Source: Arthrobacter bussei (GTDB lineage Bacteria > Actinomycetota > Actinomycetes > Actinomycetales > Micrococcaceae). From it: a stretch of 64,000 nt of DNA. A program made the position numbers and the translations under genes. Positions 1 through 64,000 of this stretch are shown here, piece by piece (the stretch's first letter is position 1; the number at the start of each line of letters is the position of its first letter). The notes under the pieces were generated by a model. The model was not told the DNA's origin and did not search any database. It was given only the letters and a program-made list of their open reading frames with translations. The stretch spans positions 1 to 64,000 of the forward strand of contig NZ_VJXX01000002.1 of assembly GCF_009377195.2 (NCBI RefSeq), given 5' to 3'.

Positions 1-127
1 CGATCGTCCCCGGCAGGTTTTGAAATGGGCCAGCTCCAACGAGCTCTACCAAGCCCACATCACCACCTTCGATCAGCCCGCGATACCCTCAAGACCACAG
101 GTGGTGCATTGACCGGTTGAGGTCGCC
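1..127 (+). mobile_element. IS30-family element, 3' terminal fragment (window edge)
   Basis: The last 127 bases of an IS30-type insertion sequence enter from the left edge. The terminus at 101-127 ends in GGTTGAGGTCGCC. Read inwards from the tip it resembles the 27-bp terminal repeat of the complete IS30 element at 41,398-43,927 at roughly 20 of 27 positions, so the two are related but different elements. Here the terminal repeat overlaps the transposase stop codon, which is the compact layout usual for the family. The other end lies outside the window. Confidence 0.75.
2..112 (+). CDS. IS30-family transposase, C-terminal 36 residues (partial)
   Basis: The reading frame open from base 2 encodes DRPRQVLKWASSNELYQAHI and 16 further residues before TGA at 110-112. 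It aligns with the C-terminus of the complete IS30 transposase in this window (RPRKVLDWGTSAHEFQ), including the RPRxVLxW motif that closes the DDE integrase domain. The catalytic residues lie outside the window. The stop codon is embedded in the IS terminal repeat. Confidence 0.75.
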   Translation, partial: DRPRQVLKWASSNELYQAHITTFDQPAIPSRPQVVH

Positions 128-347
128 TTAGGTTTTCGAGACGCGTCTCGGTGGCCGATCGACCGGATCAGCTGTTGCAGTTGTGGTACCTCTGCGCCCG
201 TCTTCATCGTCCCGGGTAAACGTCCCTTCGCCGGTCCGGCGGTGCTGATCGTCGGAACAAAGTGTCAGAAGGTACAGAGAACCACCGGCTTACGGGCGTG
301 TAGACCTGTCCATTCGAGTCGACCGCAGAAGTGCGAAGGTTGTTGTC
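128..347. other. Intergenic; possible gene start on minus strand cut by IS30
   Basis: No complete gene is seen. A minus-strand frame starts with ATG at 205-207 (MKTGAEVPQLQQLIRS...) and runs into the IS30 terminus at 127, so it may be a gene whose 3' part was displaced by the insertion. Its first codons and about 40 upstream bases (roughly 195-245) resemble 27,447-27,497. A perfect 14-bp palindrome CGAGACGCGTCTCG sits at 138-151. Confidence 0.3.
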
Positions 348-860
348 ATGAAGCGAGATGAACCAGTATTTACTCGGGAAGGCGCCGTGATGCGCGCGGT
401 CACGGGTGTGTTCTACCGTGCCGTGGATCCTGCTTACCGTGATACGGCTCTAGCGGGCTCCCGGTCAGCTGGCCGATACTCGCCTCCGGACGTACCAACT
501 CTGTACCTTAGCTCCTCGCCCGAAGGTGTCGCCGCTGCAATGATCGCCCACGCCGACGATCGAACCCCTGATCTTGAGGTGCTGCAATTCGAGGTAGAGG
601 CTGGTCGGATTATCGATCTGCGTGATCACGAAGCTTTGGAGTCGATAGGGGTTAGTCCCGCGGACGCGGCAGCGGATTGGCAGCAAGCAGTTGCCACGGG
701 CGATACGCCTCCATCGTGGAAGGTTCGAGAAGCTCTGCAGAGTCTGGGCGCTCATGGGCTGATAGACCCCTCACGCAAACAGCCGGGTCTATGGCACCTA
801 ACCCTGTTCAACTGGAACGCCGACGGCGTTCCGCGTGTCTGGCAGATTCCCGCCCGGTAA
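348..860 (+). CDS. RES-domain protein
   Basis: 170 residues matching the RES domain family. The hallmark block is near residues 23-62: FYRAVDP, then GRYSPPDVPTLYLS followed by PEGVAAAM, providing the conserved Arg, Tyr, Glu and Ser positions. RES proteins of toxin-antitoxin modules degrade NAD+ (for example MbcT of Mycobacterium). In those modules an Xre/DUF2384 antitoxin is adjacent, but none is encoded here on either side. It may be a solitary RES protein or an orphaned toxin. The ATG at 348 is used; no strong ribosome binding site is visible. Confidence 0.75.
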   Translation: MKRDEPVFTREGAVMRAVTGVFYRAVDPAYRDTALAGSRSAGRYSPPDVPTLYLSSSPEGVAAAMIAHADDRTPDLEVLQFEVEAGRIIDLRDHEALESIGVSPADAAADWQQAVATGDTPPSWKVREALQSLGAHGLIDPSRKQPGLWHLTLFNWNADGVPRVWQIPAR

Positions 861-902
861 GGGACCGTCTTACGGGCAGCAGTGCGCAGTAGTGTCGGCA
901 GC

Positions 903-1827
903 ATGGCGATGCACGAGGATCAGCTTGAAGTCAGTGCTGCGACTGTGCGGCAGTTGGTTCTGGAGCAGTTCCCCCAGTGGAGCCACGAAACCGTTGAGCC
1001 GGTGGTGGCTCACTGGAACAGTGAACGCGATCTACCGCATTGGAGCACTCAAAACCGCGCGGCTTCCACTTCGCTTTGCTGATCCACTCCTCGTAGCTGC
1101 AGACCTGCAGCGGGAAGCGTCGGCTATGCGGGAGATGCTGGCGGTATCTCCGGTTCCTGCCCCGGTACCAATCGCCGTCGGTCGCCCGGGTCGTGGATAC
1201 CCGTTGCCGTGGTCAATTCAGTCGTGGCTGCCCGGGGACGTAGCGACACCGGAAGGGACCGCTCATTGCGAACAGTTCGCCGAAGATTTAGCCGGCCTCA
1301 TCGGTGCATGTCGTTCCGCCCCGACGCGAGGGCGCCCCTTCGCAGGTGCTGGGCGTGGTGGGCAGTTGCCGGACTCGGATGCGTGGATGGAGACCTGTTT
1401 TCGGGAAAGCCTGGACATCCTCGACGTCCCTGTCCTCAGAGGTTTATGGGCACAACTCCGGGTTCTGCCCCGAACCCAGGCAGATTCCATGACGCATGGG
1501 GACCTCATTCCGGCGAACCTCCTGACCGAGAACGGACGTCTGATCGGCGTCCTCGATACCGGCGGCTTCGCACCGGCCGATCCCGCCCTCGATCTCGTAG
1601 CGGCCTGGCACCTGTTCGACGCTGAGACCCGGTCGGTCTTCCGTCACGCGCTCGGTACCACCCTCATCGAGTGGCAGCGCGGTGCTGCGTGGGCGTTCCA
1701 ACAAGCCATGGGCCTGGTCTGGTATTACCAAGCATCCAATCCTGGAATGGCCCAGCTCGGTCGCAGCACGCTTGCACGCATCACTAATGATGATGAGCTT
1801 GTGAGCACTCTTCCCTCTGTTCGGTAG
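903..1827 (+). pseudogene. Aminoglycoside phosphotransferase-family kinase, frameshifted
   Basis: An APH/ChoK-like kinase split over two frames. The N-terminus (MAMHEDQLEVSAATVRQLV) is in the frame starting at 903. The rest, from GTVNAIYRIGALKTARLPL onward, is one frame away. Removing one T near 1014 (within cac-t-ggaaca) restores the family pattern HGTVNAIYRIG. The remainder is intact: the catalytic loop HGDLIPANLL and the metal site DTGGFAPADPALDLVAAWHL are both present. It is either a recent pseudogene or a sequencing error. Substrate unknown; APH-family membership alone does not show aminoglycoside resistance. Confidence 0.75.
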
Positions 1828-1905
1828 AACAATGCATAGGTGGATCAATGCGATGGAAGTACCAACGGTGTGGTTCGGCGCGGTTGCGATGGAAGGTTAG
1901 GGCTC

Positions 1906-2811
1906 ATGGATGTCGAAGTGAGAAAACCGCAGGTTGACGAGCTCGATCGGATTCTTCGTGTGCTGAATGAGTGGCAGGATGACAGCGGACCACTGCATCT
2001 GCATCCCGGTGATCTGGGTTGGTACTCGCTCCGTGGAGCCACAGCCACTGCCGCTGCAACGCGGGTGTGGTCGCGCGGTGACACCGCTTTGGCGATCGCG
2101 CTGATCGACGGTCCCCAGCTGCTGCGGTTCGCGATAGATCCGGCGCTGCACGGGGACGAAACGCTCGCCCGTCGCATCGCCACGGATGTTGGTGAGCCGA
2201 TCAAGGGTGTCCTCGATCCAGGAAGCGCGACTATTGAGGCGCGCGGCGCATTGGCTCTTTCTGAGCAACTCGCGATAGCGGGATGGTTACCCGACGAGGC
2301 ATGGACGCCATTACGTCTTGATTTGGCGGAGCCGGTCGCTGATCTGCAAGGTCTCGTCGACGTTGCAGACGTCCGCGTCGAAACTGTTGAACCAGGTCGC
2401 ACCGATGAGTGGGTAGCTGTTCATTGGTCCGCTTTTCGTGGAACACCGATGCCAGACGAACGGCTTCGTAGCTTCGTGGCCGGATGGCGGGCAGCCGCTG
2501 AAGGCCCATTTCTCGACTCCGGGCGCATCCTGTCGCTCTACAACGACGGCAATGTAGTCGCCGTCGCCGCGGTGTGGTCGGCTGGGGCAGGGCGTCCCGG
2601 TCTCATCGAACCGATGGGCGTACATCAGGACCACCGCGGTCACGGATACGGCACGATGATGACGCGCGCTGCCGCCACTGCGCTTCGCGAGATGGGTTCA
2701 TCGAGCGCCACTGTCTGTGCAGAGAGTTCCAATGTCGGTGCGTTGTCCACCTATCTGTCGGCCGGATTCTTGGCCTACCCCGAGGTCACCGACTGGCGCC
2801 GCGATTCGTGA
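1906..2811 (+). CDS. GNAT-family N-acetyltransferase (double GNAT fold)
   Basis: 301 residues with two GNAT halves. The C-terminal half carries acetyl-CoA-binding motif A (GVHQDHRGHGYGTMMTRAA, near residues 238-256) followed by AESSNVGALSTYLSAGF, typical of motif B. The N-terminal half is degenerate, as in other actinobacterial tandem GNAT proteins. The ATG at 1906 is preferred over the upstream in-frame ATG at 1840 because ggaagg lies just before it and similarity starts there (MDVEVRKPQ). The substrate cannot be told. It stands alone, 78 bases after the APH remnant. Confidence 0.8.
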   Translation: MDVEVRKPQVDELDRILRVLNEWQDDSGPLHLHPGDLGWYSLRGATATAAATRVWSRGDTALAIALIDGPQLLRFAIDPALHGDETLARRIATDVGEPIKGVLDPGSATIEARGALALSEQLAIAGWLPDEAWTPLRLDLAEPVADLQGLVDVADVRVETVEPGRTDEWVAVHWSAFRGTPMPDERLRSFVAGWRAAAEGPFLDSGRILSLYNDGNVVAVAAVWSAGAGRPGLIEPMGVHQDHRGHGYGTMMTRAAATALREMGSSSATVCAESSNVGALSTYLSAGFLAYPEVTDWRRDS

Positions 2812-2923
2812 CGCCTCGGCAAAGCCCGCGTCGTAGCACTGGACCATCCCGCTACGGGACCCCTCCGTGGGGTCGGATCTAGATAGGGTCGTTTCGATGA
2901 GTGCCCCGGCATAGGGTTCCGTC

Positions 2924-3472
2924 ATGAACACCATTCATCCCGGTGAGTCCCTCAATCCGCCTCCTGCGGTGATCGTTCAGTTGTTGGAGCGGGTCGTGAG
3001 CGAGCAGTGGCCTTCGGGGCCCGAGCATTTCGCAAGCTACTTCACCCGCCTTGGCTGCACGCTATGCGCACGACTAGAGCCTGACGAACAGGCTTCCTTG
3101 GGTGTGACTCGAGGGCAGTTCATCGTGCCAGGGTCTGCAGTGGAGAACGCTTCCTGGTCAGCGCTAAGCGATGAGCTCTTCAACCTAAGCTTCTTCGCCT
3201 ATGCCGGCGCATGGAAGTCCTCGCCCGCGGATGTGAACGCTGGCTATGACGCAATTCGGGCAGGCATCGCTGCTGCCTTCGGTCCTTCACCGGATGAACG
3301 CACCGACCAGGGCGGTAATCGATCTGCGGTCTGGTTCAGCCATGGAACCACGATCGAGTTATACGCGCATGTGACCGAGGCGCCTGTGTTGCAGGCCGGC
3401 GCCTCCCATCAGGAGCGCACAGCGAGGTTTCAAGGTCTCCTCGAGCAACGACCAGACCAACCGAAATATTGA
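2924..3472 (+). CDS. Hypothetical protein, 182 aa
   Basis: A soluble protein with no signal peptide or membrane segment. It starts at ATG 2924 (MNTIHPGESLNPPPAVI). Its amino-acid composition and codon use look like genuine coding sequence. It contains a pair of Cys in LGCTLCARLEPDEQ and a FFAYAGAWKSSPADVNAGYD segment. I do not recognise the family. The next gene is in the same direction after 90 bases, and hairpin-like repeats lie on both sides, so operon membership is doubtful. Confidence 0.6.
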   Translation: MNTIHPGESLNPPPAVIVQLLERVVSEQWPSGPEHFASYFTRLGCTLCARLEPDEQASLGVTRGQFIVPGSAVENASWSALSDELFNLSFFAYAGAWKSSPADVNAGYDAIRAGIAAAFGPSPDERTDQGGNRSAVWFSHGTTIELYAHVTEAPVLQAGASHQERTARFQGLLEQRPDQPKY

Positions 3473-3562
3473 ACTTCTGAATCGAGAGAACATCAGCTAC
3501 AGCCGCAGCCATCTGTACGGTCAACGATCCTCCTGTGGAGCAGCTCCGCATAGGCTGACCTT

Positions 3563-4558
3563 GTGCTGCACTTCCTCATCGACACTTCTACATGCCTCGA
3601 CCTTGCGCAACGACGAGACGGGCAGCGCTGGATCGTCGCTCTGCGGGTACTCATTCACCAGGGAAACCTGCAGCTGCTGGTTCCGCCCGTGGTCATTGAG
3701 GAATTCGACCGCAACGAAGCCCGCGTGCAGGCGGCCATGACGTCCAGCATTGCGGCCAGGTTCAAACAAATCCGCCATGATCTCGTGACCTACGGCAGCG
3801 ACGACGATGGTCACGCCGTGGAGGTCATCGAAAACCTCGGCCGACACCTCCCACTCGTCGGCGCGATGACGACCCGGAACTTCCGCGAGATCCGTGAACT
3901 CCTCATCGCCGGTCAGAAGGTCGAGCAATCGGAGGCCGAGACGAACCGCGTCATCGAGCGGGGGTTGAGAAAGGCCGCGCCATTTCACAGCGGGAAGAAT
4001 AGCGTCGCCGACGCCGTCATCTTCGAGCTCTATCAGACCGCTATCCAGGGAGCTGACCTCACGGAGCATCCACACGCCTTCATCACCACCAACCACACCG
4101 ACTTCTCTCGAATGAATGGCGATAGGCGAGAACCACATGACGATACTGCAGATGCGTTCGACGGAACCGGTAGTCGATATGCCCTCGGGGTGGACGGCCT
4201 CGACATGGTCCTGCGTAACCACTTCGGTGAGGAAGTCGAGGAGCTCTTCGAGGAAAGTGACTTCCAGGAGGAGCCCCGCCGGCTGGACGAGATTCTGGCC
4301 GCGGAGACGGAATTGTTCGACCGTCTCTGGTACCACCGGTCCTTGCAGCACGATTACCGGGCCGAGCGGAAAGGGGACGCAGGGGAGCTTGAGCGCCACC
4401 AGGCCATCGCCGGCCCCGGCCGGGCGCGCGTCGAGGCCACCTACACCAAGCCCGGGCAGCTCGGGCCGTACACGGACTTCGAGCTCGGGATGCTGAACGG
4501 GAAGATGAGCGCTCTGCGGTGGGTGCTCGGTAGCGAGTGGGATTTCCTCGACACCTGA
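3563..4558 (+). CDS. PIN-like (DUF4935-type) ribonuclease domain protein
   Basis: 331 residues beginning MLHFLIDTSTCLDL, with the first catalytic Asp of a PIN fold at residue 7. Further acidic positions follow: VVIEEFDRNE near 43-52, then the block HSGKNSVADAVIFELY near 142-157, and FITTNHTDFS near 174-183. This spacing is that of DUF4935-type PIN proteins, a family found in defence and stress loci and predicted to cut RNA. The acidic C-terminal third (EEVEELFEESDFQEEPRR) is of unknown role. The start is GTG; the ribosome binding site is weak. No antitoxin is visible beside it. Confidence 0.7.
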   Translation: MLHFLIDTSTCLDLAQRRDGQRWIVALRVLIHQGNLQLLVPPVVIEEFDRNEARVQAAMTSSIAARFKQIRHDLVTYGSDDDGHAVEVIENLGRHLPLVGAMTTRNFREIRELLIAGQKVEQSEAETNRVIERGLRKAAPFHSGKNSVADAVIFELYQTAIQGADLTEHPHAFITTNHTDFSRMNGDRREPHDDTADAFDGTGSRYALGVDGLDMVLRNHFGEEVEELFEESDFQEEPRRLDEILAAETELFDRLWYHRSLQHDYRAERKGDAGELERHQAIAGPGRARVEATYTKPGQLGPYTDFELGMLNGKMSALRWVLGSEWDFLDT

Positions 4559-4621
4559 TCCACGGTTCGTAAGCCGATCCTTAAGCTTCTTCTCCGGGAA
4601 TTGGAAGCTACGGTGGAGGCC

Positions 4622-5191
4622 ATGACTCCTCGACCCGCTCAACGGGTGCTCTTCCATGGTGTGACCGGCAGCGGGAAGACCTCCGCCGCCCACGCGTATG
4701 CCCTTGCTGTCGACGTCCCCGAATTCTCGGCCGACGACGACCTGGGGTGGCTGCCCGGATGGAAGGGCCGCCCGATCGAGGACCAATATCGGATCGCGAC
4801 AACCATCGCCACCCAGGACCAGTGGGTCCTCGACAGCGCCTACTCGTCCTGGCGAGAAATTGTCCTCGCCCGTACCGAGCTCATCGTGTTCCTCGACTAC
4901 CCGAGATGGCTCTCACTCGGACGCCTCGTCCGCCGAACCATCCGACGCATCATCAGCAAACACCCGGTGTGCAACGGCAACACCGAGACTCTCCGCCGCG
5001 TCCTCGCGAAGGACTCCATCATCGCCTGGCACTTCAAGACCTTCACCCGAAAACGGGACGCGATCAAGACGATCAGGGCCGACCCGTCCATGCCGCCTGT
5101 CCTGTCCTTCCAACGACCACGCGACCTCGACGCCTGGATCGCATCAGGCGCTTACCCGCCCCACGCCGACCGGCCGGCACACAATCAATGA
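4622..5191 (+). CDS. P-loop AAA-family nucleoside kinase-like protein
   Basis: 189 residues. The Walker A motif GVTGSGKTSAAHAYA is near the N-terminus, an acidic SADDDLGWLPGWK substrate region follows, and the Walker B-like strand IVFLDYPRW lies near residue 90. This layout matches adenylate-kinase-like proteins of the DNA topology modulation (FlaR) group, whose substrates are mostly unknown. The C-terminal Arg-rich segment (RRTIRRIISKH) could form the lid. The ATG at 4622 is preceded by ggtggagg at good spacing and preferred over an in-frame codon at 4601. Confidence 0.7.
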   Translation: MTPRPAQRVLFHGVTGSGKTSAAHAYALAVDVPEFSADDDLGWLPGWKGRPIEDQYRIATTIATQDQWVLDSAYSSWREIVLARTELIVFLDYPRWLSLGRLVRRTIRRIISKHPVCNGNTETLRRVLAKDSIIAWHFKTFTRKRDAIKTIRADPSMPPVLSFQRPRDLDAWIASGAYPPHADRPAHNQ

Positions 5192-5192
5192 A

Positions 5193-5212
5193 CGTTGTCC
5201 GATCCTCTAACG
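5193..5212. repeat. Dispersed hairpin repeat with GATC loop
   Basis: CGTT-GTCCGATCCTCT-AACG: a 4-bp stem around a loop containing GATCCTCT, lying directly after the P-loop gene stop codon. One of a family of short elements described in the findings. Confidence 0.4.
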
Positions 5213-5255
5213 GGCAGAGTTGGCCCGTACATGGTGGTCTGTGGGCCCACCGGTC

Positions 5256-5945
5256 TTAGGAGGGTGCATCTCCGTCGGTTGAAGCTTGCTTAGCCGCTGC
5301 TGTGAGTAGGGATTTGCGGGCGCGCTTGATCGCTATGGTCGCGTTCTTACCGAGCTGCGTTCCTTTCGCGGTCGCCTCGACCTGCTCGAGGTGCGGTATC
5401 GCTGCAGCGTTGCCGATCGTTTGTCGTAGCGCCGACATGGCATGAAGGCCTACTTCATGGTCATGAATCAGTTCGAGGAGGACAGGCGCGACGAGCTCAC
5501 TTTTTCGGTACCGCCAGAGTGAATCAACGAGCTCCTTCCGGGCCGTACCAAAGCGCTTATCGGTGGCGAGTTCCAGCAGCTGTGGCAGCTGGTCGACTGT
5601 CGCCGTCGTGGCCAATGAAGCGCCGATCAGCCATCCCGTTGTGTTGGTGACATCTGTGACTGCCCAGCGACGGAAGCCTGCCTCCAGGACTGGGAATACT
5701 TGCGGGCGTAACTGTGGATAGCCGAGGTAACTCGCCACAGTGCCGACCACCTTAGGTTGGTTCAACCGCGGGAACCACTCCAACAGGACGGGCCAGGACG
5801 CTCTGATATCGAACGTTGATGGTGCGAAGTAAGTGGTGTTGTTGACGAAATGGCCGAAGTCCGCCAAACCCGCAACCCCGTGCGCAGCAAGAGCTGTCAG
5901 CAGCGCATCCCGCTCCTCATCCTCCGCAGCATTATGTACATACAT
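5256..5945 (-). CDS. HEAT/ARM-like repeat protein
   Basis: 229 residues, almost entirely helical, with repeated patterns such as PQLLELATDKRFGTARKELV and VLLELIHDHEVGLHAMSALR that resemble HEAT repeats. Such proteins are usually protein-binding scaffolds; no catalytic motif is visible. The N-terminus MYVHNAAEDEERDALL comes from an ATG in an atgtatgtac context, with a gaaaggg ribosome binding site upstream. It lies convergent to the P-loop gene, with 64 bases between the stop codons. Confidence 0.6.
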   Translation of the reverse strand: MYVHNAAEDEERDALLTALAAHGVAGLADFGHFVNNTTYFAPSTFDIRASWPVLLEWFPRLNQPKVVGTVASYLGYPQLRPQVFPVLEAGFRRWAVTDVTNTTGWLIGASLATTATVDQLPQLLELATDKRFGTARKELVDSLWRYRKSELVAPVLLELIHDHEVGLHAMSALRQTIGNAAAIPHLEQVEATAKGTQLGKNATIAIKRARKSLLTAAAKQASTDGDAPS

Positions 5946-6077
5946 ACGGTGTAGGCCCTTTCTCGTAGCGACGGTTCCAGCGTATACACGCCGTACTCAG
6001 TGCCTGCCGATGCCATCAGCGGGATGATCTGAAGCTCCGTGCTTGCTTATCGGAGGAGCCTGAACGAACTCACGCGT

Positions 6078-6110
6078 CCGCAGCGTCCCGCTGCGGGATC
6101 CTCCTGCGTG
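6078..6110. repeat. Dispersed hairpin repeat, perfect 8-bp stem
   Basis: CCGCAGCG-TCC-CGCTGCGG at 6078-6096 is a perfect 8-bp stem with a 3-base loop. It runs into GGATCCTCCTGCGTG, the core shared with elements near 11,778, 16,004, 17,139, 22,471 and 23,185. It lies between the HEAT-like gene and the anti-sigma-like gene and has no T run. Confidence 0.5.
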
Positions 6111-6173
6111 CACCTACTGACTTTTGATCACAAAGTGTCCCGGGTAGGGATGGTGGTTCTGGCGGCGGTGCCT

Positions 6174-6980
6174 TCAGAGGCTGAGCCTGTGCGTTCCGGT
6201 GCTGCCGTCTGAGTAGACGACTGTGACATCGAGCCCGCTGCTGGCGTCTCTGAGTTCATCTCCGGGTAGCCAGAGGGCGAACTGACCTCGTGCCACGGTT
6301 GCGGTGACTTCTCCCAATATCGGGCTGTTGTAGGTGACTCCGGTGACGTCTGTCCCGGCAATGCCAGCGGCCATGGAGATGTCACCGGCACTCATCGATC
6401 CGGTGCCAAGACTCACGGCTTTCAGATCCCTCGAACCTAGAACGGAGTGGTCGGCCGTCCGGCCGATGGAACCGATCATTGCCTTGCTGAAGAGCGAAGC
6501 TGAGTCATCGGTGATGCACATGGCGGAGAAACCGTCCGAACCGGTAAGAACAACGGTCGTCCAGGTGCCACGGCGTTCGGCGATCGCGGCCTGCGCCCGG
6601 TTTAGGTCATCGGCATACTCGCTAAGGATGCCAGTGTCCTGCTGTGATGCTCGGCAGGCATCAACTGCTTCTGCTTGGTCCTGGACACCATCGATGCTGG
6701 CCGGTGTTGCTGTCCAGCTTGCGAAAGCCTGATCGCCGCCCTGTGTGAGAGATGGCATGACGAGTGCTGCGGCAGTGGCAGCCGCTACCAGGCCGCCGGT
6801 CAGGACCAACTTGCGTGCGCGTCGAGGCCGCTGTACTTGTGAGCGTGCGGGGGCTGAGACGTCGGTGGTGAGGATTCGGTGGAGGTCCGCTCGGGCGCGC
6901 GGGGAATCGGCATGGTGGGCTCGCGCATCGGCAGGGTCGAGGGAGCGCAGGATGTTGTCAACGTCGTGGAGCTTGGTCAT
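6174..6980 (-). CDS. Membrane-anchored protein coupled to ECF sigma factor (anti-sigma-like)
   Basis: 268 residues: a cytoplasmic N-terminus of about 65 residues (MTKLHDVDNILRSLDPAD), one transmembrane helix (KLVLTGGLVAAATAAALVMP) and an extracytoplasmic domain of about 180 residues containing two Cys (VDACRAS, SAMCITD). Its start overlaps the sigma-factor stop as ATGA, so the two are translationally coupled. Topology and coupling suggest an anti-sigma or CU044-like partner of the sigma factor, but no zinc-binding anti-sigma motif (HxxxCxxC) is present, so this role is inferred from context. Confidence 0.7.
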   Translation of the reverse strand: MTKLHDVDNILRSLDPADARAHHADSPRARADLHRILTTDVSAPARSQVQRPRRARKLVLTGGLVAAATAAALVMPSLTQGGDQAFASWTATPASIDGVQDQAEAVDACRASQQDTGILSEYADDLNRAQAAIAERRGTWTTVVLTGSDGFSAMCITDDSASLFSKAMIGSIGRTADHSVLGSRDLKAVSLGTGSMSAGDISMAAGIAGTDVTGVTYNSPILGEVTATVARGQFALWLPGDELRDASSGLDVTVVYSDGSTGTHRLSL

Positions 6981-7540
6981 GATCGTGGTGTCCTTCCGGA
7001 GAGTTCGACGGACTTCGGAGTTATCTGTGGCAAGTGGTCGAGGTGGAGTTGAAGGGCTCGTCTGGCGCGGCTGAGCCGGAGCCGGAACGCGACCGGTGAG
7101 ATGCCGAGTACCGCGGCTGCTTGTGGTGCTTTGAGTTCCTCGAGGACCGCAAGACCCAGGGTTTCTTGATGGACTGCCGAGAGCATGAGCCACGCTCTGC
7201 TGACATCGACGCGAGTCGCGACCAGGTCGGCACCGGAGTCATCGGAGAAGGCGGTCGTATCTGTTAGTCGGACCTCGAGCGAGGAGCGGCGCTGCTCGCT
7301 TCTGTGGTTGTTCAGCAAAATGTTCCTGGCGATGCCGAAGACCCAGGCTCGCGCATCTTCATGGTCTTTCGGCAGCTCGTCGAGGCGGCGCCATACAACG
7401 AGAAACGCGTCAGCGACGACGTCTTCGGCGTGATGCGCGTGGGTGCGGCGTTGCACGAACCGGATCAGATCCGAGTAGACGGTTTGGTACAGGAGCTGGA
7501 AGGTTTCCTGCCGGTCAGGGGGCCGCGAAGAGTCACTCAT
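6977..7540 (-). CDS. ECF-type RNA polymerase sigma factor (SigE family-like)
   Basis: 187 residues with sigma-70 regions 2 and 4. Region 2: FQLLYQTVYSDLIRFVQRRT, then HHAEDVVADAFLVVWRRLDE and ARAWVFGIARNILLNNHR. Region 4: LSAVHQETLGLAVLEELKA, then QAAAVLGISPVAFRLRLSRA, forming the -35-binding helix-turn-helix. The ATG at 7540 gives the MSDSSRPPDRQETF N-terminus; an in-frame codon at 7579 is possible. It forms an operon with the membrane protein downstream (4-base overlap) and is divergent from the small gene at 7650. Confidence 0.85.
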   Translation of the reverse strand: MSDSSRPPDRQETFQLLYQTVYSDLIRFVQRRTHAHHAEDVVADAFLVVWRRLDELPKDHEDARAWVFGIARNILLNNHRSEQRRSSLEVRLTDTTAFSDDSGADLVATRVDVSRAWLMLSAVHQETLGLAVLEELKAPQAAAVLGISPVAFRLRLSRARRALQLHLDHLPQITPKSVELSGRTPRS

Positions 7541-7632
7541 ACCCTGTACATGTCCGGCACTCGGGGAAGTGTGTCGCAAACAATAGGTACCGGATGCATG
7601 TTGTCACCAATCCCTCCTCCGGAGGTGTCTGT

Positions 7633-7650
7633 TAGGACATTCTGGTCCTA
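7633..7650. promoter_or_regulatory. Inverted repeat at a divergent start
   Basis: TAGGAC-ATTCTG-GTCCTA, a perfect 6-bp inverted repeat that ends on the A of the ATG of the gene at 7650. A second palindrome, CCTCCGGAGG, lies at 7616-7625. Either could be an operator, or could fold over the translation start. Confidence 0.35.
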
Positions 7651-7943
7651 TGGACCCACGTAGTCACAGATGGCGGGACACCGTCGAAGCGGTGATCACA
7701 GCACTGAACGAGCTCGACCCCTACGGGTTAGATCCCGGCACCGTTGACGGCGCACCCCACGACGAGTACGAGCCAGAGGCCCGCCCCATGGCCAGCCTGT
7801 TGCTCACCAGAGGCTCAATCAGCCGAGCCCAGATCGACGCGATCTGGCAGGACTGGTTCCACGAACCCCTCAGTGACGTCATCAGCCCTGACGAAACTCA
7901 ACGCTTCTGCACCAAACTCAACTCGCTTCACCCGCCGGCCTGA
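7650..7943 (+). CDS. Small DUF1871-like protein, 97 aa
   Basis: 97 residues containing LNELDPYGLDPGTVDGAPHD followed by EYEPEA. That pattern (DPxGL...GAPxDEYxxE) is characteristic of DUF1871-like small proteins of unknown function. It is acidic and soluble and has no signal peptide. The ATG at 7650 sits at the end of an inverted repeat with no good ribosome binding site, so the mRNA may be leaderless. It is transcribed away from the sigma factor. Confidence 0.55.
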   Translation: MDPRSHRWRDTVEAVITALNELDPYGLDPGTVDGAPHDEYEPEARPMASLLLTRGSISRAQIDAIWQDWFHEPLSDVISPDETQRFCTKLNSLHPPA

Positions 7944-8001
7944 CATCCTCTCGAAGCGCGCAAGCCGATCTGCTTCCGGGCGCTGGTAAAGCTGTGGTGT
8001 T

Positions 8002-9411
8002 TTAGCTGATCTGGTGGAGGGTGTGGCCGATGATGCGGGCGGCTTCTGGGTAGGCGCCGGGGTTGGGGCCGGAGTAGTTGAGGCGGACGTAGGGGCCGGT
8101 GGGCTCGGCGGGGAACCATTCGGTGCCGGGTGCGACAAGGACGTTGTGTGTTTCGCATTCCCGGATGAACGCGGTGAGGTCGGTGCTCTCGGGCAGTCTC
8201 AGCCAGAGGTTCAGACCGCCTGGCGGGATCAGGGTGAGGTGCGCCGATGGTGCGTGCTGGGTGAGGCTGGTGATGAGCAGGTCCCGGCGGGAAAGTAGCT
8301 GGTGGCGGAGCCCGCGGAGGTGACTCTGCCACCCGGGGTGGGTGACGATGTCCAGGGCGGCGGTTTGCAGGATTCCGCTGACGTACATGGACGCTGCCGC
8401 ACGGTCCGCGAGAATCCGGTCCCGTGCAGGTCCGCGGGCGATGATCGCGGCGACCCTGAGCGCCGGGGAGACGCTTTTGGTGAGGGAACGGATGTAGACG
8501 ACGTGTCCGTTGTCGTCCTGGGCTGCTACCGGGGTGGGATTCGTGGTGATCCCGAAGTCGTGGGCCCAGTCGTCCTCGACGAGGAACGCCCCATATGTTC
8601 TGACGACGTCGAGGATCTGCTGCGCGGTGGTAGCTGACCATTGGGTCCCGGTGGGGTTGGCGTAGTTCGGTTGGGCGTAGAACGCCCTAGCACCGGTTTC
8701 CTCGAACGCCCGTGCGACATGGTCCGGGTCAGGGCCGGACGGGCCGGACGCGATAGGGACCAGGCGGACGCCGGCTTGTGTTGCGGCGAGGATCGCACCC
8801 CAGTACGAGGGGGACTCGATAAGCAGCGGCCTACCGCCTGTGACCAGGGCACGGAAGATGGAACTGAGCCCGCTCTGGCTACCCGGGAGCACGATCACAT
8901 CACTGGCCTGGGGTGCTGTGATACCAGTGGGGGTGGCGGAGGCGAGTTCAGCGGCGAACCACGCCTGCAACTCCGGTATCCCGGCGATGGGTGAGCGGGT
9001 GAGCGCGGTATCGCTGCGGCCCGCTCGAGCAAGGGCGGCACGGACCAGGCGTTCGGGCAACAGTTCCCGGTCCGGGTACCCACCATGCAGGGCGATCGCG
9101 TCAACCGAGGCGGCACGCATGGTTGCCGGCTCCGAAGACAGGCGGTTGCGCGGAGACCCCAGCGCCCCGGTCTGCCACCCGTAGTCAGAGGGTCTCGCGG
9201 TGCGCACAGCACGGACGAACGTCCCTACCCCCGGTCTGCTCTCGATCAGTCCCTGCCCGGTCAAGATGCGTAATGCCTTCTGCACGGTGACCGGGCTCGC
9301 CTCGTACCGGGCCACCAGGGATCGGGTTGAGGGAAGTTTCGCACCAGCCGGAGCCGCTGCGATCCACGTTTGGAGGTCGGCCACGATCCTCGTGCTGCTA
9401 TCGTTGGTCAT
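8002..9411 (-). CDS. MocR-type GntR/aminotransferase transcriptional regulator
   Basis: 469 residues. The N-terminal winged helix (residues about 5-68: AKLPSTRSLVARYEASPVTV then VGTFV) is GntR-like. The remaining 380 residues are a fold-type I PLP-dependent aminotransferase domain: LPGSQSGLSSIFRAL, AQPNYANPTG, VEDDWAHDFG and the PLP-binding lysine in RSLTKSVSPALRVA. MocR proteins use PLP or an amino acid as ligand and usually control the divergent gene. Here that gene is an EamA transporter whose start codon region overlaps, so it is the likely target. Confidence 0.88.
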   Translation of the reverse strand: MTNDSSTRIVADLQTWIAAAPAGAKLPSTRSLVARYEASPVTVQKALRILTGQGLIESRPGVGTFVRAVRTARPSDYGWQTGALGSPRNRLSSEPATMRAASVDAIALHGGYPDRELLPERLVRAALARAGRSDTALTRSPIAGIPELQAWFAAELASATPTGITAPQASDVIVLPGSQSGLSSIFRALVTGGRPLLIESPSYWGAILAATQAGVRLVPIASGPSGPDPDHVARAFEETGARAFYAQPNYANPTGTQWSATTAQQILDVVRTYGAFLVEDDWAHDFGITTNPTPVAAQDDNGHVVYIRSLTKSVSPALRVAAIIARGPARDRILADRAAASMYVSGILQTAALDIVTHPGWQSHLRGLRHQLLSRRDLLITSLTQHAPSAHLTLIPPGGLNLWLRLPESTDLTAFIRECETHNVLVAPGTEWFPAEPTGPYVRLNYSGPNPGAYPEAARIIGHTLHQIS

Positions 9412-9422
9412 GAATCCACATA

Positions 9423-9432
9423 GTAGCGCTAC
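9423..9432. promoter_or_regulatory. Palindromic operator candidate between MocR and EamA genes
   Basis: GTAGCGCTAC is a perfect 10-bp palindrome in the 34-base gap between the MocR start (9411) and the preferred EamA start (9446). With so little space, one site could repress both promoters. It is a candidate operator only; no binding data are implied. Confidence 0.4.
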
Positions 9433-9445
9433 CCTGGAAACATCG

Positions 9446-10348
9446 ATGCCGCTATCGCCTTCCCGGGCGGGACTGGCCTGGGGTTTCCTCGGTGTCCTCG
9501 CATTCTCCTTCACCGTGCCGTTCACCCGGGTCGCGGTCGGCGGACTGTCGCCCCTGTTCATCGGCTCGGGTCGGGCCGTGATCGCCGCGACCTTAGCCAT
9601 CGCAGCTCTGTCCCTGACCCGGCAACGATTCCCCGCCGGAGTCCAGTGGGTGCGCCTGGCCGTGGTCGGCGGCGGTATCGTCATCGGCTTCCCGCTGTTG
9701 ACCTCGTATGCCCTGACCACCGCACCAGCCAGCCACGGGGCCGTGGTCATCGCACTGCTGCCGGCGGCGACCGCTGTCATGGCCGTGATCCGCGGTAAGG
9801 AGCGACCACCGGTGTCCTTCTGGGTGACGGCGGGTATGGGTGCCGTCGTCGCTGTCGGATTCGCCGCCCTGCAAGGCGGCGGCCTCACCCACCTGACAGC
9901 CTCGGACCTGTTGCTGTTTGCCGCCGTCCTCGCTGCTGCCATCGGGTACGCCGAAGGCGGTCTCCTCGCCCGTGAACTCGGCGCTTGGCAAACCGTGTCC
10001 TGGGCCCTCGTCATCGCGTCCCCGATCATGCTCGCCCTGACCATCACTGCCGTCGCACAACAACCGCCCAATGGCACTCCGACCGAGTGGGCTGCATTCG
10101 CCTACCTCGCGGTCGTCAGCATGTTCCTCGGCTTCTTCGCCTGGTACCGGGGACTCGCGATCGGGCCCATGGCGCAGGTCAGCCAAGTCCAACTCACCCA
10201 ACCCGTCCTCAGCATCCTCTGGGCAGTCTTCCTGCTGGGCGAGCACCTCACGGCTACCACCGTCATCGGAGGGATAGCCGTCATCGCCTGCGCCGGTGTC
10301 GCGGTACGGACACGACTCAACCGCCCCAAGCCAGCGTCCCGCCCATGA
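9446..10348 (+). CDS. EamA/DMT-family exporter
   Basis: 300 residues with ten predicted hydrophobic helices arranged as two EamA repeats (first from GLAWGFLGVLAFSFTVPFTR; second from ASDLLLFAAVLAAAIGYAEG). The second repeat contains YLAVVSMFLGFFAWYRGLA and QLTQPVLSILWAVFLLGE, which are family hallmarks. Such proteins export amino acids or metabolites. ATG 9446 is preferred; another in-frame ATG at 9410 overlaps the MocR start codon. The divergent MocR regulator suggests control by PLP or amino-acid status. Confidence 0.85.
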   Translation: MPLSPSRAGLAWGFLGVLAFSFTVPFTRVAVGGLSPLFIGSGRAVIAATLAIAALSLTRQRFPAGVQWVRLAVVGGGIVIGFPLLTSYALTTAPASHGAVVIALLPAATAVMAVIRGKERPPVSFWVTAGMGAVVAVGFAALQGGGLTHLTASDLLLFAAVLAAAIGYAEGGLLARELGAWQTVSWALVIASPIMLALTITAVAQQPPNGTPTEWAAFAYLAVVSMFLGFFAWYRGLAIGPMAQVSQVQLTQPVLSILWAVFLLGEHLTATTVIGGIAVIACAGVAVRTRLNRPKPASRP

Positions 10349-10398
10349 ACGATGACGGATCGTTCAGCGGACGTTCGGCGTAGGGGAACCTTTTAACT

Positions 10399-11106
10399 TC
10401 AGGACGCTTTGCTGACGATGTGTAAGAGATATCCGTACGAGAGTGTGCTTTGTCGTGCGTGAGCCTGGAGCCAGCTGTCGGCAGAGTTGTCTGGGAACTC
10501 CATGGCAACGACCTTCGCCAGGTCCTCGGGAGTGTTGAAGGTCCAGCTGCTCATGACTTTCTGAGTGGCGGCTCCTTGGTCCTGCCACCAGCACAGGATG
10601 AAATCTCCCGGGCCCTGGTGCTTCGCCGTGTTACCGGCCCGCAGCAGCTCGGCGAAGTCGCCGCCCTCCTGGTCGTTGTCGATGACGATCAGTGAGCCGC
10701 CGGGTCGGAGCACTCGGAGTGCTTCACGGAGTCCTGCGGAGCAATCGTTATTGGGTGAAGGAAAGAAGTAAGCGAAGCGAGCGTGGACAACATCGATGGA
10801 TGAATTGTTGAGGGGGATGTGTTCAGCGGACCCCTGCAGGACTGTCGCGTCGGCCGTTCGGTTCGTTGCCGTTTCGAGCAGGGAGGTATCCGGCTCTACT
10901 CCGTACAACGTGCGTGTGGTTTTGGCGTAGCGCGGCAGCCAGTAGCCGGTGCCGCAGCCGAGGTCGAGAAGGTCCTTCCCATCCCACGGGGCGGCGGTGC
11001 GAAGTGCCCGCCACAGGGTCTCCTCATGGTCGATCGCGTCGTTCTCTATCTCGTAAAGGTCGACGTTCTGTCCCTGGTTCCAGGCTTTAACGAAGTCCGT
11101 GAGCAT
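10399..11106 (-). CDS. SAM-dependent methyltransferase (class I, Methyltransf_11 type)
   Basis: 235 residues. The SAM-binding motif I is DLLDLGCGTGYWLPRYA (near residue 45), followed by the acidic YGVEPD turn, the SAEHIPLNNSSIDVVHARFA motif and the post-motif LREALRVLRPGGSLIVIDND. The substrate is unknown; this subfamily is common in actinobacterial accessory regions. ATG 11,106 has an aaaggg ribosome binding site. The gene converges on the EamA gene and is divergent from a membrane protein gene. Confidence 0.85.
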   Translation of the reverse strand: MLTDFVKAWNQGQNVDLYEIENDAIDHEETLWRALRTAAPWDGKDLLDLGCGTGYWLPRYAKTTRTLYGVEPDTSLLETATNRTADATVLQGSAEHIPLNNSSIDVVHARFAYFFPSPNNDCSAGLREALRVLRPGGSLIVIDNDQEGGDFAELLRAGNTAKHQGPGDFILCWWQDQGAATQKVMSSWTFNTPEDLAKVVAMEFPDNSADSWLQAHARQSTLSYGYLLHIVSKAS

Positions 11107-11229
11107 GCCGTCACCCTTTCATGGAATGACCGATAGGGGATCGACCTGCGAAGATCACTCAGGTCTCCTTCACAGCTCAGCCATGGTGCTGCGGGTACAG
11201 TCGTCTCAACTTGAGGTTGGGGGACCGTA

Positions 11230-11784
11230 GTGGCTAGTGCCGGAAACCGCGTGGTGGCGATCGTCTTCATCGCAGTGGGGCTGATTGCCATTGCTGCAGC
11301 CCCGTTTCTGTTTATGCCCGCACTAGTTGCGGGTTCGTGGATCTTCGCGTTGAGACTGAGAACTTCGCATCCCGGCTACTCCCGTGCCTGGTGGTGCGCC
11401 GGGCTAGCAGCTGGTTTGCTCGCAGCGGCGATAGGCGCCACCATTTCCGTGGCACCTCAACTGCTCGTGGCCGGGCTTCTGCTTTTGGGTTTCATCGCCT
11501 ACGCGGCGTCTGTGGTCCTCTTCGGCCAGGCATGGAGTCAGGGAAGCGACAGCCCGACTGCTGCTTGGGTCATAACAGTGTCGTTCGGGCTCGTGCCTGT
11601 ACTGGGGGTCGCGCTGATGGCAGCATTCGGGCGCGGCATCGCACTGGCTGACGCAGGACAATCCTCCTGGGTGATCGACACCCTGTTCCTGGCAGGACTT
11701 GCCGGCGTACCCACGTTTTTCCTGATAGGGCTGATAGCCCTCTCGAGGATGCAAACCCGTCGTGCGACTTCACTTGCCCCGTAG
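11230..11784 (+). CDS. Hypothetical membrane protein, 184 aa
   Basis: 184 residues with five or six hydrophobic helices (for example VVAIVFIAVGLIAIAAAPFL at the N-terminus and FLAGLAGVPTFFLIGLIALS near the C-terminus). No recognised motif. GTG start with ggggga upstream. Its stop codon TAG lies inside the 5' arm of the hairpin at 11,778-11,801, so that hairpin may act on the mRNA 3' end. Confidence 0.6.
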   Translation: MASAGNRVVAIVFIAVGLIAIAAAPFLFMPALVAGSWIFALRLRTSHPGYSRAWWCAGLAAGLLAAAIGATISVAPQLLVAGLLLLGFIAYAASVVLFGQAWSQGSDSPTAAWVITVSFGLVPVLGVALMAAFGRGIALADAGQSSWVIDTLFLAGLAGVPTFFLIGLIALSRMQTRRATSLAP

Positions 11785-11801
11785 AGGGATCCTTCTACGG
11801 G
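11778..11801. repeat. Dispersed hairpin repeat, perfect 8-bp stem and GGATCC loop
   Basis: CCCGTAGA-GGGATCCT-TCTACGGG: perfect 8-bp stem with the loop GGGATCCT. The best-formed member of the dispersed family. The stop codon of the upstream gene is part of the stem. No T run follows, so it is not a standard intrinsic terminator. Confidence 0.6.
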
Positions 11802-11834
11802 CCACCTTCTAGAGGCCAAGGGCTAGGGTGACTC

Positions 11835-12416
11835 ATGACAACCATCGTTCGGGCACCAGGAAACTTAGTAGTTGCGACCATCGAGAGGGTAGATGTTCGC
11901 TTCGCGGGGGTCGACGTCACGAAAGCTCCCCTCCACGTGGACGTTCCCTCAGGCACCCCCTGCGTAGTTGTCTATCTCAGCGCCGTGCGAGGGTACGAGA
12001 CGGTAAGTCATGACGCGGAAATGGCTCGAACCCGAAGCCGTGAGGACCTTGCGGCAGAAGCTGAGAAAGCTCAAAAGGACGGACCTCCCCAGTTGAGCAA
12101 TTTCGACAGAGTGGGCGTCACCATTACGGACGACGAGGGTACTCAGTACGAGCCGTCCGCGTTCCGAATGGTGGGTGACGGTCTTGGTTGGGATGACATG
12201 TGCGTCTACACGCCGGCGCCACCTTCAGCAGCCGCGATTCTGCACTTGGACTTCACGGTCGATGGGGAGTCCACAAACAGCGGCTGCGACGTAGCCCTAT
12301 CTCCTGCTGAGGGATCCTCAGTGAAACGGACGGATGCCAGATTTAGCCGTCCTTCGGACGAGGCATATCGCTGGGCAACCCGAGATCCCATAGCGTCAGA
12401 GCTTTGGAGAGCTTGA
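11835..12416 (+). CDS. Hypothetical protein, 193 aa
   Basis: Soluble protein rich in beta-type segments (NLVVATIERVDVRFAGVDVT, PCVVVYLSAVRG) with a charged helical insert (ARTRSREDLAAEAEKAQKDG). I do not recognise the family. ATG at 11,835. The next gene starts 15 bases after its stop with a good ribosome binding site, so the two are probably cotranscribed. Confidence 0.55.
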   Translation: MTTIVRAPGNLVVATIERVDVRFAGVDVTKAPLHVDVPSGTPCVVVYLSAVRGYETVSHDAEMARTRSREDLAAEAEKAQKDGPPQLSNFDRVGVTITDDEGTQYEPSAFRMVGDGLGWDDMCVYTPAPPSAAAILHLDFTVDGESTNSGCDVALSPAEGSSVKRTDARFSRPSDEAYRWATRDPIASELWRA

Positions 12417-12431
12417 GAGGGAGACAGTGCC

Positions 12432-13202
12432 ATGGGGGCGGGAAGTAACGGGCCAGTGGTTGAGGACATCGGTTCGCTCAACGACTCAGGGGACTTCTCA
12501 CCTGACGGCCGACCTCAGCAACCGGCTCCTAGCAGTCCTTACCGGAAGGGAACGGCTGCGGCCGCCGCAGGGATAGTGGCTTTCGGGTACATCGTGCTTT
12601 ACACGGCTCTGACCTCGTCGCCGCCTGTTCCAGTGGTGCCCGAACCAGAGGTCATTCAGAGCGTTCCTTCCAGCGTGAAGTGCGAGGAGTTAACGTTCTT
12701 CGTTGCGGATAATCAGCACTACGAGAATGTCAAAGTCGAACCGCCCTTAGGTGCTTGTACGGTCGCAGCACGTCCTCCTGCAGGAGCTGTCATCGATCCG
12801 GTGTCAGCGTGTGAAGCCGTTGGCGGTCACGTCACCGCCTGGCATGAAGGTGATTATCCGACCCTATTGGAGCAGCGCCCAGCGCTTCCGAATGGGCAAA
12901 GGATACTGACCACGACGGACGCCGAGAGCCAGACCGTGATGGAACTCGGGATCGTGATGCCGAATCAGACTTTCTCCCTGTGCGGGCCTTTGGAGTGGCG
13001 CTACGAACACGACGGCCAACAGCTTACTCAGCAGATCCCAGCAGACGCGGACTTAGGTGAACTGCCGAAGGGCAGGTACTACGCCTACGAACGCACGACC
13101 GAGGGCAACCTCAAACTGCGTGGTGTTGGAAACCGGCACTATTACATCGAACCGCTTCCCGAGGGGTTCCCTCTTCCCAGCTCACTCAGCAACGAGCCAT
13201 GA
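12432..13202 (+). CDS. Hypothetical single-pass membrane protein, 256 aa
   Basis: 256 residues: a cytoplasmic Pro-rich N-terminus, one transmembrane helix near residues 41-60 (GTAAAAAGIVAFGYIVLYTA) and an external domain with four Cys (VKCEELT, LGACTVA, SACEAVG, SLCGPLE) that could form disulfides. Ribosome binding site gagggag before ATG 12,432. It probably shares a transcript with the preceding gene. Function unknown. The aspartic-protease-like gene follows in the same direction after 73 bases. Confidence 0.6.
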   Translation: MGAGSNGPVVEDIGSLNDSGDFSPDGRPQQPAPSSPYRKGTAAAAAGIVAFGYIVLYTALTSSPPVPVVPEPEVIQSVPSSVKCEELTFFVADNQHYENVKVEPPLGACTVAARPPAGAVIDPVSACEAVGGHVTAWHEGDYPTLLEQRPALPNGQRILTTTDAESQTVMELGIVMPNQTFSLCGPLEWRYEHDGQQLTQQIPADADLGELPKGRYYAYERTTEGNLKLRGVGNRHYYIEPLPEGFPLPSSLSNEP

Positions 13203-13275
13203 AGTCGTGCACCCACCTAGAGTCACGTATGTGGATCCCCAATGGACGCGTTGGGCCTGCTTCTAGAATCAGCAG

Positions 13276-14079
13276 ATGGTAGCCACTCACCTCCCGCTCG
13301 ACGTAGTGCCTGATGAGGACGATCCGCTGTGCGCAACAGTGTGGGTCACCGTTCAAGTTGGCGAGGACCGCATCCCTTTCGTCCTGGATTCAGGTGCCCG
13401 CCGAAGCCAAGTACGCGCTGACGTGGCAAGCAACTGGCCCGTTCTCAGCGAGGACAGGTCCCACACCGTGTTCTCGGAGCTCCAAAGCGTCTACGTCGCA
13501 GCGCCTCCCCTGCTCCTAGGTGAGCTGCGGATCGAGGGTCTGGAAGTGAGTCGGGCCCCGGGTGATGACGCCGGTGCTCACAATCTTCTGGGACTCGACG
13601 TACTTCGCCATCACAGTTGCCTCCTCAACCTGGCAGAGCAGACGCTGACCCTCGACGGCCCGACGGACACCACAGGAGCAACGATGCCTCTGTACCTGGA
13701 CGATGTCGGCCACGCCTACCTCGATGTAGTCGTCGAATCGGCGACAGCATCCGCGGTATGGGACACGGGCGCAGGAATCACCGTGGTCAACCCTTCGCTC
13801 ATCGCCCAACATCCACAGATGTTCAACGAAGTTGAGCCGACGAGCGGGACAGACGGCGCCGGCCAAACCCAGCAGACACCGACCTACATCATGGGCCCGG
13901 TCAGCATCGCCGGCGTTACCTTTCAAACCCAGAAGGTCGCGGCCGTTGACCTCAGCGCAGCCAACGCCACGCTAGATCGACCAATGGACCTCATCCTTGG
14001 CTACCCCACACTGTGCCAAGCGACCTGGTACATGGACTTCCCTCGACGCCAATGGGCGCTCTCACTACTACCTCGCTGA
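13276..14079 (+). CDS. Two-lobed retropepsin-like aspartic protease (clan AA)
   Basis: 267 residues in two similar halves. The first half has FVLDSGARRSQV (catalytic D-S-G near residue 40) and later NLLGLDVL. The second has AVWDTGAGITVV (D-T-G near residue 161) and later LILGYPTL. Hydrophobic-hydrophobic-Asp-Thr/Ser-Gly followed by a distal hydrophobic-hydrophobic-Gly is the retropepsin/pepsin signature, and two copies in one chain give a pseudo-dimeric enzyme. No signal peptide is seen, so it is predicted to be cytoplasmic. Arg rather than Ala/Thr follows the first DSGA, which may affect activity. Substrate unknown. Confidence 0.65.
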   Translation: MVATHLPLDVVPDEDDPLCATVWVTVQVGEDRIPFVLDSGARRSQVRADVASNWPVLSEDRSHTVFSELQSVYVAAPPLLLGELRIEGLEVSRAPGDDAGAHNLLGLDVLRHHSCLLNLAEQTLTLDGPTDTTGATMPLYLDDVGHAYLDVVVESATASAVWDTGAGITVVNPSLIAQHPQMFNEVEPTSGTDGAGQTQQTPTYIMGPVSIAGVTFQTQKVAAVDLSAANATLDRPMDLILGYPTLCQATWYMDFPRRQWALSLLPR

Positions 14080-14213
14080 ATAGCTGGCGCCTCTCCAGGA
14101 ATACGATCCCCCTGAGTGTCCCGCTCGAGGATGGGTTTGCGGGATGGCTGAAGAAACGGGCTGGATAGACTCGAGAGCATGACAAATGATGTCTCCGTCA
14201 CTGCTGGTCGCTG

Positions 14214-14582
14214 ATGCCTGAAGAGTATGTCGCTCTGAGCATCCTGCTTCTCACCTTGGTGTTCCTGCCCACTGTCTGCCTGTTTGTCACCCGTCAGGCA
14301 GCTGAGGGCTTGATCAGCCGCAACGCAGCAGCCGGGATCCGTACCAGGCACACCCAGGCATCTGATGAAGCTTGGGCAGCCGGGCACAGAGCTGCTCTTC
14401 CAGCGTTGAGGAAGATGATGCCGGTCGCCGGTATCGGAATGATCGCGGCCCTGGCCGCACAGGTTCTTGTTGGTGGACAGGCAGGACCGCTGATTGCGTT
14501 CGGGGCGCTCATCGCGCAGACCGTGGTCCTTTTCCGCTCGACTGCGCTGGCTAATGCTGCCGCACGCACGGCCACCGAGTAG
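14214..14582 (+). CDS. SdpI-family small membrane protein
   Basis: 122 residues with an N-terminal helix (YVALSILLLTLVFLPTVCLF), the SdpI-family motif RNAAAGIRTRHTQASDEAWA followed by AGHRAALP, and two further helices. In Bacillus, SdpI gives immunity to the SdpC cannibalism toxin; short actinobacterial relatives have no proven role. The next gene starts 11 bases later and is probably cotranscribed. A deleted copy of this pair lies at 40,604-40,960. Confidence 0.75.
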   Translation: MPEEYVALSILLLTLVFLPTVCLFVTRQAAEGLISRNAAAGIRTRHTQASDEAWAAGHRAALPALRKMMPVAGIGMIAALAAQVLVGGQAGPLIAFGALIAQTVVLFRSTALANAAARTATE

Positions 14583-14592
14583 GGCCCAGGCA

Positions 14593-15141
14593 GTGAACCC
14601 TGATCGGTCCACATCATTTACGTCAGTTGTTGCGGGCCTGCTGGTCGGTGTCGGACTAGCTGGTGCCGGCTGGTTCGCTATCGGGCCCGACCACGTCGTC
14701 TACGCGGTCATCGTCCAGGGCGGGTTTCTCTTCATGGCGCTGCTGATCGGTCCGTCACTGGTCGACACTGCGCGCTCCCGCTACCAGGTCAGATCGTTCG
14801 AACCACGGATCTATGCGCTGCTGGGTGCTGAGGTCGTTCGGCGTGCCCTCGATGTCGTGGGCTGGAACCGGGTCATCAAGAACATGCGTCAGGCCAACAA
14901 CGAAGAGCTGGGTACGAGCGGCTTCCCCCGAGGGACTGAACAGTCCGAAACCGGTCACCTTCTCGGCCTCGCCGCCACAGGGCTCCTCGTCCTCATTGCT
15001 GCAGTGACGTCCCACCCCGCGGGCGCCCTGCAGATCCTGCTCATCGGAGCCCTCCTCCACGTTTACCCGATCATGATCCAGCGCCTCGTTCGCTTCAGAC
15101 TCACGCATCGGCCCACCCGCAGCAACCGCCTTGAGCGCTAA
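14593..15141 (+). CDS. Membrane protein, possibly CrtO-acyltransferase-like
   Basis: 182 residues from GTG 14,593 (VNPDRSTSFTSVV), 11 bases after the SdpI gene. Two N-terminal helices are followed by RSFEPRIYALLGAEVVRRAL and VVGWNRVIKNMRQ, then FPRGTEQSETGHLLGLAATG and a further helix pair. The pattern resembles the glycosyl-diaponeurosporenoate acyltransferase (CrtO) superfamily, though the match is by eye and weak. No carotenoid genes are nearby. Confidence 0.5.
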   Translation: MNPDRSTSFTSVVAGLLVGVGLAGAGWFAIGPDHVVYAVIVQGGFLFMALLIGPSLVDTARSRYQVRSFEPRIYALLGAEVVRRALDVVGWNRVIKNMRQANNEELGTSGFPRGTEQSETGHLLGLAATGLLVLIAAVTSHPAGALQILLIGALLHVYPIMIQRLVRFRLTHRPTRSNRLER

Positions 15142-15266
15142 GGGATGGTTCACCGGTCGTGGCCGGCGGATGCCATCAGGCATTCGACAGCATCAGTGAG
15201 TTCTGAAGGCGGTCAGCATCCGTCGAGCTCATTGACACGTGGAGAGCTTGCTGACTGACTAGCGGG

Positions 15267-15986
15267 ATGACGACCGACGCGGTTCTCGACAAAGTGTTGT
15301 CCTTGAGTCACGCGGCGGTGGGGGGACATCTACTCTCCGATGCCGACTCCCTCGCAGCTGGAATCGGTGCGACAGGCTGGAGTCGCTCAATTGACGGAGG
15401 ACACTGGCACTGCCCTGATGAATCGTCCTGGTCGCTGCTTTCCTCGGATCACGCACCAAATCTTGCGGTCTTCCTGACTGACGAGGACGCGGCAACGGTC
15501 TTCACAGCAGGCCAGGAGCTTGCGCGACGACTCGATGAATTCGAGGGCCTGACCCGTCACGGGGCTGATCCCGGTTGGCCGACCTGGCCACTGGGCGACC
15601 CTCGCTGGGCAGAGTGGAACGGGCTCGGGCCTGACTGGGTCATGTGGATCGGCGGTCCGGCACGGATCTCGCTGAACGTCAGTCCCGCCTATCAGCCTGG
15701 ACGCTACCGTTCACCGCCGCACCTGCACTTCCAAATCGAGCGCCTCGACACTCCGTCGGAGGGTCTTCCGGTCGACCATGAACGCGCCCGTCGGATCCTG
15801 CGCTCGGGATCACCTATCGCACGGTGGTACCTCGCCGCCGAGAACGACTTGCCCCAGGACGTCATCAACGCACTTCAGCGTGATGACGACACCGCTGTCG
15901 TTGCGGCCGTGGAGTCAGGCGAGAAGTTCCGCACCATGCATGCTGCTGCCCAAGAACACATGAGGCGGCAGGAGGATTTACCCTAA
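15267..15986 (+). CDS. Hypothetical protein, 239 aa
   Basis: Soluble, Trp-rich protein (GHWHCPDESSWSLL, DPGWPTWPLGDPRWAEW) with a HLHFQIER strand in the middle and a helical C-terminus. Family not recognised. The ATG follows gcggg. Isolated between repeat-like intergenic stretches, so probably a single-gene unit. Confidence 0.55.
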   Translation: MTTDAVLDKVLSLSHAAVGGHLLSDADSLAAGIGATGWSRSIDGGHWHCPDESSWSLLSSDHAPNLAVFLTDEDAATVFTAGQELARRLDEFEGLTRHGADPGWPTWPLGDPRWAEWNGLGPDWVMWIGGPARISLNVSPAYQPGRYRSPPHLHFQIERLDTPSEGLPVDHERARRILRSGSPIARWYLAAENDLPQDVINALQRDDDTAVVAAVESGEKFRTMHAAAQEHMRRQEDLP

Positions 15987-16003
15987 CGCCGACCGTTGGC
16001 ATT

Positions 16004-16020
16004 CCCGCTGAAGGATCCTC
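16004..16020. repeat. Dispersed repeat core CCCGCTGAAGGATCC
   Basis: The 15-base core here is nearly identical to the sequence at the end of the permease gene (22,471-22,485, with GACCC in place of GATCC). Between two hypothetical genes. Confidence 0.4.
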
Positions 16021-16053
16021 TGGTGAACGTGGGCTTGCACGTAGGGTGAGCAG

Positions 16054-17118
16054 ATGGATACGGAGGCGGAAGTGCTGTTGGCAGGGCCGCGTGGGCGACG
16101 CCTGTGCTTGCAACTGGTGACAGAGCTGGACCCAGTCATCAGATCCGCAGTGTTCTGGCTCGCCCATGATCTGGATCCGGGCAAAGGCACCTCTCGCGTG
16201 CTGCTGACGGCCACCTCCGGCGACGAACCGGAGTTGCCGCCGCGGCCCACCCTTGGTGATCTCATCGCCGCTTTGACCTCACTCGATGTCACGCGGGCTG
16301 AGCCCGAGGCCATTGATCGCGCGTTAGCTGAGGCAGTCGACACGTCGCGGCCCTGGCAGGAACCAGACGGGGAGGACGTCCTCGCCGCCCTTTCCGGGGT
16401 GACAGCTGCCCTTGCCCCGCTCGCCCACCACGTTGTGACCTCACCCTCCACACAGTGGTGGTCGAGCTGTCGGCAGCTTGAGCAGTGGGCCATCGACTGG
16501 CGAGCAGGTGATGATCCAGCACCTCTACCCCGGACACCGTCACAAGCCCTGGCTGCGTGGTCTCGTGGTGCACGCGCCGAAGAGGTCCGCGCCCGCAAGG
16601 AACGACCCCGGGATCCTCACGTCCCTTGGTCGGGGACGTGGTGGTCCTTCCCGCAAGGAACTCTGCACACGGCGGGGCAGATGCCGCTGGGCCTGAATCT
16701 CATCGAGGACTCCTTCGGCGAGGAGCAGGTCACCGTGATCCCCGTGCGCGGCACCGGGCACACCTACGAAATACACAGTGATGAGGATTGGGTGTCACTG
16801 TGCCGTGAGCACCCGTTAGAGGTCACCGCATCCCGGCGTCATGACTGGTTTCGATGCACCGGCACCGACGGTGCGTGGGTGATTCCGGACTGGGAGAAAG
16901 TCTCGGAACAGTGGGATGCGGTGCACCTGACCACTTTGGCGTACCTCACGAGCGCCAACCGTGCGCTGCACGTCGACGGCGGAACGTTCACGGTCCTCGC
17001 CGGGTGGAATACCGATACGACGATTTGGCTGACCGACGTCGCACGTGAGTGGGAGGGCCCACACCAGCAATGGCAACGATCCACCTATCAGGAGACCTGG
17101 AAAAGAACCCTCAACTAG
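16054..17118 (+). CDS. Hypothetical protein, 354 aa
   Basis: A large soluble protein. An N-terminal alpha/beta half (LLAGPRGRRLCLQLVTELDP, AVFWLAHDLDPGKG) and a Trp-rich C-terminal half (VPWSGTWWSFPQGTLHTAGQ, AVHLTTLAYLTSANRAL) separated by a charged linker (ARAEEVRARKERPRDP). I do not recognise the family. Start at ATG 16,054. Codon use fits the neighbourhood. Confidence 0.6.
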   Translation: MDTEAEVLLAGPRGRRLCLQLVTELDPVIRSAVFWLAHDLDPGKGTSRVLLTATSGDEPELPPRPTLGDLIAALTSLDVTRAEPEAIDRALAEAVDTSRPWQEPDGEDVLAALSGVTAALAPLAHHVVTSPSTQWWSSCRQLEQWAIDWRAGDDPAPLPRTPSQALAAWSRGARAEEVRARKERPRDPHVPWSGTWWSFPQGTLHTAGQMPLGLNLIEDSFGEEQVTVIPVRGTGHTYEIHSDEDWVSLCREHPLEVTASRRHDWFRCTGTDGAWVIPDWEKVSEQWDAVHLTTLAYLTSANRALHVDGGTFTVLAGWNTDTTIWLTDVAREWEGPHQQWQRSTYQETWKRTLN

Positions 17119-17138
17119 TTCGGCCGGACGCCCTTAAG

Positions 17139-17169
17139 CCCGTCCCGCAGGAGGATCGGCCTACGGACC
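17139..17169. repeat. Dispersed hairpin repeat with GGATC loop
   Basis: CCGTCCCGCAGGA-GGATCGG-CCTACGGACC: an imperfect stem (CCGCAGG against CCTACGG, one mismatch) with GGATC in the loop. Located 21 bases after the stop of the preceding gene. Its 5' half is the same as that of the element at 23,185. Confidence 0.5.
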
Positions 17170-17272
17170 GCTGTCTGGGTGTGAAGACGCGTATTTGGGT
17201 GTTGATGAGCTCTCCTGTCTATTGCAGGAGTGGGAGGCTTGGGTTCGTTGGTACGAGGAAGGGCGGTGCCTG

Positions 17273-17689
17273 ATGGTTTCAGCAGTGACCTTGATCCGAT
17301 CCGCTGAGCTGTCGGAGGTGGCGCAGTACGCCTATGCCGCGACCGCGCCGGCGGACGCACGGTTGGTCTTCCTTGCTGGTTCCTGCCCGTTGGACAAAGC
17401 GGGAGCGACAGTGGGTGAAGGTGATTACGCCCTGCAGGCGGAGCAATGCGTCGCGAACATGCGGACCGCGCTTCTGGACGCGGGTGCGACTGTCGAGGAT
17501 GTGATCAGCACGCGCGTGCTTGTGGCATCGGCTGAGCGGCGTGATCTCGTGACCGCCTGGCAGGTCGTGCGCGAGGCGTTCGGGGATCATGATGCGCCGA
17601 GCACCCTGTTGGGTGTGACCGTGCTGGGGTACGAGTATCAGCTCGTGGAGATTGAAGCCGTCGCCGCCGTCAGAGACTCCATCATCTAG
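17273..17689 (+). CDS. RidA/YjgF-family protein
   Basis: 138 residues of the RidA (YER057c/UK114) fold: LVFLAGSCPLDKAGATVGEG, then DYALQAEQCVANMRTALLDA and VISTRVLVASAERRDLVTAW. RidA proteins hydrolyse reactive enamine/imine intermediates; the substrate Arg is in STRVLV. The ATG at 17,273 follows aggaaggg; the upstream in-frame codon at 17,195 would add residues not found in the family. Confidence 0.8.
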   Translation: MVSAVTLIRSAELSEVAQYAYAATAPADARLVFLAGSCPLDKAGATVGEGDYALQAEQCVANMRTALLDAGATVEDVISTRVLVASAERRDLVTAWQVVREAFGDHDAPSTLLGVTVLGYEYQLVEIEAVAAVRDSII

Positions 17690-17721
17690 CGAGGCCGCAT
17701 GCAGGAGGACTTACGGCACGG

Positions 17722-18147
17722 TTAGCGGTCGGATGAGCGGTCCTGGTAGACGGCATCGAGCTTGTACTTCGTGCTCGGATCTTCTGCGGTGATAGTCACT
17801 GATTGCTTTTCTGGTACGAGTTCAAAGGACGACAGTGCGGTGGTACTGGCCGAGCCGGTTGGGCAGATGACCGTCAGTCCGTCTTCCATGATGAGATTGC
17901 CGGCGCTCAGGCAGGTCAGACGGGTGTCGATGTGCGTGGCGTTGTCCGGCGGTTCGCCGAGCTCGATGATGCTCGTTCCGGTGTAGGTGCCCGAAACAGG
18001 GTCTGAGATCCCCGTGAAGCTGGTGGGGCCGGATGGATTCTCCTCCTCCAGCTCACCACTCGTGCATCCGGTGATCAGCACGACGGCGATCAGTCCGGTG
18101 ATCATCACTGCTGGCCGTCGCACCCCGTGGGTGAGCAACAGGGTCAC
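17722..18147 (-). CDS. Putative lipoprotein
   Basis: 141 residues with an N-terminal hydrophobic stretch and lipobox (VVLITGC) followed by an acidic Ser/Thr/Pro-rich linker and a small beta-rich domain with one Cys pair (LTCLSAG, TVICPTG). Exported and lipid-anchored; function unknown. The GTG at 18,147 overlaps the stop of the upstream membrane-protein gene as GTGA; an internal ATG at 18,105 would also give a good signal peptide. Confidence 0.65.
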   Translation of the reverse strand: MTLLLTHGVRRPAVMITGLIAVVLITGCTSGELEEENPSGPTSFTGISDPVSGTYTGTSIIELGEPPDNATHIDTRLTCLSAGNLIMEDGLTVICPTGSASTTALSSFELVPEKQSVTITAEDPSTKYKLDAVYQDRSSDR

Positions 18148-18419
18148 CGGCGGGCGCGGTTTCGGGAGTGACGGCGGACGAGGTCATTGATCGCGAGTGT
18201 CGCGATGATGATGGAGACCGCCACGACTGCCAGGCCGACGTAGAGACCGGTCAGCATCATCATGGGCGAGCTCGCTTCGGCGAGGAAGCCGATGCCGCCG
18301 ATTGCGCCGGCGACCCACAGCACGGCCACGGCAAGCAGAGCAACGATCGAGGGGAAGGCCCCGCGGTGCTCTCTGAACCAATGCGTCGTGCGTGCCTTTT
18401 GTGCCCCCATGAGTGCCAT
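18144..18419 (-). CDS. Small membrane protein, 91 aa
   Basis: 91 residues from ATG 18,419 (MALMGAQKARTTHWFREHRG) with two transmembrane helices (IVALLAVAVLWVAGAIGGIG and MMMLTGLYVGLAVVAVSIII) and a basic C-terminal tail. It overlaps the lipoprotein gene by 4 bases, which suggests translational coupling and joint function. Confidence 0.6.
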   Translation of the reverse strand: MALMGAQKARTTHWFREHRGAFPSIVALLAVAVLWVAGAIGGIGFLAEASSPMMMLTGLYVGLAVVAVSIIIATLAINDLVRRHSRNRARR

Positions 18420-18503
18420 GCTCCAAGTCTCCGGTGACAACATCACAAGGAGGCTGACGACACGTACCGGATTGGTCACAGTCCGGTAGGAGAAGACCAC
18501 AAT

Positions 18504-19367
18504 CGGTGGGCTGACCCGGTCGGGCGGTCTTCACTGAATGTCGAGGCAGTCGTTGATGATCCACCAGACACCGTCGAGGGTGTACCCGCGGTCGTGGTCC
18601 TGGCTGAGCGTGTGCGCTCGGACTGCTCGCATGGCAATACCTGCGTGCGCCCAGTCATCGACCGTGGCATTCCGATCGTCAACGTACCGGTTCCACAGGT
18701 CATCGTGCTGCTCCTTTGGTAGGCGCACCATCGCACCGTAGGGTCCCCGGAAATCATCGACCGGGCCCTCGAACCGGACGGTCGCGAAACCCAGCCGGGC
18801 TTCAGCCGAGAGCAACCTCAAACCGCTCAGACTCGGACAACGCGCAAACGCCCGCTCGATAGCCTGCACATACTCCTCAGACCGCAGTGATGTACTGCGT
18901 CCTCTCACATCCCCCATGACAAGAAGTCTCCCATTCCCGCCGCCAGGCACCCCGGATGCAGGAGTGCCTGCGCGCAAGGTCCAAGGTCGGTGTCCTTCAC
19001 CCCTGAGGGCACTCCCTTCGCTGCCACTGCTGCATGGTCGCCTGGTCGGGGCTTGTGCTGAGCGCACGTGGTCAGGAGGCCGGCCGATCAGGGTTTGCTG
19101 TAGGGGGCGCGGTGCCTTCGGCAGATATCGTCGCACAGCTCGTTGACCGACTACGAGAGCATGTCGCGGGGTGAGGACCGAGGTCGCCGAGCGCGGCACG
19201 ATCCATGTCACAACCACGCGATGAGAAGACGGGGGCAGACACCAATGTATCTACAGATCTACAAACCGACATGTGTAGGGCGCCGTTGCGCGTGTACCAC
19301 TGCTCACGCGCCCCGCAAGGTGGGGCTCACCTACAGGTGGACAGCTCTGGGCTCCACCCGCCCACGA
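18504..19367. repeat. Duplicated segment, copy 1 (internally deleted)
   Basis: Bases 18,504-18,922 are identical by eye to 30,754-31,172. 18,923 to about 19,173 matches 31,173 to about 31,423 at lower identity. From about 19,174 the match jumps to about 33,178-33,370, the 3' end of the RibD-like gene and its downstream repeat. Copy 1 therefore lacks about 1.75 kb (31,424-33,177) that copy 2 keeps. Apart from the gene at 18,531-18,917 the segment (18,918-19,429) contains no intact gene. Confidence 0.85.
18531..18917 (-). CDS. Hypothetical protein, duplicated (copy 1)
   Basis: 128 residues (MGDVRGRSTSLRSEEYVQAI... ending in WWIINDCLDIQ), identical to the protein at 30,781-31,167. Soluble and helical with one conserved-looking DDFRGPYGAMVRLPKEQHDD segment. 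Family not recognised. The complete identity of both copies while their upstream flanks have diverged argues for recent gene conversion, or for duplication followed by selection. Confidence 0.65.
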   Translation of the reverse strand: MGDVRGRSTSLRSEEYVQAIERAFARCPSLSGLRLLSAEARLGFATVRFEGPVDDFRGPYGAMVRLPKEQHDDLWNRYVDDRNATVDDWAHAGIAMRAVRAHTLSQDHDRGYTLDGVWWIINDCLDIQ

Positions 19368-19429
19368 CTTGTTCACCGGGCCCGTGATCGCTTGACACTG
19401 ACCGCGGCTCTGCCGCGAGAGTAGGACGC

Positions 19430-19996
19430 ATGGGAGATCACCGCGACCAATTCGTAGACCTCGACGCCACCGCCGATACCGCCGAACAGAGGGCGCACGA
19501 GGTCAGGACATTCCTGCGGAAGCGTGGCCTTGCCGAGCTGGACGAACGTGCCGGGGACGATCTCTGGCGCGACGCGATCGTCGACCGGCCCGGCCCAGCG
19601 TGGCAAGCGCCCTGGCACGAGTACAGCCCCAGCTCACGACGGACTCCGTGGAGAACGATCGCCGTCGTACATACCACTGAGGGGAACGACCAAGGTTTCT
19701 TCGCTATGGACGGTACCGGCCCACCGTCGTGCCGCGCATGCGGAGAGAAGTTCGACGAGGACGTGTTCTGGATTTCCTTCAAAGCCTGGTACGAGGGCGG
19801 AAGGGAGCCGGTGCTCAGCTGCGCGTCCTGCGGTGAACGTGGCCTGATGGGTGATCAGGACACGACCAGTTCAGCGGTCATCGGTCGGGTCGCGGTCGTG
19901 ACCGATGGCGCAACTGGGGATGTCATCAGCGAGATGCTGCGAGTATTGCGCGCCGATCTTGGCGGACGGTGGGCATACGTCCACATGCACCTCTGA
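19430..19996 (+). CDS. Hypothetical protein with zinc-ribbon-like Cys pairs
   Basis: 188 residues. Two CxxC pairs (SCRACGEKF near residue 103 and LSCASCGERG near residue 132) could bind one zinc ion. The N-terminus is helical and charged (TAEQRAHEVRTFLRKRGLAE). The ATG follows gtagga. Function not recognised. Confidence 0.6.
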   Translation: MGDHRDQFVDLDATADTAEQRAHEVRTFLRKRGLAELDERAGDDLWRDAIVDRPGPAWQAPWHEYSPSSRRTPWRTIAVVHTTEGNDQGFFAMDGTGPPSCRACGEKFDEDVFWISFKAWYEGGREPVLSCASCGERGLMGDQDTTSSAVIGRVAVVTDGATGDVISEMLRVLRADLGGRWAYVHMHL

Positions 19997-20111
19997 CACA
20001 CGGACCTGCGAATGAGTGAGTTTGTGAGTCTGAAGAGCGCGACTATCTCGAACATGTCGTAAGGATTTAGCCGGGCTAACTACACGACGAAACTGCTGAA
20101 ACAGGAACGTA

Positions 20112-20133
20112 CCGGTAGACGATCCTCTAGCGG
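20112..20133. repeat. Dispersed hairpin repeat with GATCCT loop
   Basis: CCGGTAG-ACGATCCT-CTAGCGG: 7-bp stem with one mismatch and a GATCCT loop, upstream of the ABC transporter genes. Confidence 0.5.
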
Positions 20134-20210
20134 ACTTCTGTAAGAGCGTGCTCCAGAATCCTTTTTGTATGAGCCGACTGGGAGTTTTGTCTGGCGGGAG
20201 GGCCCTGAGT

Positions 20211-20221
20211 GGGGGGGGGGG
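20211..20221. repeat. Homopolymeric tract of 11 G
   Basis: Eleven consecutive G bases, 27 bases upstream of the ABC ATPase start. A run of this length is prone to slippage and lies where it could alter promoter or leader spacing. Confidence 0.6.
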
Positions 20222-20248
20222 CTGGTGGTTGCTGTTTAGGGTTGGGGT

Positions 20249-20935
20249 ATGGCTGGTGTGGGGGATGTGCTTGAGGCTGTTGGTTTGGTGGTCGGATATG
20301 GGGGCACTCCCGTGTGTGGGGAGGTGAACCTCGGTGTGGCAAGAGGTGAGGTTCTCGCGGTGGTGGGATTCAACGGTGCCGGTAAGTCCACCGTCGTCCG
20401 CACACTGGCGGGGCGTCAAGACCCGGTGGCGGGGGATGTGCGGGTTCATGGCCTACCGGTGATGCCCGATGCCGTGATGTTCCGCCGGCAGGTCGCCACG
20501 GTGTTCGACGAGGACGTGTTCTTCCCGTCGTTGACCGTACGGGAACATCTGCTCCTGGTTGCTCGGGGTCATTCGGTGGGCGCTCCCGAGGAGGCCGTGG
20601 ATGCCGAGCTGGACTACTTCGGCATCGCGGACCGTGCCCATGCGGTTCCCGATGCGTTGTCTTCCGGGCAGCGTCGGCGTCTGCTGCTGGCTGCCGGTTT
20701 CATCCGTCCGTCATCACTGTTGTTCCTCGATGAGCCCGAGCAGCGTCTGGACCCGGTGATGCGCGACGCGTTGTCCCGACGGATCCGGGAGCGGGCCGAT
20801 GCCGGCACCACGGTCGTCGTGGTCACCCATGACCCCCGCCTGTTGGTCAGGACGGCGACGTCGTGTCTGGTGATCGACGAGACCGTGACGACGGTGGGCA
20901 CTGAGCGGGGAGCGCAGATCATTGCAGGCGCCTGA
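20249..20935 (+). CDS. ABC transporter ATP-binding protein
   Basis: 228 residues with a complete set of ABC motifs: Walker A GFNGAGKST, signature LSSGQRRRLLLAAGF, Walker B SLLFLDEP, D-loop region EQRLDPVM and H-loop VVTHDPRLL. The start is ATG 20,249. It overlaps the permease gene by 14 bases. The partner is a DUF6297-like membrane protein, suggesting an exporter of the actinobacterial type often linked to lantibiotic-like or unknown products. No precursor peptide gene was found beside it. Confidence 0.85.
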   Translation: MAGVGDVLEAVGLVVGYGGTPVCGEVNLGVARGEVLAVVGFNGAGKSTVVRTLAGRQDPVAGDVRVHGLPVMPDAVMFRRQVATVFDEDVFFPSLTVREHLLLVARGHSVGAPEEAVDAELDYFGIADRAHAVPDALSSGQRRRLLLAAGFIRPSSLLFLDEPEQRLDPVMRDALSRRIRERADAGTTVVVVTHDPRLLVRTATSCLVIDETVTTVGTERGAQIIAGA

Positions 20936-22478
20936 CTCTCCGGCAGCACCTCCAGGACCGGCAACGCCCGATGCTGATTCGGTGCTCCTTCCACGGGATG
21001 TCGTCCGTTCGACCCGGCGTGCAGCCCGGCAGTACAACAAAGCTCGATCATCGACTCGCGATCTGTTCGTCGATGTGTACTCGAACGCGCTGGCAGCTGT
21101 CTGCGTGATGATGATGGTCGGGTCCCTCGTCGTGGCGCTGCGCGAGGAAATCACGGCGAGGAACATCGGCGACTCCACGCTGGTGGCCGAGCAGTCACAG
21201 GTGGTGCCCGCTGGGATCTTGTGCATGGTGGTGGCGTATCTGGCCTTGGTCGGAGTCGTGGTGCTGGCCCGCAAGCTGGGACCTGTCACCGTCGGTCAGG
21301 CCGAGGCTGCGTGGTGGCTGCCGCTACCGATCGATCGCCGGCCCATGGTCCTTCCGTCGTTCCTCACGCGACTGGTCGCCGTCGGGTCGATCTCTTCGAT
21401 CACCTACGTGCCGTTCAGTGTCCTGACCACGTTCGACCGTTCACCCTCGGCGCACGGAATCGCAGCAGTGACCTTCGGAGGCGGTGGCGTCGTCGCTGTT
21501 ACCGGCGCAGCAGTGCTGCAACTGGCACCAGCGACCACCGGACGGCGGGCAGGGATATTCCTCGCTCTCCTCCCGATAGCCGCCCTACCGTTCATCACCT
21601 CCACCGTGTTGCCCCTTGTCCTGGTTGCTAGCCTCGCCGCGGCACTCCTCGCCTACTTGGTACCCCGCGTCGGCGACGTGCACGGCACCGAGTTGCAGCG
21701 TGGCGGTGCGGTGTCAGGCCATGCAGCGGCATCGATCTTCTTCGTCGACCTCAACGAGCTTCGCCGCTCGCTGATGGTTGCGCCCTCCGCACACGTCAGC
21801 TTCCGCGGCTCGCGCTACTACGGACGGCATACCCGCGGGCCACTGGCCGCCCTGGTCCGCGCGGACGTCGTGGCTTTCCTGCGCGTGCAACCACCGCCTA
21901 CCGCTGCGCTGGTATGGCTGGGGCTCAGCGTCGGCGTCACCGTCATGACGCCGACCCTCCCTGTGGTCCTTCAACTGACCGTGATTCTCATCGCCGGGTG
22001 TCTGGTGACAGCAGGAACAGGGACCGTCGCGCGGCAGACAGCAGTCACCGCCGAACTCGACACGCTCCTGCCAATCAGCCCGGCCCTGGTGCGGTGCAGC
22101 CGGACGCTCATGCCCGCACTCGCGATGGCAACGTGGACGGGCGCCCTGACCGGGGCACTGGTGGTACTCGGTGCCGGCACTCCCGTTTTCGTACTTCTGG
22201 GTGTCCTCGCGGGTGCCGGCATGGGAGCCGGAGCCACCCGGGCAGCAACACGCCCCCCGACGGACTGGACCACACCACCGGTAGAGACCCCCTTCGGCCC
22301 CGTCCCAAGGAATCAGATGTCCTCCCTCCTGCGCGGAACGGACATGACCGTCCTCGCCATGACCCCACTCCTCCTCGCCCTCTACCTAGGCACAGTGCAC
22401 CCTTGGCTGATCATCGCCCAACTCATCGCCAGCACCACCGCCATCACCGTCCAGGCCTCGAACCCCGGCCCCCGCTGA
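20922..22478 (+). CDS. DUF6297-family ABC transporter permease
   Basis: 518 residues, with about 11-12 hydrophobic helices after a cytoplasmic N-terminus containing RSTRRAARQYNKARSSTRDL. This N-terminal motif and the topology fit DUF6297 permeases. It is translated from an ATG inside the end of the ATPase gene. The stop codon lies within the CCCGC...GCGGG hairpin at 22,471-22,494. Confidence 0.75.
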   Translation: MQAPDSPAAPPGPATPDADSVLLPRDVVRSTRRAARQYNKARSSTRDLFVDVYSNALAAVCVMMMVGSLVVALREEITARNIGDSTLVAEQSQVVPAGILCMVVAYLALVGVVVLARKLGPVTVGQAEAAWWLPLPIDRRPMVLPSFLTRLVAVGSISSITYVPFSVLTTFDRSPSAHGIAAVTFGGGGVVAVTGAAVLQLAPATTGRRAGIFLALLPIAALPFITSTVLPLVLVASLAAALLAYLVPRVGDVHGTELQRGGAVSGHAAASIFFVDLNELRRSLMVAPSAHVSFRGSRYYGRHTRGPLAALVRADVVAFLRVQPPPTAALVWLGLSVGVTVMTPTLPVVLQLTVILIAGCLVTAGTGTVARQTAVTAELDTLLPISPALVRCSRTLMPALAMATWTGALTGALVVLGAGTPVFVLLGVLAGAGMGAGATRAATRPPTDWTTPPVETPFGPVPRNQMSSLLRGTDMTVLAMTPLLLALYLGTVHPWLIIAQLIASTTAITVQASNPGPR

Positions 22479-22494
22479 AGGACCCTGCTGCGGG
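22471..22494. repeat. Dispersed hairpin repeat
   Basis: CCCGC-(14 bases including AAGGACCC)-GCGGG. The stop codon TGA of the permease gene is inside it. Member of the GATC-loop family, with GACCC in place of GATCC. Confidence 0.45.
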
Positions 22495-22525
22495 CACCTC
22501 GAGTGCATCTCCCGGTCTGATAGCT

Positions 22526-23140
22526 CTACTGGTAGAAGGGCAGCTTCTCGTTCGCTTCGACCCGGACCACGTCGAGACGCGATTGAGTCAGGAGCGCATC
22601 GATTGCCGCAGGGTCAGCTCCAATACCAGCCCAGTGGGGGGCAGCGTCCGAGGTGACGCACCAGGCCCGGTCTGAGGGCCAAATGAAGGCGGGGCTCGGC
22701 ATGGGGTAACCAGTTTCGGCTGACCACGAGTCTCCGACCGCACCAAAGACCAAGTCCGGGAGCGACACCCTGCAGAGGTAGTACTCACGATTTGGGGTCA
22801 CCACACGGGGTGTGCGCAGCACGGAGGCAGGAAACTGATCCTCGCCCCATCCATCCCACATCAGCAGATACCCCTCGTTAGGACAGCCGGCGTGCTGCAG
22901 CAACACGTCCACCGCGATGCGAAGTTGCTCGGACTCCGAGGGTGCGTCATCTGGCAGGCCGCTGCTCCGGCATGCACCCTCGTGTTCGGGTTGACCCTCA
23001 TAGGCCGGATCTGGAATAAACCGCAGTCTCGCATACGCGGGAAAACCAGTCGGGCCTAACGTCACGAGATCCCACCAGTGTTCATTACTCGCCACGATCC
23101 ACTGGGCGGCCGCAAGGTCCCTGCACGGAGAGAACAACAT
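22526..23140 (-). CDS. Hypothetical protein, 204 aa
   Basis: 204 residues, Trp-rich (NEHWWDLVTLGP, YLLMWDGWGEDQFP, PSDRAWCVTSDAAPHWAGIG). The last segment, with an aspartate-rich surface and PAAIDALL, resembles proteins of the SMI1/KNR4 or immunity type only in general character; I do not assign a family. A taggag ribosome binding site lies 8 bases before the ATG. A 9-bp perfect hairpin lies just upstream at 23,151-23,178. Confidence 0.6.
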   Translation of the reverse strand: MLFSPCRDLAAAQWIVASNEHWWDLVTLGPTGFPAYARLRFIPDPAYEGQPEHEGACRSSGLPDDAPSESEQLRIAVDVLLQHAGCPNEGYLLMWDGWGEDQFPASVLRTPRVVTPNREYYLCRVSLPDLVFGAVGDSWSAETGYPMPSPAFIWPSDRAWCVTSDAAPHWAGIGADPAAIDALLTQSRLDVVRVEANEKLPFYQ

Positions 23141-23150
23141 TCCTTCATAC

Positions 23151-23178
23151 TCCTACTCGACAACCACGACGAGTAGGA
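23151..23178. promoter_or_regulatory. Hairpin/operator upstream of the gene at 22,526
   Basis: TCCTACTCG-(10 bases)-CGAGTAGGA, a perfect 9-bp inverted repeat 11-38 bases before the start codon, including the likely ribosome binding site (taggag on the minus strand). It could hide that site in RNA or bind a repressor as DNA. Confidence 0.45.
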
Positions 23179-23184
23179 GGACAT

Positions 23185-23214
23185 CCGTCCCGCAGCAGGA
23201 TCGCCCTGCGAACC
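23185..23214. repeat. Dispersed hairpin repeat with GGATC loop
   Basis: CCGTCCCGCAGCA-GGATCGC-CCTGCGAACC. The first 11 bases equal those of the element at 17,139; stem CGCAG/CTGCG. Confidence 0.5.
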
Positions 23215-23272
23215 GGTGAGTTAGGCGCCGGCAGCTCTGGTGTCTCTCTCGTGGGCACATGACCGAAGCGAT

Positions 23273-23575
23273 CTACGTGCAAGATATGAAGCGACTCCTC
23301 GAGCCCATTTTCGAGTCGATGCTCTGTCCTACAGAACTGCGGTCGTTGATGTTTTGGCTGGAGCGGGTCGCTGACGGGGCGAGGAATCTCCTTCCGATAC
23401 CCCTATTAAGACGAACGACGCCTGGGTCAGGTGGAAGATACTGGGCGAGGAGGGCGGATCGGGCAGTCTCCGTTCCGACGATGGCGTTGACGCCCTCGTG
23501 CGTCTCGTGCAGAGAGAGCTTCAGGATTTTATCGCCGAGAGCAGTTTCGGGTGGGGAGAGCTTCCTCCCCTCCAC
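23273..23575 (-). CDS. Possible small CDS or gene fragment
   Basis: A 100-residue frame from GTG 23,575 whose first half (KLSPPETALGDKILKLSLHE and on to VGTETARSALLAQYLPP) has coding-like codon use; the second half does not. No family match recognised. It may be the remnant of a longer gene. The rest of 23,215-23,640 shows no other gene. Confidence 0.25.
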   Translation of the reverse strand: MEGRKLSPPETALGDKILKLSLHETHEGVNAIVGTETARSALLAQYLPPDPGVVRLNRGIGRRFLAPSATRSSQNINDRSSVGQSIDSKMGSRSRFISCT

Positions 23576-23640
23576 TACCTGCCCTAGCCGGTCACTTTGT
23601 GCCGCAAGCTGACCCCCATGGGGACATCTGTAGTCCCTAT

Positions 23641-24546
23641 TCAAGACGTCGGCTCCGGCGCCTCGGGTGCTCCGAGTTGCACTGCCAGCTCCATGCAGCG
23701 CAGGCGGGCCGGGGAGAAGTCGTAGGGCATGCTCTGGATGACCTTCGCCGCGCTTCTGGCGCGGTAGGCCTCTGCCGGCTTGGGGCCGGGCGCTGCGTCG
23801 GCGTCCTCGGGCGGGTGCAGCTCTTCCCAAGCGTCAAAGAGAGCGTCCTCCTCCTCCAGCTGGCCGGACTCCTCGATGACGCGTATCAGCGCGGTTTCGA
23901 AAGCGTGCCGTTCGGCCGCTACCTGCGCCACGCGGGGGTCGTCGACGGGGACAGTGTCGTCCAGGGCTTCCTCGGCCGCGTCGATCCGGTCGGATTCCGC
24001 CCGCAGTGCCGGATCGGCGGCCAGAGCGAGGAAGCGGCCGGCCTGGACGGCGGCGCCGAGCGGGCCGAAGATCCGTTCGGTGACCAGCAGGACGTCCAGG
24101 TCGTCCTGGCGTAGCGATCCCTCGGGTGCGCCCTCGAGGCGGCCGGAAACGATACCGTCGAGCAAGCCCAACCGACTGCCGAGGTTCTGCATGCGTTGCA
24201 CGGAGGCGCGCTTTCGCTGCAACTCGGCCTCCTGGGCGGCGAGGGTGTCCTCCAGTCGAGCGAGGACGCTTGCCATCTCGTCCTCGCCGTCGCCACTGCC
24301 TAGTGCGGCGCCGTCGAAGGCGTTGCGGATGTCGTCGAGCGCTATCCCGGCGTCGGCCACGCGTCGGATCCAAAGCAGCCGGATGATTTCCTCGTAGCCG
24401 TATCGGCGGCGGCCGTCGCCGCCCCGCTCCCGCTCGGGAAGCAATCCGACCTGGTGATAGTGGCGGATCGCCCGGGGAGTGATGCCGACGAACGCAGCAG
24501 CGTCACCGATCAGGACCTGTCGGGGTGGGGCCGGGAACGGGTGCAT
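23641..24546 (-). CDS. MerR-family transcriptional regulator
   Basis: 301 residues. The N-terminal MerR helix-turn-helix reads VLIGDAAAFVGITPRAIRHY and HQVGLLPERERGGDGRRRYG, followed by a wing and a long coiled coil (LARLEDTLAAQEAELQRKRA). The 170-residue C-terminal helical domain with many acidic residues lacks a Cys metal site, so a small-molecule ligand is more likely than a metal. The start is ATG 24,546 rather than the longer frame. No obvious target gene adjoins it; autoregulation is possible. Confidence 0.8.
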   Translation of the reverse strand: MHPFPAPPRQVLIGDAAAFVGITPRAIRHYHQVGLLPERERGGDGRRRYGYEEIIRLLWIRRVADAGIALDDIRNAFDGAALGSGDGEDEMASVLARLEDTLAAQEAELQRKRASVQRMQNLGSRLGLLDGIVSGRLEGAPEGSLRQDDLDVLLVTERIFGPLGAAVQAGRFLALAADPALRAESDRIDAAEEALDDTVPVDDPRVAQVAAERHAFETALIRVIEESGQLEEEDALFDAWEELHPPEDADAAPGPKPAEAYRARSAAKVIQSMPYDFSPARLRCMELAVQLGAPEAPEPTS

Positions 24547-24697
24547 GGGGAACCTTTCGGAGCGGAACGGGACGTGCTTCGAGCAGACCACATGACGCTG
24601 CGGCAGGTGCAAACCCGATCCCACGCGGCGGACGCTCGTGGACCGTCCCACAGGGGATGGATCAGCGAAGGCGGTGTAGGCCCTTTACGATCGGAGG

Positions 24698-25024
24698 ATG
24701 ATTCCTGAATCGTGGGCGGCGTACTACCGGCAGGACGACGGGGAGCTACTTGGGTACCTCGTTCCTGACGGCGATTTGTTCCTGCCAGTGACCGTCTTCG
24801 GGTACGAACTCGGGGAGCCTGTCGATGAATACGATGCGTCCTACGTCCTGGAGAGCATTGGCCTGAGCTATCTGGCCGACACGTGGGCGTTGTCCATCGC
24901 GGACCGTCGTGAGCCGATCAGCGTGCAGATCGTCGAGGCGAGCCCTGAGGCCTTGAAGGTGAAGAGCGTGGACTACGGGTGGGGGCAGGACTACGGCACG
25001 ATTATCGTGTCACAGGTCACATAG
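24698..25024 (+). CDS. Hypothetical protein, 108 aa
   Basis: Small acidic protein (MIPESWAAYYRQDDGELLGY) predicted to be mostly beta (SVQIVEASPEALKVKSVDYG). Not recognised. GGAGG abuts the ATG, too close for a normal ribosome binding site, so the mRNA may be leaderless or the true start may differ. A 16-bp palindrome follows its stop. Confidence 0.55.
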   Translation: MIPESWAAYYRQDDGELLGYLVPDGDLFLPVTVFGYELGEPVDEYDASYVLESIGLSYLADTWALSIADRREPISVQIVEASPEALKVKSVDYGWGQDYGTIIVSQVT

Positions 25025-25226
25025 TTAAGAGAGCGCTCTCTTGGGGTCTGTCCGGATCTTGCCGGTGTCGCCGCCGTGTTGTGATCGGGGATCGCCAGCG
25101 CAAGATCAGAGCGGCCCGTAGTTCCTCGAGTTTGGCCGTGGCGGAGCCAGAAGCGTTGAGCTCATCCTGCGCCTGACCGATGAACCAAGTACCTTCATCC
25201 TGCTTGTCACCGACCCCCTCATCCAT
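25017..25226 (-). CDS. Possible small protein, 69 aa
   Basis: A minus-strand frame (MDEGVGDKQDEGTWFIGQAQ, then a helical LEELRAALILRWR segment). Composition resembles coding sequence, but no ribosome binding site or family is evident. The rest of 25,025-25,410 holds a 15-base near-tandem repeat (cgtatgcacg near 25,226-25,260) and nothing else recognisable. Confidence 0.25.
   Translation of the reverse strand: MDEGVGDKQDEGTWFIGQAQDELNASGSATAKLEELRAALILRWRSPITTRRRHRQDPDRPQESALLTM
25027..25042. promoter_or_regulatory. Perfect 16-bp palindrome (LacI-type operator-like)
   Basis: AAGAGAGCGCTCTCTT, fully palindromic with a central CG as in LacI/GalR-family operators. Located right after the stop codon of the 108-residue gene. 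No LacI-family gene is in the window, so its role is uncertain. Confidence 0.35.
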
Positions 25227-25410
25227 CTAGGTCGTATGCACGCTAGGCCGTATGCACGGGGTAGCGACCCTCGCCGGCGGGTGCCTCGTTAAACTTGATG
25301 CCGGCTGCCTCGAAGTGTCGTGACGTGGTTGTCAGGGAGCTCACTGCAGCGCAGGGGTGGTTTACAGGGAAATGACCGTAAGCACGTGGAGGTGTGCGTC
25401 GTCCTGGTGT

Positions 25411-25689
25411 TCAACGCTCGGGATTTTCTGTGCGGATCCGAGCGTCGTGTAGCTCCAGATACAGGCCAACGGAGCCGAGCATCCCCGTGAGAATGACGAT
25501 CGCAATCCCGTGATTGACTGGGAAATATTCCTCGCTGAAAACGAAACCCAGTCGAGTGAAGACGGAAAGCATCCATGCCGTGAAGAGAATCAGCAAGATA
25601 AGTGCTCCGGTAAACGCCCTGTTTTCTTCACCACGGTCTGTCGGACGTCTTCTTCGCGTCAGGCGTGAAGCAGGCATGAGTCTTACCAT
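25411..25689 (-). CDS. Small two-helix membrane protein, 92 aa
   Basis: 92 residues: basic N-terminus (SRLTRRRRPTDRGEENR), two transmembrane helices (ALILLILFTAWMLSVFTRLG and IAIVILTGMLGSVGLYLEL) and a charged C-terminus. Not recognised. Composition is lower in GC than neighbouring genes. Confidence 0.5.
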   Translation of the reverse strand: MVRLMPASRLTRRRRPTDRGEENRAFTGALILLILFTAWMLSVFTRLGFVFSEEYFPVNHGIAIVILTGMLGSVGLYLELHDARIRTENPER

Positions 25690-25763
25690 CGCTTGCTGAG
25701 GAATGCTTGTACGGGCGCTTCACCACTTGTACAGACACAGAGCTATAAATGTGCACCGAGAAG

Positions 25764-25798
25764 CGGGTGCCGGCACAGGGATTTTGTGCCAGCACCCG
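25764..25798. terminator. Strong 14-bp stem-loop
   Basis: CGGGTGCCGGCACA-(7 bases)-TGTGCCAGCACCCG: 14-bp stem with one mismatch. It lies downstream of the minus-strand small basic-protein gene (stop at 25,911), where it could stop or protect that transcript. There is no T run on either side, so intrinsic termination is not certain. Confidence 0.4.
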
Positions 25799-25910
25799 AC
25801 TCCTCGATCATCACCGGTTTCCTGGTAAGTCACGCACGACGACGGCAAAGATCGTTGCGCGGACAGGGATCCAGGGCTGTCTACATCACCGGACGAGTGG
25901 TCCGTTGATG

Positions 25911-26054
25911 CTACCGCTGGTTCTTACGGGGCTTCGCGAACAGCGTGTCGCTGGCGCTTGCTTTCATCTTTTTATCAGCCCGTTTTTCCAGGATCGACTT
26001 CCCTGGTTTCTTAGCGCCCACACTTCTGGGAGATTTTCCGGACACCGAGATCAC
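25911..26054 (-). CDS. Small basic protein, 47 aa
   Basis: A 47-residue frame, GTG 26,054 to TAG, encoding SGKSPRSVGAKKPGKSILEK followed by RADKKMKASASDTLFAKPRK. The KKPGKSxxEKRADKK pattern is that of a family of very small Lys-rich proteins found in Micrococcaceae, function unknown. The exact start is unclear: ggaaagg lies just before the GTG, and a second in-frame GTG follows three codons later. No other gene was seen between 25,690 and 26,257. Confidence 0.5.
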   Translation of the reverse strand: MISVSGKSPRSVGAKKPGKSILEKRADKKMKASASDTLFAKPRKNQR

Positions 26055-26257
26055 CACCTTTCCGCCTCGGTACTCAACACCATACGCGCTTCTATTTTTT
26101 AAGCCAGTCCGACAGATTCGGTTGGTGCGCGCGGCGTACCGGCGGGCGGAATTGCTAAAAAGAAGTTAGGGGCTAGGATTGTGACTTATACCTTTTAGCC
26201 GTTTGTTCCGATCGTTCCCGTTCGTGGGGGCGGTCTTCTGTGTTTGAGGAGTGGAAA

Positions 26258-26731
26258 ATGCTGTACCCCGTTGAGAACGTCACCTGGCTCACCCCGGATG
26301 CCCACGCACGCCTGCAGCAGGAACTCAATAGGCTCCTCGACACCCGGGGAACCCAGCAGGAGGTCGTGGAGCGGGAGGCCACCGAAAGTCGGATCCGGCA
26401 ACTCCTGGCAACCCTCAAGAACGTGCGCCTCCACGAGCCGGCCGATGATGGCGTCGTTGAGCCCGGCATGATCGTCGAGGCGTGCATCGACGGACACCCG
26501 GAGACGTTCCTGATGGGAAGCAGGGAAATCTTCGCGAATGAGGACCTGCAGGTTTTCAGTGAGCGCAGCCCCCTCGGCGTCGCGATCCACGGTCTGAAAA
26601 CAGGGGAAGCATCGTCCTACCGTGCACCAACCGGCCGGGACATCACGGTGTCCATCATCTCGGCCAAGCCCTACCCAGGAACAGGCCAGTTACCCACCAT
26701 CAGGACCGAGACGACTCGCGCAGCAGGTTGA
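26258..26731 (+). CDS. GreA/GreB-family protein (Gre-like, divergent)
   Basis: 157 residues. An N-terminal helical hairpin (TWLTPDAHARLQQELNRLLD to ESRIRQLLATLKNVRL) is followed by a Gre C-terminal FKBP-like domain ending in SERSPLGVAIHGLKTGEASS and SYRAPTGRDITVSIISAK. GreA stimulates RNA cleavage through an acidic pair in the coil tip (DLSENAEY motif). That motif is absent here, so it may be a Gfh-like decoy that occupies the polymerase secondary channel without cleavage. The ATG at 26,258 follows gaggag. The DUF488 gene follows after 19 bases. Confidence 0.7.
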   Translation: MLYPVENVTWLTPDAHARLQQELNRLLDTRGTQQEVVEREATESRIRQLLATLKNVRLHEPADDGVVEPGMIVEACIDGHPETFLMGSREIFANEDLQVFSERSPLGVAIHGLKTGEASSYRAPTGRDITVSIISAKPYPGTGQLPTIRTETTRAAG

Positions 26732-26750
26732 TGAGCAGGACGGCGGCACG

Positions 26751-27227
26751 ATGGAGGGCTCACACGGAATCATCGGTCTAGGTCACGGGCGCCGGAGCAT
26801 GGATAGCTTCACCCAGCTCCTGCGCTCTCTCGACGCCTCAGTTCTCATCGACGTCCGAACCTACCCAGATTTGCCCGCGCGCCCCGACTTCGCGCCCTCG
26901 GTTCTCGGACCCGCTCTCATCCGTCAGGGCATCCGTTATCGCCGGATCGAGGTCCTCAGCGGAGCAAGGGAGCATGAATGCCTCACCGTCGAACACCTCC
27001 TGCAAGGAACCAGTGATCGAGGCTTTGAACGGCATATGCAATCCAAGCCTTTCCAGGCAGGTCTTGCCGCAGTCATCCGCGAAGCCGGACATGGGCGGGT
27101 GGCTCTGATGTGCGCCGAACGTCGATGCCGATGCCATCGCCGTCTGATCGAACAAGCACTAACTGCCCACGGAATCCCCGTAACAGGACCACACGACGTC
27201 GAGCCCTTCCACTCAACGGCAGCATGA
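26751..27227 (+). CDS. DUF488-family protein
   Basis: 158 residues of the DUF488 family: GIIGLGHGRRSMDSFTQLLR, VLIDVRTYP, IRYRRIEVLSG and the terminal CAERRCRCHRRLI block with its conserved Cys, Glu and His. Biochemical role is unknown; it is often proposed to act in nucleotide or redox chemistry. Probably in an operon with the Gre-like gene. The ATG lacks a strong ribosome binding site, which fits coupled translation. Confidence 0.75.
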   Translation: MEGSHGIIGLGHGRRSMDSFTQLLRSLDASVLIDVRTYPDLPARPDFAPSVLGPALIRQGIRYRRIEVLSGAREHECLTVEHLLQGTSDRGFERHMQSKPFQAGLAAVIREAGHGRVALMCAERRCRCHRRLIEQALTAHGIPVTGPHDVEPFHSTAA

Positions 27228-27551
27228 CACCCGACGCCACGTCAGGCGTCGTGAGGCAGGCGTCAGCTCTGTGGCTTAAAACGAGCGTCCAGAGCGGTGG
27301 CGCTAAGCGTTGTCCTCATGCCGGCACCCCAGGGAAAACCTTGCTAGCAGCATGACGCCGGCTTCTTCGAATCCCAGCGGCTGCCGTGCATGATGCAACC
27401 TGGCGCTGGCGGCTCAACGGACATCGCAGATTATGGTGCTTTCGCGTCCGTCTTCATCTTCCCGGATTAACGTCCCTTCACCGGTTCAACGCTGCTGAAC
27501 GGGAGGTGATGGTTGGGTGAGCGTGCTGGGTTCGCCTTGTGTCGGGGTGGG
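27228..27551. other. Intergenic region with a 50-bp repeat
   Basis: No gene is seen. Bases 27,447-27,497 (core CGTCTTCATC...CCCGG...AACGTCCCTTC.CCGGT) resemble 195-245. In both places the minus strand has an ATG just inside the repeat, but here it meets a stop codon after eight codons. Confidence 0.4.
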
Positions 27552-28337
27552 TTAGAAGGTGTCGAGGATGGCGCGGGCAGCGAAGAGGGCGTGCGTGTCG
27601 GCTTCGTTGATGTGTGAGGTGCTGTTGACGATTGTTCGGGCTACTTCGTTGACTTTGCGGTTGGTGTTCTGACTGCGTCTGCTGAGGAGACGGAAGGCGT
27701 CTTCGGCACTGATGCCGGTCTGGCCCATGATGATGCCTTTGGCTTGTTCGATGATGCTGCGTGCCCGGGCTGATGCTGCGACTGCTTCGTGGGCGAGGCG
27801 ATGTGAGTCGTCACGAATAGAGGCGGTCAAGTCGACCAGGAGACCTGAGATCGCGGTGACGTCGCCGTGCTCGCTGATGGTATTACCGGTGACGAGTACC
27901 TGGTGGAAGCGGCCTGCTGCGTCTTCTAGGGTGAGGTAGGTGGAAAGTGGCCCTCCGAGAGCGACCACGTCTTCCCAGAATGCTTGCCCTTGCTCGCGTT
28001 GGTGCGGTAGGACGTGGCTGCGCCCGAGCTCGTAGGTCGGGACGATCTCGCCGCGGTGATAGCCGTGGATCGTGTAGGTCTCATCAGACCACTGCAGTTC
28101 GCCGGTGGCCAGCTGATAGGTAAAGGTCCCGGTCGGACACACCGAGCCAACGTCAGCCGGCCGATCTGTTTGGGATGGTTCCGCGGACTCGGCCGTCAGG
28201 TGTGCTGTCCGCGTGACGGCCGGATCCGTCATCCGCGCTTCCGCGCGATCTTCATTGCCTATGTGGCCAGTCGACGGAGTGTAGGGGCCTAAGGGCTGGC
28301 TTGGATCGAGTTCATCGGGACGGTCCATCATGTGCAT
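27552..28337 (-). CDS. PAS and ANTAR domain protein (RNA-binding antiterminator type)
   Basis: 261 residues. A PAS_3-like sensor domain (TGTFTYQLATGELQWSDETY, then YHRGEIVPTYELGRSHVLPH) spans about residues 65-180. The C-terminal ANTAR domain follows (ARSIIEQAKGIIMGQTGISA, AEDAFRLLSRRSQNTNRKV). ANTAR binds tandem hairpins in nascent RNA and prevents termination. Such single-chain PAS-ANTAR proteins are common in Micrococcaceae and are thought to answer nutrient or light signals. The start is uncertain: ATG 28,337 is used, and codons up to 28,406 are in frame. Confidence 0.8.
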   Translation of the reverse strand: MHMMDRPDELDPSQPLGPYTPSTGHIGNEDRAEARMTDPAVTRTAHLTAESAEPSQTDRPADVGSVCPTGTFTYQLATGELQWSDETYTIHGYHRGEIVPTYELGRSHVLPHQREQGQAFWEDVVALGGPLSTYLTLEDAAGRFHQVLVTGNTISEHGDVTAISGLLVDLTASIRDDSHRLAHEAVAASARARSIIEQAKGIIMGQTGISAEDAFRLLSRRSQNTNRKVNEVARTIVNSTSHINEADTHALFAARAILDTF

Positions 28338-28406
28338 TCGTTCACTTCGTTCGTCGGCGCTAGCCTCATAGCGCCGTGTGGCCCTGACCATAGCAATCAC
28401 CACCAC

Positions 28407-28614
28407 TAACGGTCACCCCCTCTCTTGAACCCACACTGACGCGCCCGCACACCGTCTCGGGTCCATCTCTGATTGGTTTCTGCGCCGCACGGGAGGAAAA
28501 CTGGCCCTGGGAGTCACCCACAGGTGGACGACTTTGAGCCCTACCCTTCTGACTCCACTCGCCCACAGGTGAATGACCTGCCCATCACCCGAGACGTAGG
28601 GAGGGTCCCTGCCG
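28407..28614. other. Intergenic region with dispersed 64-bp repeat (28,514-28,578)
   Basis: Contains one copy of the repeat whose halves begin CCCACAGGTGG and CCCACAGGTGA, also found at 33,335, 44,060 and, shortened, at 19,327. No coding sequence is seen here. Confidence 0.5.
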
Positions 28615-28704
28615 GTGCCCGTAAGGGTGGCTCGCTGCCTGATCGGACTCGTAGTTCCGATCCTGGTCACCGGACACGCCATCCTCGACCGGCCAGACAG
28701 GTAA
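28615..28704 (+). CDS. Possible small membrane peptide or gene 3' end, 29 aa
   Basis: GTG 28,615 to TAA 28,704 encodes VPVRVARCLIGLVVPILVTG plus nine residues, with one hydrophobic helix. gggagg lies 12 bases upstream, and a strong terminator follows directly. It could be a tiny membrane protein, or the end of a decayed gene that kept its terminator. Confidence 0.25.
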   Translation: MPVRVARCLIGLVVPILVTGHAILDRPDR

Positions 28705-28710
28705 TAGAAG

Positions 28711-28744
28711 AGGGCCCTCCCGCGTGAGCGGGGAGGGCCCTTTC
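28711..28744 (+). terminator. Intrinsic terminator, 11-bp perfect stem
   Basis: AGGGCCCTCCC-(9 bases)-GGGAGGGCCCT followed by TT and more pyrimidines. On the opposite strand the stem is followed by CTTCTATT, so it can act in both directions. No annotated gene ends within 300 bases on either strand, apart from the doubtful 29-residue frame. Confidence 0.65.
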
Positions 28745-28911
28745 CAAGCGCTCGTCCGACTAGGGATGTCGACAAGAACACGAACCAGCGTACGTGGGGG
28801 TCCGGCATGCATGCTCGAGCGACGCGCGCCCTGCGCTGACTACTCGGCTGACCCTCGCTCAGAGGTGTGATGGATTGAGCAGTCGGCCCCACAATTTTCG
28901 GATCCTTACTG

Positions 28912-28956
28912 TTGCCTCTATGGAAACACACTGATACTGTTTCTTGTATGGAAACA
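28912..28956 (+). promoter_or_regulatory. Operator triplet GAAACA-N9-TGTTTC-N7-GAAACA at start of membrane/wHTH operon
   Basis: Three half sites (28,923-28,928, 28,938-28,943 and 28,951-28,956) form two overlapping inverted repeats. The last one is inside the start of the coding sequence. A plausible promoter (TTGCCT at 28,912, TACTGT at 28,935, 17-base spacing) overlaps the first pair. The downstream winged-helix protein is the natural candidate repressor. Confidence 0.5.
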
Positions 28957-29388
28957 GGCGGGAGTGTGCCACCGGATCGCCATGAAGCGCGTGCGATGCT
29001 ACACGCGGCGAAGGAGGCCGAGGAGCAAACGCGTAACCCACCGTTGCCGTGGCGGTTCTTCATCGCTCAGGCGGTCCTGGTGACGGTGATTTGCTGGGCG
29101 CAGATCCTTCCCATCAATCCGGCCCGGGTCGTGACGGCTGTCGGTTTCATAGCGATCGCAGGGGTTGGCATGCGCTGGGTGTTTACCAGGCCTGGGTACG
29201 GCATCGTGTGGCCGGACGGTCCGGCGGCCTTTCCGTTCATGATGGCGCTGCTCGTCTCAGTCGGCGTTCCGGCAGTGTTGGCCATCGGCTTCGGTGCGTC
29301 GTGGCTCTGGTTCATCGCCGGGATAAGTGGCGGTGCGACGACGCTCGAGATGGGTCGCCGCTACCGTAGGGCGACCGCTCGTGTCTGA
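28948..29388 (+). CDS. Membrane protein paired with winged-helix regulator
   Basis: 146 residues: a cytoplasmic N-terminus (HEARAMLHAAKEAEEQTRNP) and four hydrophobic helices (FFIAQAVLVTVICWAQIL; VVTAVGFIAIAGVGMRWVF; FPFMMALLVSVGVPAVLAIG; ASWLWFIAGISGGATTLE). Its end overlaps the regulator gene by 8 bases. Such membrane-protein/wHTH pairs are common in Gram-positive bacteria; the membrane protein may sense or export the ligand. Confidence 0.65.
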   Translation: METGGSVPPDRHEARAMLHAAKEAEEQTRNPPLPWRFFIAQAVLVTVICWAQILPINPARVVTAVGFIAIAGVGMRWVFTRPGYGIVWPDGPAAFPFMMALLVSVGVPAVLAIGFGASWLWFIAGISGGATTLEMGRRYRRATARV

Positions 29389-29674
29389 TCCGCTATTCGA
29401 CCCCCTGATCCATGCACGTCACCGGCTGCAGATCTGCGCGATCACCAGTACGGCGACGCATGTGGAGTTCGGGGAACTGCAAGACAGGCTCGGACTCTCA
29501 AAGTCCGCGCTGAGCAAGCACATCTCCCAACTGACCGAGCAGGGCTACCTCCACCAGGAGCAGATAACCCGCGCAGGACGCTCACGCCTGCGACTCACGC
29601 TCACGGATCGGGGACGCCGCGCCTACGAAGGACACACCGCAGCACTAAGAGAAATCATCGAAAGCACTCGGTGA
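29381..29674 (+). CDS. Winged helix-turn-helix transcriptional regulator
   Basis: 97 residues from GTG 29,381: FDPLIHARHRLQICAITSTA (helix 1-2), FGELQDRLGLSKSALSKHIS (HTH) and wing LHQEQITRAGRSRLRLTLTD, then a C-terminal helix. It belongs to the HTH_34/ArsR-like group of regulators transcribed with membrane proteins. Autoregulation through the GAAACA/TGTTTC sites upstream of 28,948 is inferred. Confidence 0.8.
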   Translation: MSDPLFDPLIHARHRLQICAITSTATHVEFGELQDRLGLSKSALSKHISQLTEQGYLHQEQITRAGRSRLRLTLTDRGRRAYEGHTAALREIIESTR

Positions 29675-30198
29675 AGAGCATTTTTTGGTACGAGCGGTCT
29701 GCGACGCCTCTCTTAGGGCCGCTGGTAAGGGGTAAGAGGTCAGAGATGCGTGGCCGGAGCGGCCGCCCCCGTCGGCTGGCTATTTCGGCCCGCCAGCTCG
29801 CCCGCTGATTGCGGCCGCTTACTAGTGCCGACCTAATCCGTTGACCAGTTGCTCGGCTGTTGACTCGTCGGCGCGTTGCAGCTTTGCACCCCATCACTTG
29901 CTTTGGCGGGAGCCCTTGCCGTGCTTACCGGCGATGAGGGCGAGCCACGCGGTGGAGTGGTTCGGCTGTTTGTGACACTGCTCGATTCGGATGCATTTGA
30001 TGTCACCATAAACGGGACAGCCGACAACGCACGTCTTTGCCGCGGTACCGGCAGAAGGTCGTCCTACCGATCCATGAGCGCACGAACAGTAGATGCTCGA
30101 TCGGGCGGCCTTGTGCCGCTGTGTCTTGAGTACCAGCCCACACCATCGGACCCACCGGCATACCGGAAGCCACATTCCCTGCTGCGTTAGGGTGACTC
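29675..30198. other. Gene-free region, probably decayed coding sequence
   Basis: No intact gene. Two overlapping minus-strand frames between 29,894 and 30,180 encode pieces (HLLFVRSWIGRTTFCRYRG; CVVGCPVYGDIKCIRIEQCH) that look like fragments of one Cys-rich protein broken by a frameshift. I cannot name the parent family. Confidence 0.3.
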
Positions 30199-30741
30199 AT
30201 GATCGCGACGGAGTATCTACGGGACGAATTATTCACCGGTGCGTGGTTCGGATTGATGACGATGGTGTGGTTCGGGTGGGCCCAAGAAGCTCCACCGAAG
30301 CGGTGGGCCCTCTGGTTAGGAGTTGGGTCCATCCTTGGGGTCTTGATCTCCGTAGGGCTCGGCATCATGGTGTGGCGTACCTGGGAATCCCCGAGCGCAC
30401 TGGAGGGCCGTTACCACTGGTTTGGGGTTCTGGTGGTGGGGGAGGTAGTGGCTGCTGGTCTCGGAGCTCGATACTTGCTGAGGCTTCACCAGGGCCGATG
30501 GGTCGCTTGGTGGGTTGCGATGGTCGTGGCCCTGCATTTCCTACCATTGGCCGCTCTTTTACAGGCACCCATGCTCTCCGTTCTCGGAGTAGTTCAAATG
30601 ATCGGACTCCTTGTACTCCTTCCCGTATCGCGTCGACAAAAAGGGCCAACCAGCGCCCTCGTCGGAGTTTGGATGGGGTGCACACTGCTCACGTCTGGCT
30701 TAGCCATCGGTGTGCCAGCATTCTCAACGGTGATGGCCTAG
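30199..30741 (+). CDS. Hypothetical membrane protein, 180 aa
   Basis: 180 residues with five or six hydrophobic helices (for example WALWLGVGSILGVLISVGLG and VAWWVAMVVALHFLPLAALL). ATG 30,199. Not recognised beyond an integral membrane protein. It ends 40 bases before the duplicated hypothetical gene, which faces it. Confidence 0.6.
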   Translation: MIATEYLRDELFTGAWFGLMTMVWFGWAQEAPPKRWALWLGVGSILGVLISVGLGIMVWRTWESPSALEGRYHWFGVLVVGEVVAAGLGARYLLRLHQGRWVAWWVAMVVALHFLPLAALLQAPMLSVLGVVQMIGLLVLLPVSRRQKGPTSALVGVWMGCTLLTSGLAIGVPAFSTVMA

Positions 30742-30780
30742 GTACAGAACTGACGGTGGGCTGACCCGGTCGGGCGGTCT

Positions 30781-31167
30781 TCACTGAATGTCGAGGCAGT
30801 CGTTGATGATCCACCAGACACCGTCGAGGGTGTACCCGCGGTCGTGGTCCTGGCTGAGCGTGTGCGCTCGGACTGCTCGCATGGCAATACCTGCGTGCGC
30901 CCAGTCATCGACCGTGGCATTCCGATCGTCAACGTACCGGTTCCACAGGTCATCGTGCTGCTCCTTTGGTAGGCGCACCATCGCACCGTAGGGTCCCCGG
31001 AAATCATCGACCGGGCCCTCGAACCGGACGGTCGCGAAACCCAGCCGGGCTTCAGCCGAGAGCAACCTCAAACCGCTCAGACTCGGACAACGCGCAAACG
31101 CCCGCTCGATAGCCTGCACATACTCCTCAGACCGCAGTGATGTACTGCGTCCTCTCACATCCCCCAT
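30781..31167 (-). CDS. Hypothetical protein, duplicated (copy 2)
   Basis: 128 residues identical to the product of 18,531-18,917. The stretch 30,754-31,172 shows no difference by eye from copy 1. Here it faces the 180-residue membrane protein gene. Family not recognised. Confidence 0.65.
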   Translation of the reverse strand: MGDVRGRSTSLRSEEYVQAIERAFARCPSLSGLRLLSAEARLGFATVRFEGPVDDFRGPYGAMVRLPKEQHDDLWNRYVDDRNATVDDWAHAGIAMRAVRAHTLSQDHDRGYTLDGVWWIINDCLDIQ

Positions 31168-31336
31168 GACAACAAGTTTCCCACCCTTGCGCGCAGGCAC
31201 CCCGGATGCAGGAGTGCCTGCGCGAAGGTCCAAGGTCGGTGTCCTTCACCCCTGAGGGCACTCCCTTCGCTGCCACTGCTGCATGGTCGCCTGGTCGGGG
31301 CTTGTGCTGAGCGCACGTGGTCAGGAGGCTGGCCGA

Positions 31337-31585
31337 TCAGGGTTTGCTGTAGGGGGCGCGGGGGCTGCGGCAGATATCGTCGTACATCTCGTTGACCGAT
31401 TGCGAGAGCATGTCGCGGTCGACGGCTGGCAGGTGAGTGAGTCCGTGGAGGTAGGCGTTGACCTCGAACTCGTCCATGCTGCCGCCCATGCTCAGGTAGT
31501 ACAGCCACAGCTCACCAACAGTGAACCCCGCACGTTGTAGGGCGTCGAAGGTTGCACTGTGCTGGTTTTCGTCAGCGGTACTCAC
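31337..31585 (-). CDS. Hypothetical protein, 82 aa
   Basis: Small acidic protein (MSTADENQHSATFDALQRAG, VGELWLYYLSMGGSMDEFEV) ending MYDDICRSPRAPYSKP. Helical; pattern consistent with small hypothetical proteins of actinobacteria. Copy 1 of the duplicated region keeps only its last codons (near 19,090-19,170). About 290 bases of apparently non-coding DNA follow upstream, to 31,879. Confidence 0.5.
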   Translation of the reverse strand: MSTADENQHSATFDALQRAGFTVGELWLYYLSMGGSMDEFEVNAYLHGLTHLPAVDRDMLSQSVNEMYDDICRSPRAPYSKP

Positions 31586-31879
31586 GGTGCCCTCCAGTGG
31601 CGGTCACCCGTTTCCGCCATCGTCCCCTTCTGTCCTCTTAGCCTAGGAAGCCAGCCGGCGACCTGCCCGTCGGCTTGGTGCTTGAATACCGGTTGAGGTG
31701 AAGAGCTGGCGGGTGCTACAGCCGCGCAGCAGCAATGCCGCCGGCTTCGTGGCGCGGATACATGGTGAAGGTGACTGGATGGTGGAACCGTCGGCGTCGC
31801 TGGTAAGTAGATGGCTGATTCACGGGTGGAGCGGCTTACGGGCGGACTTCGGCGGTGGATTCCTGGCTACGATCTGACG

Positions 31880-32356
31880 ATGACGAGCTTCCTGGAGCAA
31901 CCCGCCTGGCACACCACACAGATACCGCCAGTGCCGGCACAGGCGTCGGTGACGAGGGCCGCGGCGCAGAAGTGGCTTGATGGGTATGTGAGCGCGTGGA
32001 AGAGCTATGACGAACGAGCGATCGCCGACCTATGGTCGGAAGCTGCCGTGTGGCATTACCCCTTCCAGACGCGAGCATCAGGACGCTTGGAGATCGTTGC
32101 TGAGTGGATGAGTGAGCGAGACGCCTTCATCGGTGAGTCCTTTGACGCCAAGTACTATCCGGTCGTCGTGGAGGGCGACCGAGTCGTCGCTCATGGCCGG
32201 ACGGTCTTCTACAAACCAGGTACTGATCGAGTGGTCACGGCATACGACAACATCTGGTTCCTGCGCTTTGATGACTCAGGCCGGTGCTCCGAGTTCCATG
32301 AATGGTACGCCGGGCGCCCAGAGGACGAACCAGACCGAGCAGCCCCCAATCGCTGA
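31880..32356 (+). CDS. SnoaL/NTF2-like family protein
   Basis: 158 residues with an NTF2-like fold: AAQKWLDGYVSAWKSYDERA, IADLWSEAAVWHYPFQTRAS, IVAEWMSERD and VVTAYDNIWFLRFDDSGRCS followed by EFHEWY. Members are small polyketide cyclases, isomerases or binding proteins; the W-x-Y-P and EFHEWY elements are typical. ATG 31,880 is preferred over 31,811 because similarity starts there. Confidence 0.75.
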   Translation: MTSFLEQPAWHTTQIPPVPAQASVTRAAAQKWLDGYVSAWKSYDERAIADLWSEAAVWHYPFQTRASGRLEIVAEWMSERDAFIGESFDAKYYPVVVEGDRVVAHGRTVFYKPGTDRVVTAYDNIWFLRFDDSGRCSEFHEWYAGRPEDEPDRAAPNR

Positions 32357-32401
32357 ACCAGCTACGAGAAAACGCACCGGTCATCCATCAGGACCACCCT
32401 T

Positions 32402-32441
32402 AGGAGTATCGTCCTACGACCAGGAGTATCGTCCTACGACG
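32402..32441. repeat. Two tandem copies of a 20-bp unit
   Basis: AGGAGTATCGTCCTACGACC followed directly by the same unit with one change at the last base. Each unit contains AGGA...TCCT inverted arms. Non-coding, between the SnoaL-like and RibD-like genes. Confidence 0.7.
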
Positions 32442-32585
32442 CGTTCGGACAGTGAGCTTACGTCCAGGCGCACTTAACGTCTTTCACTGTTGGTTCGGCG
32501 AGCAGCGAGCAGCGAACGGCCGCTGAATGTCAGTCGGATCGTCTCGGCATCTGTTTGACCCGCACCGATATCAAGGAGACCTGGC

Positions 32586-33230
32586 ATGACCCGAGTTCGC
32601 CTCGACCTTTTCTCATCGCTTGATGGGTACACCGCCGCCGACCCTTCGACGGAGGAGCCGATGGGCCAGGATTGGGGACCGCTCACCGCAGCGTACGCGG
32701 CCACGCGCACAGTCCGGCGGAACGTTTTCGGAGACACCAGTGAGGAGGGAACGACCGGCGTCGACGAGTCGTACGCCGCGGCGTTCTTCACTGAGGTCGG
32801 CGCCGAGATCATGGGCGCGGGCATGTTCGGCCTGCACGCGCATCCCGATGACCCTCACTGGAAAGGGTGGTGGGGTGATAAGCCGCCGTTTGGCTGCCCG
32901 GTCTACGTACTCACCCATACCGCACCCCGCCCTTCGATCGAGATGGCCGGCGCAACGACGTTCCACTTCCGCAGCTGCACGATCCAGGAGGTACTCGGCG
33001 AGGCAACCACCGCAGCCAACGGCTCAGACATCCGCGTCGGGGGCGGGGTACGCACTGCGCGCGACTTCCTTCGCGCGGGCCTCGTCGATGACCTGCACGT
33101 TGGTATCGCACCGATCATCCTGGGCCGAGGCACCCGTCTGTGGGACGACCTTCGAGGCCTGGAACAGACACACCAAGTGAGGACCGAAGTCGCCGAGAGC
33201 GGCACGATCCACGTCACGTTCACCAGATAG
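32586..33230 (+). CDS. RibD C-terminal/dihydrofolate reductase-like protein
   Basis: 214 residues of the RibD_C superfamily: RVRLDLFSSLDGYTAADPST at the N-terminus, MGAGMFGLHA, VYVLTHTAPRP, IRVGGGVRTARDFLRAGLVD and DDLHVGIAPIILGRGTRLWD, consistent with NADPH binding. Stand-alone members are unassigned reductases often found in accessory DNA. Ribosome binding site aaggag. Its 3' end (from about 33,178) is also found in copy 1 at about 19,174. Confidence 0.8.
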   Translation: MTRVRLDLFSSLDGYTAADPSTEEPMGQDWGPLTAAYAATRTVRRNVFGDTSEEGTTGVDESYAAAFFTEVGAEIMGAGMFGLHAHPDDPHWKGWWGDKPPFGCPVYVLTHTAPRPSIEMAGATTFHFRSCTIQEVLGEATTAANGSDIRVGGGVRTARDFLRAGLVDDLHVGIAPIILGRGTRLWDDLRGLEQTHQVRTEVAESGTIHVTFTR

Positions 33231-33866
33231 ACACGACGGGGTGCAAATCTCTATACATCTACAGATCTACAAACCAACATTTGTAGGGCGCCCATGCGCT
33301 TGTACAATTGCTCACGCGCCCCGCGAGATGGGGCTCACCCACAGGTGGATGGCTTTGAGCTCACCCTTCGGGCTCCACCCGCCCACAGGTGGATGACCCA
33401 ATGCCAGCCTTCAACGCCTTCGAAAGCCTCATCGGCCGTGCCGGATCAACCAGATCGTGCTGTTCATGACCATGCTGGTAGGAGGCTGTGCACGCCTACC
33501 GCTCGCTCGAGGTGATCTTTCGAGTGTCGGTGAGGTGGTGGGTGTGTGCAGGCAGGCTCCTGGTTCCTGCTGTCCAGGTGTGTGCGGGACAAGCAGCGGA
33601 GCGTGGGGAGCTTGTGCCGTGCACAAGTGGTCAAGAGGCGCGCCAACTCCTTCACCCCTGTCGACCAGCCCCGACCGATTGAGCACCGGTGGGTTTTGCT
33701 AGACAGCTGATTCCTCAGAGGAAGTGAAGGACTTCTCGTACAGTGGCGTGAGGGGCGACGGAGGAGACACGAGGTTGGCATGACGTATCGGGAACGCTAG
33801 ATCAGAGCGATCGCACGCACGCCCAAGAAGCTGTTCGGCAGGGGGCACGATTGGACGTATGCCCTT
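33231..33866. other. Non-coding stretch with hairpin and 64-bp repeat
   Basis: No gene supported. It contains CTACAAA-CCAACA-TTTGTAG (33,267-33,286, perfect 7-bp stem, decayed in copy 1), the 64-bp repeat at 33,335-33,398, and a CTTGTGC-CGT-GCACAAG hairpin near 33,612-33,628. The sequence around 33,610-33,690 is distantly like 19,030-19,100. Confidence 0.5.
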
Positions 33867-34388
33867 ATGGACGGACCGGGTACGGAGCGTCGGATGGTGG
33901 GCACGCACGAGCTGTTGACCCAGCTGGTGGAGGACACGAGGTTCCCCGGCAACGACGCGTACAACGCCCTGAATCTGGCCCAGAAGGCGTTTCTCGCGGG
34001 TAATAGGAGCTGGGTCGGCTATCCGTCAGGGTCTGAGGTGGAAGACCCGCTGGCGACGAACCTGCACGCAGTGAGTCTCGACATGCTGGCCTTCGGCTCC
34101 CTGTTGAGGGTGCGGCGTCTTCCAGCTCTGGCGCAGCAGTACGAGGCGATGGCGCTGGATTTGCGGGCGGACCCCACCGAAGCTGACGTCGAGGCGGCGC
34201 GTGAATGGGTCGGACCAACTTTGCGGGGCGGAGCCGGGAGCCTCAACGACGCCTACGTGCAACATCACGGCAAGGTGGACGAGTACCTCGATGACTGGTT
34301 CGAGGCGATCAAGCTCAGGCTCTGGGACTTCTCCAGCGGCGGCAAACCATTCCACGACGATGCTCCTGAGCGTGACCGCAAGTCCTAG
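33867..34388 (+). CDS. Hypothetical protein, 173 aa
   Basis: Soluble, largely helical (LLTQLVEDTRFPGNDAYNAL, LHAVSLDMLAFGSLLRVRRL, KVDEYLDDWFEAIKLRLWDF). Not recognised. A second start at 33,894 (ATGGTGGGC) is possible. No neighbour on the same strand. Confidence 0.5.
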   Translation: MDGPGTERRMVGTHELLTQLVEDTRFPGNDAYNALNLAQKAFLAGNRSWVGYPSGSEVEDPLATNLHAVSLDMLAFGSLLRVRRLPALAQQYEAMALDLRADPTEADVEAAREWVGPTLRGGAGSLNDAYVQHHGKVDEYLDDWFEAIKLRLWDFSSGGKPFHDDAPERDRKS

Positions 34389-34485
34389 CTATCCGGTCCG
34401 ATAATCTGGGAAAGACCCAGCTGTTGGTGAAAGCCGGTCAGCGGCCTCGAGGCGCCCTATCAATTCACCCAATCAGCGTCGGAAG

Positions 34486-34517
34486 CGTTGCGTATGGGTA
34501 CACCCCGACGCAATGCG
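34486..34517. repeat. Imperfect 32-bp palindrome, relative of the one at 36,808
   Basis: Reads CGTTGCGTATGGGTA / CACCCCGACGCAATGC; about three quarters of positions match the perfect palindrome at 36,808-36,837. It lies downstream of the MFS pump gene, as the other lies downstream of the DUF4396 gene, so the two bracket that divergent pair. Confidence 0.5.
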
Positions 34518-34603
34518 ATCCGCGCACGGTCATCCGGGTGCGGGCTCCGCAATAACCTCATTCATTAGTGCCGAGGTCGATGGAGGCGCCTCGATCTCCG
34601 AGC

Positions 34604-36121
34604 TCAGTTGTAGCTGCGGTGCTGGTCGTCGATTTGTGGGCGGACGGTGATCAGCAGGGCGACGATGAGGGCTGCGGTGGCGAGGATGATTGCTCCGCTG
34701 CTTAGGGCGGTGGTGTAGCCGTCGACGATGGCTTGGCTGGTGGTTGTTACAGCTTCAGGATCGCTCGCACTTCGGGCGTCGTAGAGCGCTGCAAGGGCGT
34801 TGGGTAGCCGGTTCTCTGTGGTGGTGATGCTGATGGTGGATAGGGCGGCGATGCCTAGGGCGACGCCGATTTGCTGGGCTGCGTTGAGCAGCGCCGAGGC
34901 GATTCCGGAGTCCTCCGGCCGGACACCGGTGACGGCGGTGAGGGTCAAGGGGACGAAGCTCAAGCCGAAGCCGACGGCAACGGCGAAGATCCCGACCATG
35001 AGGTGCTGGACGTACCCGGAATCCGGGGTGATGGTCGACAGCCAGAGAATCGCTGCGGTGGAGATGAGGATCCCGGCGACGGCGACCGTGCGGGGAGCGA
35101 ACCGGACGACGAGTTTCGAGGCGGTGCCGGCGGAGATGATGATGCCTGCGCCGAAGGGCAACCAGGCCAGGCCGGTGCGGATGGGGTCGTATTCGAGGAT
35201 GTGCTGCATGTAGAGGGTCAGCAGATAGAAGGTGCCCATGGGGCCGAAGCTGACGAACAGCATGCCGAGCTAGGAACCGGTCCGATTGCGGTCGGCGAAC
35301 AGGCGCAAGGGGAGCATCGGGTCGGCACTGCGGGATTCAATGATGACGAAGGCCGGTAGCAGAACGGCGGCCAGGGTGACTGCGATCAGTGTCAGTAGGT
35401 CGAACCAGCCTGCCTCGCCTCCGTGGATGATGGCGAAGACCAGGGCGGTGATCCCGCCGGTGCCGGTGAGGGCTCCGGGGAGGTCGAGTCGTCCGATGTG
35501 GCGGGGTGCGTCGACGAGGATGCGGGTTCCGGCGAGCAGGGCGAGGCCGATGGGGAGGTTAATGAAGAACACCCACCGCCAGCCGAGCGTGCCTTTAAGG
35601 ACCCCTCCCAGCAGTAGTCCGACGGTCACGCCGAGACCGGACATCGCCCCGTACAGGGCTAGTGCCTTGTTCCGCGCTTCCCCGGCAGGGAAGGTCGTGG
35701 TGATCAGGGCCAGTGCGTTCGGCGCAGTCAGTGCCGCTCCGAGTCCCTGGACTGCGCGGGCGGCGACGAGTACTGGTCCGGCCGGTGCGAGGCCGGCCAC
35801 TAGTGAGGACAGGGTGAACAGTCCGATGCCGATCTGTAGGATCCGACGCCGGCCGAAGAGGTCCCCGAGCCTTCCTCCGAACAGGAGCAGACCGCCGAAC
35901 GCCAGGATGTAGGCGTTGATCACCCAGGGCAGGCTCGCGGGTGTGATGCCGAGTTCGTTCTGGATCGAGGGCAGGGCTATGTTCGCGATGGAATCATCCA
36001 GGACCAACATCAGCTGAGCACTGGCGACCACCAGTAACGCCAACCCCAGGCGCCTGCTATTCACTGCGGCCGGGGCACCGGACTTTGCGCCGGTCGCTGA
36101 TGGATGGGGTTTCGCTGGCAT
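34604..36121 (-). pseudogene. DHA2-family MFS drug exporter with in-frame amber codon
   Basis: A 505-codon frame for a 14-helix EmrB/QacA-type exporter: MLVLDDSIANIALPSIQNEL, then INAYILAFGGLLLFGGRLGD and LFGRRRIL (motif A). It is interrupted by TAG at 35,270-35,272 between RNRTGS and LGMLFVSFGPMG; both sides are in the same frame, so a single nonsense change separates two halves. The 5' half is 283 residues. ATG 36,121 has an aggag ribosome binding site. The gene is divergent from a broken DUF4396 gene, with twin CsoR-type sites between them. Confidence 0.8.
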
Positions 36122-36157
36122 GACAACTCCTGAGAGGAAAGAAACGCTCCTGACTTG

Positions 36158-36202
36158 ATACCCCTAAGGGGTATTTGCTTTATTTTTTACCCCCTAGGGG
36201 TA
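36158..36202. promoter_or_regulatory. Twin CsoR/CstR-type operators TACCCC-N3-GGGGTA
   Basis: Two sites, 36,159-36,173 (spacer TAA) and 36,188-36,202 (spacer CTA), centres 29 bases apart, in the 130-base gap between the divergent MFS and DUF4396 genes. G-tract palindromes of this form are the recognition sequence of CsoR-family repressors (copper, persulfide or formaldehyde sensors). No CsoR-family gene is in the window. Confidence 0.7.
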
Positions 36203-36254
36203 TACGAGTCAAAGGGTTCGTCGTCGGCGACGCTGGCGGTTACTCGAGGTCAGG

Positions 36255-36774
36255 ATGGAGAAATCAATGAGTGGGACAGCACCAATGAGCGAACATCACG
36301 GAGGGTATGAAGGACATGCTGGGCATGGCGGGGGTGCTGGGACGTCATGGTCGATGGCAGCCATGGCGACACTGCACTGCCTGACGGGGTGCGCCATCGG
36401 CGAAGTGCTGGGCATGGTCATTGGCACCAGCCTTGGTCTGCATCATCTGGGCACGGTTGCCCTGGCGATGCGTTGGCGTTCGTCTTCGGATACGCGCTCA
36501 CTATGCGCGGGGTCCTGCGGGCCGGTGTGAGTTGGCGCAGCGCGGTGAAGGTCGCCCTCGCAGCCGACACCATTTCGATCGCGGTGATGGAGATCACAGA
36601 CAACACCGCGATGCTGACTATCCCAGGCGCAATGGACGCCGGCGTTGCGTCCATCCTGTTCTGGCCGCCCTCGCGGCGTCCCTGGCACTAGCCTTCCTCA
36701 TCACAACGCCGGTGAACCGGTGGCTCATCAGCCGAGGCAAAGGTCACGCCGTAGTTCACCAATACCATCACTGA
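36255..36774 (+). pseudogene. DUF4396 membrane protein, two frameshifts
   Basis: The His-rich N-terminus (MSEHHGGYEGHAGHGGG), ATLHCLTGCAIGEVLGMVIG and GTVALAM are in one frame. ALAFVFGYALTMRGVLRAGV through AMDAGVASILFW is in a second frame. SLALAFLITTPVNRWLISRG with a C-terminal VHQYHH is in a third. Together they make a complete DUF4396 protein, a membrane family with conserved Cys and His residues often associated with copper or sulfur stress. Two indels, near 36,460 and 36,665, inactivate it. Confidence 0.8.
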
Positions 36775-36807
36775 TGGTTGATACAGGCCTCACTCGGACG
36801 TAGAGCA

Positions 36808-36837
36808 TGTTGCGTTGGGGTATACCCCAACGCAACA
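36808..36837. repeat. Perfect 30-bp palindrome
   Basis: TGTTGCGTTGGGGTA and its reverse complement without any spacer. Located 34 bases after the DUF4396 pseudogene. Core GGGGTATACCCC is an inside-out version of the TACCCC-N3-GGGGTA operators upstream. Could be an operator, a cruciform or a recombination site; no T run suggests a terminator. Confidence 0.6.
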
Positions 36838-36975
36838 GCGCATCGGCCCTGAAAAAGCGTTGCTTCAGGGTCCATTCGTGGCTTTCGCATCAGGAGTGAT
36901 CAACGGTCTAGACATGACGCAACGCTTGTGTGTGGGTCGTGGGGGAGTGCTTCGTTGTCAGTGGCCGCTTGTACA

Positions 36976-36996
36976 CCTTGTTTACCAATGACAAGG
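36976..36996 (+). promoter_or_regulatory. Operator-like inverted repeat before the RHH gene
   Basis: CCTTGT-TTACCAATG-ACAAGG, perfect 6-bp arms, ending where the ribosome binding site begins. Ribbon-helix-helix antitoxins commonly repress their own promoter through such short repeats. Confidence 0.4.
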
Positions 36997-37006
36997 GGAG
37001 GCCTAC

Positions 37007-37186
37007 GTGGCTACTAGCAAGCAGCACCCGCATCCGTCCGGACAGGTCGTCTCCGTGCGACTTCCACCAGACATCATCAAACGGATCGAAGCTCTGGCCG
37101 AGCACACAGGCCGCAGCCGCGGCCTCTATATCCGTCTCGCACTAACTGCGTTCCTGCTGCAGCTCGAAAAGGATCACTGGAATTAA
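37007..37186 (+). pseudogene. Ribbon-helix-helix antitoxin-like protein, truncated by a stop codon
   Basis: 59 residues from GTG 37,007 (ribosome binding site ggggagg). QVVSVRLPPDIIKRIEALAE is the RHH beta-strand and helix, continued by HTGRSRGLYIRLALTAFLLQ. The frame ends at TAA 37,184 after HWN, but the in-frame codons that follow (KTARYEQHGFDRDFQELMMR and seven more residues to TGA 37,270) resemble the usual C-terminal tail of this family. The TAA is probably a nonsense mutation. No RelE-type toxin follows. Confidence 0.6.
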
Positions 37187-37449
37187 AAGACCGCCCGTTA
37201 CGAGCAGCACGGGTTCGATCGGGACTTTCAAGAGCTCATGATGCGCCACATGGAACGACTACGAGGGTGACTTCCCAGTCCGCTAACCAGCCCCAGCCAC
37301 CTGCTCGGTCAAGGATCCCTAAGCGGGAATACTGGTTGCGGTCACGGATCGTCGTGCCGCCTCATGTGTTCCTGTGCGCTAGCTAGCGTGGATCCTCCGG
37401 TACTTCTGTCTTGACTCGATGGCCGCAACGGCAGCAGGGTCTGAGTCTG

Positions 37450-37860
37450 TCACCAGTAGGTTTTCTCCGAGGGTGCTGGCAGCCCGGCTGCCTTGCGGGC
37501 CCTATCGGCCCGGTATTCCTGACGCATGTAGTGCTGCGCGACCCATATTAGGAAGACGCTCAGCAGGAACGGTAACCAGCTTGCCCCTAGTGATCCTGTA
37601 TCACGGAACGTTAGGACGGTCAGCACCACAGCGAATCCGAATATCACGAAGGAGAAGGCGAAATACACCGTCCAATCCACCTTCCCGCTTAAGTTTGGAC
37701 CGAGGCCGCCCCTGCCAGGGCCGTACTGCTCAGGCGTGTAGAGATAGGGCTCTTCGTCCTCCCCGATGGAAAGGATCAGATTCTCCCCATTTATCGTGCG
37801 TCGCTGGTGTTCCTCCTCCATCTGAAGCTTGCGTTGGTGCCGTGCTGCGTCATAGGTCAC
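37450..37860 (-). CDS. Hypothetical membrane protein, 136 aa
   Basis: 136 residues: charged N-terminal helix (RHQRKLQMEEEHQRRTINGE), two transmembrane helices (VDWTVYFAFSFVIFGFAVVL and LGASWLPFLLSVFLIWVAQH) and a basic C-terminal tail. GTG start at 37,860; an ATG at 37,821 (MEEEHQRR) is an alternative. Not recognised. Confidence 0.55.
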   Translation of the reverse strand: MTYDAARHQRKLQMEEEHQRRTINGENLILSIGEDEEPYLYTPEQYGPGRGGLGPNLSGKVDWTVYFAFSFVIFGFAVVLTVLTFRDTGSLGASWLPFLLSVFLIWVAQHYMRQEYRADRARKAAGLPAPSEKTYW

Positions 37861-38265
37861 GCTTTTCTCCTGACATTTCTGAGTTCGTCCGCGTTTTTTA
37901 CCTGCGCGACTGAAATTCGACGACGATCATAGGCCCCGGCATAGCCGTCATAGTGCTCGGCGGGACCGGCTAAACCAGCGCTAGGGCGGGACCGGCGGGA
38001 GCGCGGGAGCGGCGGAGGAGCCGGCACTTCCAGTGGTCGTTGTGGTGCTTGAATAGGAATACCACTGAACCAGTCGTTCTTGTCGGAGCAGGTCTGTGCC
38101 GCAACCGCGAGAATCCTGCACGCATCGCGCAATGACCCACCAGGTGGCTTCTGTTTGAAGCCATGTCGTGGGTGACGGCGGTGACAGTGCATCAGAGCAG
38201 GTAGACCCGGGTCTATTGGTGTCGGTCACCTGCCCGGTTAGTAGAACCACCACCTGAAAGGTCTC
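37861..38265. other. No supported gene
   Basis: The frames across this stretch are Pro/Arg- and Thr-rich and look like shadows. One minus-strand frame (37,857-38,192) ends in a GTGA overlap with the membrane-protein gene, but its composition is not protein-like except for the last 40 residues, so it is not called. Confidence 0.4.
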
Positions 38266-38703
38266 ATGCGCACCGTCACCAAACTGACATCCCTGTTGCT
38301 CGTCCTGCTTATGCTCACCTCGTGTCGCTCCAGCGAAAGTGAGGAGGAAATCACCAGCAGATACGTGGACACTCTTTCCTTAGTGGAAGGGGTCGCCGAG
38401 GTCGAGACGGAATGGCGGAAGGGTGGCGGCGTGGCGGGCACTTTCATGGACGTCAGGCTTCGTACGACGACCGACGATCCTGTTGAGCTGGAGGCGATCC
38501 AGTACCGTGCCTGGGAGGAAATCATGCCGACAATTGATCTCCAGTCATTGGTGCGCCTGGATTGGCGGGTGGTAAGTGCTGATGGCAGTCTCGTCGCCAC
38601 ACCCACCGAGTTGGGGTTCCAGTCCGACACCACCAACGAAGGCATTTTTAAACGTCAGTGGGAAGACGAGGGGTTGAGGGAGCAGTACCAAGGCCCGAAG
38701 TGA
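38266..38703 (+). CDS. Putative lipoprotein, 145 aa
   Basis: A signal peptide with lipobox (TKLTSLLLVLLMLTSC) is followed by an acidic segment and a small alpha/beta domain (VEGVAEVETEWRKGGGVAGT, LQSLVRLDWRVVSADGSLVA). Exported lipid-anchored protein; family not recognised. Confidence 0.65.
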   Translation: MRTVTKLTSLLLVLLMLTSCRSSESEEEITSRYVDTLSLVEGVAEVETEWRKGGGVAGTFMDVRLRTTTDDPVELEAIQYRAWEEIMPTIDLQSLVRLDWRVVSADGSLVATPTELGFQSDTTNEGIFKRQWEDEGLREQYQGPK

Positions 38704-38798
38704 GCGCCTGGAGCAGTACCTCCGGCGCAAGCTGGTAGATACTTTCCTCATGCTGAGTCGAGCGGCGATCAGCGTCTAATCCATCGGGGGAGACAGTA

Positions 38799-39146
38799 GT
38801 GAGTGAAGCAGTGGAGATTCTGATTGCGATACTCGTAGTCGTACTGACCTGCGTACTGTTCTGGTGGTTCTGGCGGTGGGAGCTCTACGTGCGACAGCCA
38901 CGCCGGGACACCCCGAAGGTGAGCGCCGTGGTGAGTCATATCGAGCAGCACGGGGTGAGGATCCGGCCGGGAGAGAAGCTGAAGCCTCACAGCCAGAGGT
39001 GGACCCTTCTCGACACCGCAGCGAAGAACCCGCAGCGGTACGGTATGAACCCGCAGCGCCTGCACCGGGCGCGGGCGCAGTATGACCCCTGGATGGAAGA
39101 CATCAACAAGGACATCGGAAAGAGGTCCTGGTGGATGAGCATCTAA
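38799..39146 (+). CDS. Single-pass membrane protein, 115 aa
   Basis: An N-terminal transmembrane helix (ILIAILVVVLTCVLFWWFWR) followed by a basic soluble tail (GVRIRPGEKLKPHSQRWTLL, NPQRYGMNPQRLHRARAQYD). Function unknown. 95 bases after the lipoprotein gene, same direction. Confidence 0.55.
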   Translation: MSEAVEILIAILVVVLTCVLFWWFWRWELYVRQPRRDTPKVSAVVSHIEQHGVRIRPGEKLKPHSQRWTLLDTAAKNPQRYGMNPQRLHRARAQYDPWMEDINKDIGKRSWWMSI

Positions 39147-39410
39147 GCCTCGCCCACCACGACTGAAGCGACACCAACAGTCAAAGGATGCGGGTGGGCG
39201 GCAGCGCCGGTATTTGTTCTCGCCGTCCGATCCTTCTACACCTGACGGCGGGCGACCCGAGGCATCCAGCGCCCCCGCAACCGCATCCGTATTCTCCACT
39301 ATGACCACCATCGATCCTGACGCCGCACACGAGCCCAGCGTTCTCTAGGACAACGGAACATTTGCTGCACAGCATCTGGCAGCACCACTAGTCATGCGAA
39401 GGTAAGAATC

Positions 39411-39680
39411 ATGAGTGCATCCGATAAGTACCAGGACCAAAGCGCTTCCCGTCATCACGGAGCCGCAGTCCGGCGGTCCCGCCTGCGGAGCCGGCTGATG
39501 AATCCCTTGTTCTGGCTGCTCATGTGGCCGCTGTTCTTCGCAGCACTCAAAGGCTTCACCGAGTTACCAGCTATTTGGGTCGCCATCATCGCAGCCATCC
39601 TGGCCACGACCGTGGTGTTCCTGACTGCTTATCTCAAGCGCAGACCGAACCTCGGGGACGTCGACGTCACCGGTCTCTGA
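39411..39680 (+). CDS. Small membrane protein, 89 aa
   Basis: A basic N-terminus (AAVRRSRLRSRLMNP), then two hydrophobic helices (LFWLLMWPLFFAALKGF and IWVAIIAAILATTVVFLTAY) and a short acidic tail. Not recognised. The 264-base gap before it holds a CCGTC...GACGG hairpin around a GATCCTTC loop (about 39,224-39,247). Confidence 0.5.
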   Translation: MSASDKYQDQSASRHHGAAVRRSRLRSRLMNPLFWLLMWPLFFAALKGFTELPAIWVAIIAAILATTVVFLTAYLKRRPNLGDVDVTGL

Positions 39681-39896
39681 CATACCCAGGCGCCTCGCGG
39701 CGAAGAGCAGCACCTAGAAAAGGCATTGAGGTGATGGGATGTAGATGTGACCTACTTGATGTGTTGATGACAACTCCCACAGGGTAGCCGTCGTGCAGGC
39801 TTCGGTTGATCCGTGATGTTCGTCCCCGTGTCACGCATGTACTCGCAGTGATGCCGGATGAGGGCCAAGCTCGGAAGCGAAGATCCCCTGTCGCAG

Positions 39897-40516
39897 TCAC
39901 AGGGGCCCGAACGGTAAGCCACCAGGTGTGCGGCCGACGGCAATCTTCTCGAGCTCGTGCCGGATGTCCGGTCGGGAGGCGATGTGACGCCGGTAGAGGA
40001 CGCTGCCGCGCTCGAAATGCCAGCCGGGGATCACCACGATGGCGGCCGTCAACGCGAGGATCACCATCAACCCGATCATGGCCGCGGAAACTCCCGGTGC
40101 GCCGGTGGAGATCGCCAGATACGTTACGGCAGCCGAATATGCGGCGCCGACAACCACAACGACAGCCCAGCCGCGCTTCGCCGTCGACGGTGCGCGCCCC
40201 GTGTGAAGTTTGGCGTACTGCGGTACCGGGTCTGATCGGTGTCTCAAGTGCACTGCCGCGCCGGTCGTTCCTAACGCCGCGGCGAGGATCAGCAGGTATA
40301 CGCCGGAGTGAAATGAGAAGCGAGAACCAACACTCCGAGAGCACCCATGATTCCTGCGGAAGCATAGAGAGAGAGGAAGGCCGATCGCCTCAATGAATGG
40401 TTTAGCGCGATGCTGCGCAGAACAGTCCGCGACCGCGGATCGCTCGTGGTGGCGTCCTGATCAAGCCAGTGATCCACCTGAGGTGTTTCTGTCGGGGCGC
40501 TGCCAGTCTCACTCAT
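39897..40516 (-). pseudogene. Membrane protein broken by a frameshift
   Basis: The 5' part (ATG 40,516: MSETGSAPTETPQVDHWLDQ to SLYASAGIMGALGVLVLASH) and the 3' part (GVYLLILAAALGTTGAAVHL to GRTPGGLPFGPL) are in different frames. Joining them near 40,300-40,315 gives one continuous four-helix protein of about 205 residues. Family unknown. Confidence 0.6.
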
Positions 40517-40603
40517 CAGCGCTCATCTGGTTAGTCATGCGATCGAGTCTAGGCACCTCCACATCGGTGCCCATAAGCCGATCCGTCTGCGTGACGGCTG
40601 AAT

Positions 40604-40960
40604 AAAGGGGCTGGATAGACTCGAGAGCATGACAATGATGTCTCCGTCACTGCTCGCTGATGGCTGAAGAGTATGTCGCTCTGACCATCCTGCTCCTCAC
40701 CCTGGTGTTCCTGCCCGTTGCCGTCATCGAAATGATCGTGGCCCTGACCGCACAAGTCCTTATTGGTGGATAGACAGGACCTCTGATTGCGTTCGCGGCG
40801 CTCATCACGCAGAACGTGGTCCTCTTCCGCTCAACCGCGCTAGCTATTGCCGCCGCATGCACGGCCACCGAGTAGGACCGAGAGCAGCGAACGCGGAACG
40901 GCCCATATCATCTCCATCAGTAATTGCGGGTCCGCTGGTCGGTATCGGGCTAGCTGAGCG
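40604..40960 (+). pseudogene. Deleted copy of the SdpI/CrtO-like gene pair
   Basis: Closely similar to 14,150-14,670, including about 55 bases upstream of the start. From ATG 40,660 it encodes EEYVALTILLLTLVFLPVAV, then jumps to the equivalent of about 14,438 (some 160 bases missing) and stops at TAG 40,771. Similarity continues through the rest of the SdpI gene into the first 70 bases of the second gene and ends near 40,960. Confidence 0.8.
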
Positions 40961-40984
40961 CCCAATCATGCGGACGATGTGCGG

Positions 40985-41272
40985 TCAGGTGCGGCGTCCA
41001 GTCAGGTGCACGGTAACGGTGTCGCCGAGTTCTTTGCCGAGCTTCTTCCGTAGTTTGGCGCTGATCGAGAGCATGTGCCCCCCGATACCGGTGGGCATGA
41101 GACCTGCTGTGAGCGGTTCACCATCGACGGTAGCGACGACCTTGATCGACTTTCCGGTTCCGAATAGGTCAACCGAGTCTGGCACTTCCACGCATGACCA
41201 AAGGTCACCTTTCACAGTGACTCCGATCAGCGCGCAGAAGGCAACATCAAGTGGGCCGAGGCTCGTACTCAC
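40985..41272 (-). CDS. DUF1905-domain protein
   Basis: 95 residues from GTG 41,272 (ribosome binding site ggagaa). The DUF1905 core is complete: VKGDLWSCVEVPDSVDLFGT, IKVVATVDGEPLTAGLMPTG, GGHMLSISAKLRKKLGKELG and DTVTVHL. The fold is a small beta barrel of unknown function, often found with a C-terminal bacteriocin-protection (YdeI) domain that is absent here. Confidence 0.8.
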   Translation of the reverse strand: MSTSLGPLDVAFCALIGVTVKGDLWSCVEVPDSVDLFGTGKSIKVVATVDGEPLTAGLMPTGIGGHMLSISAKLRKKLGKELGDTVTVHLTGRRT

Positions 41273-41497
41273 GGGGTTCTCCTCATCCTCGTTGGTGGCG
41301 CAGTCCATCTGAGGGGATCGGGACGACGCCCTCGAGCGGGACCATCACTACTCGTCCGGATGTGTTCGACGCCCGGGTCCAGAGTGGCAAATACGAAGGC
41401 GGTCTCAACCAGTCAACGCACCGCGGAGTAAACGAGTTTAGATCGTCGTGTTCGTGCTGTCTGTCGAGCGGCTTTTTGGAATGCTCGAACCGGGCGC

Positions 41498-42538
41498 CTA
41501 GTAGGTGGTTCCCATCACCGTTCTGACTTCGTTCAGTGTTTCTTCTGCGATCTGGTTGGCTCGGTCATTACCCCGTTGCAGGGCGGAACGTGCGACTTGT
41601 TCGTCCTGAGCTAGTTCACGCCGGCGGTTGCGGTGCTCGCGTAGGAAGTCATTGATGGCATCTGTGGCTACTTGCTTCAATCGGCCGCTTCCAGCGCCAC
41701 CAATGTCTTCGGCCAAATCCTCAGGTTGCACTCCCAAGCAGAGGGATGCGGTCGACAGGAGCGCCGACACCCCAGGTCTACCCTCCGGGTCAAAGGTGAT
41801 GTGTCGGTCCGAATCGGTCCGGGCGCCGCGGATGGTCGAAGCAGTTTCGTCCTCGGTCATGGAAAGGGAGATCGCGTTGCCGTAGCTCTTGGACATTTTT
41901 CGCCCATCAATACCCGGGAGCTCAGGGGTTTCAGTGATGAGCGCTTCAGGCTCAGGGAAGACATGTCCGTAGCGTTCGTTGAAGCGGCGCGCGATCACTC
42001 GTGTCATCTCCACGTGCGGCAGGTTGTCCTTCCCCACGGGTACCAGATTGCCTTTGCAGAATAAGATGTCGGCAGCTTGATGCACTGGGTAGGTCAGTAG
42101 GAGACCGCTTAGTGCGCGCCCCGACGCCGCCAGTTCCGCCTTCACTGTTGGATTTCGGTGCAGCTCGGCCTCGCTGACGAGGCTGAGGAACGGTAGTAAT
42201 AGCTGGTTGAGGGCAGGCACGGATGAATGCGTAAAGATCGTCGTTTCCTCCGGGTCCAGCCCTGCCGCAAGATAGTCGAGTACGGCGCTATACACGTTTC
42301 CCCGGGCATTAGCTGTGGTGTCCCTATCAGTGATGATTTGGTAGTCAGCCAGAACCAGGAACGTCTCAACCCCGGCACGCTGCAGGCGAACCCGCTCGGT
42401 GATCGTTCCAAAGTAGTGCCCTAGATGAAGGGGACCGGTGGGCCTCTCACCTGTGAGGACGCGGAACTTTTCCGGGTTCGCTGCGACTTGAACTGCCACG
42501 TCGGATGATCTGGACGTCGTTGCTGTGAAGGAATCCAT
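41498..42538 (-). CDS. trpS: Tryptophanyl-tRNA synthetase (passenger of IS30 element)
   Basis: 346 residues, class I synthetase that charges tRNA-Trp. HIGH motif in GPLHLGHYFG, KMSKS motif in GRKMSKSYGN, and the Trp-pocket/dimer region ADILFCKGNLVPVGKDNLPH are all present. ATG 42,538 has aggag six bases before it; an in-frame codon at 42,586 would add 16 residues. Controlled by the Trp-codon leader upstream. In Streptomyces, an auxiliary trpS under this type of attenuation gives indolmycin resistance; by analogy this could be a resistant or spare enzyme, but resistance cannot be read from sequence here. Confidence 0.93.
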   Translation of the reverse strand: MDSFTATTSRSSDVAVQVAANPEKFRVLTGERPTGPLHLGHYFGTITERVRLQRAGVETFLVLADYQIITDRDTTANARGNVYSAVLDYLAAGLDPEETTIFTHSSVPALNQLLLPFLSLVSEAELHRNPTVKAELAASGRALSGLLLTYPVHQAADILFCKGNLVPVGKDNLPHVEMTRVIARRFNERYGHVFPEPEALITETPELPGIDGRKMSKSYGNAISLSMTEDETASTIRGARTDSDRHITFDPEGRPGVSALLSTASLCLGVQPEDLAEDIGGAGSGRLKQVATDAINDFLREHRNRRRELAQDEQVARSALQRGNDRANQIAEETLNEVRTVMGTTY

Positions 42539-42582
42539 GCTTCGCTCCTGAATAGGGAGCTGCACAGAAGTTCCGCAAAATG

Positions 42583-42607
42583 TCACGGGCCGCCATGCAG
42601 CCCGTGA
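42583..42607 (-). terminator. Attenuator terminator of trpS
   Basis: Minus strand TCACGGGC-(9 bases)-GCCCGTGA, an 8-bp perfect stem followed three bases later by TTTT. It lies between the leader peptide gene and trpS. The segment GCGGCC just after the leader stop (42,621-42,626) can pair with GGCTGC, which overlaps the ascending arm, giving a possible antiterminator. Confidence 0.75.
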
Positions 42608-42611
42608 ACAT

Positions 42612-42660
42612 ACTTCAACCGGCCGCTAGTGCAGCCACCACCACATGCCCTGGTTGAAGT
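42612..42660 (-). promoter_or_regulatory. Leader 1:2 hairpin of the trpS attenuator
   Basis: ACTTCAACC inside the leader peptide start (42,652-42,660 on the minus strand) is the exact complement of GGTTGAAGT after its stop (42,612-42,620). A ribosome stalled on the Trp codons would free or occupy these arms and so change which downstream hairpin forms. Confidence 0.65.
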
Positions 42661-42664
42661 TCAT
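42626..42664 (-). CDS. trpS leader peptide, 12 aa with three consecutive Trp
   Basis: ATG 42,664 to TAG 42,626 encodes MNFNQGMWWWLH. Three tandem Trp codons in a 12-residue frame ahead of a terminator and trpS is the signature of ribosome-mediated attenuation: low Trp-tRNA stalls the ribosome and lets trpS be transcribed. The nearest strong purine box (gggagg) is 14 bases upstream, somewhat far; an overlapping out-of-frame ATG is better spaced but encodes no Trp. Confidence 0.8.
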   Translation of the reverse strand: MNFNQGMWWWLH

Positions 42665-42695
42665 GATGCATAGCCTAGCCTCCCATGACAGCTCT

Positions 42696-43898
42696 TCAAG
42701 GACGGGAAGCCTGCGGATCTCTTCGAGCTACCACCTGAAACTCATGCGCTGATGTGCCCCAGTCGAGAACTTTCCGCGGGCGTGTGTTGATCTTGTCGGC
42801 CATCTCATCAAGGTCCTGCTGGCTGAACTGGCGCAAGTCCCCGTTCTTCGGCAGATATTGGCGCAACAACCGGTTTGTGTTCTCGTTAGTTCCGCGCTGC
42901 CAGGGGCTGCGCTTATCGCAGAAGTAGACTGGCAGGTTCAGCTCCGCGGTCAGCTCCTGATGCTCGGCCAACTCTCTACCGCGATCCCAGGTCAACGAGA
43001 GCCGTTGGCCCTCGGGCAGGGCGCGGAAGCTCGAGGTCAATGCGGCCCGAACAACATTGGCTTTGATCCCGTTTGGTAGGCGTACCAGGCGCACGTACCG
43101 GGTTTTCCGGTCCACCAAAGTCGCCACGGCCGAGGGGCGAGACCCCATCACCAAGTCTCCTTCCCAATGGCCTACTTCGGTCCGCTCCTCAATGCTGGCT
43201 GGACGGGCGTGGATGGACACCATGTTCTTCAACCGTCCGCGGTTACTGACCCTCGCCGGCCGCGGAACCCGCATCGTGCGTCCCGAGCGCAAATGCTGGG
43301 ACGGGCGGCCCAAACACCGAGCGAGGGCCTTGCGCTCAGCGATATAGATCGACCGGTAGATCGCCTCGTGGGACAACCGCATCGTCGCGTCCTCCGGGTA
43401 CGTGCGGCGTAACCACTGGGAAATCTGCTCCGGCGACCAGTCCTGGCCCAACTTGAACGCCACCACAATCAGCAGCATCAGATTCGTATCCAAACGTTGC
43501 GGCTTTGGCCGCTTCGCGTGGAGCATGGCACGTTGATCGGCCGTCACCGCCCGGTACTGCTCACGCCCACCATTACGGTGGATCTCCCGCGACACAGTCG
43601 AAGAAGCCCGGCCCAGAACCGTAGCGATAACAGCCGCTGAATAACCCGCAGCAATGCCCCGGGAGATTTCCTCCCGGTCCGCAGCCGAGAGATGCCGCTC
43701 GTTGCGCTTTGATGCCGGCAAACGGATACCACCGGACTGCAGCAAGAACCTCCGCACCTTCTGGTGCGTCGTCCCCACATCCATAGCGATCGTCCGCAAC
43801 GAATCGCGTTGCCGCCACTGCACCCAAAGCTGGTCCTGTTGCTCAGCCGTGAACCCAAAATCACGCACCATCTCACTCACTCGCCCATCATCAGTCAT
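42696..43898 (-). CDS. IS30-family transposase
   Basis: 400 residues, complete. The N-terminal HTH region (FGFTAEQQDQLWVQWRQRDS; RNERHLSAADREEISRGIAA) is followed by the DDE catalytic domain: first Asp in HWEGDLVMG, second in LTWDRGRELA, and Glu in GTNENTNRLLRQYLPKNG. All three catalytic residues are present, so it should be active. ATG 43,898 lies 3 bases inside the right terminal repeat. It is cotranscribable with trpS, which reads in the same direction. Confidence 0.95.
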   Translation of the reverse strand: MTDDGRVSEMVRDFGFTAEQQDQLWVQWRQRDSLRTIAMDVGTTHQKVRRFLLQSGGIRLPASKRNERHLSAADREEISRGIAAGYSAAVIATVLGRASSTVSREIHRNGGREQYRAVTADQRAMLHAKRPKPQRLDTNLMLLIVVAFKLGQDWSPEQISQWLRRTYPEDATMRLSHEAIYRSIYIAERKALARCLGRPSQHLRSGRTMRVPRPARVSNRGRLKNMVSIHARPASIEERTEVGHWEGDLVMGSRPSAVATLVDRKTRYVRLVRLPNGIKANVVRAALTSSFRALPEGQRLSLTWDRGRELAEHQELTAELNLPVYFCDKRSPWQRGTNENTNRLLRQYLPKNGDLRQFSQQDLDEMADKINTRPRKVLDWGTSAHEFQVVARRDPQASRP

Positions 43899-43927
43899 GA
43901 GCGGTGCGTTGACTGGTTGAGACCGCC

Positions 43928-44269
43928 AACGTATTCGCTACACGCAGCTGCGACACCGCGAAACAGCACGTAGAAGCTCCTTTCGCATAGTAATACTCAG
44001 TGCTAGAATGTACGTTTCACTTCTGACCGCCAAGAACGGGTTCCGCTACAAGCGGCAGCTCACCCACAGTGGACGGCTTTGAGCTCCATCCTTCGGGCTC
44101 CACCCGCCCACAGGTGCATGACCAACACCACGCCCACGGCTGAGCCCAACCCTCGTGGCTCTATTGCCACTATTAGTCCTATGAGCCCTAAGTCGGACCA
44201 GCTCCTGCTCCTGCTGTACGCAACCACCAGGAAGCCCAGCCCAGATGCATGCCGTCGGAGCCTCACCCG
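43928..44269. other. Intergenic, with 64-bp repeat (44,060-44,123)
   Basis: Holds the AA target duplication of the IS30 element (43,928-43,929) and a copy of the dispersed CCCACAGGTG repeat. A TAGAAT box near 44,004 could be a promoter -10. No gene is seen. Confidence 0.5.
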
Positions 44270-44698
44270 CTACGCGGCCTTTGTCTCGGCGGCAACCTGC
44301 TCTGCGACGTCGTCGGCTGTCGCCGCTAGCGCCGGCTCGGTACGCCCAGCCTCAGCTGGCGAGCTGGTGCCGGCCCCGTCCAGGGCTCGCTTCATCTGGG
44401 CGGTGCTGAGTCCTAGGCGGGCGGCAACCGCTGCGCGTCTCTCTCCGGTGTCAAGCATCTGCTGCACCTTCGCGCCGGCCTCTTTCGCGGCCGCCTCGGC
44501 GTCCTGCTCGGCTTTCGCCAGGATCGCATCGGCCCGCTCCTGCGCCTCGGCGCGGATCTGCTCGGCCTGCTGCTCCTGCTCGAAGAACTCCGCCGCCAGG
44601 TCAATCAAGCGCTCGTGCCCCTCGGTCAGCTCCTGGGCTTTCGCCCTCGCCTTCTCCCGTGCCGCTACCTGCTGCGCTGACTTTCTCTGTGCTGCCAT
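44270..44698 (-). CDS. Coiled-coil protein, plasmid/mobile-element type
   Basis: 142 residues, extremely rich in Ala, Glu, Gln and Lys: AREKARAKAQELTEGHERLI, FEQEQQAEQIRAEAQERADA, EQDAEAAAKEAGAKVQQMLD, then a short HTH-like tail (RRAAVAARLGLSTAQMKRAL). Proteins of this appearance occur on Arthrobacter plasmids. The HTH-like tail could bind DNA. Function unknown. Confidence 0.55.
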   Translation of the reverse strand: MAAQRKSAQQVAAREKARAKAQELTEGHERLIDLAAEFFEQEQQAEQIRAEAQERADAILAKAEQDAEAAAKEAGAKVQQMLDTGERRAAVAARLGLSTAQMKRALDGAGTSSPAEAGRTEPALAATADDVAEQVAAETKAA

Positions 44699-45434
44699 GA
44701 TGACTCGTCCCCTTCACTCATCCTGCGTTCCATACGCGCCCCGGCCGCGACTTGCGAACCGACGCACTTTCCCTGCCAAACCTAACGGGTGGCGGCCGCC
44801 CACCACGGGCCGACCTCGACCGATCACAGACCTGGTCACGCATGACGAGTGCGATTCCCGTATGCCCCGCTCGAGAAAACGCCCGGTGATGGTGCCTTAA
44901 ACGGGACACCCTCTGGACACCTTGCGTGCTGCCTTGCCCCGATGTGACAGGTCGATCGTTCGAGCTCTAGCTGGTACTGCAGCAGCCCAGGTCAGCTGTA
45001 TGGACCAGAAGTGCCGTGCGCGAGAGGGCGGTCCGCGTCGATCGAGACGCGTTCTGACACTGGTCGCAGAGCGGTGCGATAGAACACACTCAACGAAACC
45101 GCGCGACATCGCTGGAATCGCGTTGCTTCATCGCCCGTTCGCGTTGTCGAAATCGTTGCGCTCGGGGCTCGGAGACCGTGCGACCGGAGTAGCAGGCGGA
45201 CGGCAGGCCGGGGGGGTACAAGGGGTAGAAGGACCGAATCTCATCCAGCGATGCAGGACCTGTGCAACACCCCCCTGTAGGGCATCCTGTCTCGACTCGT
45301 GTGCGAGCGATAGGCGACATCCTCCATACTCCTCGGTTGGACTGTCTGACCCGCACGTCAAGCGCATGTACATCAGTGCGTAATCATGCACGTATCATTA
45401 CAGGACTTGGTCCTGCTGGAGATAGGTCCCTCGG
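44699..45434. other. Gene-poor stretch upstream of the MFS gene
   Basis: Several overlapping frames, none with coding-like composition, ribosome binding sites or family resemblance. Near the end lies an imperfect palindrome likely to be an ArsR-type operator (45,380-45,401). Confidence 0.5.
45380..45401 (+). promoter_or_regulatory. Imperfect palindrome, candidate ArsR/SmtB operator
   Basis: GTAATCATGCACGTATCATTAC matches its reverse complement at 16 of 22 positions (GTAAT and ATTAC ends fully). It lies 34 bases before the MFS start, and an ArsR-family sensor gene lies downstream of the MFS gene. Confidence 0.4.
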
Positions 45435-46808
45435 ATGCTTTCTGTTCTGCGCCGCCCGGCGTACCGCAACCTCTTCACCGCTCAGGTGGTCGCCCTACTG
45501 GGCACTGGTTTATTGACGGTCGCCCTGGGCCTGCTCGCGTTCGATCTGGCCGGTGGACAGGCTGGTGCGGTCCTGGGAACGGCGTTGACGATCAAGATGA
45601 TCGCCTACGTCTTCGTGGCCCCCGTGATGGCGGCACTGGTCGAGCGCTTGCCGCGGAAGGGTGTCCTGGTCGGCGCGGATCTGGTGCGGGCGGCGATCGC
45701 GCTGAGTCTGCCCTTCATCGATCAGGTCTGGCAGATCTACGTGCTCGTGTTCATCCTGCAGTCCGCCTCGGCGACGTTCACGCCCGCGTTCCAGGCCCTG
45801 ATTCCCGTCGTCCTGCCCGGGGAGAAGGAGTACACCAAGGCACTGTCCCTGTCCCGGCTCGCCTATGACCTGGAGTCCCTGGTGAGCCCTCTGCTGGCCG
45901 CTGCTCTTCTGGCGGTGATGAGTTTCCACAACCTGTTCGTCGGGACGATGATCGGATTCCTCGTCTCCGCGGCCATGGTCCTGGCGACCCGGCTGCCGGC
46001 CATCCCGGCGTCGCACTCTCAGGGCTCGTTGCTGCACCGCACCACGCTCGGCACCCGGATCTTCCTCCGGGAGCCTTCCCTGCGTGGCCTGATGGCACTG
46101 AACCTGGTGGTCGCCACCGCAACGGCTCTGGTGCTGGTCAACACGGTCGTTTTTGCCAGAGACCTGTTCGGTGGTTCCAACACCGACGTTGCAATCGCTT
46201 TGGCCTTCTACGGGGTCGGCTCGATGATGGTGGCCTTCCTCGCACCTCGGGTCCTGGAACGGACCCCGGGCCGCACCTTCATGCTGACGGGTGGGTGGAT
46301 CCTGATTGCGGGCCTGATCGCCGCGGCCTTCCTCGCGTCCACGGAACAGAGCAGCATCCACCTCACAGACAACTCGTGGGCGATCTTCCTAGGGCTGTGG
46401 GTGCTGCTGGGCATCGGTACGTCAATGATCAGCACACCATCCTCCCGTCTGCTGCGCCGGGTCGCGACCGACGACACCCGCAGTTACCTCTTCACCGCCC
46501 AGTTCTCGCTCTCCCACGCCTGCTTCCTCCTCGCCTACCCCCTCGCCGGATGGGTCGGCGCCGCCGCAGGGCAGGAGACCGTGGCGCTGGTCCTGGCGGC
46601 GTGTGCTCTCATCGCGACGATCGCCGCAGTGGTCCTCTGGCCCGCCACCGGCCCTGACGGACCACAGGAGAGGGTCGGGCCACGTGCACGGATCGGTTCG
46701 ACGCTGCCCGTAGCGGAGGCTGAGGGAGAAGGATCTGTCGAGGCGGCGCACGGCGGATCAGCTGACGAGGCGAAGCCGGCGCGGCGCAGTACCGAGCGCG
46801 GGCAGTAA
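45435..46808 (+). CDS. MFS transporter (DHA3-like exporter)
   Basis: 457 residues with 12 predicted helices, starting MLSVLRRPAYRNLFTAQVVA, and a hydrophilic C-terminal tail of about 50 residues. The APVMAALVERLPRKGVLVGA loop is the MFS motif A position. This branch includes metal exporters of the NreB type. The downstream ArsR/SmtB-type sensor makes export of a metal such as nickel, cobalt or zinc a reasonable inference. Confidence 0.8.
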   Translation: MLSVLRRPAYRNLFTAQVVALLGTGLLTVALGLLAFDLAGGQAGAVLGTALTIKMIAYVFVAPVMAALVERLPRKGVLVGADLVRAAIALSLPFIDQVWQIYVLVFILQSASATFTPAFQALIPVVLPGEKEYTKALSLSRLAYDLESLVSPLLAAALLAVMSFHNLFVGTMIGFLVSAAMVLATRLPAIPASHSQGSLLHRTTLGTRIFLREPSLRGLMALNLVVATATALVLVNTVVFARDLFGGSNTDVAIALAFYGVGSMMVAFLAPRVLERTPGRTFMLTGGWILIAGLIAAAFLASTEQSSIHLTDNSWAIFLGLWVLLGIGTSMISTPSSRLLRRVATDDTRSYLFTAQFSLSHACFLLAYPLAGWVGAAAGQETVALVLAACALIATIAAVVLWPATGPDGPQERVGPRARIGSTLPVAEAEGEGSVEAAHGGSADEAKPARRSTERGQ

Positions 46809-46961
46809 GGGCAGGGGAGGGCGGTAACGTGGGGACGTACCTGCGGGACGAACACCGGCGTTCGGGACGATCCACCGGCATCAACAGGGCGATCAGGGGG
46901 CCAGGAGCATCATGGGCGACGTACAGGCCGACCGGTCGAGGGCATCCACGACCACTTCCGG

Positions 46962-47351
46962 ATGTCCGCGGGTGAGGACGTCCCGCCTGAGGACGTCACG
47001 GGGGTGCGCCCCATGATTCCGAGTCTGGTGCACTCGGTCCACCCTGACGCGGATCGCCTGGCCGCAGGAGCGGCGACCTTTCAGATGCTCGCGGACCCCA
47101 CCAGGCTGCACATCCTCTGGATCCTGACGCAGGGCCCGGCCGACGTCGGGACCCTCGTCGCCGGAACCGGAGCGAACCGCACCGCGGTCAGTCAGCACCT
47201 GGCCAAACTCCGCCTCTCAGGGCTGGTCTCCACCCGCAAACAAGCTCGCAACGTCATCTACAGCATCATCGACGGGCACCTCACCCGCCTCATCCTCGAG
47301 GGCATGAACCACGCCGACCACCGCGTCACCGGTGAACCCGTCCACGAATAG
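46962..47351 (+). CDS. ArsR/SmtB-family metal-sensing repressor
   Basis: 129 residues. Winged helix: MLADPTRLHILWILTQGPAD, then AVSQHLAKLRLSGLVSTRKQ and ARNVIYSI. The C-terminal helix carries DGHLTRLILEGMNHADH, exactly the alpha-5 motif DxHx10Hx2H of CzrA/SmtB-type sensors (Asp, His, His, His) that binds Zn, Co or Ni. No Cys is present, excluding an As-type ArsR site. It follows the MFS gene in the same direction after 153 bases and probably represses it. Confidence 0.88.
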   Translation: MSAGEDVPPEDVTGVRPMIPSLVHSVHPDADRLAAGAATFQMLADPTRLHILWILTQGPADVGTLVAGTGANRTAVSQHLAKLRLSGLVSTRKQARNVIYSIIDGHLTRLILEGMNHADHRVTGEPVHE

Positions 47352-47491
47352 ACGCCGACCGGTTCTCGATCAGTGGTGGATCGCCCGTCAGCACCGCAGA
47401 GGCGACCGCCACGAAGCCTGCGCTGCGCTGGCCCTCGCCCGTGATGCGACCCGCCGACACGGCCGCGACTGGTGAGTCTAGGCTGTGCATC

Positions 47492-48109
47492 ATGATGATC
47501 AATCGGCGCCTTCAGCCACTGCTCGAGCAGTACGACTGGGCGACGGAACGACTCATCACTCGTCTGACCGGGCCGACCAGCAACTCGGGTGACGACCAGG
47601 ACGTCGACGTCCCGGTACTGACGGACGCCGAATACCAGTGGGAACCGGTCGGCGGGTGCTGGTCGGTAAGGCGGCGTTCCGACGGTCCCGGGCGCGGCGC
47701 TGTGAAGCTGATCGGCGCAGGGGAGTGGGGGCGGGACGGGGCCCCCGACAGTCCGTGGCCTCCGCCTCTCACAACGATCGCCTGGCGGCTCGATCACCTG
47801 TCCGAGACGCTCATGGGCCGCTCCAGTCATCTGGGCGGTGATCGCACCTTCACTCGAGCTACCTACGAATCTCCCGCCGATGCAGCCGGCGCCATTGCAC
47901 AGATCCGGCAAGCGGCGGCCGACTGGCGCCGGTCGATACTCCAGGTCGACGAGTCCGACTACGACCGGACCGGACTCAGCAGCTACCCGTACGGCAGCGA
48001 TGCCGAGGAGACGTTTCCGTCGATCGTCTGGTGGATGAACCAGGAGATCCTGCACCACGGTGCCGAGATCGCGCTCCTCCGCGATCTCTACGTTCACCGC
48101 GCGCGTTGA
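47492..48109 (+). CDS. DinB-like family protein
   Basis: 205 residues of the DinB four-helix bundle: PLLEQYDWATERLITRLTGP, TTIAWRLDHLSETLMGRSSH and MNQEILHHGAEIALLRDLYV. His residues in RLDHL and EILHHGAE fit the metal triad of the superfamily, whose members include thiol transferases (bacillithiol/mycothiol-dependent). Two adjacent ATG codons at 47,492 and 47,495 are possible. Confidence 0.75.
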   Translation: MMINRRLQPLLEQYDWATERLITRLTGPTSNSGDDQDVDVPVLTDAEYQWEPVGGCWSVRRRSDGPGRGAVKLIGAGEWGRDGAPDSPWPPPLTTIAWRLDHLSETLMGRSSHLGGDRTFTRATYESPADAAGAIAQIRQAAADWRRSILQVDESDYDRTGLSSYPYGSDAEETFPSIVWWMNQEILHHGAEIALLRDLYVHRAR

Positions 48110-48238
48110 GGACGGGCGCGAACTCGGACAGGTCGGGTGATGAACGTGCCCCGTGCGCGGCCGTAGCTGCAAACGACCCGCAGAGCCTGCTCCTCGCCGT
48201 CATATCCGGAATCCACGCAGGCCACATCTCCGTTGGAC

Positions 48239-49090
48239 TCAACGGTAGAGCCCCGCGAGGAGCACGATGATGTCCTGCAGGATGGCGGGCGGGTCGGTTC
48301 GGGTCCAGGCGGCGTAGACGGGTACGGGTGCTGCATCGCGGATAGGTCGGTAGGTGAGCCCTTGGCGGCGGTACTGGTGTGCTGTCGATTGTGCGGTTAC
48401 TCCACGGGCTTTGCCGCTGCTGATGACGGTGAGCCAGTCATCGACATCGGTGGTGGGGATGGTGTTGCGTGGTTGGCCGGCGTCGGGCCAGAGGTCGAGC
48501 TGGGTGCTTCCGGTCCGGTGATCGATCGCCAGCGGAGCTGCAGCTACGTGAGCGAGTGTCACTGTACGTCTGGCCGCCAGGGGGTCCCCGACGGCCATTG
48601 CGCAATAGCGTTTCTCGGTACCGATCAGGACCAGGTCGAGGTTTGCCACATCCGGTAGCCGACGCAGGATCACCACGTCACTCGTCCCCTCGGCCAGTCC
48701 TGCTGTGGGTGTGTTGATCCGGGTCAGTCGCAGCTCGTGGTGGGGGAGGGCTTCGGCCCATCGGCGTTGAAACTCGGGGGTGTACCTGCCCAGGGCGGAC
48801 CATGCGTAGCCGACCCGGAGGGTGCTCACGCCGGCAAGAGCTTCCTGGCGCAGATCTCCGACGACAGCCAGGGCTCGGCGGGCATGCCGAAGCACCCTTT
48901 CACCGTCCGGAGTGAGGGACACGGTCCGGGTCGTGCGGTGCAGGAGCCGGATCAGGAGGATGGACTCGAGCGCAGCGACATTGCGGGAGACAGCGGTCTG
49001 CGAGATACCGAGCTCGATTCCGGCGTCGGTGAAAGTGCCCGTATCGATGACGCTGACGAAGGATCGAAGATGACGCAGTTCGATGTCCAT
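48239..49090 (-). CDS. LysR-family transcriptional regulator
   Basis: 283 residues. The N-terminal HTH (IELRHLRSFVSVIDTGTFTD, AGIELGISQTAVSRNVAALE) and the effector-binding domain (TLRVGYAWSALGRYTPEFQR onward) are complete. It is divergent from an EamA exporter gene, its probable target; ligand unknown. Confidence 0.88.
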   Translation of the reverse strand: MDIELRHLRSFVSVIDTGTFTDAGIELGISQTAVSRNVAALESILLIRLLHRTTRTVSLTPDGERVLRHARRALAVVGDLRQEALAGVSTLRVGYAWSALGRYTPEFQRRWAEALPHHELRLTRINTPTAGLAEGTSDVVILRRLPDVANLDLVLIGTEKRYCAMAVGDPLAARRTVTLAHVAAAPLAIDHRTGSTQLDLWPDAGQPRNTIPTTDVDDWLTVISSGKARGVTAQSTAHQYRRQGLTYRPIRDAAPVPVYAAWTRTDPPAILQDIIVLLAGLYR

Positions 49091-49120
49091 CCCCGAATCC
49101 TACTCATGCCTGAAACGCAT

Positions 49121-49142
49121 CAATGCGGTGATTCATGCATTG
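49121..49142. promoter_or_regulatory. LysR-type operator candidate
   Basis: CAATGC-(10 bases)-GCATTG, a perfect interrupted palindrome in the 86-base gap between the LysR and EamA genes, with spacing fitting a LysR-type recognition site. Confidence 0.5.
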
Positions 49143-49176
49143 TGAGCAGGCCATGGCGGGCTTGCACACTTCCAGC

Positions 49177-50067
49177 ATGACAAAGCTGAAGCACGCGGCG
49201 GGCGACCGCGCAACCGGTCTGGTAACTGCTCTGGGCGGTGCGCTCTCGAATCAGTTCGGGGCAGCCAGTGGGTCTCTGGCTTTCCCGGTCATCGGGCCGC
49301 TCGGTGTCGTTGCCGTCCGCCAGATCGTCGCCGCCGTGATCCTGCTGCCCCTCGTCAGACCCCGGGTGCTCGACCTCACCCGGGCTCAATGGTGGCCGGT
49401 CCTACTCCTGGCGCTGGTGTTCGGGACGATGAACCTCACCTTGTACCTGGCCATCGATCGCATCGGCCTCGGACTGGCTGTGACCCTCGAATTCTGCGGA
49501 CCCCTCGCGGTCGCTCTGCTCACCTCCCGGACCAGGAGCAGTGTGATCTGCGCTGTCATCGCAGGAGCCGGCGTCACCGCGATCACCCGGCCCCAACCCA
49601 CCACCGACTATGCAGGCATCGGGCTCGCCCTCATCGCTGCGTGTAGCTGGGCCGCTTACATCCTGCTCAACCGGACCATCGGCTCTCGTATCTCGGGAGC
49701 ACAGGGCACGGCCACAGCGACGGGAGTCTCCGCCGCTCTCTTCCTGCCCGTCGGCGTCTGGATCCTTCTCACCAGCCGTCCGGACGCATTCACCCTGCTT
49801 TGCGCCATCGGTGCCGGCGTCCTCGCCTCGGCGGTTCCATTCTTGGCCGACCTGGTTGCCCTGCGGAGGATCCCCACGAACGTGTTCGGCATCCTGATGA
49901 GCATCAACCCGGTGCTGGCCGCACTCATCGGAGCGGTACTCCTCGACGAGCACCTGGGAACTGTCGAATCGATCGGGATAGTTCTCATCGTGACCGCGAA
50001 CACGGCCGCTCTGCGCCTATCCGCCCGCACGACACGATCAGCAACGGCGGGAGCCGCCGAAGGCTGA
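49177..50067 (+). CDS. EamA/RhtA-like exporter
   Basis: 296 residues with ten hydrophobic helices (for example ATGLVTALGGALSNQFGAAS, WWPVLLLALVFGTMNLTLYL, IGLALIAACSWAAYILLNRT). The ATNRT-like NRT motif and second-repeat SINPVLAALIGAVLLDEHLG are typical of RhtA-type amino-acid/metabolite exporters. ATG 49,177 is chosen over 49,135. The divergent LysR protein is its likely regulator. Confidence 0.85.
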   Translation: MTKLKHAAGDRATGLVTALGGALSNQFGAASGSLAFPVIGPLGVVAVRQIVAAVILLPLVRPRVLDLTRAQWWPVLLLALVFGTMNLTLYLAIDRIGLGLAVTLEFCGPLAVALLTSRTRSSVICAVIAGAGVTAITRPQPTTDYAGIGLALIAACSWAAYILLNRTIGSRISGAQGTATATGVSAALFLPVGVWILLTSRPDAFTLLCAIGAGVLASAVPFLADLVALRRIPTNVFGILMSINPVLAALIGAVLLDEHLGTVESIGIVLIVTANTAALRLSARTTRSATAGAAEG

Positions 50068-50245
50068 TCAGCAGCAACTTCGACCCACCTGCGCACGACC
50101 CCTACCTGAGCCTGAGTTCCTCGGCCTCGATGGGAGCGGGCCGAGGTCCCCGGTCGAAGCGCCGTGTCAGGGCGGTGTTCTACGCTTCGTAGTGGATTCC
50201 TGTCCGAGGTGTCCGTCGTACCCGACCTACCGTCGTTGGAGCATC

Positions 50246-51190
50246 ATGCCTGTCAGCTCGATACCGCGCCCCGCCGAAGTGGCCCACCGCGTCCGCAGCG
50301 CTTTCCGTGCCCGGGTCTCCGGAGACCCCACCGGTGCACCTGACTGGGTGCGCGACATCGCCCTGGTCGGGGAGGGCCCCGGCTTGTTCGAGCCCGACGG
50401 CGTCGTCTGGCAGGTCCACGGTGGCCTCTCCACCCTCGTCGGCGGCGTCGCGGCCCTCCTCGGACAGGGTGCGCACCCCCTCGCCATGGCCGGTGTTGCA
50501 CGTCACTCCTCCTACCGCAGTGACCCCTGGGCCCGCCTCGCCGGGACGGCGCGCTGGCTCACCATCACCACCTTCGGCTCCGCGGAACTCGCCGAGCGGG
50601 ACTCGGCTCGGGTCCGCCGCATGCACGGGCGGGTCAATGGCACCACCGACGACGGCCGCGCCTACTCCGCCTCCGACCCCGCCCTCCTGCGATGGGTGCA
50701 CCTGGCCTTCACCGATGCCTTCCTCGGGGCCCACGAAGCCGTCGGCCACGACCTGGCCCCACGGTTCGGCCGCACCTGGGCCGACACCTATGTCGCCGAC
50801 TGGTCCCGCAGCGCCCGGACTCTGGGAGCGGAAGATCTCCCGATCAACCGCCGGGAACTCGCGGACGCACTGCGTGCGCTGGAACCCGAGCTCGAACCCG
50901 TCCCCGCCGAATTGCTCACGTTCCTGTCAGCCCCGGACGGGCTGAATCGCGCGGAACGGATCTTCTACAGCGGCATCGCCAGCGCTGGAGCGCTGGTCAT
51001 CTCACCGTCCGTGGCACCCCTCGCGGGTGTGCCCGGCCGCGGTGACCGCTCGCTCGCGAACCGCCTCCGGTTGCAGCGCACCCGCGTGCAGCTGCGGACC
51101 TTCCAGCTGGCCCTCGGGCCTCATAGCCCCTCCGTGGATGCGGCGCGCTACCGGTTGGGCCTCGCCGGCCGCCCGGACTGGCTCGACTGA
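50246..51190 (+). CDS. MpaB/DUF2236-family oxygenase-like protein
   Basis: 314 residues with MpaB (ER-bound oxygenase) family blocks: GLSTLVGGVAALLGQGAHPL, RLAGTARWLTITTFGSAEL, RRMHGRVNGTTDDGRAYSAS and DPALLRWVHLAFTDAFLGAH. The conserved His and Arg residues (MHGRV, LRWVH) are thought to bind heme in related proteins. Actinobacterial members are mostly uncharacterised. ATG 50,246 is preferred over 50,192. Confidence 0.85.
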   Translation: MPVSSIPRPAEVAHRVRSAFRARVSGDPTGAPDWVRDIALVGEGPGLFEPDGVVWQVHGGLSTLVGGVAALLGQGAHPLAMAGVARHSSYRSDPWARLAGTARWLTITTFGSAELAERDSARVRRMHGRVNGTTDDGRAYSASDPALLRWVHLAFTDAFLGAHEAVGHDLAPRFGRTWADTYVADWSRSARTLGAEDLPINRRELADALRALEPELEPVPAELLTFLSAPDGLNRAERIFYSGIASAGALVISPSVAPLAGVPGRGDRSLANRLRLQRTRVQLRTFQLALGPHSPSVDAARYRLGLAGRPDWLD

Positions 51191-51307
51191 CCCTCACGGG
51201 CGGAGCGCACGGCGGCGTAGGGCAGGGCGGCCGGCGCATCGGCTTCGCGCCGAACGACCTGCGGTCTGGACTCGCCCGCAGGGACGAAGGGAGTGCGCGG
51301 GGAGGAC

Positions 51308-52585
51308 CTACCGGGGCGTCGACGCGAGCTGGAAGATGCGCGCCCGCCGCTGCGTCGCCTCGTCGAGGAGGACGCGCTCCTCGGCCGCGTAGTCGGCGTC
51401 GCGCCGTCCGCCGAGCATCCGCTGGCGGGTGTAGGCGATCCGCGATGCCGTGCGGATGAACCCGCGCATCTCCTGCCGGGCACCGATCGAGCCCGCCCAG
51501 GCCAGGGCCTGCGAGCGCCCGCGCCGCGTGGCCAGCATGCGCACTTCCTCCGGGGTGAACCAGCCCGCGCGGGCGTAGTCGCCGAGGCGTGATTCCGTCA
51601 GACGGCGCTCGGAGCGGCGGAGGAGCACGACGGCGATGACGGCGGCGACGAACAGCGGCACCTGCACCACGAGGTAGAAGAGGAAGAAGTCGTGGAACAG
51701 CACGAGAGTGCCGCCGTTCCAGAGCATGTGTCCCGCGATCGCGGGGATCAGCCCCAGCACGAACGCCCCGAGGATCCGCGGGTTGCCGCCCCCGCGGCTG
51801 AGGGCGAATCCGAGCACGAAGCCGAGGAGCGAGGTGAACATGACGTGCGCGAAGGGTGAGAACAGGCCGCGGAGGATGAACACGCCCACCACTGCCGCCG
51901 CGTTCCCCGACTCCACGACGGCCGAGCCGAAGTAGAGGATGTTCTCCGTGAAGGCGAAGCCGGCCGCCACCGTCCCGGCGTAGACGATCCCGTCCACCGG
52001 CCCGTCGAAATGGCTGCGGCGCGTGTAGACGAGGATCAGCACGCCGAGGCCCTTGGCGAACTCCTCGACGAGCGGTGCCTGCAGCACGGGTCCGATGAGG
52101 TCGGGTGACGTGGTGGTCAGCGCGCTGCCCAGCAGTTCCACCACGTAGGTCCCCAGGAGCAGGGTCACCACCACGGAGGTCCCGGCGCCCCACAGGAAGG
52201 CGAACAGCAGGGCGCCCCTCGGCTCCGGATCCCAGCGGTCGATCCAGCGCAGGCCCAGCAGGCAGATCCCGAGGGGGACGAGTGCGAGGATGCCGCACAG
52301 GATGAACGCCGACGGCCCGAGGGAGAGCGAGAGCAGGAGCAGCACTGCCGCCACCACGAGTGCGGCGACGACGACCAGGATCACGTTGAGCACTCCGTGC
52401 CGCCGGGCCGGGGCCTGGTCCCAGACGGGCCGGAACGCCGGCCCGCCCGGACGCAGGGGCGCGGGCCGGTGGTGCCGGACGGTGGTGGTGCCCCACCAGC
52501 CCTGGTCCGGCCGATGGGGCGCGTACTGCTGGTGGCCGACGTCGCGCGGCTCGCGGCCACCGGGTCGAGGGTTGTTCATAGCCAT
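51308..52585 (-). CDS. PrsW-family intramembrane metalloprotease
   Basis: 425 residues: a Pro-rich cytoplasmic N-terminus, about nine helices and a charged C-terminal domain. The PrsW catalytic motifs are present: [14 protein letters not shown] (EExxK), [19 protein letters not shown] and AGHMLWNG. PrsW cuts anti-sigma factors in Bacillus. It is transcribed away from the pyr operon, sharing the 96-base intergenic region. Confidence 0.88.
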
Positions 52586-52597
52586 GCTGCAACCCTA

Positions 52598-52629
52598 GGG
52601 GTCAGCGCCGCTGTGATAGTTTTGACCCC
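52598..52629. promoter_or_regulatory. Inverted repeat GGGGTCA-N18-TGACCCC upstream of pyrR
   Basis: Perfect 7-bp arms at 52,598-52,604 and 52,623-52,629 in the shared control region of prsW-like and pyrR genes. The second arm overlaps a TTGACC -35-like word. Possible transcription-factor site; the promoter itself is not clear. Confidence 0.35.
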
Positions 52630-52647
52630 GCAACCAGCCTTTAAATT

Positions 52648-52672
52648 CCGTCCCGTGAGGCGGGGAAGGAGG
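52648..52672 (+). promoter_or_regulatory. PyrR-binding RNA hairpin joined to the pyrR ribosome binding site
   Basis: CCGTCCCGTGAGGCGGGGAAGG carries the conserved PyrR-binding loop (GTCCCGTGAGGC with closing CGGG). It is followed at once by aaggagg, the ribosome binding site, nine bases before the pyrR ATG. When UMP-bound PyrR grips the hairpin it can block ribosomes, as proposed for actinobacteria; no terminator/antiterminator pair of the Bacillus type is visible. Confidence 0.8.
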
Positions 52673-52681
52673 AAGCGTGTT

Positions 52682-53269
52682 ATGACTGTGCCTGCCTCGG
52701 AATCCGGCATCCACAAGCGCGTCGTTCTCGCAGAAGCAGACATCGATCGCGCTCTCACGCGTATCGCCCATGAGATCCTCGAGGCGAACAAGGGGTCCCG
52801 TGACCTCGTGCTCCTCGGCATCCCCCGCAGGGGTTTCCCGCTCGCACAGCGGCTCGCGCAGAAGATCTCCGCCGTGGACCCGTCGGTCGATCCCGACCTG
52901 ATCACCGGCCAGCTCGACGTCACCATGTACCGGGACGATCTCCGCCGCCACCCCACCCGCTCCCCGCTCGCCACCCAGCTGCCGCCGTCGGGCATCGACG
53001 ACAAGGTCGTGGTGCTCGTCGACGACGTGCTCTACTCGGGGCGGACCATCCGCGCCGGCCTCGACGCGCTCGCCGACCTCGGCCGCCCGCGCGCGGTGCG
53101 CCTCGCCGTCCTCGTGGACCGCGGGCACCGCGAACTGCCCATCCGCGCGGACCACGTGGGCAAGAACCTCCCGACGTCGTCCCAGGAGCGCGTCCGTGTC
53201 CACCTCGCGGAGATCGACCTGATCGGCGGGTCGCCGGTCGACGAGGTCGTCATCGAGGACCGCGCGTGA
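52682..53269 (+). CDS. pyrR: Bifunctional pyr operon regulator/uracil phosphoribosyltransferase PyrR
   Basis: 195 residues. The PRPP-binding loop [20 protein letters not shown] and the RNA-binding/nucleotide region [19 protein letters not shown] are conserved, as is the [10 protein letters not shown] strand. PyrR senses UMP/UTP versus PRPP and binds pyr mRNA; it also has weak uracil phosphoribosyltransferase activity. First gene of the operon; its stop overlaps the pyrB start (GTGA). Confidence 0.95.
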
Positions 53270-54306
53270 AGCACCTGCTCAGTACGCAGGACCTCTCGGC
53301 CCGGAGCGCGCTCCGCCTGCTGGACACCGCGGAGGAGATGGCGGCCGTGGGGGAGCGGGAGATCAAGAAGCTGCCCGCCCTGCGCGGCCGAACCGTCGTG
53401 AACCTGTTCTTCGAGGACTCCACGCGCACGCGGATCTCCTTCGAGGCCGCCGCGAAGCGCCTGTCCGCGGACGTCATCAACTTCGCGGCCAAGGGCTCGT
53501 CCGTGTCGAAGGGCGAGTCGCTGAAGGACACGGCGCAGACACTCGAGGCCATGAGCGCCGACGCTGTCGTCATCCGCCACCCGGCCTCCGGCGCACCGGC
53601 ACGGCTGGCCGCGTCGGGCTGGATCGATGCCGCCGTGGTCAACGCCGGTGACGGCACGCACGAGCATCCCACCCAGGCGCTCCTCGACGCCTTCACGCTC
53701 CGCCGTCACTGGGCGCGGATCACCGGCACCCCCTCCGCGGGGACCACGCTGGCGGGCATGAAGGTCCTGATCGTCGGCGACGTGCTGCACTCGCGCGTCG
53801 CCCGGTCCAACGTGTGGCTCCTCACCACCCTCGGCGCCGAGGTGCTCCTCGCGGGTCCGCCCACGCTCCTGCCGGTCGGCGTCGGCAGTTGGCCCTGCAG
53901 GGTGTTCTACAACCTCGACGACGCCCTCGCCGAGCGCCCCGACGCCGTGATGATGCTGCGGCTGCAGGCCGAGCGCATGAACGCCGCGTTCTTCCCGTCC
54001 ACGCGGGAGTACTCGCGGCGGTGGGGCTTCGACGACGGCCGCCTGGCCCTGCTCGACACCATGGGGCTCGACGACACCGTGATCATGCACCCGGGTCCGA
54101 TGAACCGCGGGCTCGAGATCTCCTCCGCCGCCGCAGACTCCCCGCGGTCCACCGTGCTGGCGCAGGTGCGCAACGGCGTCTCCGTGCGCATGGCCGCCCT
54201 CTACCTGCTGCTGTCGGGTGACCCGCAGGACGACGACGACGCAGTGGACGGCCGCGCCGACCAGGACGATCCGCCCGCCACGACCCCGGAAGGCCGTACT
54301 CCGTGA
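53266..54306 (+). CDS. pyrB: Aspartate carbamoyltransferase catalytic subunit
   Basis: 346 residues; condenses carbamoyl phosphate with aspartate. The carbamoyl-phosphate loop [15 protein letters not shown], the mobile loop [26 protein letters not shown] and the [11 protein letters not shown] segment are all intact. It has an acidic C-terminal tail of about 30 residues ([17 protein letters not shown]) beyond the usual end. GTG start coupled to pyrR. No pyrI is present, as usual in actinobacteria. Confidence 0.96.
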
Positions 54307-55730
54307 GCCACGACACCACACCCCGTCCCGATGACGCCGGGTACCTCATCCGCTCCGCCTCGCTCCTCGGCGGAGCGCCCACCGACCTCCTCGTCCGTGG
54401 CGGCGTGATCGCCGCCCTCGGCCCGGATGCCGGCCGCGACGCCGGCACGGACGCCGTCACGATCGACGCCGACGGGCTCGTCGCGCTGCCCGGCATGGTG
54501 GACCTCCACACGCACCTCCGCGAGCCCGGCCGCGAGGACGCCGAGACCGTCGAGACCGGCTCGCGGGCCGCGGCCCTCGGCGGGTTCACCGCGATCCACG
54601 CCATGGCCAACAGCTCGCCCGTCGCGGACACGGCGGGCGTCGTCGAGCAGGTCTACCGCCTCGGGCTCGCCTCCGGATGGGTCGAGGTCCGGCCGGTCGG
54701 CGCCGTCACCGTCGGGCTCGGTGGCGAGCGCCTGGCCGAACTCGGTGCCATGGCCGAGTCGCGGGCGGGCGTCCGCGTCTTCTCCGACGACGGCATCTGC
54801 GTGCACGATCCCGTCCTGATGCGCCGCGCCCTCGAGTACGTGAAGGCGTTCGACGGCGTGATCGCGCAGCACGCGCAGGAGCCTCGCCTGACGGAGGGCG
54901 CTCAGATGAACGAGGGCGACGTCTCCGCCGTCCTCGGTCTGACGGGGTGGCCGGCGGTCGCGGAGGAGAGCATCATCGCTCGCGACGTCCTGCTCGCCCA
55001 GCACGTGGGCTCGCGCCTGCACGTCTGCCACGTCTCCACCGCCGGGTCGGTCGAGATCATCCGCTGGGCCAAGGCCCGCGGCATCGACGTGACGGCCGAG
55101 GTCACACCGCACCACCTGCTGCTGACCGACGAACTGGTCCGCAGCTACGACCCCGTGTACAAGGTCAACCCGCCGCTGCGCACGTCCGACGACGTCCACG
55201 CCCTCCGGGCGGCCCTCGCGGACGGCACGATCGACGTCGTCGGCACCGATCACGCCCCGCACCCGAGCGAGCACAAGGAGTGCGAGTGGGCACAGGCGGC
55301 GATGGGCATGACGGGCCTCGAGACCGCCCTGTCCGTGGTGCAGCACGCCATGGTGGAGACCGGTCTGCTCGACTGGGAGGGCTTCGCTCGGGTCACCTCG
55401 GCGACTCCGGCACGGATCGGCCGCCTGGCGCACCAGGGCCGTCCGCTCGCCGTCGGGGAGCCCGCGAACCTGATCCTCGTCGACCCCGCGGCCCGCTGGA
55501 CCGTGGACCCGTCGACGATGGCGACCAAGGGGCGCAACAGCCCCTTCCGGGGCCTCGAACTGCCCGGCCGCGTCCGGGCCACGTTCTTCGGGGGCCACCC
55601 AACCGTTCTCGACGGCAGCCTCGCGACCCCGCGATCAACCCCGCGTTCGGCCCCGCACGCGTCGCAGTCCGCGCAGGCCGGGGCGCAGGGCGATCTGCAG
55701 GGCGGAGAGGCTCCGGCATGGAATATCTAG
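54303..55730 (+). CDS. pyrC: Dihydroorotase
   Basis: 475 residues; class I zinc amidohydrolase closing carbamoyl aspartate to dihydroorotate. Metal ligands: [11 protein letters not shown] (HxH), [10 protein letters not shown] and [10 protein letters not shown] His residues, and GTDHAPHP (Asp). A C-terminal Ala/Ser/Gln-rich tail of about 35 residues extends beyond the fold. GTGA overlap with pyrB, and 13-base overlap with the next gene. Confidence 0.95.
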
Positions 55731-56293
55731 GCTGGATCCTGATGACCGTCGCGATCATCGTCGTCATCGTGGCGCTCATGGCCCTCGGCTGGCGGAACCG
55801 GCTCCGACGCCAGTCGGACGTCCCGCCGCCACCGGAGGTGCCCGCCGATCCCGGACGCGTCCTGTACGAGGCCGACGGCCAGTACGTCGCCACGACGACG
55901 GCGGGGGACTGGCTGGATCGCGTCGCCGTCCACGGCCTCGGCCTCCGCGGCAACGCCGTCGCCTCCGTCCACCCCGAGGGCGTCCTGTTCACCCGTACCG
56001 GGGCCCGCGCCGTCTTCGTACCGCGTGAGGACCTCGTCTCCGTGCAGCTCGCCGGCGGGATGACGGGCAAGTTCGTCGAGAAGGAGGGCCTCGTCGTCGT
56101 CACCTGGCGGCTCGGCACCGGCCCGGACGGCGAGGAGCGCCGCGTGGACACCGGCTTCCGCACGCGCCACGCAGCGCACAAGACCCAGCTCGTCGCGGCC
56201 GTCGCCGCCCTCATCCCCGCTCGGCCCCCGAACGGGACCAGCCGCACGACCCACCGAACTCCACCGACCCCCGAAGGCAGGGAACAGCTGTGA
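55718..56293 (+). CDS. Membrane-anchored PH-like protein of the pyr operon
   Basis: 191 residues from ATG 55,718: one N-terminal transmembrane helix ([20 protein letters not shown]) then a beta-rich PH-like domain ([60 protein letters not shown]). It sits conserved-looking between pyrC and carA, overlapping both, yet has no known role in pyrimidine synthesis. Confidence 0.75.
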
Positions 56294-57638
56294 GCCACGC
56301 TCCATCGACGGCACCGATCCAGGCGAAAGCACCCGCGGTGCTCGTCCTCGAGGACGGTCGGACCTTCCGCGGCCGCGCATACGGCGCCAGAGGTACCGCG
56401 CTCGGCGAGGCGGTCTTCGCCACCGGCATGACCGGCTACCAGGAGACCATCACCGACCCGTCCTACGCCCGCCAGGTCGTCGTCCAGACGGCACCGCACA
56501 TCGGCAACACCGGCGTGAACGCGGACGATGCCGAGTCCCGCCGCATCTGGGTGGCCGGGTACATCATCCGCGACGCCGCCCGCCGCCCGTCGAACTGGCG
56601 CTCCGAGCAGAGCCTCGACGACCAGCTGCGCGAGCAGGGCGTCGTGGGGATCGAGGGCGTGGACACGCGCGCCGTCACACGCCACCTGCGCGAGCGCGGC
56701 GCCATGCGCGCCGGGATCTTCTCCGGTTCCGAGGCCGGCATGACGGAGGCGCAGCTCGTCGAGAAGGTCCTGGCGCAGCCGTCCATGACGGGCGCCCGGC
56801 TCGCCGAGGAGGTCAGCATCGACGAGGCGTACGTCGTGGAGCCCGCCGACCACGGGTGGACCGGCGAGACCCTCGCGACCATCGCGGCGCTGGATCTCGG
56901 CATCAAGGCCATGACGCCCAAGCACTTCGCCCAGCGCGGCGTGCGGACCGTCGTCCTACCCGCTGCCGCAACCTTCGAGGACGTCGTCGCGGCGCAGCCC
57001 GACGGCGTCTTCATGTCCAACGGCCCCGGCGACCCCGCCACCGCGGACGCGCAGGTGGAGCTGCTCCGCCGTGTGCTCGACGCCCGCATGCCGTTCTTCG
57101 GCATCTGCTTCGGCAACCAGATCCTCGGACGGGCCCTCGGCTTCGGGACCTACAAGCTCCGTTACGGCCACCGCGGTATCAACCAGCCGGTCCTCGACCG
57201 TCGCACCGGCAAGGTCGAGATCACGTCGCAGAACCACGGGTTCGCCGTCGACGCGCCCCTCGACGGCCCCGTCGAGGCGCCCGCGGGACGCTACGGCCGC
57301 GTCGAGGTCAGCCACGTCAGCCTGAACGACGACGTCGTCGAGGGCCTCGCGTGCCTCGACCTCCCCGCCTTCTCGGTGCAGTACCACCCGGAGGCGGCAG
57401 CAGGGCCCCACGACTCCGCCTACCTCTTCGACCGGTTCATCGACCTCATGCAGGCCGAGAAGGCCGCGCCCGGCTCGGGGAACGCCGTCCTGGCCTCGGC
57501 ACTCGATGCCGGCTCCGAAGCCGGGGCGCTGGCTGACGCAGCCGCCGCCGAACTCGGCACCCACGGTTCGAAGGTGACGGGTACACAGCCCCGGCACAGC
57601 CACGCAGAACAGACCAGCACCACGCAGGAAGAGAACTG

Positions 57639-57639
<1 letters not shown>
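56290..57639 (+). CDS. carA: Carbamoyl-phosphate synthase small (glutaminase) subunit
   Basis: 449 residues; class I glutamine amidotransferase. Catalytic Cys in [14 protein letters not shown], His/Glu in [13 protein letters not shown]. The N-terminal CarA domain starts [20 protein letters not shown]. The Ala/Ser-rich tail of about 55 residues (from [14 protein letters not shown]) is longer than in the standard enzyme of about 380. GTG start overlapping the previous stop; stop overlaps carB start as TGATG. Confidence 0.96.
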
Positions 57640-60933
<3,294 letters not shown>

Positions 60934-60944
<11 letters not shown>

Positions 60945-61815
60945 GGTTCCCGCCGCCGCATCGCGCACATCCCGCGCCTCCTTCGGGGAGCGCCTCGCGG
61001 CGGCCCGGAGCGGCAAGGGCAGCCTCTGCGTCGGCATCGATCCCCATCCGGCGCTCCTCGCGGCGTGGGGCCTGCCGGACTCGCCCGAGGGCCTGGAGCG
61101 TTTCTCCCTCGCGGTGCTCGACGCCGTCGGGCCGGTGTCCGTGGCCCTCAAGCCGCAGGTCGCCCTGTACGAGCGGCACGGCTCGCGCGGGTTCGCCGTC
61201 CTCGAGACGCTGCTGGTCCGTGCGGCCGAGGCCGGTGTCCTGACGATCGCGGACGCCAAGCGCGGCGACATCGGCTCCACCATGCAGGCGTACGCCGAGG
61301 CCTGGCTGAGGGAGGGCAGCCCGCTCGCGGCGGACGCCGTGACCCTCAATCCGTATCTCGGCTTCGAATCGCTGCGGCCCGCGCTCGACCTCGCACGGTC
61401 CACGGGGCGGGGGGTCTTCGTCCTCGCCCTCACCTCCAATCCCGAGGGCCGCTCGGTACAGCATGTGGGCGGGGACGCCTCCGTCGCCCGCTCGATAGCG
61501 CTCGCCGCGGCCGGCGAGAACGCGGACCCGGACGGCGCGGGCCGACCGGGTCAACTGGGCCATGTCGGGCTCGTCGTCGGAGCGACGGTCGGTGACGCCG
61601 CTGAGCGGCTCGGCCTCGACCTGTCACGGTTGAACGGCCCGATCCTCGCCCCGGGAGTCGGCGCGCAGGGGGCGGGGACGCGCGAACTCCGTGCCGCTTT
61701 CGGCGGCGCGCTGCCGCTCGTGCTCCCGACGTCGAGCCGCGCCATCCTCGCCGCGGGGCCGGACGGGACCCGGTTGCGGACGGCCGCCGAACGGACACGC
61801 GACGAGCTCGCGTGA
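60934..61815 (+). CDS. pyrF: Orotidine-5'-phosphate decarboxylase, class 2
   Basis: 293 residues; makes UMP from OMP. The signature [18 protein letters not shown] holds the catalytic Lys-Asp network typical of class 2 enzymes; [17 protein letters not shown] and [20 protein letters not shown] bind substrate phosphate. The start overlaps carB by 11 bases. pyrD is not in the window. Confidence 0.95.
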
Positions 61816-61945
61816 AGCAGAGGCAGCATTGATTTCAGGGGCGTGCGCCCGGTAGGTTCGGTTCCAGTCCGACCCCGGAACGTGACCGATCCAATCGACG
61901 AGCAGCCGCCGCACTCCGTGGTGCCGCCCAGCACAGGGAGCATGA

Positions 61946-62284
61946 GTGAGCCTGAAGCCATTGACGGATGACGAACGAACCCGGGCGCGTGAGAAGGCGA
62001 CGGCTGCGCGGGCCGTGCGGGCGGACATCAAGTCCCGGCTGAAGACCGGTAAGCTCTCTGTGGCGGACGTGATCGAGAACCGCGACGGCGACGACGCCGT
62101 GGGCCGCCTGAAGGTCCTCGACCTCCTCAAGGCATTGCCCGGCGTCGGAGACGTCCGGGCGGCGGCGATCATGGCGGAGGTCGGTATCGCGGCCACGCGG
62201 CGGGTCCGCGGCCTCGGCATCCACCAGCGCAAGGCCCTGGTCTCGCACCTCGAACAACACCACACCGGCCCGGCCGGTAAGTAA
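61946..62284 (+). CDS. mihF: Integration host factor, actinobacterial type (mIHF)
   Basis: 112 residues: helical N-terminus (LTDDERTRAREKATAARAVR) then the helix-hairpin-helix region LLKALPGVGDVRAAAIMAEV and RRVRGLGIHQRKAL, which bends DNA. Found only in actinobacteria, usually next to gmk as here. GTG 61,946 is chosen because the ATG four bases earlier leads to a stop after nine codons. Confidence 0.93.
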   Translation: MSLKPLTDDERTRAREKATAARAVRADIKSRLKTGKLSVADVIENRDGDDAVGRLKVLDLLKALPGVGDVRAAAIMAEVGIAATRRVRGLGIHQRKALVSHLEQHHTGPAGK

Positions 62285-62293
62285 GGAACCCCA

Positions 62294-62863
62294 GTGTCAC
62301 AACCCCGGTTGACAGTCCTCGCCGGTCCGACGGCGGTCGGCAAGGGAACGGTCTCCACGTACATCCGTGACAACTATCCCGAGGTGTGGCTGTCCGTCTC
62401 GGCCACCACGCGCCCGCCGCGCCCCGGCGAGGTGGACGGTGTGCACTACTTCTTCCTCTCGTCCGAGGAGTTCGACCGGCTCGTCGACGAGGGCCAGCTC
62501 CTGGAGTGGGCCGTGGTCCACGGACGCAACCGCTACGGGACCCTCAGGAGGACCGTGCAGGCCGCCATGGACGAGGGCCGAAGGGTGCTCCTGGAGATCG
62601 ACCTGCAGGGTGCGCGGCAGGTCAAGGAGAGCATGCCGGACGCCACTTTCGTGTTCCTGGCCCCGCCCAGCTGGGAGGAGATGGTGCGCCGACTGGTCGG
62701 CCGCGGCACGGAAACACCCGACGAACAGCAGCAGCGGCTGGAAACGGCTAAACTGGAACTTGCTGCCGAGCCGGAATTCAACCACACCGTCGTCAACGAC
62801 ACCGTGGAGCATGCGGCAGACGAGCTCGTATCACTGATGGGACTGCTCCCGCTGCAGCGCTGA
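62294..62863 (+). CDS. gmk: Guanylate kinase
   Basis: 189 residues; phosphorylates GMP to GDP. Walker [20 protein letters not shown]-binding [20 protein letters not shown] and [19 protein letters not shown]. Full length. GTG start, ten bases after mihF, so cotranscribed. Confidence 0.95.
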
Positions 62864-62906
62864 CAACGCCCTGCACCCGCCGTCCCGCCTAAAATTTGGA
62901 GATTCT

Positions 62907-63167
62907 GTGTCAACTCAGCCCGAAGGCATCATCAACCCGCCGATCGATTCTCTGCTAGAGGCCTCGGACTCGAAGTACGCCCTCGTGATCTACGGCGCCA
63001 AGCGCGCCCGCCAGATCAACGCGTACTACTCGCAGCTCCACGAGGGCCTGTTCGAGTACGTCGGCCCGCTCGTCGACACCAAGCTGAACGAGAAGCCGCT
63101 GTCCATCGCCCTGCGCGAGATCAACGAGGGCATGCTCGTGTCCTCGCCCATGGAGCAGTCCGAGTAA
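62907..63167 (+). CDS. rpoZ: RNA polymerase omega subunit
   Basis: 86 residues: [20 protein letters not shown] then [19 protein letters not shown], the actinobacterial omega pattern. It helps assemble the polymerase by binding the beta-prime subunit. Placed between gmk and coaBC, the standard order. Confidence 0.95.
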
Positions 63168-63177
63168 CCGCCGAGCG

Positions 63178-64000
63178 GTGCGCGTAGTACTGGGTGTCGG
63201 AGGAGGGATCGCGGCCTACAAGGCTGCATCCCTCCTCCGTCTTTTCACGGAGTCCGGCCACGACGTCACGGTCATCCCCACGGATGCCGCGACCCGCTTC
63301 GTGGGGACGGCCACCTGGGAGGCGCTGTCCGGCCACCCCGTCAGCAACAGCGTCTGGGACGACGTCGACAAGGTGAACCACGTGCGCCTGGGCCACGAGG
63401 CGGACCTGATCGTCGTCGCGCCCGCCACGGCGGACGTCCTGGCGCGCGCCGCCGCTGGGCTCGCGAACGACCTCCTGACCGGGACCCTCCTGATGGCGCA
63501 CGGCCCGGTCGTGATGGCCCCGGCGATGCACACCGAGATGTGGCAGCACGCCGCGACCCGCGCCAACGTCGAGACCCTCCGCTCACGTGGCGTGACCGTC
63601 ATCGAGCCGGCGTCCGGGAGGCTGACCGGCTCCGACTCGGGACCGGGCCGGCTCCCCGAGCCCGCCGACATCTTCGCGGCGGCCATCGCAGCCACGAATG
63701 CCGTGGGTTCCGGGATCCTCGCGGGCAAACGGGTGACCATCACGGCCGGTGGCACGCGCGAGGCACTGGACCCCGTGCGGTTCCTCGGCAACAGGTCATC
63801 CGGCAAGCAGGGGATGGCCCTCGCCGAGGCGGCGCTGGCGCAGGGGGCCCACGTGACCCTGGTCCTCGCCCACGCCGAGGTGGCCCCGCCGCCCGGCTGC
63901 GACCTCGTCCGGGTCGAGTCCGCGCTGGAGCTCCGCGACGCCGTCCTCGGCCTCCTGCCGACCACCGACGTCCTGGTGATGGCCGCCGCAGTGGCCGATT
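63178..64000 (+). CDS. coaBC: Phosphopantothenoylcysteine decarboxylase/phosphopantothenate-cysteine ligase (partial)
   Basis: The first 274 codons of a bifunctional CoA-biosynthesis enzyme; the 3' part lies outside the window. The CoaC flavoprotein half shows VVLGVGGGIAAYKAASLLR, catalytic-His region VNHVRLGHEADLIVVAPATA and VVMAPAMHTEMW. The CoaB half begins at VTITAGGTREALDPVRFLGN with RSSGKQG. GTG start 11 bases after rpoZ. Confidence 0.95.
   Translation, partial: MRVVLGVGGGIAAYKAASLLRLFTESGHDVTVIPTDAATRFVGTATWEALSGHPVSNSVWDDVDKVNHVRLGHEADLIVVAPATADVLARAAAGLANDLLTGTLLMAHGPVVMAPAMHTEMWQHAATRANVETLRSRGVTVIEPASGRLTGSDSGPGRLPEPADIFAAAIAATNAVGSGILAGKRVTITAGGTREALDPVRFLGNRSSGKQGMALAEAALAQGAHVTLVLAHAEVAPPPGCDLVRVESALELRDAVLGLLPTTDVLVMAAAVAD

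Follow-up and report, generated by a model that had tools for sequence, protein, structure and literature searches.

The window analysed here, a stretch of 64,000 nucleotides of Arthrobacter bussei DNA that forms part of a 550-kb contig (C18) in a 3.63-Mb assembly (3,628,888 bp), contains a divergent pair of genes, for an MFS exporter and for a DUF4396 protein, with two short operator-like sites between the genes and a palindrome on the outer side of each gene. The question raised by this arrangement is whether the four sites belong to one system, as was proposed in a sequence-only reading of the locus, or whether the palindromes have to be understood independently of the genes that they enclose. 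The answer is that the former proposal joined two unrelated systems. Comparison of sequences makes it very probable that both palindromes are resolvase crossover sites and that the gene pair is the cargo lying between them; the contents of this slot would be swapped by a resolvase supplied in trans.

The MFS gene (PF07690; 34604-36121, minus strand) is interrupted near 35270 by an in-frame stop codon, and the DUF4396 gene (PF14342; 36255-36775, plus strand) changes frame at about 36470 and again at about 36664. Thus, the divergent pair recognized in the sequence-only reading is present, but it had been missed that both genes are broken, and the ribbon-helix-helix (RHH) gene to their right is broken too. 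Unbroken MFS frames, with 85-92% amino acid identity to that of the window, occur in four relatives; in three relatives within the genus (G271, G031 and G264) both members of the divergent pair are open, the MFS frame of G079 is open and its DUF4396 gene partial, and G116 has a DUF4396 gene with no matching MFS gene. The homology of these relatives to the window pair spans at most 34634-36776. Relatives with the genes in other contexts and lacking the palindromes had been named beforehand as evidence against the reading of genes and palindromes as one module, and they are what was found: in the stretches of about 16 kb around the pair genes, a match to the resolution site (res) described below was obtained at E<=0.01 in none of the five relatives (G271, G031, G264, G079 and G116), the contig of G079 having a res, together with the gene of the resolvase TnpR-A, some 35 kb (approximately) from the pair genes. 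When the 3.1-kb locus was used as a query against plasmids, none of the 108 records retrieved spanned 80% of the query, and the 20 matches listed of these 108 hit the MFS or the DUF4396 stretch only.

The twin TACCCC-N3-GGGGTA sites between the genes are real, as had been claimed, and conserved beside the genes in relatives. Operator 1, TACCCCTAAGGGGTA, at 36159-36173, and operator 2, TACCCCCTAGGGGTA, at 36188-36202, are the sole two exact matches to this motif in the whole 3,628,888-bp assembly. Their position is kept in relatives, the two sites being 28-29 bp apart in G116, G271, G031 and G079, and represented by one exact and one degenerate copy in G264. As conserved G-tract pseudopalindromes in a promoter region they appear to be of the CsoR type, in agreement with the description of CsoR-family operators in an excerpt of PMC3902906. 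The CsoR-family gene that was expected elsewhere in the genome was also found, as a single match at E<=0.001 on contig C9, where it lies upstream of CopZ-like and copper-ATPase-like genes (named by eye) and is preceded by an operator-like sequence, ATACCCCCCGAGGGTAT. Since the twin operators are conserved beside the pair, and since the lone CsoR gene has ATACCCCCCGAGGGTAT in front of it, they are probably targets of a CsoR-family copper repressor, unrelated to the palindromes. The gene pair with its operators is ordinary, and the regulated genes are dead in the window.

The outer palindromes are equally real, the right one being perfect over 30 bp (36808-36837) and the left one (34487-34514) being symmetric at 20 of 28 positions. 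Their relation to each other also held: a single pattern allowing up to three mismatches catches both of them, along with three more places on contig C41, and the reversed control pattern gives 0 matches, while the 28-bp core of the right palindrome, at up to three mismatches, was matched in 0 of 100 shuffles of the window. The left palindrome is assigned as a solitary, degenerate site I (GTTGCGTATGGGT-AC-ACCCCGACGCAAT; 34487-34514, plus strand), which matches the site-I pattern with 0 mismatches, and the right one as site I of a res (GTTGCGTTGGGGT-AT-ACCCCAACGCAAC; 36809-36836, plus strand), with a predicted crossover at 36822-36823. The two read the same way, i.e. they are in direct orientation, and sites II and III are carried by the right site only, none being recognizable at the left one. 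For these reasons the palindromes were rejected as inverted ends of one module, and the bracketing symmetry stressed in the sequence-only reading turned out to be superficial. Indeed, the right palindrome is perfect because its central dinucleotide on the plus strand is AT, as opposed to the AC of the left site and of 44 of the 49 places with a recognizable core (the others having AG in three cases, GC in one, and AT only in the right site of the window). As the centres differ, recombination between the two sites of the window should be hindered, and the window copy of the slot may be locked. Furthermore, the palindromes have half-sites in the order GGGG..CCCC, opposite to the CCCC..GGGG of the operators; on account of this reversed order and of their absence in the five relatives examined, they were rejected as CsoR operators, with the caution that a perfect palindrome adjoining an operon need not be an operator.

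The right palindrome opens a conserved element of about 115-122 bp with two further half-palindromic boxes. Site II (33 bp; 36859-36891, plus strand) has its centre 52.5 bp from that of site I, and site III (about 25 bp; 36899-36923, plus strand, with an approximate left limit) contains GGTCTAGAC at 36905 and ends with GCAAC at 36923. The layout is, thus, a site I of 28 bp, a spacer of 22 bp and a site II of 33 bp, and the distance between the centres of sites I and II is 52.5 bp in 22 of the 27 full copies measured (49-53.5 in the other five), so that three subsites, a 28-bp site I and a fixed I-II phase, as in a res of the Tn3/gamma-delta type, are all found. The res profile matches the window at 36809-36931 with 101 bits, the window copy being among the 17 copies from which the profile was built, and the R1 model gives E 7e-26 at the same place, again with the window copy among those used for building. 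According to excerpts of PMC12217951, the tested res of SGI1 consists of a 28-bp box I, a 22-bp spacer and a 25-bp box III, with an AC centre and with box centres 51 bp apart, corresponding to five helical turns; cleavage by resolvases takes place at the 2 bp in the centre of site I, resolution of direct repeats being their normal activity, and two replicons are fused through res at low frequency. The element of the window is followed by the RHH gene (PF01402; 37007-37272, plus strand), with a stop at codon 60, of which an unbroken orthologue is found in the same order on a plasmid of Arthrobacter sp. MN05-02 (AP018698). The window res is an orphan, in that no resolvase gene is directly downstream.

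A 25-base core, searched with at most one mismatch, was present in 13 of 395 genomes of the bacterial family, all 13 belonging to the 38 of the genus and none to the 357 outside it. An exact-pattern scan of the genome contig collection gave 11 stretches, eight from named Arthrobacter and three from metagenome assemblies, two of the latter with weak sites II/III and one looking like a chance match. With the model built from 17 copies, which match by construction, the element is detected at E<=0.01 in 29 of the 38 genus genomes. At 36 of the 42 places that score E<1e-10 the neighbouring DNA has no TnpR-A gene, and 16 of the 22 genomes with such places have no TnpR-A match of at least 82% identity, some of the assemblies being fragmented.

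The resolvase to which the sites can be assigned is TnpR-A. In all six of its orthologues in the genus (82-100% identity) a res element lies directly upstream of the gene and overlaps its start; site I is retained at four of the six loci, G248 and G305 keeping the site II-III part only. Among more distant relatives on plasmids of other genera, six were picked from at least 5000 records (54-58% identity), and four of them have a match at the same position, each with an GGGTATACCC core and an AT centre, while those of Dietzia and Rhodococcus, the other two, have no res match. The protein has an N-terminal Resolvase domain (PF00239, E 1.7e-31) and a C-terminal HTH (HTH_7, PF02796, E 1.7e-9), as expected of a small serine resolvase, and matches the solved structures of DNA-invertase, Sin and gamma-delta resolvase (1gdt, E 2.4e-18). 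That TnpR-A might be part of a Tn3 transposon was considered and rejected, since a visual check of the ORFs up to 4 kb away from TnpR-A at five of its loci revealed no transposase. An orthologue is absent from the genome of A. bussei, in which the best match (47%) is a type-B resolvase; TnpR-B, a second resolvase, is 47% identical to TnpR-A.

How the two site-I copies of the window relate to what lies between them becomes apparent from comparison with A. agilis UMCV2 (NZ_CP024915.1; G342:C1). The order in the window is a left flank (L0; 33711-34505, plus strand), the MFS/DUF4396 block, res and the RHH gene. L0 is about 90% identical to the corresponding DNA of UMCV2, and the homology runs through the left half and the core of the left site I, GTTGCGTATGGGTACACCC included, and then stops. 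In the slot of UMCV2, L0 is followed by a different block of 1.06 kb, containing one long ORF with no Pfam match at E<=0.01, and then by a full res, after which comes the leader that in MN05-02 precedes the RHH gene. The bracketed block of the window extends between the two site-I centres (34500-36823; 2.3 kb). Of the discrete module put forward earlier, it stands that the block lies between two direct copies of site I, but the palindromes do not belong to the gene pair. About 390 bp of L0 is also present in G248, without the site; an empty slot, with L0 joined directly to res and the RHH gene, was not found among the 38 genus genomes. A third bracketed block, whose ORF is MFS-transporter-like by eye, is situated in G264 (contig C25) at 1.6 kb to the left of a res. 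Finally, a 2.4-kb block (X) is present in two copies on C41, 99.7% identical, and all four of its ends fall within (G)GGTACACCC cores. In one copy the right end is joined to a res-B half upstream of TnpR-B, in the other the left end is joined to a half resembling the left half of res-B; two native res-B sites were seen in genomes other than this one, and G212 has a hybrid A/B site as well. Block X would, on the basis of these junctions, have been inserted into an A-type and a B-type site I, the flanks having later been exchanged inside X.

The same mosaic structure is seen when all copies are compared. Flanks were fetched for 39 of the 42 places with E<1e-10, together with some lone site-I and resolvase loci, so that 53 site-I or res places were defined, two of them in named records, and all pairs were compared within 3 kb, after removal of 100%-identical overlaps between stretches of the same locus. 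Among these 53 places 39 pairs have a flank in common next to the site: the right flank in 34 pairs, the left flank in five and both flanks in none (33, 3 and 0, respectively, in a previous count at different thresholds). In 21 of the 34 right-side pairs the homology starts at -20 to +3 of the site-I centre. The other 13 alignments start at -23 and -27 (one each) or at +29 to +42 (11), 10 of the latter 11 involving L155 or L175, loci without a site I, and one, starting at +37, involving neither. Of the five left-side pairs only that of block X is clean, two being weak (68-72% identity over about 100 bp) and two having a partner in which a foreign end within res interrupts the right flank. As they fall into nine right-arm families, the 39 pairs do not represent 39 independent events; counting each family member with a different left flank once, about 17 independent events are obtained. 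A boundary motif was not found at the right-hand ends of these families, where unrelated sequence was seen in the 11 pairs inspected. The two A/B hybrid sites are joined at AC, and these hybrids and the flank breaks appear to agree with a crossover located at the 2-bp centre of site I. When left flanks (183 kb) and right flanks (194 kb) were searched for cores, six matches were obtained on the expected strand of the left flanks, of which only three resemble real site-I copies, against three, one and three on the other strands and sides.

It may be asked whether such mosaics need a resolvase at all. Homologous recombination within the 115-bp element, or one-ended rearrangements, might have produced them, given that the element is a repeated sequence and that some shared flanks start inside it and not at site I; the flanks of block X on C41 could also be explained if two insertions were followed by an exchange within the 2.4-kb repeat. 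However, the A/B hybrid sites have only about 8-10 bp in common at the core, and 21 of the 34 right-side starts lie around the site-I centre; this origin is very unlikely. Alternatively, the palindromes and boxes II/III could be operators or centromere-like sites, recognized by the RHH protein or by some other regulator, with no part in recombination. Such a role is favoured by the binding of RHH proteins to short repeats and by the RHH gene that comes after the element here as well as in MN05-02, with homologous DNA following also in G079 (contig C7). Yet many copies adjoin other genes or a resolvase, the spacing of the three boxes is that of res, and shared flanks break at site I, so that a regulatory or partitioning site is very improbable here.

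Lowest in probability, to the point of being barely credible, stands the original proposal, that of a copper- or persulfide-responsive module which the palindromes, as relatives of its CsoR-type operators, bracket and mark as one mobile piece. The twin operators are real, a lone CsoR gene with a similar operator does lie near copper chaperone- and ATPase-like genes, and palindromes and operators share a core of G/C runs; but the half-site order is opposite in the two, the palindromes, which have the features of resolvase sites and not of copper or persulfide operators, recur beside many unrelated genes, they are missing from the roughly 16 kb around the pair genes in all five relatives examined, and the CsoR protein of A. 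bussei, used as a query, finds no homologue in these same five stretches of about 16 kb.

If the palindromes are resolvase sites, as is strongly favoured, the slot would work as follows. TnpR-A or a related resolvase, provided in trans from plasmids, would cleave the two copies of site I at their central dinucleotide, and different site-I halves would be rejoined, which would make the DNA on the left side of a res exchangeable; events of this kind at res, driven by a plasmid-supplied resolvase, would lead to one-sided sharing of flanks. The resolvase would, in this scheme, be the maker of the junctions, and cargo would leave or enter as a circle. A more specific version, to be regarded as tentative and somewhat doubtful, is that of a gene-cassette system, in which circles of 1-2.5 kb with one site I insert to the left of an orphan res with the help of plasmid resolvases acting in trans, the MFS/DUF4396 block of the window, ORF266 of UMCV2, block X and the MFS-like block of G264 being the cassettes. 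Dispersed res would then play the role that attI and attC have in integrons, the ends of the Arthrobacter blocks being halves of site I.

Other repeats and ends are found near the sites. An end sequence of the form TGTGA(C/G)TTTTC..TGGCGGG..TTGGCGGG (class-2) begins in or at res in eight of its 12 occurrences in the fetched loci, at varying offsets (C41:8582, L150:7099, L155:3972, L169:6997, L177:7086, L178:7058, L182:4223 and L183:9420). These sequences were considered as an alternative site II and rejected, since they start at different offsets, and for the same reason they look like a transposon end; they seem to resemble those of a res-seeking transposon, although, as compared with the res-hunters Tn5053/Tn402, no tni genes were recognized by eye in the ORFs near some of the ends. 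In the window, a direct duplication of about 667 bp, 97.5% identical, occupies 18504-19169 and 30754-31418, and a repeat of roughly 66 bp with CCCACAGGTGGATG-like arms is present at 28514-28578, 33333-33398 and 44058-44123, with relatives also near several res sites in other genomes. In 2-kb steps, the G+C content of the window lies mostly in the range of 59-65% over the first 45 kb or so and of 64-73% thereafter, and the first part of the contig, therefore, looks like an island. Contigs C18 and C41 start with 127 identical bases (1-127 in both), an indication that the assembly was broken where an element is repeated. On C41 a stretch with a 158-aa ORF is duplicated (9154-9691 and 11742-12279), and a relative with 80% identity is found in the window at 11814-12319.

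The notion of resolvase 'shuffling' reportedly goes back to Kholodii in 2001. For Acinetobacter plasmids, excerpts of PMC9501444, on the CinH-RS2 system, describe a resolvase that acts at res sites of foreign origin, and plasmids that exchange DNA by way of res. The Arthrobacter sites differ from this precedent in being scattered across the chromosomes and plasmids of a single genus, and in that bracketed blocks occupy one common slot. With Tn3/gamma-delta and SGI1 resolution, as presented in the excerpts of PMC12217951, they share the layout of the boxes, the location of res upstream of the resolvase gene and the AC centre, but most strong copies (36 of 42) are away from TnpR-A and join unrelated flanks. 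The pdif modules of Acinetobacter, in the excerpted text of PMC6449649, consist of adaptive genes between short recombination sites, on plasmids and chromosomes, and were not detected in closely related genera; they depend on dif/Xer recombination, whereas the Arthrobacter sites are serine resolvase sites with accessory boxes. For Arthrobacter plasmids, excerpts of PMC6305408 name resolvases of two Tn3-family transposons and ISNCY elements and do not contain the term 'res site', and among the papers listed in literature searches none dealt with res shuffling in Arthrobacter. Resolvase shuffling and pdif modules are precedents, of which the genus-wide use of mostly orphan res looks like a new form.

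If the proposed scheme is true, a resolvase of plasmid maintenance would have been turned into a genus-wide device for gene exchange, involving chromosomes as well as plasmids, and would stand beside the Xer-driven pdif modules as their counterpart among serine recombinases. The joining of unrelated genes at one 28-bp site would also be explained, and the combination of site I with sites II/III would provide a search key for mobile blocks in actinobacteria.
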